Shown in pieces: positions 1 to 25,864 of a DNA stretch of 25,864 nt. Origin of the DNA: a virus; the IMG/VR virus record IMGVR_UViG_3300028392_000266, positions 1 to 25,864 of that record. The stretch is one strand, 5' to 3'. How positions within the stretch are numbered: position 1 is the first letter of the stretch; every line of letters begins with the position of its first letter. The notes beneath the pieces were generated by a model that saw only the letters and a list, made by a program, of their open reading frames with translations, searched no databases and had not been told where the DNA came from. Position numbers and translations under genes: made by a program.

Positions 1-35
1 CTACAAAGCATATTTAATATAGGAGGTGAGTATAA

Positions 36-1409
36 GTGCTTACAGATGTAAATGTTATTAGAACAGGACAGAGTTTTCCATTAAACGAAGATATGGAAGA
101 GAGAAAGACTCAATTACATCAATATGAAGAGTTATACGAAGGAGAACACGTTGAAGTCTTTGAAGAACAGTTTAAAAGAATAACAAGAGTAGTAGGTAAC
201 TTTGAAGATATAATAGGTTACTTCATATTATTTAACTATCATAGAGCAATATCAAAGAAAACTATGGACTTATTATTAGGAGAAAGACCAACTATAACAG
301 GGAAGACTCAATCAACAACTAATTATATTAATGAGAAGATAGAAGAATTAGACCTATGGGATACATTAGAAGAAGCAGTTATTGACTTATCAAGATATGG
401 GGATAGTATACTAAGGGTATATAAGATAGAAAATGAGATTAGAGTAAGTATAGTTCCTACTCAATATTGGATACCAGTAGTAGACGCTAATGACATAAAG
501 AGAGTTACTAATCATATAATAGCTTATACAAAGACAGAAGGAAAGAATACTATACTTTACACACAGGTCCATTATAAAGGCATGTATGAAGAGAAAATAT
601 ATCAATTAGAATCATCAAGAGACTGTTTAGTAGGACAGAAGATAGGTAGACTATTATCATCTACTCAAGTATATACAGGATTAACTGATTTTGCTATCAT
701 ACCTATTAGTAATATAACATCAAGCTCTTCTATATATGGAACTTCTGATTATGAAGATGTAAATAGTATTATTTCTGAACTTGAAGTAAGAGTAGAACAA
801 ATAGTAAAGATACTTGATAAACATAGTGATCCATCTATTATATTACCAGGAGAAGTATTAAGTAGAGATAGAAATACAGGATTAGCAGTGGCAAGAACAG
901 GAGAAGCTTTTGTCCTTAACAATCCAGATTCAGTTATACCTTCTTATATGACATGGGATGCTCAATTAGAAGCTAACTATAAGATGATACAACTACTACT
1001 TGACCAATTAAGTATATTATCAGAATTAGGTAATTTATTCTTAGGTAATGGGATGGAAAAGTTAGGTAATATATCAGGGACAGCTCTTAAGAAGATGGCT
1101 TATAATGCTATATGTAAAATTAATAGACTACAAAGAAAATTACAACCAGCTATAATTAAGGTATTGAAAGCAGTAGCAGAACTTGATGGAGTAAACTTAT
1201 CTAATGAACGTATTAATATTAGCTTTGGAGATGTATTACCACAAGAATGGCAAGAACTTATTGATAGTTTAGTTAAAGCAGTAGCAGGGAATATAATGAG
1301 TCAAGAAACAGCTATAAGAAAGCTTAATGAAAATATGTCAGAAGAGTCTATACAGGCTGAAATAGCATTAATTAAAAGTATATCGAAGGGGGTAGATGTC
1401 AATGTCTAA
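36..1409 (+). CDS. Portal protein, SPP1 Gp6-like family
   Basis: The product would form the dodecameric ring at the unique capsid vertex through which DNA is packaged and ejected. The 457-aa length, the acidic N-terminus, the middle alpha/beta body and the helical C-terminal part (near LSELGNLFLGNG and SGTALKKM) fit Gp6-type portals. The tail segment with AIRKLNENMSEESIQAEI is typical of that family's end. The start is GTG at 36, because AGGAGG at 21-26 is correctly spaced and no in-frame ATG lies nearby. It overlaps the next gene by 8 bases. The position is odd: portals normally follow large terminase, but here the gene sits after the head-closure gene (across the window join) and before the tail-completion genes. 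Family assignment is by pattern only. Confidence 0.85.
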   Translation: MLTDVNVIRTGQSFPLNEDMEERKTQLHQYEELYEGEHVEVFEEQFKRITRVVGNFEDIIGYFILFNYHRAISKKTMDLLLGERPTITGKTQSTTNYINEKIEELDLWDTLEEAVIDLSRYGDSILRVYKIENEIRVSIVPTQYWIPVVDANDIKRVTNHIIAYTKTEGKNTILYTQVHYKGMYEEKIYQLESSRDCLVGQKIGRLLSSTQVYTGLTDFAIIPISNITSSSSIYGTSDYEDVNSIISELEVRVEQIVKILDKHSDPSIILPGEVLSRDRNTGLAVARTGEAFVLNNPDSVIPSYMTWDAQLEANYKMIQLLLDQLSILSELGNLFLGNGMEKLGNISGTALKKMAYNAICKINRLQRKLQPAIIKVLKAVAELDGVNLSNERINISFGDVLPQEWQELIDSLVKAVAGNIMSQETAIRKLNENMSEESIQAEIALIKSISKGVDVNV

Positions 1410-1647
1410 TAAATACTTAGGAGAAGTTCAACAATATTTAAGTGGAGCAGTTACACATACTTATGAACTAACTTATTCGGCAACATCTTTTTGTATAATA
1501 AATGATGGAGTAAGTGCTTTAACTTTTACCATAAATGGACTTACTATTACAGTAAATGATGGGGAATCATTTGATGAAAAGTTTGATTTGTTCAATGAAA
1601 TAATAATAACTACTACTGTTGCTTATAGAGCAATCGTAAGAGCATAG
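1402..1647 (+). CDS. Small structural protein of unknown function (81 aa)
   Basis: Function is not recognised. The protein is almost entirely predicted beta-strand, with alternating hydrophobic and polar residues and a loop NDGESFDEKFDLF followed by a strand ending YRAIVRA. That looks like a compact beta-sandwich of the kind found in virion decoration or fibre-base proteins. The start at 1402 is preferred over the in-frame ATG at 1396, because the GGGGG-containing ribosome-binding site at 1386-1392 is then about 9 bases away. It overlaps the portal stop, suggesting translational coupling and a role in the virion. Being next to the portal it could be a head or neck component, which is inference. 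Confidence 0.6.
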   Translation: MSNKYLGEVQQYLSGAVTHTYELTYSATSFCIINDGVSALTFTINGLTITVNDGESFDEKFDLFNEIIITTTVAYRAIVRA

Positions 1648-1663
1648 GAAAGGAGAAATTATT

Positions 1664-2122
1664 ATGGGATGGGAATTAAATAAAGATAGTAGGATAGATG
1701 TATTAGATGCCTTAGCTGATAAATTAATAGCTAAAAACTTCTCCGCACAGAAAGTATATCCAACTCAAGCAGCAAGTGTTCAAGTAAGATCAAGTGCTTC
1801 AGCTTGGGTATTAGGAACTAAAGCAGAATTAGTTCCAGCATCAACAATTACATCAGCATTTACTATCACAGGAATAGATACTACTGCACTATTTGAAGCT
1901 ACTACTTATGAAATAGTATTATATAGTGGTGCTATTGGTTCAGAAGTAGAAATAGGTAGAGTAAGGTTTACTAATGGAGTAATAGGTGCTAATATTAATG
2001 GGCATGGAGAACAATTAGAAGTATCTACACCTATACTACCAGCTAATACTCGTATAAGTGTAGCTATGGCATCTACTTATGATTTATCAACAAAAGTATC
2101 AATTAGATATGTATTAATATAA
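1664..2122 (+). CDS. Putative virion structural protein (152 aa), unknown
   Basis: Function is not recognised. A short N-terminal helix (about residues 7-25, VLDALADKLIAKNF) precedes a strongly beta-rich remainder with alanine, threonine and valine strands (about 40-152). This is compatible with a jelly-roll or beta-sandwich decoration or fibre-like protein. The start ATG follows the AAAGGAG site at 1649-1655. It lies between the portal and the head-tail joining genes in the same co-directional run, so a structural role is likely. It could equally be a head decoration protein or a neck appendage. Confidence 0.55.
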   Translation: MGWELNKDSRIDVLDALADKLIAKNFSAQKVYPTQAASVQVRSSASAWVLGTKAELVPASTITSAFTITGIDTTALFEATTYEIVLYSGAIGSEVEIGRVRFTNGVIGANINGHGEQLEVSTPILPANTRISVAMASTYDLSTKVSIRYVLI

Positions 2123-2131
2123 AGTGATATT

Positions 2132-2479
2132 ATGGATATTAAAGTATCAGTAGTATCTCATATAGGTAAGTTCATAAATAACCTTCATAAAGAAATAGAG
2201 CTAGAAATGGCTAATATAGGGCAAGAAATACTAAAGGAATCTCTTAAAGAAGTTCCTATAGGTACAGGTAGTCTTAAGAGTTCAGGATACACCAAAACTA
2301 CTGACCTAACTACTATAGTAGGATATAATAAAGATTACGCTATATATGTTCATGAAGATATGAATAAAAGACATATTAGAGGTAAATCTAAATTCTTAAT
2401 AGATCCATTTAAACGAAAGAAAGTATGGATAGTTAAATCTATAGGAGAATCTATTAACAGAGCAGGAAGGAGGTTATAG
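2132..2479 (+). CDS. HK97 gp10-like / tail completion protein
   Basis: This is the predicted neck component that lets the finished tail join the head. The 115-aa length, the N-terminal helix with IGQEILKESLKEVPIGTGSLKSSGY and the motif YAIYVHEDMNKRHIRGKSKFLIDPF are the hallmarks of the HK97 gp10 family: a V(P)xxTGxL-type loop, then Y-hydrophobic-V-H-E near the middle, and a conserved KFL. It immediately precedes the tail-terminator-like gene, with an overlapping ribosome-binding site, as in many siphoviruses. The ribosome-binding site of this gene is weak (AAGTGA at 2121-2126), so expression may depend on the preceding gene. The assignment is good; the exact homologue is unknown. Confidence 0.8.
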   Translation: MDIKVSVVSHIGKFINNLHKEIELEMANIGQEILKESLKEVPIGTGSLKSSGYTKTTDLTTIVGYNKDYAIYVHEDMNKRHIRGKSKFLIDPFKRKKVWIVKSIGESINRAGRRL

Positions 2480-2480
2480 T

Positions 2481-2864
2481 ATGGCAACACTACTTGATGA
2501 TATATCTGGACTACTAACAGCAGAAACAGTTAAATATATAGGCTATTTCCCAGACAACTCTGTTAATAATATAGTAACTATATATGGTACTGGAGGAGAA
2601 CTACCTATACACTATTTTGGTAATCAGAAAGCAGCATTAAGAAAACCAAGTTTCCAAATTAGAGTAAGGGATATATCATATGCTAATGGATATAGTAGAT
2701 GTCAGGCAATAATATCAGCATTAGATGGACTTAGTAATACATCAATAAGTAATGGCACAATAGTAGGTATATATATGGATAGTGATATACTTGATATAGG
2801 CAAGGATTCAAAACTAAGAAGTGAGTTTGTAATCAACTTTTCTACTGTAATAGCATTTAGTTAA
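2481..2864 (+). CDS. Tail terminator / minor capsid-type protein
   Basis: The likely role is capping the tail tube and providing the tail-head interface. The 127-aa protein begins with a helix (LLDDISGLLTAETVKYIGYFPD), followed by a proline-containing strand (LRKPSFQIRVRD), a helix with SRCQAIISALDGL, and a C-terminal strand pair ending FVINFSTVIAF. This layout is that of phage minor capsid / tail-terminator proteins found between gp10-like and major tail protein genes. The AAGGAGG site sits inside the end of the preceding gene and ATG follows at 2481. Both the position and the fold pattern support the call; no catalytic role is expected. Confidence 0.72.
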   Translation: MATLLDDISGLLTAETVKYIGYFPDNSVNNIVTIYGTGGELPIHYFGNQKAALRKPSFQIRVRDISYANGYSRCQAIISALDGLSNTSISNGTIVGIYMDSDILDIGKDSKLRSEFVINFSTVIAFS

Positions 2865-2871
2865 GTATAAA

Positions 2872-2882
2872 TATGCTATAAT
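2872..2882 (+). promoter_or_regulatory. Extended -10 promoter before the first tail tube gene
   Basis: TATGCTATAAT contains a perfect TATAAT at 2877-2882 preceded by TG one base upstream (extended -10). No good -35 is visible at 17 bases. The same 11-base word occurs at three other intergenic sites in this window. The position, about 40 bases before the highly expressed tail tube gene, makes a promoter plausible. Confidence 0.6.
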
Positions 2883-2918
2883 AATATTGTAGAGAATATT
2901 TTAAAGGAGGTAGTCACA

Positions 2919-3311
2919 ATGGCTAATGAATTATTAGGTAAAAAGGGAGCAGTTAAAATAGGGGCAAATACTGTGGCATCATTGGGTAATTGGAAATTAG
3001 ATACATCAGGTGCTGAATTAGATGTAACTTCATTTGGAACAGACTTATGGAAAGATAAGATTATTGGACTAAAAGAATGGTCAGCAACAGCAGATGGTTC
3101 TTATGTAATAGTAACAGATACTAATGGTCAAACAGCATTACAGACAGCTTACTTGGCAGGAACAAGTGTAACTCTTAACTTATATGTTGATGCTACACAC
3201 CACTATACAGGAACAGCATATGTAAAGAAAATAGGAATAGATACATCTACTCCAGAAGTTGTTAAAGTATCATTCGAATTTACAGGAACTGGAGCTTTAA
3301 CACAATCATAA
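2919..3311 (+). CDS. Major tail (tube) protein
   Basis: This is the predicted subunit of the hexameric tail tube of a long non-contractile tail. The 130-aa sequence begins ELLGKKGAVKIGANTVASLGNWKLD, with the motif LDVTSFGTDLWKDKIIGLKEWSATADG, and ends FEFTGTGALTQ. These are the classic elements of Firmicutes siphovirus tube proteins: an initial strand pair, a DVTSFG loop, a W-SATADG strand and a terminal GTG strand. It has a strong AAAGGAGG ribosome-binding site, its own putative promoter upstream and a hairpin directly after the stop, all consistent with high expression. The next gene is a longer paralogue with the same core. Confidence 0.88.
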   Translation: MANELLGKKGAVKIGANTVASLGNWKLDTSGAELDVTSFGTDLWKDKIIGLKEWSATADGSYVIVTDTNGQTALQTAYLAGTSVTLNLYVDATHHYTGTAYVKKIGIDTSTPEVVKVSFEFTGTGALTQS

Positions 3312-3340
3312 GAGAGTAGTGTTTACTACTCTTTCCCTTT
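3311..3340 (+). terminator. Hairpin after the tail tube gene
   Basis: AGAGTAGT (3313-3320), a GTTT loop and ACTACTCT (3325-3332) form a perfect 8-bp stem, extendable to 10 with a wobble pair. TTCCCTTT follows. It overlaps the stop codon of the tube gene. The broken U-tract suggests partial termination or mRNA stabilisation rather than full stop. Confidence 0.6.
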
Positions 3341-3366
3341 ATATAATAGGAAGGAGGTATTAAGAT

Positions 3367-3993
3367 ATGACAGTTACATTAGGACTCTTAGGAGCAGTTT
3401 ATAAATCAGGAATATCAACATCCTTTACTGATGAAGTAGTAACTGATGGAGGAGCTCATACAATATATACAATAACTGATACAGATATTAGATTTATAGA
3501 TATAACAAAAGAATTAGTAGTTACTAAACAAACTCATGGAGCAGGACTATTTAATAAGGTAACTAACTTTACTTATAATCCTATAACTGGAGTAATTACA
3601 TTTGATACAGCTAATAATAATGATGATGTTGTTAAAGTATCAGGTTATAACTTTACATTAGCTACTGAAGCATCACTTGGATTCTATAGTTGGAAGTTAG
3701 ACTTGAATGCTAATGAAATAGATATTACACAGTTTGGTAATGATGGATGGAAACAGAAGATTCTTGGACTAAAAGAATGGAGTGCTACAGCAGAGAAGTT
3801 TTACCTAACTGATAGTTATGATGACCTAATAGGAGTAACTTTAATATTCCAATTCTTTCTTAATGAAGATGGTGGAGATTATTATTATGGTTATGGTCAA
3901 ATAAAGAAACAAGGTTTAGATACATCTACTGCTGAAGTTATTAAAGAGAACTTAGAGATTACAGGAACTGGAAAGATATACTTTGTATCTTAA
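3367..3993 (+). CDS. Second tail tube paralogue with N-terminal extension
   Basis: The C-terminal half (from about residue 100) matches the preceding tube protein motif by motif: SWKLDLNANEIDITQFGNDG parallels NWKLDTSGAELDVTSFGTDL, and LGLKEWSATAE and DTSTAEVIK...TGTGK are also shared. An extra block of roughly 75 residues near the N-terminus (about 22-95, including ITDTDIRFIDITKELVVT) separates the first strand pair (LGLLGAVYKSG) from the core and could be a small beta domain displayed on the tail. ATG follows AAGGAGG at 3351-3357. The product may be a minor tube subunit or tube-associated decoration. It is 208 aa versus 130 for the paralogue. Function is inferred from similarity within this window. 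Confidence 0.75.
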   Translation: MTVTLGLLGAVYKSGISTSFTDEVVTDGGAHTIYTITDTDIRFIDITKELVVTKQTHGAGLFNKVTNFTYNPITGVITFDTANNNDDVVKVSGYNFTLATEASLGFYSWKLDLNANEIDITQFGNDGWKQKILGLKEWSATAEKFYLTDSYDDLIGVTLIFQFFLNEDGGDYYYGYGQIKKQGLDTSTAEVIKENLEITGTGKIYFVS

Positions 3994-4016
3994 ATAATTA
4001 GAGGAGGATGAAGATA

Positions 4017-4334
4017 ATGGCTAAAATTTATACAGAAATAAAACTTGATAAAATGAGAAATATGAGATTGGGATATAAGATAATAAAGAAGATTAGTTTA
4101 AACAGTAAAGCATTAGCTACTATGAATACTATGGAAAGAAGTGAATATATGATATTCATGGCTCTTTCAGAAGATGATGCTACACTTAAACTTGAACAAA
4201 TAGAAGACTTCATTGATGAATTCGGTGCTGACTATATAGGTGAGAAACTAATGGAAACTATTAAAAGAGATTTCCCAAGTCTATTAGAAGTAGAAGAATC
4301 ATCTGGAGAATTAGAAATAAAAAAGGACCAATAG
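4017..4334 (+). CDS. Tail assembly chaperone, short product (gpG-like)
   Basis: Tail assembly chaperones bind the tape measure protein during tail assembly and are absent from the virion. This protein is small, highly charged and helical (105 aa), lies just upstream of the tape measure gene and ends in an acidic region. The start is taken at ATG 4017, since GAGGAGG at 4001-4007 leaves 9 bases; the in-frame ATG at 4008 touches the ribosome-binding site. Near the end the zero-frame codons ATA AAA AAG contain the heptamer AAAAAAG at 4319-4325, and the -1 frame opens into the next reading frame. The zero-frame stop is at 4332-4334. Confidence 0.8.
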   Translation: MAKIYTEIKLDKMRNMRLGYKIIKKISLNSKALATMNTMERSEYMIFMALSEDDATLKLEQIEDFIDEFGADYIGEKLMETIKRDFPSLLEVEESSGELEIKKDQ

Positions 4335-4678
4335 ATACCTGTATTGACTGGAATGAAATAGAACGTAATGCTTACTGGTATCTTTCTCTTACTCCTCATG
4401 ATCTATATGAATTTACACATACAGAATATCAGAATATGTTAGCTGGATATAACTTAAAACAAGAACAAGAATTAAGACATAAACAATATCAAGCATGGTA
4501 TATAGCACAATATGTAGGTATGATGTTCAATGGTGATAAACTACCTAATCTTGATGATATAATGACTATATCAATAAATGGGAAGACTACGACTATATCT
4601 AAAGACGAAAAGTTCATAAAGTTGGCAATGAAGAATGGAATTAAGGTTCCAGATTCATTAAAGAATAAATACTCGTAA
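4017..4678 (+). CDS. Tail assembly chaperone, -1 frameshift product (gpGT-like)
   Basis: A -1 shift on the slippery AAAAAAG (4319-4325) makes the next codon GGA at 4325. This frame is open without a stop to TAA at 4676-4678. The added part has about 117 residues, starting GPIDTCIDWNEIERNAYW and containing YQAWYIAQYVGMM, a W/Y-rich helical segment common in gpT-type extensions. An ATG at 4436 lies in this frame but has no ribosome-binding site, so that segment is better read as the frameshift extension than as a separate gene. Programmed -1 shifting in this gene position is conserved across siphoviruses, which supports the call. Shift efficiency cannot be seen. Confidence 0.82.
4319..4325 (+). 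promoter_or_regulatory. Slippery heptamer AAAAAAG for -1 frameshifting
   Basis: The heptamer is in the correct register (A AAA AAG relative to the zero frame) and lies three codons before the zero-frame stop. Both tRNAs can re-pair after slipping. The downstream -1 frame is open for more than 115 codons. I see no strong downstream stem-loop or pseudoknot by eye. Confidence 0.8.
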
Positions 4679-4683
4679 CTTGT

Positions 4684-4726
4684 AGAGCCATAGAGCCTTA
4701 ATATAGCTCTATGGCTCTTATTATAT
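4684..4726 (+). terminator. Strong hairpin between tail chaperone and tape measure genes
   Basis: GAGCCATAGAGC (4685-4696) and GCTCTATGGCTC (4706-4717) form a perfect 12-bp stem with a 9-base loop, extendable by one A-T pair. TTATTATATT follows. It has the form of a rho-independent terminator with an imperfect U-tract and would lower tape measure and downstream transcription relative to tube and chaperone genes. Confidence 0.75.
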
Positions 4727-4742
4727 TGAAAGGAGTGATTAT

Positions 4743-7400
4743 ATGAGCACAGCAGGAAATATTGCTAATCTTAATATAAATATTACATCTAATGTATCTA
4801 AAGCAATAAGTGACCTATCTAAATTAGAATCTAAATTATCATCTTTAGGTCGTATGAATTTAACACCTAATATATCAGGTATTACTAACTCATTAGGTAA
4901 AGTATCTAATTTGGTTAATGATATTACTAAAGGATTTAAAAACTTAGGTAATATAACACCTAATATATCTTCTGGACTTAATATAGGAACTGAAGGTATT
5001 ACTAATATAACAGGTACTAATGATGCTTTACTTAATTTAGTAGCTACTAATAGTTTACTTAATAATACAACTAGAAATACTCCACGTAGACCTATTGAAC
5101 AATTTATGCCAGGACCAAAAGGACCAATAGATGTTACACCTAAATTTAAAGATATCTTTTATAATATGAAGAACTTTAAGTTTAATTTAGATGCTTTCCC
5201 TGGTAATACTGTTAAATCATTAGTAGGTGATCTCTTTAAAGATATCAATACAGCAAGTGTAAATGCTGTTAGTTCTGGATTTAATAGATGGAATACTACT
5301 CTTAGTTCAGTAGGTGGGAAGCTTCAATCTATTGCTTCAGCAGTAAGCAAAGTTCTTATAGGAGTTACTGCTATAGGTGCAGCGTTTGTAGCTATATTAA
5401 AGAAAGGTATAGACTTTAATGCTGAAATGGAACAGATTAAAACTTCATTTGATGTATTAACTAAAGGAACTACTAATTATAAGATAACTATGGATGGTGC
5501 TAAAACTGTAGCAGATGACTTATTCTTATCTCTTGAACAATTTGCTAAAGTAACTCCATTTGAGACTAAAGAATTAGCTAATTCAGCTCAACTACTACTT
5601 AACTATGGAGTTGCTGCTAAAGATGTTCTCCCTGTAATAAGTATGCTCGGTGATACTTCATTAGGTAATAGTGAAAAGTTCCAAAGAATGTCAGTAGCTT
5701 TTGGGCAAGTATTCGCAACAGGTAGATTACAAGGTCAAGACTTAAATCAGATGATACAATCAGGATTCAATCCACTACAAGAATTATCAGATATGACTGG
5801 TAAATCTATGGGTTCATTAAAGTCTGATATGGAAGATGGCAAGATTGGTGTTGATATGGTTATTCAAGCTTTCCAAAGAGCCACATCAGAAGGTGGAAAG
5901 TTCTATGGGATGATGACTGAACAATCTAAAACCTTTAGTGGTAAATGGTCTACTGTAGCTGATACTATAGATATAGGATTTGGAAAAGTAACTAAACAAC
6001 TATTTGAAGATATGAAGATAGGTATACAGAAGGTAATAGATGTATTAGATAGACTAAATATAGATGAATTAGCCGATTCTGTTAATCAGAATGTCATACC
6101 AGCTTTCTATGCTTTAGGTATAGTAGCTTTAGATGCTTTCGACCTTAATGAACCAATAAATACTACTAAAGAAGGTATGGATAAGATAACTAAAGGAATA
6201 GGTAATCTTATTATGGATGTTGTAGTATTGGCAGTTGCTTTTGGTAAGATATTTAGTGCTATAAAATTGGTATGGGATGGTTGTATGTTATTCTTTCAAG
6301 GTATTGGTAAAGGATTAAATATAGTATTAAGTATAGTATTCGGAGTTGCTGAAGGAATAGTAAGAAGTTTAGGTGATGCTTTATCTATAGTAGTAAAAGG
6401 ATTTAAGAATGGTTCCAAAATGATAGGATGGGCATTAACCGATGGTATTCAATGGGGGTTAAATAAAGTATTAGATAGTATTAATTCTGTCTCTGATTAT
6501 ATAAATGGAGTTATTGGTAAAGATATATTAGGTAAGGTAAGTTTTAGATTTGAAGTCTCAGAGATGCCTAAATTAGAATCTATTACTGATGACTTAAAAG
6601 GATTAAAGGATGCTTGGGGTAGTAATACTGGATTTGGAATGTTAATGAATGAACTTAAAGATACATCTATAACTGATAGAATTAAAGCTATAGGTTCTGA
6701 TTTATCTAGTATATTCTCTTCTACTGATACTAAAGGTGTTAAGTCATTCGTTGATAGTATGGATAAATTAAAGACGATAGAAGATAACAAGAAAGAAAAG
6801 GATAAGAAAGATAAGATAGATAGTAATAATTCTACTAAAGAGGATGAAGACAAGAAAGCAGCAGATGATAAAGTAGCTAAAGAGAAGAAGGATGCTGAAG
6901 ATAAGGTTAAATACTATTATCAAATAGGGGATGCTATCAATGAAGCTTCAGATTCATTAGCTAAATTTGGTAAGGTCTTTGACAAAGTATCATATGAAAA
7001 GTTTAGTCCATCTAAAATGATTAATCGTATTATTAAACAGTTTAAGGAAATGTCTAATTGGTCTAAAAACTTAGAATCTTTATCTTCTAAAGGAATAGAT
7101 GATTCTATTATTTCTGAACTAAGAGGTATGGGACAATCTGGATATGGAATAACAGCAGGATTAGCAAAAGCTAATAATTCACAACTTAAACAGATAATGG
7201 GTAACTGGCAGTCAATTAGAGGATTAGCAGTAGAGCAAGCACAACAAAAGGTTCAATATGAACATACTGGCACTATAACAGTTAAGGGAATTACTACAGA
7301 AGGTGAAGTTAAGGCAGTAGCAGCAATAGTAGCAGATGACTTAGTAACTAATGAAGGTAGGAATCCATCAAGACCTACTTTAGCAAGAACATTTAAATAA
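4743..7400 (+). CDS. Tail tape measure protein
   Basis: The protein sets tail length and fills the tube lumen. At 885 aa it is the largest tail gene and follows the chaperone pair. Residues about 225-420 carry the recognisable tape-measure N-terminal domain pattern (FDVLTKGT...VTPFETKELANSAQLLLNYG...ATGRLQGQDLNQMIQSG). Hydrophobic segments lie at about 203-220, 488-508 and 525-545 and could insert into the host membrane at ejection. A lysine/aspartate-rich helical stretch covers about 677-723. Using the usual 0.15 nm per residue, the tail would be roughly 130 nm (inference). The N-terminal 200 residues are serine/asparagine-rich and low-complexity. No lysozyme or peptidase motif is visible. 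Confidence 0.92.
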   Translation: MSTAGNIANLNINITSNVSKAISDLSKLESKLSSLGRMNLTPNISGITNSLGKVSNLVNDITKGFKNLGNITPNISSGLNIGTEGITNITGTNDALLNLVATNSLLNNTTRNTPRRPIEQFMPGPKGPIDVTPKFKDIFYNMKNFKFNLDAFPGNTVKSLVGDLFKDINTASVNAVSSGFNRWNTTLSSVGGKLQSIASAVSKVLIGVTAIGAAFVAILKKGIDFNAEMEQIKTSFDVLTKGTTNYKITMDGAKTVADDLFLSLEQFAKVTPFETKELANSAQLLLNYGVAAKDVLPVISMLGDTSLGNSEKFQRMSVAFGQVFATGRLQGQDLNQMIQSGFNPLQELSDMTGKSMGSLKSDMEDGKIGVDMVIQAFQRATSEGGKFYGMMTEQSKTFSGKWSTVADTIDIGFGKVTKQLFEDMKIGIQKVIDVLDRLNIDELADSVNQNVIPAFYALGIVALDAFDLNEPINTTKEGMDKITKGIGNLIMDVVVLAVAFGKIFSAIKLVWDGCMLFFQGIGKGLNIVLSIVFGVAEGIVRSLGDALSIVVKGFKNGSKMIGWALTDGIQWGLNKVLDSINSVSDYINGVIGKDILGKVSFRFEVSEMPKLESITDDLKGLKDAWGSNTGFGMLMNELKDTSITDRIKAIGSDLSSIFSSTDTKGVKSFVDSMDKLKTIEDNKKEKDKKDKIDSNNSTKEDEDKKAADDKVAKEKKDAEDKVKYYYQIGDAINEASDSLAKFGKVFDKVSYEKFSPSKMINRIIKQFKEMSNWSKNLESLSSKGIDDSIISELRGMGQSGYGITAGLAKANNSQLKQIMGNWQSIRGLAVEQAQQKVQYEHTGTITVKGITTEGEVKAVAAIVADDLVTNEGRNPSRPTLARTFK

Positions 7401-7417
7401 TAAGGAGGTAGAATCTA

Positions 7418-7771
7418 ATGGCTAATAAATGGCATGATACATCACTTAATATAACTTCATTGTCTATAAAGTCTGGTGAAGTGTCTTATATAGAGAAACC
7501 TATCATAGTAGATCCAACAACATATACTGGAAATTCTACATCAGTTACTATAGCATCTGGTATAAAGAAAGTTATTATTGACTTCTCTGGGTGGGCAACA
7601 GTAGTAGATTATACTACATTAGAAGCAGGATTAAGAAACTTTACTAATGAAACACTTGAACTACAAGGTAGATACTTCTCTGGTATATTTACTTCATTAA
7701 ACTGTAGATATGACCTTAACTTTAACAAAGTATATTATGATGCTGTATTTCTTGTAGATGTAGAAACTTAG
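7418..7771 (+). CDS. Small tail protein, possibly distal-tail-related (117 aa)
   Basis: Function is not securely recognised. The protein is beta-rich (SVTIASGIKKVIIDFSGW, ETLELQGRYFSGIFTSLNCRYDLNFN) and lies between the tape measure and the hub gene, where distal tail or baseplate-initiation proteins are encoded. It is much shorter than typical Dit proteins (about 200-300 aa), so it may be a minimal equivalent or an adaptor ring. ATG follows AAGGAGG at 7402-7408, and the stop almost touches the ribosome-binding site of the hub gene. The assignment rests mainly on position. Confidence 0.55.
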   Translation: MANKWHDTSLNITSLSIKSGEVSYIEKPIIVDPTTYTGNSTSVTIASGIKKVIIDFSGWATVVDYTTLEAGLRNFTNETLELQGRYFSGIFTSLNCRYDLNFNKVYYDAVFLVDVET

Positions 7772-7785
7772 GAGGAGGATATAAT

Positions 7786-9489
7786 ATGAGCCAACAATAT
7801 AGTGTAGCACTTAGGAATTTAATGAAAGGCAATACTTTTGTAGGAACTAATATGCCTACTGCTAAAGTGTATCTACTTGATAAGATAGGAGGGACTACTA
7901 ATGTAGTTCCTCATGTGGATAGTATATCTATATCAAGAGAAGAAGCTTCCTTTGGGCAGATAGCTTCATTTAATATAGTTAATATTAATCCAGCAGATAT
8001 TCAAGATATGGGATACTTTAATCCACACCGAAATGATACTACTAATGGGAAGGCATCTAATCAATGGTATAAAGAAATAGTTCCTTCTAAGAAAGTCCAG
8101 ATTAAGATGGGATATGGAGCTAATCTTGTATCTATATTCGTTGGTATTATAGATACTGTTAATATATCATATACTTCTGGTGAATGTATGCTTAAAGTTA
8201 CTTGTAGAGATATGACAAGATTATTATTAGATAGAACTATAACTTCATATGACATACAACCTTTAGTATCAGATGCTATAAACCATGTCGGTGGCTACTC
8301 GTCCTTAGACACTACAATAGAGGTAGATGATGGCACTAAATTTTCACAATATAATGTATTGAATGTTCCTTCTACTGGTGAAGATATGTTAATATTAAAT
8401 ATAGTAGGGAACTCAATAACTGTAATTAGAGGATGGAAAGGGACAACTGCTGGAACAATAGCTGACAATGCTGTCCTAAATTGTATCTATACTTTTCAAT
8501 ACTTACTGGAATATCCTGTTCCTCAAAATACATTAGATATCTTTCTGGACTATAATAGTACTAATCCAGATATAGCAGATGTCTTTAAGGATTTATGTTT
8601 AAGAGCAGGATTTGTAACAGGAGATATTCTAATAGAGAATACAGGAATACTATTAAATAATACTCCAGAAGGTAGTTTAGAATTTGACACTATTAGTTAT
8701 GCTGATGCTATAGAACAATTAAGCACTATGACAGCTTGGAGTAGTTGGTGTGATGAAAATGGTAAGATTAACTTTAAGAATCCACAGAATAACTCTTATT
8801 ATAAACAAGATGAAGAACAGATGTTTATAGCTAATACTCCAATATATTTAACCAAATGCTTTACACATTCTACTGACAAAACATTAATGGAGAGTGAACC
8901 TATTGAAGGAACTATCAAAGTATATAACTATACTAAGACTACACTATATGAACTTGATACTGACTATACTTATAATCCTTCTACTTATACTATCATGCTT
9001 AAAGAAACAGGTAATATAGTAGAATATGATATATGTAAAATTGACTATAATTATACTAATGGGATATTTGAGAATGGCTTAAATCTTTATAGCTTTGACC
9101 TTAACCTCTCACATAGTAACTATTATAGAAGCATCATGGTAACAGGAGATACAGATACTTATATAGCAGCTGTTAATACTCCTAATTGGGATAGTTCAGT
9201 AATAGAAGCAGATAAGACATTGTTTGTAAATGATACTACACTTGATGATATAGATAAGGTTGCTAATTGTGCTAATAGATTACTACTTGATATGAAAGAA
9301 AGATATATGACTATATCATTAGAAGGGATAGCCAATCCTTGGCTTCAAATAGGTGATACAATACGTATTCTTATATATGGCACTATATATGGTATCTATA
9401 AGATAAGTGGCTATACAATGTCATATTCGGCTACTGAAGGTATGACTATGAACCTAAATGGTTACTTCATTAGTAACTTATCAGTTTAG
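7786..9489 (+). CDS. Baseplate hub / tail-associated protein
   Basis: The 567-aa protein fits the hub that closes the distal end of the tail tube. The N-terminal half contains VDSISISREEASFGQIASFNIVNINP and KVQIKMGYGANLVSIFVGIIDTVNISYTSGECMLKVTCRDMTRLLLDR, a pattern seen in gp27-like hub proteins (a metal-free beta-barrel binding the tube). A middle part carries the FKDLCLRAGF...SYADAIEQLSTMTAWSSWCDENGKINFKNP segment common in hub proteins, and the C-terminal part resembles ILIYGTIYGIYKISGYTMSYSATEGMTMNLNGYF. No peptidase active site was seen. It follows the small tail gene and precedes the fibre gene in one co-directional block. Confidence 0.75.
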   Translation: MSQQYSVALRNLMKGNTFVGTNMPTAKVYLLDKIGGTTNVVPHVDSISISREEASFGQIASFNIVNINPADIQDMGYFNPHRNDTTNGKASNQWYKEIVPSKKVQIKMGYGANLVSIFVGIIDTVNISYTSGECMLKVTCRDMTRLLLDRTITSYDIQPLVSDAINHVGGYSSLDTTIEVDDGTKFSQYNVLNVPSTGEDMLILNIVGNSITVIRGWKGTTAGTIADNAVLNCIYTFQYLLEYPVPQNTLDIFLDYNSTNPDIADVFKDLCLRAGFVTGDILIENTGILLNNTPEGSLEFDTISYADAIEQLSTMTAWSSWCDENGKINFKNPQNNSYYKQDEEQMFIANTPIYLTKCFTHSTDKTLMESEPIEGTIKVYNYTKTTLYELDTDYTYNPSTYTIMLKETGNIVEYDICKIDYNYTNGIFENGLNLYSFDLNLSHSNYYRSIMVTGDTDTYIAAVNTPNWDSSVIEADKTLFVNDTTLDDIDKVANCANRLLLDMKERYMTISLEGIANPWLQIGDTIRILIYGTIYGIYKISGYTMSYSATEGMTMNLNGYFISNLSV

Positions 9490-9503
9490 AAGGAGGAGAT
9501 TAT

Positions 9504-11849
9504 ATGGCAAGAAATAGTGCTTCTGAAATATCAAGAATGATACAGAAACAGTTTAATACTGATCCTAAAGTTAATAATAAAATCAAGAATATGGGTAGTG
9601 ATGGAGTTTATGTAGGAACTCTATTAGCTCAAAATATAGTAGGTGCTTATATATCTACCCAGAATTGGGATGAAGTAACTTCTAACTATATTAAACTACA
9701 GAAACAACTACAATACTTTAAAGAAGGCACTACTACTAAAATGGCTATGGGATTCCTACCAGACCATACAGGGACTATAATACCTGGTATTGTTCTTGGA
9801 GCAGGAGCAGGAAATGATAGTAGTGTTAATAAAGGTTATTTGACTAAAGATGCTAATGGACTTAATATATTCTATGTAGGAACTAATAATCAAGCTCAAG
9901 GAATAAGTATTAAAGCAGATGGTATATATTGTACTTCTGCTTTAAAGCTTGATACTAAATTAGCTGATACTTATATTAATAGTGCTTCCACATGGACTGC
10001 TAAACTTAATGAATCAGAAATGAAAGTAGTATTAGAAAATCCTGCCAAAGCATGGGATATACCTAAAGCCAATTTAGATACTACTACAGTAACATCTTGG
10101 GATGGTGCTGTTACAAAATCTACAGCTTTAGATACATTACTTAATACTACAAGACTTAATAGCACATATATACAATCAGCTGCTCTTGATGCTTCTAAAT
10201 TTAATACTAAACAGATTATATTAGCATCTGATACATGGACTGATAATTCACCTACTTCTGGGAAAGTAGCTTGGAATGCTCATAAAGTATACTATGGTGG
10301 AACGGAATACTCTATAACTGCTGGAAATACATCTGATAAATATATAGTATGGGTAGTTGGTTATGACCATTATGATACTTATGCTACTATGCCTACCTTA
10401 TCTGATTATGCTTTTGTAATAGCAGTAAATAATGCTGGTATTCATGATATAGCATGGTATAGTAGAGTAGCTCGTAAATTCATAGAGAGTGCGTTTATAG
10501 CTGATTTAGCAGTAAAGGATGCTCATATAGAGAATGCTACTATAACAAGTGCTAAGATTGCTTCTCTAAATGCTGATAAGATAAACGCTGGAACTCTAAC
10601 TGGTTTTACTATTCAAACAGCAGCATCCCCTAATCCTCGTATAGTAATGTCAAGCAATGGCATCTGTAGTTATGAATCAGCTACATATAAACATGGTTTA
10701 GAAGTTACTACAAGTCATGCAGATTTAACTTTATACTATAGTAATGCTGAAACATTTAAAGTATACAATGATTTAGGAACCAAAATAGATATTAAAGGTA
10801 TGGGGCATACTTTCTTGTCTGTAGGGGATAATGCAGCTGTAGATGTTAATGGTACTTGGGACTTTACTGGTGTTACTACTATAGGTTTAAATACCTCATC
10901 TGACCAAGTGTTATCTATAGGTGGTAAAACGATATCTCATATAGATGACCAAGGTGCTACTGTAACTGATCCTTGTTCAGTATTTGATATTAGTTCAGAA
11001 TTCATTCCTTGGTCAGATGATACAAAACTTATGATACAAAGTAATCATGCTACTCAACCTTATACTATACTTGAACTTATGACACCTAATCAGGCAGGAA
11101 TTGCTCAAAGAGAAGCAACATTGGCAGTTCATATAGTACCTGGTAGTGGAACACTATCTGGAGCAGACTATTTTGGGGATTTCTCTTTATTGACTTATCA
11201 AGATGATCCACGATTCGTAATGGTTGCTCAATCAAGAGGTCAAAATATAGCTCCTCCTCCATGGTGGGGTGTATTAGTCTCTACTGACTACTTCGATGGA
11301 ACAACAAGTATTCTTGAAGGATTTAGATTCACAAGAACAGGAGTTGCCAAGGGCGAAACTTTATGGAAAAGAGCATCAGCTACTCATATTAATCAACTTC
11401 GTTTAGGTGACTATAGTACTATGGTAGAAAGATTAGCTTCCGCAGATGTTAACTATGCTACTAATAGAAAGTTAGATATTATGTTTAATGCTTTCTGTTC
11501 AAATTATACTAATAATTATTATCAACAGTATAATGCTTATGCTGATTCATATAAGATGGAGTTTGATGGTTCTGCTGTGAGTGGAGCAAGTGGTGGTGGA
11601 TTTAAGTTCTTTGCTCGACCTACTATAGATTGGGGTAAATATGAACATGGAGATAGTGAATGGTTCCTATGTATGAACTTACATAAGAATGGTATGGTTC
11701 TCGGGGGTGCTGGGGAAGCTTTCTATATATCTCATGCTTCAGGTGCTACTGACCTTTATATTGGATTAGCTGGGAAGACTACTAAACCTATAGGAACTTG
11801 GGACTTTAGTGGTTCAACTGTATCAGGATTAACTGCTGTATTTGGTTAA
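9504..11849 (+). CDS. Central tail fibre / tip protein
   Basis: This 781-aa protein probably extends from the hub as a trimeric central fibre. An N-terminal helix region (1-75) is followed by beta-rich fibre domains. A characteristic stretch at about 325-370 (FIESAFIADLAVKDAHIENATITSAKIASLNADKINAGTLTG) matches the repeated alpha/beta collar found in central fibres and J-like tip proteins. The C-terminal third has glycine-rich beta segments and ends IGTWDFSGSTVSGLTAVFG, echoing an internal NGTWDFTGVTTIGL repeat. The AGGAGG site lies at 9491-9496. It is a likely determinant of host binding. No depolymerase catalytic motif is obvious. Confidence 0.75.
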   Translation: MARNSASEISRMIQKQFNTDPKVNNKIKNMGSDGVYVGTLLAQNIVGAYISTQNWDEVTSNYIKLQKQLQYFKEGTTTKMAMGFLPDHTGTIIPGIVLGAGAGNDSSVNKGYLTKDANGLNIFYVGTNNQAQGISIKADGIYCTSALKLDTKLADTYINSASTWTAKLNESEMKVVLENPAKAWDIPKANLDTTTVTSWDGAVTKSTALDTLLNTTRLNSTYIQSAALDASKFNTKQIILASDTWTDNSPTSGKVAWNAHKVYYGGTEYSITAGNTSDKYIVWVVGYDHYDTYATMPTLSDYAFVIAVNNAGIHDIAWYSRVARKFIESAFIADLAVKDAHIENATITSAKIASLNADKINAGTLTGFTIQTAASPNPRIVMSSNGICSYESATYKHGLEVTTSHADLTLYYSNAETFKVYNDLGTKIDIKGMGHTFLSVGDNAAVDVNGTWDFTGVTTIGLNTSSDQVLSIGGKTISHIDDQGATVTDPCSVFDISSEFIPWSDDTKLMIQSNHATQPYTILELMTPNQAGIAQREATLAVHIVPGSGTLSGADYFGDFSLLTYQDDPRFVMVAQSRGQNIAPPPWWGVLVSTDYFDGTTSILEGFRFTRTGVAKGETLWKRASATHINQLRLGDYSTMVERLASADVNYATNRKLDIMFNAFCSNYTNNYYQQYNAYADSYKMEFDGSAVSGASGGGFKFFARPTIDWGKYEHGDSEWFLCMNLHKNGMVLGGAGEAFYISHASGATDLYIGLAGKTTKPIGTWDFSGSTVSGLTAVFG

Positions 11850-11867
11850 TATAAGGAGGATATAAGA

Positions 11868-12011
11868 ATGGATGCTATAGATATTAAAGAATTAGTAATA
11901 GATACACCTATACAACAGAAACCTCAAACACCTAGCCTTCCCTCTAATAAAGAGAAGGCTATACTTGAGGAAGAATGCTTACAAAGCTTTATAGATGGAG
12001 GTGTTATTTAA
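11868..12011 (+). CDS. Small protein of unknown function (47 aa)
   Basis: Function is not recognised. The ORF has a strong AAGGAGG site at 11853-11859 and an ATG start, and its stop TAA overlaps the next start as TAATG at 12009-12013. The product is acidic and proline-containing in the middle (PIQQKPQTPSLPSNKEK) with a C-terminal helix (AILEEECLQSFIDGG). Its end carries the GGAGGT ribosome-binding site of the next gene, so the two are translationally coupled. It could be a small assembly factor or linker for the receptor-binding protein, by position only. Confidence 0.65.
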   Translation: MDAIDIKELVIDTPIQQKPQTPSLPSNKEKAILEEECLQSFIDGGVI

Positions 12012-13492
12012 TGGCAGTTACTATATCAGAAAGTAATCATGGATATACTCATGTAGTTGGTAGTATGAGTGGACTACAATATACAGCAGAAAATTATGAT
12101 TGGTTCGGATGGGAATTATATAAGTGGGATGGTTCTGCTTGGCAATATCAATCATGGATAGGTAATAATCCTGCTGACCATACTGGAACTACTTCATGGA
12201 CTCAAGAATTTACTGATAATCAACCAGGCTGTGCTTATTATGTTAGATTCTATGCTCAATATCAAGGAACATGGTATTCATTCATATCAGGAACATGGAC
12301 TTCTACTGATTATATACCAGATGCTACTTTTAGTAATAATTCTACACAGAAGACTACTATTACTTTTGATTATACTAATAGTGCTGGAACTATGAGTCTT
12401 TTCGTATGGAATGGTTCAGCATATGTAGGGATAGCAAGTTCTGGTTTACCTTATAATAAGACAGGTGACACAATAACATTAAACACATTATTGCCTAATC
12501 AGGGATATTCTTTTATAGTTAGAACTTATGTAGAGTCTTGGTATAGTGAAACTACTTATGTGACATACACTACTCAAGATTGGATGACTATACCTTCAGG
12601 AGTAGTCTTAGGTTCTTCTGGACGATATAATGGTGGTATGTTTGTTAGTTGGGGGGACCATGGTTATGAAAGTTCTGGATTCCATTATTACTTACAAATA
12701 GATGGTGGAACAGTCCAATATAGTAGTAGTTATCTTAACTATTCATATGATGCTCAAGATTATAGTGTTCAACATAACTTTAGAGTAGTTCCTAATTATA
12801 ATGGATATCCTCCTTCAGGGACTCAAGGATGGTATTATGATAGTAGCCATTACACTTCATTAGCATATATATGGACTGCTCCTCACTATCCTACTGGTAT
12901 TAGTATAGGAACTAAAACAAGTTCTTCTATTGCCCTAACAGCTACAGGTATGACAGGTTTATATAGTGCTGTAGAATGGAGATATAGAGTATATGGTAGT
13001 GGTAGTGGATGGAGTAGTAGTATTGATTATGGTGGTAGTATGTCAGTTACATTAAGTTCTCTATCTTCCTATACTAACTACGAAATAGATGTTTATGGTT
13101 ACTATGGAACTTCTGGTGTTACTTCTGTAGGTCATTATGATATAACTACTTATACTAAACCTTCTACTTTCTCATGGACTACATCTATTAGCCAAGGTGG
13201 AGGTATATATGGTTATGATTTAGCTAACTATAGATTAAAGATACTTACTGCTGTAGAATGGAATGCCTTTACTACTCGTATTAATCAGTATAGAGCATAT
13301 TTAGGCTATGGAGGATATACTTTTACTACGGTATCTACTAATACTGCTATGACTGCTTCTATCATCAATGAAGCTATAACTGCTATTAATGCTATGAGTC
13401 CTCCTACATCAACTCCATCTTCTGTTAGTTCAGGAAATACAATTACTGCTTATATATTTACAAGATTAAGAGATTCATTAAATTCTCTATAG
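12011..13492 (+). CDS. Repetitive beta-domain receptor-binding/tail protein
   Basis: The 493-aa product is rich in tyrosine, serine, threonine and tryptophan and looks like a series of fibronectin-III-type beta-sandwiches. Examples are SSIALTATGMTGLYSAVEWRY...VTLSSLSSYTNYEIDVYGYYG and the similar TITLNTLLPNQGYSFIVRTYVESWY. The N-terminal domain has several tryptophans (DWFGWELYKWDGSAWQYQSW) that could bind carbohydrate. The C-terminus (from about residue 405) is a helical segment, LTAVEWNAFTTRINQYRAYLGY...AIIN-type, seen at the end of some phage tail proteins. Start is ATG 12011 because GGAGGT lies at 11998-12003. It probably acts as an adhesin or fibre at the tail tip (inference). Confidence 0.65.
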   Translation: MAVTISESNHGYTHVVGSMSGLQYTAENYDWFGWELYKWDGSAWQYQSWIGNNPADHTGTTSWTQEFTDNQPGCAYYVRFYAQYQGTWYSFISGTWTSTDYIPDATFSNNSTQKTTITFDYTNSAGTMSLFVWNGSAYVGIASSGLPYNKTGDTITLNTLLPNQGYSFIVRTYVESWYSETTYVTYTTQDWMTIPSGVVLGSSGRYNGGMFVSWGDHGYESSGFHYYLQIDGGTVQYSSSYLNYSYDAQDYSVQHNFRVVPNYNGYPPSGTQGWYYDSSHYTSLAYIWTAPHYPTGISIGTKTSSSIALTATGMTGLYSAVEWRYRVYGSGSGWSSSIDYGGSMSVTLSSLSSYTNYEIDVYGYYGTSGVTSVGHYDITTYTKPSTFSWTTSISQGGGIYGYDLANYRLKILTAVEWNAFTTRINQYRAYLGYGGYTFTTVSTNTAMTASIINEAITAINAMSPPTSTPSSVSSGNTITAYIFTRLRDSLNSL

Positions 13493-13516
13493 TATTGGTT
13501 ATACTTAACAATTTTA

Positions 13517-13525
13517 TGTTATAAT
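13517..13525 (+). promoter_or_regulatory. Extended -10 promoter before the XhlA-like gene
   Basis: TGTTATAAT has a perfect TATAAT at 13520-13525 with the TG extension. It is a one-base variant of the TGCTATAAT promoter word found elsewhere in the window. A second TATAAT lies at 13531-13536. No clear -35. It would give the putative lysis gene its own promoter. Confidence 0.5.
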
Positions 13526-13558
13526 TTAGGTATAATATTACTGGAGAGGAGTGTTAAA

Positions 13559-13762
13559 ATGAATCATGTATGTATTAACCAAGTAAATATATCTCAAGCT
13601 GAAAAACAAATAGCTGTATTAGAAAATAAGGTATGTAATAATACTGAAGATATTAATAGAATAGAGAAGTTAATGGGGAAAACATTCTATGTATCTATTA
13701 CCACATTAATAACGCTTATAGGTGGTATGGCTGTAGTAATATTTAATTTAATAGTAAAATAA
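13559..13762 (+). CDS. XhlA-like membrane protein (holin-associated)
   Basis: The 67-aa protein has an N-terminal coiled coil (residues about 9-40, with the LENKV and INRIEKL heptads) and one C-terminal transmembrane helix (about 44-64, FYVSITTLITLIGGMAVVIFNLI) ending in a lysine. This is the layout of the haemolysin XhlA / BhlA family encoded in lysis cassettes of Firmicutes phages. It has a GGAGAGGAG site at 13543-13551 and its own putative promoter. No endolysin gene follows, which is unusual. It may act alone in membrane disruption or have another membrane role. Confidence 0.75.
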   Translation: MNHVCINQVNISQAEKQIAVLENKVCNNTEDINRIEKLMGKTFYVSITTLITLIGGMAVVIFNLIVK

Positions 13763-13779
13763 TCAAAGGATGTGTTCCT

Positions 13780-13956
13780 ATGAAATATATAGTAGGAAGT
13801 CAAGTTTTTATTCCCTCGATTGGTATATCTGGACTTGTTGTAGACATTAAATATCCAGATAGTAAATACTTGGAACCTCAAAATAATTATTACATAGTAA
13901 ATATTTATAATAATATATATTATTTCTTAGAACACGAAGTAGAGATTGTGCTATAA
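13780..13956 (+). CDS. Small protein of unknown function (58 aa)
   Basis: Function is not recognised. The ORF starts at ATG 13780 after AAAGGA (13765-13770) and ends TAA before the bidirectional terminator, so it is the last gene of the rightward unit. The product is beta-rich: KYIVGSQVFIPSIGISGLVVDIKY, then NYYIVNIYNNIYYFLEHEVEIVL. It resembles a small SH3-like barrel of the kind seen in minor phage proteins. No cysteines, signal peptide or membrane segment are present. It is too short to hold a lysin domain. Coding status is supported by the ribosome-binding site and codon pattern. Confidence 0.65.
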   Translation: MKYIVGSQVFIPSIGISGLVVDIKYPDSKYLEPQNNYYIVNIYNNIYYFLEHEVEIVL

Positions 13957-13994
13957 TGAAGTATAGCCTTCTCTTCTCTTCTCCTCATATTAAA

Positions 13995-14028
13995 AGCCAC
14001 TACCATAAATGGTAGTGGCTTATTTTTA
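13995..14028. terminator. Bidirectional terminator between convergent units
   Basis: AGCCACTACCAT (13995-14006) and ATGGTAGTGGCT (14009-14020) form a perfect 12-bp hairpin. Rightward it is followed by TATTTTTA; leftward it is followed by TTTTAAT. It lies between the last rightward gene (ends 13956) and the last leftward gene (ends 14026), so one hairpin can serve both operons. Confidence 0.92.
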
Positions 14029-14193
14029 CTCTTTAACTATATTAGCTATATCTACTGGTCTTGTAAGTTTGCTTAATACTTTGTTTATTTCCTGTATCTC
14101 TTTAAGTCCTTTATAATCTACTCTATCTAAGAATATCATTATAGTATTAAGTTCTTGTTCAGTTAACTCTATATACATTGGTTGATTACCCAT
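14026..14193 (-). CDS. Small protein of unknown function (55 aa)
   Basis: Function is not recognised. The ORF follows a strong GGGAGGTGA ribosome-binding site placed inside the end of the preceding small gene. The product is mostly helical and charged: YIELTEQELNTIMIFLDRVDYKGLKEIQEINKVLSKL. It ends in an IANIVKE tail. A single amphipathic helical hairpin is likely. Its stop lies within the base region of the bidirectional terminator, so it is the last gene of the leftward operon. Position after a repressor suggests an early or regulatory accessory role, but that is inference. Confidence 0.7.
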   Translation of the reverse strand: MGNQPMYIELTEQELNTIMIFLDRVDYKGLKEIQEINKVLSKLTRPVDIANIVKE

Positions 14194-14195
14194 TC

Positions 14196-14306
14196 TTATT
14201 CACCTCCCATCATTATTATAAATAGTATTGCTTTTATCGTTGCTACTATACCTATACTTATTAATATTGCCATTAATATTTGTGCTATTACAGTTTCTAC
14301 TATCAT
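14196..14306 (-). CDS. 36-aa single-pass membrane peptide
   Basis: The product is nearly all hydrophobic (MIVETVIAQILMAILISIG, then IVATIKAILFIIMMGGE) with one acidic residue near the N-terminus and one lysine in the middle. It forms one long or two very short membrane helices. ATG overlaps the TGA stop of the upstream repressor as ATGA, indicating translational coupling. Its 3' end contains the ribosome-binding site for the next gene, so it is embedded in a tight operon. It could be a tiny holin-like or superinfection-exclusion membrane peptide; nothing in the sequence decides. Confidence 0.65.
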   Translation of the reverse strand: MIVETVIAQILMAILISIGIVATIKAILFIIMMGGE

Positions 14307-14551
14307 ACATTAACCCACATCTCATATCTTGATTTATCTGCTATTATAGTAATGTTATCATCTAATTCTTCTATAGTTACATTTAATACTGTAGCTATTC
14401 TTTTCTTTATGTAGTCACTAACAAATATAGTTACATTTTCTATCCCTTGTATTTGGTATACTGATACTTTAGCCATCTTAGCTAATTGTTCTTTACTTAT
14501 TCTTTTTTCTTGTCGGATTTTTCTTAACATTGTTGTACCTCTAATTTTCAT
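14303..14551 (-). CDS. XRE-family transcriptional repressor (Cro/CI-like)
   Basis: The 82-aa protein carries a Cro/CI-type helix-turn-helix at about residues 8-62 (MLRKIRQEKRISKEQLAKMAKVSVYQIQGIEN ... IKKRIATVLNVTIEEL), with the typical SKEQLAKMAKVS turn. A short tail (DDNITIIADKSRYEMWVNV) follows; there is no peptidase domain, so it is Cro-sized. The start at 14551 is chosen because AAAGGTGG lies 8 bases upstream; a longer frame to 14587 lacks a ribosome-binding site. The stop is TGA, one of only two in the window. It likely regulates early or late promoters. Which operators it binds is unknown. Confidence 0.8.
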   Translation of the reverse strand: MKIRGTTMLRKIRQEKRISKEQLAKMAKVSVYQIQGIENVTIFVSDYIKKRIATVLNVTIEELDDNITIIADKSRYEMWVNV

Positions 14552-14651
14552 TTTGAATTCCACCTTTATATTAGACCATATAGACACACTTAATATTTTT
14601 GATATAGTATGTCTACTGTTATGTTTAATGGTCTTCCTATGCTTATTTACC

Positions 14652-14846
14652 CTATTTATCTAATGCTTCAAATTCTTCATCATCAAAGAGTAAGTCTATT
14701 AGATGATTCTTATTGACTAACTTTTCTTGTAGAACTTCTATTTGATGTAATAATGTTTCTATGTATAATTGTGTAGACTTAATAGATACATCTAATGCTG
14801 ATATAACCGTTCTTAATAGTTCATTTTCTTGTTCATACTTTCCCAT
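14652..14846 (-). CDS. Small coiled-coil protein (64 aa)
   Basis: Function is not recognised. Nearly the whole protein is predicted coiled coil: leucine/isoleucine heptads through ENELLRTVISALDVSIKSTQLYIETLLHQIEVLQEKLV, then an acidic tail, LLFDDEEFEALDK. The ATG overlaps the stop of the HNH gene (TAATG), with AGGAGG inside that gene, so the two are coupled. It ends 100 bases before the repressor start. It may be a dimeric adaptor or inhibitor, but nothing specific is visible. Confidence 0.7.
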   Translation of the reverse strand: MGKYEQENELLRTVISALDVSIKSTQLYIETLLHQIEVLQEKLVNKNHLIDLLFDDEEFEALDK

Positions 14847-15355
14847 TAGTTACTACCTCCTATAATATGATAGTAGCTTTTAGCAACTAAATATGCTTCT
14901 CTTGCTTCTTGCTCTGTATCATACACTCCAATATAATGTTTTACTCCATGTGCTGCTATTGCTGCTTGATACCTATTACCTTTCTTAGAATATCCTTTAG
15001 TATTTTTCTTGTTCCATTTATTCTCCGTATCACTTACTATCCTTAAGTTACACTTTCTATTATCTAAAGAATTCCAGTTTCGATGGTCAATACAATCTTT
15101 AGTAGTAGCTGGATTCATTATGATTCTATGTATCGATACCTTTTTTCTTACTCCATTATTTAGTGGTGCTGGTATTCTAATTACAGCATAGAAGTTCTTT
15201 ATCTTCTTATCATATTGAACTCCTATTGTTCCACTATAGCTCTCTAATAATGGCAAATCATCATTGTCTATCAACATATATTGTATTGTTCCCTTATAGT
15301 TACACTCAATGTATGTAATTCCTGTCTTATTATCTTTTCTATACGAATTATTCAT
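14846..15355 (-). CDS. HNH homing-type endonuclease with AP2 domain
   Basis: The 169-aa protein has an HNH_3-like core at about residues 70-115 (VSIHRIIMNPATTKDCIDHRNWNSLDNRKCNLRIVSDTENKWN), with the H-R, D-H-R and N-L-R signature residues in place. An AP2-type DNA-binding domain follows at about 120-165 (KGYSKKGNRYQAAIAAHGVKHYIGVYDTEQEAREAY). This layout is typical of free-standing phage homing endonucleases that nick DNA and promote their own spread. Start is taken at the second ATG (15355), since AAGGGAG is only one base from the ATG at 15364. It sits inside the leftward operon after an RHH gene. Catalytic residues look intact. Confidence 0.88.
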   Translation of the reverse strand: MNNSYRKDNKTGITYIECNYKGTIQYMLIDNDDLPLLESYSGTIGVQYDKKIKNFYAVIRIPAPLNNGVRKKVSIHRIIMNPATTKDCIDHRNWNSLDNRKCNLRIVSDTENKWNKKNTKGYSKKGNRYQAAIAAHGVKHYIGVYDTEQEAREAYLVAKSYYHIIGGSN

Positions 15356-15412
15356 AGCACTCATTCTCCCTTGTATTTTATTATTATTTAAAGCCTTCTT
15401 TAGTCTATATTC

Positions 15413-15574
15413 TTATTTAAATGGATACGTTAATATTATTGTTTCTATAAAGTTTGATTGTGTTCTATTCTCTGATTCTGCTATAGATTTAAGTTTATTA
15501 ATAGCTTCTTCTGATAATCTAATACTTATCATTCGTCTAACCTCTTCTTTAAGAGGTCTACCTTTATTAGCCAT
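15413..15574 (-). CDS. Ribbon-helix-helix (CopG/Arc-type) DNA-binding protein
   Basis: The 53-aa protein contains a basic arm (MANKGRPLKEEVRR) and a full RHH fold: strand MISIRLSEEA, helix INKLKSIAESEN, turn RTQSNF, helix IETIILTY. It has the conserved R-T-x-S start of the second helix. Such proteins bind as dimers to short palindromes and often autoregulate. It has an AGGAGG site and a well-formed promoter (TATAAT at 15609-15614). It is the first gene of the HNH-coil-XRE transcript. Targets are unknown; copy control or early gene repression are both possible. Confidence 0.82.
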   Translation of the reverse strand: MANKGRPLKEEVRRMISIRLSEEAINKLKSIAESENRTQSNFIETIILTYPFK

Positions 15575-15608
15575 TTATTGTTTCCTCCTTTCTCTACCCT
15601 CTATTTAT

Positions 15609-15637
15609 ATTATACATCAATATATATTTATTGTATA
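15609..15637 (-). promoter_or_regulatory. Leftward promoter for the RHH-HNH-XRE operon
   Basis: On the minus strand, TATACA (15632-15637) is followed by a 17-base spacer and a perfect TATAAT (15609-15614). The RHH start codon lies about 35 bases downstream with an AGGAGG site between. The -35 matches the sigma-A consensus at four of six positions. Confidence 0.7.
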
Positions 15638-15642
15638 TACCT

Positions 15643-15684
15643 AAATTAAATAAATTTACAGGGCATATAGTTTTAATATACCCT
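15643..15684 (-). terminator. Terminator after the primase-helicase gene
   Basis: On the minus strand, AGGGTATAT, a 7-base loop and ATATGCCCT form a 9-bp stem with one G-U pair (15660-15684). A T-rich tract follows (15643-15659). It begins only a few bases after the stop of the replication gene and separates it from the next promoter. Confidence 0.65.
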
Positions 15685-15690
15685 ATAAGA

Positions 15691-18441
15691 TTATATATTA
15701 GATGTTTGTGGATGAGGAATATTTGAAAAAGTATGAACGGTGCATTTATTATCTATAAGTCTTGCTCTTCCTACTGATTGAACTAAATGAACTATAGATT
15801 CATAACTACTAATATCTTCTATATCTTTATTAGAATAGCCTATATTACAGTAAATAATACCTGATGTTTCTTTCTTAATTTTACGAGGTGCAATTTCTGT
15901 AATATCTTTCTTTTCTAAAGCACAATATACAAGGTGTGGATTCATTGGATTGCTTAAATATGTGCCTATAATAGCCATATCTAAACCTTTAAACTTGTTT
16001 ATACCTAATTCATTACCATATGTGCATATAACTTCTATACCTTCTTTTTCAAACTTCTCTTTATATGATTTATAAGTAATAATTTTGTTAATATTCAATC
16101 TCTTCAATTCATTAATAATAGTAGTGAATCCTTCTACTGTTTCTAAATAGTTCTTGTAACAAGGTAATTCGTGATGATGTATTATTTCTCCTAACAACTC
16201 TGTATTTGGTATTTCTATATTAGTGAATGGGACTGATACACACATATTTAATATCTTTGTTAAATTAGGAGTTGCTGTTAGCATTATTAACTTCTTATCA
16301 GCTGCTACTAACTTATTTACTGTATATATGAATATATCATTATCTACTCTACATAATGATTGAGCAATTGCTAACATATCAAGTTGTGATGTGATTTTAT
16401 GTTCTAATTTAAGTTCTGTTAAATTTTCTATATCTTTACTTCCTAATTCTAATCTTGTATATCTATATTTATGAGGTGCGTGACATATTGCTGATTGCAT
16501 TGCTTCCATCAATCCTGGATTACTTGTTGTATCTCTTGTCTTCTCATATATTAATTGTGCTTGTTGTGTAGTTATGGTTAATACGTGTTGTGCTGTTTTA
16601 CATATATCTTCATCAATTATAATAGTTTCTATACCTTTAAAGTGATTAGGTTGCATTCTTAATAGAAAAGCGTGTGTGCATACTATTTTATTATGAGTTC
16701 TTGCTAATATTCTTGTTTCTTTATGTTCTTCTATTTCAAATAGTATTTGATTGTAGTATTCATTATTATCTAATTCATAATTCTGTGCTATAAAATCTGC
16801 TGCTTTATCTACTATTTTAATTAGTTGTTTATAATCACCTATTGCTTCACATTGCTTTGCTTGAACTTCTAATTCAAATAACTCTTTAATAAATGGCTTA
16901 TTACAATATAAAGTAGGTCTTGCTATTATATAAACTACATCTGTATGACCTTTTTGTATTAATTCATCTAATGTTTCTTGACACTTTTCGTGTGTAGGTA
17001 ATGCTATCAATTGACCTTTATCAAAGTTTTCTATAGTTTGTTGTGATTTTCCTAATCCTGTAGGACAAGTGATTAAAGTTGCTTTTGTATTATTATGTAA
17101 TGTTTCTTTGTATGAGGTAGATAATATTAATCTTGCTTGTTCTTTGCTAATTACATCCAAATCTTCTTTTCTATATACTATATTAGCTCTTGATTGACCC
17201 ATATATGCCATTATCTTCTTATCTGAATTACCAAACTTACTACTATTACATTCATTATAATATGGACAATTGTTTTGACAATAAAATGGTGCTGAATTCT
17301 TCTTTTGCATATCATATAATATTTGCATTCTATTGTCTATTCTCCATTCTGCTGAATGTTCTCTATCTGATTCCATATTAGCTTCTAATATTTGTAAGAA
17401 CTTTTTGCTTCCTCCTTCTATTCTTGCGAATTGACTTGCTAAAAACATTGATGTAGTTCTATCAAATCCATTATGTTCACCTTTAATTAATTCTCTATAG
17501 TATTTACAATTACCTTGTAATGCTTCAAATGAGTAGTTAGTTATTAAGTCTATATCACTATGCTCTCTATTAGTTCCTACATCTACTTTACCTTTTTTAT
17601 CAGTAGGGCAATATTTGTATGTGTTATTATCAATATGGTATCTAAAATTTAAGTGGCTGAAAGTCGCTTGTAGGGCAGATTCTGGGACTTTTTTATCAGT
17701 TTTTACCGAAGCTACCATTACTCCTATATATATATTAATAGGAGTAATGGTGGTATCGGTGTTTTTGATACTTTTTTGCTTCAAACCTTGATAACTACTG
17801 GCTTCAAGGGCATTAAAAATTATATCCAAATTACCATTAAATATGTTAATTCCTGTCTTTCTACTAATATTACTTAAAATATCTGCCTTTTTATCCTTAT
17901 GTGATTTATCTATATTAGTTTGAAAGGCTATTACCATATTATAAACACTTAAAGGAGTAGTATGAACAATTGCCCCTTTCTTATCTGTTCCAAACCATAA
18001 TCTTGAACAATCAATTGCATTCATATCTCCATCAACAGTTTTAGTAGCAATATAAGTCATAACTTCGTGAACTCTTAATTCAGTGCATACTTCAGGATAT
18101 ATCCAAATTAGACGATATTTAGGCTTTTTAGGAGTATGTGAAGCACTATAGTACCAAGCATTCGGTAGTATGCCTAATTCCTTACATTCTAATAGCATTG
18201 CTGATATATCTTTATCTGAATTATCTACATCTACTACTAATAATTCTGTAGATTCAAAATTTTCTTTACATCTCTTACCATTAAAACAACTTGAACTCCA
18301 AGATTTAGAATTAGTAGTATGTTTCATTAACTCTTGTAAGTTCATTTCTACATTATGTAAATCATTAGATATTTGACCAATGATTCCTACTTTAGTATCT
18401 TTTTTCTTTAAATATTTAATATTACTAATAGATATCTTCAT
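15691..18441 (-). CDS. Primase-polymerase / SF2 helicase replication protein
   Basis: The 916-aa protein is the only replication enzyme in the window. The N-terminal part (about 65-165) has archaeo-eukaryotic-primase motifs: hydrophobic-DVD at D71 and D73, S-A-S-H ending at H102, then YRLIW, and an acidic D144 with R147 (IDCSRLWFG). A middle part has four cysteines (C312, C388, C392, C398), a possible Fe-S or zinc site. The C-terminal half is a superfamily 2 helicase: Walker A CPTGLGKS (459-466), DEDI at 610-613, TATP at 722-725, and QSVGRAR at 888-894. ATG follows AAGGAG with 8 bases. Likely role: initiation and unwinding at the adjacent repeat region. Assignment is from motifs. Confidence 0.85.
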   Translation of the reverse strand: MKISISNIKYLKKKDTKVGIIGQISNDLHNVEMNLQELMKHTTNSKSWSSSCFNGKRCKENFESTELLVVDVDNSDKDISAMLLECKELGILPNAWYYSASHTPKKPKYRLIWIYPEVCTELRVHEVMTYIATKTVDGDMNAIDCSRLWFGTDKKGAIVHTTPLSVYNMVIAFQTNIDKSHKDKKADILSNISRKTGINIFNGNLDIIFNALEASSYQGLKQKSIKNTDTTITPINIYIGVMVASVKTDKKVPESALQATFSHLNFRYHIDNNTYKYCPTDKKGKVDVGTNREHSDIDLITNYSFEALQGNCKYYRELIKGEHNGFDRTTSMFLASQFARIEGGSKKFLQILEANMESDREHSAEWRIDNRMQILYDMQKKNSAPFYCQNNCPYYNECNSSKFGNSDKKIMAYMGQSRANIVYRKEDLDVISKEQARLILSTSYKETLHNNTKATLITCPTGLGKSQQTIENFDKGQLIALPTHEKCQETLDELIQKGHTDVVYIIARPTLYCNKPFIKELFELEVQAKQCEAIGDYKQLIKIVDKAADFIAQNYELDNNEYYNQILFEIEEHKETRILARTHNKIVCTHAFLLRMQPNHFKGIETIIIDEDICKTAQHVLTITTQQAQLIYEKTRDTTSNPGLMEAMQSAICHAPHKYRYTRLELGSKDIENLTELKLEHKITSQLDMLAIAQSLCRVDNDIFIYTVNKLVAADKKLIMLTATPNLTKILNMCVSVPFTNIEIPNTELLGEIIHHHELPCYKNYLETVEGFTTIINELKRLNINKIITYKSYKEKFEKEGIEVICTYGNELGINKFKGLDMAIIGTYLSNPMNPHLVYCALEKKDITEIAPRKIKKETSGIIYCNIGYSNKDIEDISSYESIVHLVQSVGRARLIDNKCTVHTFSNIPHPQTSNI

Positions 18442-18446
18442 TTATT

Positions 18447-18588
18447 TTACTCCTTACTATCAATTGTAAACATACGTTCAATAATTAATCTCATATAATC
18501 TGATACTGTTCTGTTATCATTATTTGCTAATTTCTTAATATTGTTTAATACCTCTGGCTTAATCTTCACACAATAATTCTCTTCTCAT
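18447..18588 (-). CDS. RHH (CopG-like) protein with apparent +1 frameshift
   Basis: A frame from GTG 18569 to TAA 18447 encodes 40 residues forming almost a complete ribbon-helix-helix: VKIKPEVLNNIKKLANNDN, then RTVSDYMRLIIERMF. The frame is readable upstream as EENYC until a TGA, which supplies the missing part of the beta-strand. However, the good ribosome-binding site (GAGGAG) precedes ATG 18588, which is one base out of phase (ATG AGA A|GAG AAT TAT TGT). Deleting one A there would give MRENYCVKIKPEV. Either a recent indel, a sequence error or a +1 shift explains this; a weak GTG start is the alternative. It is the first gene after the operator-bearing leftward promoter and is probably autoregulatory. 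Confidence 0.6.
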
Positions 18589-18634
18589 TTTTATCAATCT
18601 CCTCTAACAAATTTTATTTTACTCTCTTACTATC

Positions 18635-18663
18635 ATTATAGCATATTTTGTAGATAATGTCTA
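18635..18663 (-). promoter_or_regulatory. Main leftward promoter (RHH and primase-helicase)
   Basis: On the minus strand, TAGACA (18658-18663; five of six to consensus) is followed by 17 bases and a perfect TATAAT (18635-18640) with the extended TG. It contains the exact TATGCTATAAT word found at rightward intergenic sites. This is the best sigma-A-type promoter in the window. Confidence 0.85.
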
Positions 18664-18665
18664 CA
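18649..18665. promoter_or_regulatory. Palindromic operator overlapping the leftward promoter
   Basis: TGTAGATAATGTCTACA is an inverted repeat with perfect 6-bp arms (TGTAGA / TCTACA) around a 5-base centre. It overlaps the -35 element and spacer, so a bound repressor would block transcription. The RHH protein encoded first in the operon, the second RHH protein or the XRE protein could be the ligand. Confidence 0.65.
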
Positions 18666-18854
18666 CTTTAAATAAATAAATAAATTAAAACCACTATGCT
18701 TATTAAGAGATACTATGCTTTTACTGTATTTAATTTTAGAAAGTACAGTTCCCCCAAAGTTAGGCAGATTAACTGGTTTAGAGTTTTTACTGTACTTACT
18801 ATACTTTTTTTATTAAAAATTAATAATATAGTATATACACCATACATATTAGAT

Positions 18855-18883
18855 ATATGTAAGCATATATAATATGTAAGCAT
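18855..18883 (+). repeat. Direct repeat ATATGTAAGCAT x2
   Basis: Two identical 12-mers at 18855-18866 and 18872-18883 have a 17-base period, within the AT-rich centre of the candidate origin. The 17-base spacing places both on nearly the same helical face offset, as for cooperatively bound sites. Confidence 0.7.
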
Positions 18884-18887
18884 CTAT

Positions 18888-18931
18888 TTTTTAGTATATT
18901 ATATATAAAGAAGTTAGAACTATACTAAAAA
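18888..18931. repeat. 11-bp perfect inverted repeat
   Basis: TTTTTAGTATA (18888-18898) and TATACTAAAAA (18921-18931) are exact reverse complements separated by 22 bases. The right arm overlaps a near-match of the ACTRTRCTT family and abuts the tandem AGCCCAGT pair at 18931-18946. It could be a cruciform or a binding site; there is no adjacent U-tract that would favour a terminator. Confidence 0.6.
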
Positions 18932-19015
18932 GCCCAGTAGCCCAGTTTGCTTACAGAGAGTAAGGATACAGGGTACTATGTTTATTTTAAAAGCACAGTA
19001 AAGCACAGTAGGCAT

Positions 19016-19046
19016 AAAAAAAGAAGTATCTAAATTAATAGATACT
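19016..19046 (-). terminator. Leftward terminator at the right edge of the origin region
   Basis: On the minus strand, AGTATCTA, a 6-base loop and TAGATACT form a perfect 8-bp stem (19025-19046). TTC and seven T residues follow (19016-19022). No leftward gene lies just upstream, so it would end either an antisense or small RNA, or stray transcription entering the repeat region. Confidence 0.65.
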
Positions 19047-19099
19047 CCGCATGATTTAAAAAATTATCCCTTACTATTATTATACTCCATAATTTACTA

Positions 19100-19114
19100 A
19101 TACGGAACTCGTAT
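19100..19114. promoter_or_regulatory. Palindromic operator-like site before rightward unit
   Basis: ATACG-GAACT-CGTAT is a perfect 5-bp inverted repeat, notable for its GC-containing arms in very AT-rich DNA. It lies about 25 bases upstream of a TATAAT (19139-19144) and 48 bases before the first rightward gene. It differs from the leftward operator, so a different regulator may bind. Confidence 0.45.
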
Positions 19115-19138
19115 AAATATAAAACTTTAATATATAGA

Positions 19139-19144
19139 TATAAT
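19139..19144 (+). promoter_or_regulatory. Putative -10 of the first rightward promoter
   Basis: A perfect TATAAT lies 18 bases before the GTG start of the 54-aa gene, with the ribosome-binding site GAGGTGAGG in between. No convincing -35 is seen (AT-rich bases only). The closeness to the gene leaves a very short leader, so this is tentative. Confidence 0.4.
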
Positions 19145-19161
19145 ATTATAGAGGTGAGGTA

Positions 19162-19326
19162 GTGAATAAGATAGAATGTAGTGCTAGGATTAAGTTTATG
19201 GAGTTTTTAAAGGGTAGTAGATTTGCTATGTTCAGTAATAAGTCTAATGAGGAGATATATACTTACTTTAGAGAGAGTGAACATAAGGGTATTAATGTAG
19301 AATTAGTAAAGAGAAGAAAATTCTAG
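19162..19326 (+). CDS. Small protein of unknown function (54 aa)
   Basis: Function is not recognised. GTG start at 19162 follows GAGGTGAGG at 19151-19159, and the stop TAG overlaps the AGGAGG site of the Rha gene, so it leads the rightward operon. The product is basic and mixed alpha/beta: MNKIECSARIKFMEFLKGSRFAMFSNK, then an EEIYTYFRESE helix, then a strand GINVELVKRRKF. Codon use (several GAG and AAG codons) is slightly less AT-rich than that of its neighbours. It could be a small early regulator; nothing more specific is visible. Confidence 0.65.
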   Translation: MNKIECSARIKFMEFLKGSRFAMFSNKSNEEIYTYFRESEHKGINVELVKRRKF

Positions 19327-19337
19327 GAGGATGAAGA

Positions 19338-20381
19338 ATGGCTAACGATTTAGTATTAATAAATAATAATAGACCAATCACTACATCAAGGATAATAGCT
19401 AAAGAATTTAATAAACAACATAAAAATATACTTAGAGATATAAGAAACCTTGAATCCAGTCCAGAATTTAACCAGCTCAATTTTGAACTGGTCGAATACA
19501 TAGATTCTAAAGGTGAATCAAGACCAGAATATTTAATTACTAAAGATGGATTTACTTTTTTATGTATGGGATTTACAGGAGAGAAAGCAGCAGAGTTTAA
19601 AGAAAAATATATTATAGCTTTTAATAATATGGAAGATAAGATAAATAACAATTATTTATTGACTAAATCTAAATATAATAAGAAGAAAATATGTAAAACT
19701 TTTATAACAGCAGATATAAATACTATACAACAGGAAGTATATAATGCTATAGAATATATTAAAGAAGAAAACAAACCTACAGAACAAGTTCAATTGATTA
19801 AATCTATTACTAAAGGATTAGACAAGAAGAAACAACTACTTGCTATTGACAATCTAGTGGCAAATATGGGGTATATCTATACGTTAGAACATGAATCACG
19901 TAAACTATTAGAACATAATACAAAGCTCCAGAATCGAATAAATGGAGGACAGAAGACAGCATTAAAGAAAGAGTTAAGAAAGACAAAAGAATATAATACT
20001 TTATTGACTGAAACTATAGAAGGTATAGAAGAACCACCTGATATCTCTGATTATAACCAAATAGATATACATGGCTTCTCTAATAACTTTATGTATAATA
20101 CCACAGGTAATAAGACATATAAGACTACTTATTATCAGAAATGGATAGATTCATTCCCTATACACCAGATAGTCCAACAAGAAGTAACAATAGATAGTAA
20201 ACTATACATATCTTTTATCTGTAAGGAATCTCTTGATATACATAATCTTACTAAAAGTTTTATAGATAGACTGGCTACTGTATTAGGCATAGATGATAAG
20301 ATATTCATTAATGTGGTAATAGCAAGACATTCTATATGTAATACATACCAAGAAGGTAAAATACTATATATAATAAAGTAG
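19338..20381 (+). CDS. Rha-family protein fused to a RusA-like domain
   Basis: Residues about 1-100 form a pRha domain: ITTSRIIAKEFNKQHKNILRDIRNL, then EYLITKDGFTFLCMGFTGEKAAEFKEKYIIAFN. This is the phage regulatory module first described in lambdoid phages. A helical linker (105-230) follows. From about 242 the sequence looks like RusA Holliday-junction resolvase: an N-terminal FSNNFMYNTTGNKTYKTTYYQKW, then LDIHNLTKSFIDRLATVLGIDDKIF (299-323), then a terminal QEGKILYII strand. In RusA the motif is DxDN..K...D....DD; here D300 is present, but the second acidic position is H302. K306, D310, D319 and D320 are retained. Activity is therefore uncertain. The AGGAGG site at 19325-19330 fixes the start. 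Confidence 0.75.
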   Translation: MANDLVLINNNRPITTSRIIAKEFNKQHKNILRDIRNLESSPEFNQLNFELVEYIDSKGESRPEYLITKDGFTFLCMGFTGEKAAEFKEKYIIAFNNMEDKINNNYLLTKSKYNKKKICKTFITADINTIQQEVYNAIEYIKEENKPTEQVQLIKSITKGLDKKKQLLAIDNLVANMGYIYTLEHESRKLLEHNTKLQNRINGGQKTALKKELRKTKEYNTLLTETIEGIEEPPDISDYNQIDIHGFSNNFMYNTTGNKTYKTTYYQKWIDSFPIHQIVQQEVTIDSKLYISFICKESLDIHNLTKSFIDRLATVLGIDDKIFINVVIARHSICNTYQEGKILYIIK

Positions 20382-20392
20382 AGGTGATAAAT

Positions 20393-20578
20393 ATGACAGG
20401 TCTACAGACAAAGAAAATAATAACTCTAACAGTAATAGGAACATACTGTTTATTATCATTAGGAAACTTCTATTATACACATAATATAGATTCAGGCTTT
20501 AGTAGTCTAGCTAGTATGATAATAGGTTTCTATTTCTCTAAGAATTCCCCTAATAATAGTGGTGATGGTTCTATATAA
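20393..20578 (+). CDS. Small membrane protein (61 aa), possible holin
   Basis: Two hydrophobic stretches are visible: about residues 9-28 (IITLTVIGTYCLLSLGNFYY) and 36-50 (FSSLASMIIGFYFSK), followed by a short polar tail, NSPNNSGDGSI. Two short membrane helices with both ends on the same side fit class II/III holin-like or other phage membrane proteins ending in a GFYFxK motif. Start is ATG 20393; the in-frame GTG at 20384 lies inside the ribosome-binding site GAGGTG. It sits before the terminase promoter and not beside the XhlA-like gene, so a holin role is only a possibility. Confidence 0.6.
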   Translation: MTGLQTKKIITLTVIGTYCLLSLGNFYYTHNIDSGFSSLASMIIGFYFSKNSPNNSGDGSI

Positions 20579-20612
20579 ATGATAGTAATTCTTGTCTATA
20601 TGTTAGTATATT

Positions 20613-20623
20613 TATGCTATAAT
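20613..20623 (+). promoter_or_regulatory. Extended -10 promoter before the terminase genes
   Basis: The exact word TATGCTATAAT, with TATAAT at 20618-20623 and the TG extension, lies about 40 bases before the small terminase start. TTGTCT at 20592-20597 resembles a -35 but is 20 bases away. Confidence 0.6.
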
Positions 20624-20666
20624 AGATATATAAGATAGTAATTATAGTATAAAAGGAAGTGACAAT

Positions 20667-21083
20667 ATGCTAAAACACCAACATTTATTGTTCGTTATTA
20701 AATTCTTAGAAACAAATAGTGCTAAAGATTCATATAAACATGCTTACCCACAAGCTAATGATAATACATGTAAGATTAACGGATGTAAATTACTATTAAG
20801 ACAAGATATAAAGGATTATATATCTGAACAACAAGAGATACTAAAGAATAAGTCATTAGTAGATAAAGAAGAATTACTACTAATAGCATTAAATATAGCA
20901 AGAGATTCAAGACAAGAAGGAACTAAACTTAAGGCAATAGATACTCTAAATAAGATGTTAGGCTATTATAGTCCAGTAGAATCAAAGACTAAAGCAGAAG
21001 TAGTTATAAGTAATCCTTTAGAACATCTAACTGATGAAGAATTAGATGCTATACTTACTAATGTAGGTGATACTAATGAATAG
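20667..21083 (+). CDS. Terminase small subunit
   Basis: The small terminase recognises the packaging site and regulates the large subunit. The 138-aa protein has an N-terminal helix-turn-helix-like region (FVIKFLETNSAKDSYKHAYPQANDNTCKINGCKLLLRQDIKDYI), which is the pattern of Terminase_2-type small subunits: a block like (Y/F)...N...A...AYP, then N-G-x-L-L-x-(R/N)-x-x-I-x-x-Y-I. A central oligomerisation helix and an acidic C-terminus (LEHLTDEELDAILTNVGDTNE) follow. Start has an AAGGAAGTG site. It overlaps the large subunit gene by 8 bases, the usual coupled arrangement. Confidence 0.82.
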   Translation: MLKHQHLLFVIKFLETNSAKDSYKHAYPQANDNTCKINGCKLLLRQDIKDYISEQQEILKNKSLVDKEELLLIALNIARDSRQEGTKLKAIDTLNKMLGYYSPVESKTKAEVVISNPLEHLTDEELDAILTNVGDTNE

Positions 21084-22521
21084 AGAAGATAAGATGAAAC
21101 TTATCTATGCTAAATTAGAGAAATCTATAAGAGAATCAAGAAAGTCATTCTGGACTTATTGTAAGACTATTAACCCTAAATTCTATAAAGATGATAGAGT
21201 ATACTTAAAGACTATCTGTGATACACTACAATCTCTATATGAACAAACATTAATAAATCCTACTACTAATAAACCATATAGATGTCTACAACTAAACTGT
21301 CCTCCAGGATTTGGTAAGAGTTATACTATGATACTATTTGCTCAATGGTTATTCGGTAATAATATAGATAATGAAGTTATAACAGTATCATATAATGAGA
21401 AACTATCTGAAGTATTTGGGAAGACAGTAAGAAATGGTATAGAAGCATTAAAGGATAAGACTAAAGGAGAAGTAAGTTTTAAAGATGTATTCCCTAATGT
21501 AAAGATTAAATATGGAGATGCTGCTAAATCATCTTGGGCATTAGAAGGTAGACACCACTCCTACTTAGCTACATCCTTTACAGGAACTTTAACTGGTATG
21601 AGAGGTAACTGTGGTATTATAGATGATCCTGTTAAGTCAGCAGAAGTAGCCTATAATGAACAAGAACTGGAAAATCAATGGGAATGGTATAAAGATACTT
21701 TCTTATCTCGTATGGTAGAAGGTGCTATACAGATAATAGTTCAAACAAGATGGTCTACTAAAGACTTATCAGGAAGACTATTAGAACTGGAACCTGATAA
21801 ATGGTATGTATTAAAGTTTGAAGCTTATGATGAAGATACAGATACTATGTTATGTGATGAACTAATGAGTAAGGAAACATATATAGATAAGAAGAGTAAA
21901 ACATCTGCTGATATATTCTTAGCTAATTATCACCAATTAACGGTAGATACTAAAGGTAAACTTTATTCTAAACTAAGAGATTATCAAACACTACCTACTA
22001 CAACAGAAACTATAGCTTATTGCGATACAGCAGATACAGGTAATGATTACTTATCTCTTGTTATAGCATCAATATATAAAGGTCAAGCATATATAAAAGA
22101 CATCTACTATACTAAGGAATCTATGGAGATAACAGAACCTATAGTAACTAAACTTCTATATGAACATAAAGTTAACACTTGCTATATAGAATCAAATAAT
22201 GGTGGTAGAGGATTCGCAAGGAATATAGAAAGACTATTATGGGATACCCACCACTCAAGACATACAAGAATAGAATGGTTCCATCAATCACAGAATAAAC
22301 AAGCAAGGATACTATCTAATGCTACTAATGTAATGAACAACATCTACTTTCCTATTAACTGGCAACAACAATATAAAGATGCCTATATAGCACTAAATAC
22401 TTATCAAAAAGAAGGTAAGAATAAACATGATGATTTCCCTGACACTCTTACTGGACTATATGAGAAGATGGGTAATAATACTGGAGGAGTATATAGTAAA
22501 AAATCTTTAGGTATTAGATAA
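21076..22521 (+). CDS. Terminase large subunit
   Basis: This is the packaging motor ATPase and nuclease. In the 481-aa product, Walker A is CPPGFGKS (75-82), Walker B is CGIIDDP (179-185), and a coupling-type motif QTRWSTKDL lies at 223-231. The RNase-H-like nuclease shows D317 (CDTAD), E372 (YIESNNGGRG) and an acidic cluster HDDFPD (451-456). All key residues are present. Start is taken at ATG 21076, with AGGTGA upstream; the in-frame GTG at 21067 is inside that site. It overlaps the small subunit gene. The portal gene does not follow; a promoter and the scaffold gene do. Confidence 0.93.
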   Translation: MNREDKMKLIYAKLEKSIRESRKSFWTYCKTINPKFYKDDRVYLKTICDTLQSLYEQTLINPTTNKPYRCLQLNCPPGFGKSYTMILFAQWLFGNNIDNEVITVSYNEKLSEVFGKTVRNGIEALKDKTKGEVSFKDVFPNVKIKYGDAAKSSWALEGRHHSYLATSFTGTLTGMRGNCGIIDDPVKSAEVAYNEQELENQWEWYKDTFLSRMVEGAIQIIVQTRWSTKDLSGRLLELEPDKWYVLKFEAYDEDTDTMLCDELMSKETYIDKKSKTSADIFLANYHQLTVDTKGKLYSKLRDYQTLPTTTETIAYCDTADTGNDYLSLVIASIYKGQAYIKDIYYTKESMEITEPIVTKLLYEHKVNTCYIESNNGGRGFARNIERLLWDTHHSRHTRIEWFHQSQNKQARILSNATNVMNNIYFPINWQQQYKDAYIALNTYQKEGKNKHDDFPDTLTGLYEKMGNNTGGVYSKKSLGIR

Positions 22522-22534
22522 TATATTTAGTAAT

Positions 22535-22545
22535 TATGCTATAAT
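22535..22545 (+). promoter_or_regulatory. Extended -10 promoter before scaffold and capsid genes
   Basis: The exact TATGCTATAAT word, with TATAAT at 22540-22545, lies between the terminase stop and the scaffold gene. It leaves a leader of roughly 55-60 bases. It would allow strong independent expression of the capsid genes. No good -35 is seen. Confidence 0.6.
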
Positions 22546-22609
22546 ATACTTAGATAGTAAAATATCAAATCGTCTCCCATGACGTTAAATGCGTGAAGGA
22601 GGAATAGAC

Positions 22610-23155
22610 ATGAGTGAAGGAGTTAAAGCTTTACTTGGTGAAGAACTATACAGCAAGGTGACAGAGAAGTTAGGTGAGAAGAAAATAGACTTACTTGATG
22701 GATACATACCAAAGAATAGGTTTGATGAAGTCAATACTTCTAAAGCACAACTGAAGACTCAAGTTGGAGAGTTATCCAATCAGTTAGAAGCATTGAAAGG
22801 GAAAGCATCAGGCAATGATGACCTAATGAAGACAATAGCAGAACTACAAGGAAAGAATAAAGACTGGGAAACAAAATACCAGACAACATTATTAGAAACA
22901 GCTATAACATCAGAAGCAACAAAAGAAAAAGCAAGAAATAGTCAAGATATATTAGCATTTATAGATAGAGGACAATTAGTATTAGAAGAAAATGGTAAAG
23001 TCAAGGGATTGTCTACTCAACTAACAGAGCTCAAGAAGAGTAAACCATACCTCTTTGATATAGCACCACAACAAACACCTGGCACTAACCCAGCAGGAAC
23101 TAATAACAATGATGGAGAAAACTCTTGGATGAGTAAACTCTCTAAATTAGTATAA
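22610..23155 (+). CDS. Scaffolding protein, Gp20-type
   Basis: The internal scaffold directs procapsid assembly and is removed later. The 181-aa protein has the family signature YIPKNRFDEVNTSKAQLKTQVGELSNQLEAL (a short entry motif, then a long coiled coil), a second helix (MKTIAELQGKNKDWETKYQT) and a C-terminal part with a polar linker (QQTPGTNPAGTNNNDGENS) and a terminal helix WMSKLSKLV that would bind coat protein. Start is ATG 22610 because AAGGAGGAA precedes it; the longer frame from 22589 begins inside the leader. It directly precedes the capsid gene. No protease domain is visible, so it is not a fused prohead protease. Confidence 0.85.
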   Translation: MSEGVKALLGEELYSKVTEKLGEKKIDLLDGYIPKNRFDEVNTSKAQLKTQVGELSNQLEALKGKASGNDDLMKTIAELQGKNKDWETKYQTTLLETAITSEATKEKARNSQDILAFIDRGQLVLEENGKVKGLSTQLTELKKSKPYLFDIAPQQTPGTNPAGTNNNDGENSWMSKLSKLV

Positions 23156-23178
23156 TAAAATTATAGGAGGAATATATT

Positions 23179-24075
23179 ATGAGTAATACTGTAGGATACG
23201 CAAAGGCTTATATCGCAATGCTTGATAAAGCATACAAACAAGGAGCAATGACAGCAGGATTAGAAGCAGACGCATCACAGTTTAGAGCAAGTGACATCGC
23301 AGCTAATTCAATATATGTAAGAAAGGTAGCAGCAGATGGTTTAGCTGACTATTCACGTTCTACTGGTTATGTTGGTGGAGACACTACTATATCTTGGGAA
23401 GCACATACTTTTGCTTTTGATAGAGCAAGAAAATATACATTAGATGCTATGGATGAAATGGAAGCATATACTCAAGCAGCAGAAGTAGCAGCAGAAGTAT
23501 ATAGACTTTCAGTAATACCAGAAATAGATGCTTACAGATTTAGCAAATTAGTATCTATCGCAGGATTAGATGTATCAGCTACCTTAACTGATGATACTTG
23601 TATAACAGCATTAGATACAGCAATTGCTACTATGGATGATAATGAAGTTCCACAAGAAAATAGAATACTTTATGTATCTAACAATATGTATAAATTAATG
23701 AAACAGTCTGGAGAATTCTTCAATGTAAGAACTGGTTCTATTCAAGTAATGGACAGAAATATAGAAGTATTCGATGGTATGCCAATAATTAAAGTTCCTA
23801 CAGCAAGATTCAAGAGTGCTTTCACATTCTTAGATGGAACAAGTCAAGGAGAAACTGCTGGAGGATTTGTACCTACTCAAGGAGCTAAAGATTTAAACTT
23901 TGCTATTGTATCTAAAGGTTCAACTCTTGGTATAGTTAAACATATAGCACCTAAATTAATAGCACCAGCATTAAATCCAGATTCAGACGGATACGTTTTC
24001 GGCTTTAGAGTATATCATGACCTATTCGTATTAGATAATAAGACTAATGGAATATATATCCATTCAAAAGCCTGA
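23179..24075 (+). CDS. Major capsid protein, HK97-fold
   Basis: At 298 aa this is the most abundant virion protein candidate. It follows the scaffold gene and has the coat pattern. An N-terminal helix arm (VGYAKAYIAMLDKAYKQGAMTAGLEA) leads to a beta/E-loop region with YSRSTGYVGGDTTISWEAHTFAFDRARKYTLDAMDEMEA. A spine helix follows (TQAAEVAAEVYRLSVIPEIDAYRFSKL), then a P-domain tail with GSTLGIVKHIAPKLIAPALNPDSDGYVFGFRVYHDLFVLDNKTNGIYI. ATG lies 8 bases after AGGAGG. The stop is TGA, one of two in the window. Codon use here is less AT-rich in places (several GCA, CAA and CGC-like choices), as expected for high expression. Confidence 0.9.
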   Translation: MSNTVGYAKAYIAMLDKAYKQGAMTAGLEADASQFRASDIAANSIYVRKVAADGLADYSRSTGYVGGDTTISWEAHTFAFDRARKYTLDAMDEMEAYTQAAEVAAEVYRLSVIPEIDAYRFSKLVSIAGLDVSATLTDDTCITALDTAIATMDDNEVPQENRILYVSNNMYKLMKQSGEFFNVRTGSIQVMDRNIEVFDGMPIIKVPTARFKSAFTFLDGTSQGETAGGFVPTQGAKDLNFAIVSKGSTLGIVKHIAPKLIAPALNPDSDGYVFGFRVYHDLFVLDNKTNGIYIHSKA

Positions 24076-24086
24076 AATTGACTAAT

Positions 24087-24107
24087 GGGGAGCAAGTCTC
24101 CCTTCTT
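24087..24107 (+). terminator. Short hairpin after the capsid gene
   Basis: GGGAG (24088-24092), a 5-base loop and CTCCC (24098-24102) are followed by TTCTT. The stem is short but GC-rich for this genome. It may terminate part of the capsid transcripts or protect the capsid mRNA. Confidence 0.5.
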
Positions 24108-24131
24108 ATATAACTAAAGGAGGAATAATAA

Positions 24132-24518
24132 ATGGCAAACACTTTAAAAGGTAAGTTAGCAGCTTTAGAAGTATTATGTGCTGGATTACCAACAGATCCA
24201 GCTGATGCTTCAGATATAGCATCACTTATAGCAGCAGTTAAAGCAGTAGTAGATGATATTAAAAGTTATACTGACACAGAAGTAGCAGCAATCAAAGCTA
24301 AAACAGATAATCTTCCAGTTAGTCCTTGTGCAACAGCTGATGTAGCTAATGCATTAGTAGATGTTAAACACAAAGATATCAATGCAACATTCGCACCAGC
24401 TACTGATAGTTTAGAAGCAATAAGTGATAAATTAGGAACTATAGCAGATGTAGCAGGAACCAATACAATCGTAGCATTACTTAAAGCAATCAAGGCTAAA
24501 ACAGATACAATAGGTTAA
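24132..24518 (+). CDS. Small repetitive helical head protein (128 aa)
   Basis: Function is not certain. The protein is alanine-, aspartate- and threonine-rich, with a repeated motif: IKAKTDNLPVSP (about residues 54-65) and IKAKTDTIG at the C-terminus, plus LCAGLPTDPADASDI near the N-terminus. Motifs of the form KTDNLPxDPA occur in phage head-fibre and decoration proteins, where they form trimeric helical stalks. It follows the capsid gene, behind an AAGGAGG site, in the place where decoration or head-fibre proteins are encoded. A head fibre or decoration protein is the best guess. Confidence 0.6.
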   Translation: MANTLKGKLAALEVLCAGLPTDPADASDIASLIAAVKAVVDDIKSYTDTEVAAIKAKTDNLPVSPCATADVANALVDVKHKDINATFAPATDSLEAISDKLGTIADVAGTNTIVALLKAIKAKTDTIG

Positions 24519-24531
24519 GGGGAGACATCAT

Positions 24532-24618
24532 ATGACTACAGTTAAGAGTGAGACAGATAAGATAGACTTATTGATTAAGAAAGTTAATGAGATATTAATA
24601 TTAATTAAAGATAAGTAA
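24532..24618 (+). CDS. 28-aa micro-protein in the head module
   Basis: The ORF has a good site (AAGGGGAG at 24517-24524) 7 bases before ATG. The product is one amphipathic helix: MTTVKSETDKIDLLIKKVN, then EILILIKDK. The heptads could associate with the helical protein encoded just before. It is followed by a hairpin. Coding status rests on the ribosome-binding site and reading frame; a leader function for the hairpin cannot be excluded. Confidence 0.5.
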   Translation: MTTVKSETDKIDLLIKKVNEILILIKDK

Positions 24619-24625
24619 ACCGTAG

Positions 24626-24660
24626 GAGGGATAAGGTATTTAATACCCTATCTCTCTTTT
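24626..24660 (+). terminator. Hairpin with U-tract in the head module
   Basis: GAGGGATAAGGTA (24626-24638), a 5-base loop and TACCCTATCTCTC (24644-24656) pair over 13 positions with one wobble and one mismatch. TTTTATT follows. It looks like a rho-independent terminator, possibly partial, because head and tail genes continue downstream without an obvious new promoter. Confidence 0.7.
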
Positions 24661-24680
24661 ATTAATTAAAGGAGGAGAAT

Positions 24681-24758
24681 ATGCTAAATACTAAAGTAAT
24701 AGCATCAGTAACTATAGCAGCAGTAATAACAAGGGCAGATGGAACTATAGAAGATTAA
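24681..24758 (+). CDS. 25-aa micro-protein in the head module
   Basis: The ORF follows AAGGAGGAG at 24669-24677 and ends TAA just before the next AGGAGGG site. The product, MLNTKVIASVTIAAVITRA followed by DGTIED, resembles short head-region proteins carrying a V-(V/I)-TRADGT pattern. It looks like a small beta-hairpin peptide rather than a membrane protein. The tight spacing in an operon argues that it is translated. Function unknown. Confidence 0.55.
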   Translation: MLNTKVIASVTIAAVITRADGTIED

Positions 24759-24771
24759 GGAGGGAATATAT

Positions 24772-25584
24772 ATGAGTGAACAATACCTTATAGGAGATAC
24801 AGTAAAACTTACTTGTGAGTTCATAAATAAAGAAGATGGTGTAACACCTGTAGATCCAACAAGTATTACATTAAAGATATATGATGAGAATAGAGTTCAA
24901 ATAGGTTCTACAGTAACTATAACATCATCTAATAAGATATCTACTGGACTATATTATTATTACCTAACAATACCTAACAATCCACCACATATAAGCACAG
25001 AATGGATAGGTATTAAAGACAGTATAACTTATAGAATAAATCCAAGAATAAATATAGTATGGGATGAATCAGATATTAATGAACTACCTACTATAACACT
25101 TACAGTAGCAACAAATACTTATATCTCATTAGAAGATGCCAATACTTACTTTACTACTAAATTGAACAGTAATATATGGGATTCTTCTAATGATACTGAT
25201 AAAAGTAAAGCATTAATACAAGCAACTAACAATATAGATATGTTACTATTTCAAGGAGTAAAAAGAATACCTACACAAGCCCTACAGTTTCCAAGATACT
25301 TTAGTTATTATAAGCTAAATACAGATATGTTTATTACAGAGCTTGATATACCTGTAGAAGTAGAAAAAGCATGTTGTGAGGAAGCTATAGCTTTATTGAC
25401 TAATATAGTATCACCTAACCAAAGGTATGAACTACAAAGACAAGGAGTAAAGAGTGTTAGTTTTGGAGATGCTTCTGAATCTTATACAGCAGGATTAAAT
25501 AATACCTTAATAAGCACAACAGCTAAACAACTACTAAGTCCATATATAGCTAATAGTGTACCTGTATTAAGAAGGAGGATATAG
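24772..25584 (+). CDS. Head-tail adaptor with N-terminal Ig-like domain
   Basis: The 270-aa protein has two parts. Residues about 1-98 are a beta-sandwich of the bacterial Ig / BppU type: YLIGDTVKLTCEFINKEDGVTPVDPTSITLKIYDEN, then TGLYYYYLTIP. From about 115 the sequence matches adaptor-type connector proteins of the SPP1 gp15 / DnaT-like group: YISLEDANTYFTTKLNSNIWDSS, ALIQATNNIDMLLFQGVK, QALQFPRY, IPVEVEKACCEEAIALL, then QRQGVKSVSFGDASESY and LLSPYI. These are helical ring proteins bound under the portal. Fusion to an Ig-like domain is uncommon; it may decorate the neck. ATG follows AGGAGGG at 24759-24765. The stop overlaps the ribosome-binding site of the next gene. Confidence 0.75.
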   Translation: MSEQYLIGDTVKLTCEFINKEDGVTPVDPTSITLKIYDENRVQIGSTVTITSSNKISTGLYYYYLTIPNNPPHISTEWIGIKDSITYRINPRINIVWDESDINELPTITLTVATNTYISLEDANTYFTTKLNSNIWDSSNDTDKSKALIQATNNIDMLLFQGVKRIPTQALQFPRYFSYYKLNTDMFITELDIPVEVEKACCEEAIALLTNIVSPNQRYELQRQGVKSVSFGDASESYTAGLNNTLISTTAKQLLSPYIANSVPVLRRRI

Positions 25585-25585
25585 T

Positions 25586-25864
25586 ATGTTTAATGAACTA
25601 ATGAATAGAACATTAACTATTAAACGTGTATCTTCTGTTAATACATATGGAGAGCTAACTACTATAAACCTTACTATTAAATGTAGACTTGAAATAATAC
25701 AAAAGCAGTTTGATAATGGAAAAGGTGCTATAATAGATAGTGAAGGAGTTATATATTCTACTACTAAGTTACTTGTTAATGATGGTATAGTATATAATAC
25801 TATAGAATATAGTGTTATCAAAGTAGATACTGTAATAGATTTATTTGGTAATATCCAACACTAC
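25586..25864 (+). CDS. Head closure protein, cut by the window end
   Basis: This frame starts at ATG 25586 behind AGGAGG and is open to the last base (93 codons exactly). It begins MFNELMNRTLTIKRVSS and contains ...LLVNDGIVYNTIEYSVIKVDTVIDLFGNIQHY. It is a beta-barrel with a terminal G-N-x-x-H-Y motif, as in gp16-type head-closure (stopper) proteins. If the window is circular, the frame continues from base 1 (LQSIFNIGGEYKCLQM) to TAA at 49-51. That gives 109 aa, a normal family length, and overlaps the portal start at 36 by 16 bases. Partial in this window. Confidence 0.75.
   Translation, partial: MFNELMNRTLTIKRVSSVNTYGELTTINLTIKCRLEIIQKQFDNGKGAIIDSEGVIYSTTKLLVNDGIVYNTIEYSVIKVDTVIDLFGNIQHY

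Follow-up and report, generated by a model that had tools for sequence, protein, structure and literature searches.

What does the largest noncoding gap of this virus do, lying between two divergent operons and next to a replication gene? The window analysed here, 25,864 bases long, is the whole of a virus record. Once its two ends are connected, the reading frame of the gene in the head-closure position runs through without interruption, and the portal gene keeps a good ribosome-binding site. The gene series of terminase, scaffold, capsid, adaptor, closure, portal, neck and tail continues across the join. Given this in-frame join and the continuing gene order, the genome is probably circular and complete. 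In the head module (36–1409 and 20667–25864), the portal gene follows the gene in the head-closure position and does not lie between terminase and scaffold, which is an unusual order for such modules. Two adjacent genes at 2919–3993 both match the major-tail-protein family PHROG_1407, apparently as a result of duplication. At 11850–14025, no endolysin was recognised, though the genome appears complete; the small protein encoded at 13559–13762 has one membrane-spanning stretch and could be holin-like. Nor was an integrase recognised in the genome with its ends joined; lytic phages lack integrases too. No structured RNA or tRNA was found.

The gap measures 574 bp, the runner-up 253 bp. Its limits and the neighbouring genes that bear on its function are as follows.

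18588–19161, unstranded: noncoding gap between the divergent operons, 574 bp, taken from the list of open reading frames
18447–18584 (or 18447–18569), minus strand: short ribbon-helix-helix-like frame of 40–45 codons directly upstream of the PrimPol-helicase gene, a weak assignment
15691–18441, minus strand: primase-polymerase (PrimPol) fused to a superfamily-2 (SF2) helicase, 916 aa, assigned from motifs and alignments
15413–15574, minus strand: Arc-like ribbon-helix-helix protein, 53 aa (PHROG_876, E 1.6e-6; PHROG_3431, E 3.6e-6)
14303–14587, minus strand: Cro/C1-type helix-turn-helix protein, 94 aa, from profile matches; another candidate binder
19338–20381, plus strand: antirepressor-like phage regulatory protein of the Rha family, encoded second in the rightward operon, which continues to the terminase genes

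The leftward operon thus comprises the ribbon-helix-helix-like frame, the PrimPol-helicase, the Arc-like protein, an HNH protein, a small protein and the Cro/C1-type protein. The rightward operon starts with a small protein, the Rha protein and another small protein, followed by the terminase and structural genes. Within the gap lies a family of short repeats.

18693–19009, unstranded: cluster of 9-bp boxes ACTRTRCTT, seven exact and five weaker

The exact copies are found at 18693, 18712, 18789 and 18798 on the plus strand and at 18741, 18991 and 19001 on the minus strand, just as the initial annotation had placed them. It had also described near copies, and a weight matrix built on the seven exact copies indeed added the weaker boxes at 18723, 18919 and 18975 on the plus strand and at 18930 and 18938 on the minus strand. 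Equally sound were its placement of the cluster in gene-free DNA, which lies inside the 574-bp gap, and next to the primase-helicase operon, since the leftward operon with the PrimPol-helicase adjoins. At a matrix score of at least 8, the cluster contains 11 sites, versus 0.5 per 317 bp elsewhere. Dinucleotide shuffling of 18693–19009 gave a mean of 0.08 boxes and a maximum of 2, and the observed seven were reached in none of the 5000 shuffles. Correction for motif choice, in which all 9-mers with two R/Y positions competed and the highest count was taken, gave at most 5 in 300 shuffles; among the other 317-bp stretches sampled in the genome, none exceeded 5 for the best similarly degenerate 9-mer. 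Counting over the whole genome, a check that had been proposed with the annotation, yielded 12 exact copies against 2.9 expected, seven of them within the 317 bp. The remaining five, all ACTATACTT, lie dispersed inside structural genes, as chance would allow. If up to one mismatch is accepted, the genome-wide excess is slight (65 versus 51 expected), so the signal is the local cluster. The repeat cluster is real and non-random.

These counts bear on the explanation that the boxes share no function and arose by chance or by slippage duplication in an AT-rich gap. One box pair is a simple 10-bp tandem duplication, and the same decamer occurs in tandem in two unrelated phage contigs (L001 and L002), as expected from either process. 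However, the clustering is far beyond chance even after the correction for motif choice, and the copies extend over 317 bp in both orientations with variation at the two R positions, unlike one expanding tract. We regard this explanation as hardly credible.

An AT-rich core separates the boxes into two groups, at 18693–18806 and 18919–19009.

18808–18907, unstranded: AT-rich core, candidate DNA unwinding element, nearest-neighbour energy −96.1 kcal/mol

By nearest-neighbour energy, the core is the least stable 100 bp anywhere in the genome. The two identical 12-mers reported from the core are present as ATATGTAAGCAT at 18855 and 18872, and where one 11-bp inverted repeat had been claimed, two perfect ones exist (18865–18875/18896–18906 and 18888–18898/18921–18931). 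The region contains no DnaA box TTATNCACA, which speaks against an origin. Repeats far above chance adjoin an easily melted stretch: the boxes flank the weakest 100 bp, within the largest noncoding gap, and a replication gene is adjacent. On this anatomy, the region at 18.69–19.01 kb is, on balance, probably the replication origin of the phage, of the known type (SPP1, lambda O) that combines repeats with an AT-rich unwinding element. From the same arrangement we infer the origin itself, the start of melting at the core and the candidate binders, and propose a putative model. Initially, an initiator from the leftward early operon would bind the 9-bp boxes on either side of the core. The bound initiator, probably multimeric, would strain and open the core at 18.81–18.91 kb. 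Afterwards, the PrimPol-SF2 helicase encoded next door would be loaded at the opened core, unwind the DNA and lay the first primers. Finally, a host polymerase would take over from the PrimPol-helicase.

Two further aspects of the gap count against an origin. The spacing of the boxes is irregular, from 8 to 121 bp, and both strands are used, unlike the regular, one-orientation iterons of plasmids; of the six boxes left of the core, five are on the plus strand, and of the six right of it, four are on the minus strand, numbers too small for a significant symmetry. An AT-rich, repeat-bearing gap between divergent operons also resembles a control region. The initial annotation had read the region as an iteron-controlled origin. 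An origin does fit the boxes, the weak core, the gap and the replication gene, but plasmid-type initiation is unsupported. Its further claim of a phage-plasmid was not borne out, as no Rep_3- or RepA-type initiator and no ParA, ParM or TubZ was recognised among the proteins scanned; nor does the claim follow from the repeats, since lytic phages such as SPP1 have such origins, although an integrase was not recognised either. A switch in GC skew, suggested as a further check, was seen near 19 kb. Every gene has a positive overall skew on its own coding strand, so this switch is expected from gene orientation and is uninformative on the origin.

The lack of recognised partition genes also bears on the idea of a centromere-like partition site of an extrachromosomal prophage, which would be bound by a ribbon-helix-helix protein like ParR or omega. 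Short repeated boxes, ribbon-helix-helix genes and the absence of a recognised integrase agree with such a site, and ribbon-helix-helix partition proteins do bind such arrays (PMC9499535). However, none of the three partition proteins was recognised among the proteins scanned, the genome appears complete with its ends joined, and a partition site is highly improbable.

The gap also contains transcription signals, against which its resemblance to a control region can be weighed.

18635–18663, minus strand: strong sigma-70-like promoter of the leftward operon (TAGACA, 17 nt, TATAAT), with TG preceding the −10 hexamer
18649–18665, unstranded: palindrome TGTAGA-N5-TCTACA (TGTAGATAATGTCTACA) over the −35 of the leftward promoter, putatively a separate operator
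18777–18805, plus strand: weak promoter-like site (TTTAGA, 17 nt, TATACT), 9 of 12 consensus positions, overlapped by the boxes at 18789 and 18798
19023–19048, minus strand: hairpin resembling a terminator, with a T run behind it, directed leftward into the cluster

In an operator array, a phage regulator, either Arc-like ribbon-helix-helix or Cro/C1-type, would fill many weak sites cooperatively and control both the early leftward operon and the rightward operon of Rha and late genes. The region does lie between divergent operons, candidate regulators are available in two ribbon-helix-helix-like proteins, a Cro/C1-type protein and Rha, all encoded by the phage, and one box pair overlaps the weak rightward promoter-like site. 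Furthermore, ribbon-helix-helix proteins bind arrays of short boxes in both orientations; omega of pSM19035, for example, binds 7–10 heptads overlapping promoters (PMC9499535). However, the strong leftward promoter, identified purely by its match to the consensus (11 of 12 positions), is free of boxes, with 30 bp between its −35 and the closest box upstream, and it is covered by a separate palindrome. Simple repression there thus does not explain the boxes. In addition, only that single pair overlaps a promoter-like site, such weak sites are no commoner than in shuffles, and the boxes span 317 bp on both sides of the 100-bp core. Given that ribbon-helix-helix proteins do bind short-box arrays, we keep an operator array as the main rival explanation, possible but less likely than an origin. 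Since Arc of phage P22 binds TAGA boxes (PMC12645479), the Arc-like protein may act at the palindrome over the leftward −35. Such an action would make a ribbon-helix-helix protein on the 9-bp boxes less necessary, though not superfluous. The hairpin at 19023–19048 has no leftward gene to its right and may shield the region from antisense transcription.

If the region is an origin, its boxes could be bound by the PrimPol-helicase, by either of the two ribbon-helix-helix proteins or by the Cro/C1-type protein; no candidate is firmly preferred. No family of O, gp38 or similar replisome organisers was recognised, and the protein encoded adjacent to the cluster is the PrimPol-SF2 fusion. It contains the AEP motif DxD (D71/D73), a cysteine-rich middle and the SF2 motifs I, II and VI, with Walker A at G464–K465, DED at 610–612 and QxxGR at 888–892. 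Profile searches matched the 916-aa product to two weak PHROG helicases and to no other family. It is a full-length PrimPol-SF2 fusion and can be aligned from end to end with homologs encoded in bacterial genomes and on viral contigs. In this alignment, D71, D73, C388, C392, C398, G464, K465, D610, E611, Q888, G891 and R892 are invariant or nearly so. The conserved cysteines C312, C388, C392 and C398 precede the helicase part and could hold zinc or an iron-sulfur cluster. The chain stops about 22 residues past motif VI, the last helicase motif, and thus lacks a UL9-like C-terminal DNA-binding domain, another point against an origin. An AlphaFold model is of low confidence (mean 65.5), does not resolve the middle part at about residues 208–302, and gives XPD/DinG SF2 helicases as its best Foldseek matches. 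Given this low confidence and these matches, the model was set aside as evidence on box binding. Binding through the middle part is possible but unsupported. It is unlikely that the PrimPol-SF2 protein itself binds the boxes, through a domain that its sequence does not reveal, and opens the AT-rich core that they flank. If true, the uncharacterised bacterial PrimPol-SF2 family would gain its first origin, with initiator, helicase and primase in one protein that acts like herpesvirus UL9 on OriS and has priming built in.

The boxes might also serve the PrimPol in another way, as single-strand sites at which it starts primers rather than as duplex initiator sites. The NrS-1 PrimPol starts at TTTGGTTA and GTG motifs, and TTTGGTTA has been proposed to direct its initiation to one place (PMC8718748). 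However, priming needs neither tight clustering nor tandem pairs, and the box cores are not constant (RTR), which makes this a very remote prospect.

Among the small proteins, the frame directly upstream of the PrimPol-helicase gene has weak matches (PHROG Arc-like, E 0.02; Pfam RHH_5, E 0.05). The sole start in this frame itself is a GTG at 18569, which would cut the first strand. A good ribosome-binding site with an ATG lies near 18588 in another frame, which stops after nine codons. The ribbon-helix-helix-like frame at 18447–18600 may be disrupted, mis-assembled or expressed from an unusual start.

We searched for relatives of the locus. In 790 genomes of two classes, distant relatives of the PrimPol-helicase were found (Clostridia and Bacilli), several of them full-length, and profile-guided scans of IMG/VR viral contigs gave 14 and 24 PrimPol-SF2 loci, partly on the same contigs. 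Identity to the relatives found is about 22%, and none is close. In none of the 224 fetched loci do boxes form a comparable cluster, and no clear counterpart adjoins the gene in any PrimPol-SF2 relative. A DNA search of the region in phages and plasmids matched the Rha domain alone, and scans with single proteins (the helicase, the terminase and Rha) against viral and genome contigs found no close relatives of the region. Where tested, relatives of the major capsid protein carry different replication modules. The lack of a shared cluster counts against an origin, but these relatives are too distant to show whether the boxes are conserved. Two candidates for conservation were rejected. The tandem decamer in viral contigs gave two unrelated matches, about the chance level; in L001 it lies close to packaging genes, and in L002, an unrelated phage, its neighbour is a replication-type gene. 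The only strong cluster beside PrimPol-SF2 genes of relatives, RTGGYACCT in the phage contigs L210 and L217, consists of terminator-like hairpins. Both contigs have 1.4–1.7 kb of noncoding DNA between divergent genes (L217:398–2055 and L210:3521–4945), with many GGCACCT-N-AGGTGCC hairpins and GATCGCGATC palindromes.

Comparison with known systems places the locus among described origins and replication proteins. SPP1, a lytic Bacillus phage, has two origins, oriL and oriR, composed of direct repeats and an AT-rich unwinding element (PMC6316719). The present phage resembles it in its siphophage-type genome, in repeats adjoining an AT-rich unwinding element and in an adjacent phage replication gene (PMC6316719). 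However, SPP1 relies on gp38 and a helicase loader, together with a DnaB-family helicase and the DnaG of its host, whereas this phage has a PrimPol-SF2 fusion and no recognised gp38 or DnaB homolog; moreover, the boxes here flank the core on both sides and in both orientations. Kazlauskas and colleagues have described an All3500-type PrimPol joined to a remote SF2/UL9-like helicase (PMC5862659; pVOG 1685/9714; PHROG_25531, 1883 and 256), and the fusion itself resembles it in that PrimPol, cysteine-rich middle and SF2 helicase follow in the same order. Judged by this domain order, rather than by comparison with the published sequences, the window protein may belong to this group, for which we found no described origin.

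The plasmid pRN1 of Sulfolobus encodes a CopG-like repressor, orf56, and a PrimPol-helicase, orf904 (PMC4234260). Here, too, a small candidate ribbon-helix-helix-type frame lies directly upstream of the PrimPol-helicase gene, though its matches are weak (E 0.02 to 0.05) and its start codon is ambiguous. In L210 and L217, a small ribbon-helix-helix-like gene is likewise directly upstream of the PrimPol-SF2 gene (L210, PHROG_876, E 7.8e-4; L217, weak match). The same pairing in these contigs and in the pRN1 operon suggests that the small upstream protein regulates the operon. Herpes simplex OriS with UL9 is similar in that short boxes flank an AT-rich spacer and the protein is an SF2 helicase, but UL9 binds via a C-terminal domain (PMC12543377) absent from the window protein. 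Some of the published bacterial PrimPol-SF2 proteins were reported to be most like UL9; the UL9 Pfam model matched one of five family members, non-significantly (E 0.06).

PrimPol-SF2 phages and mobile elements occur in genomes of Clostridia and Bacilli and in environmental phage contigs, and for none of them did we find a described origin. If the boxes form an origin, a 0.5-kb fragment together with one operon would be a directly testable replicon, which would show whether one protein finds, opens and primes the origin. Most likely, the locus combines an origin architecture familiar from ordinary phages with an unfamiliar replication protein.
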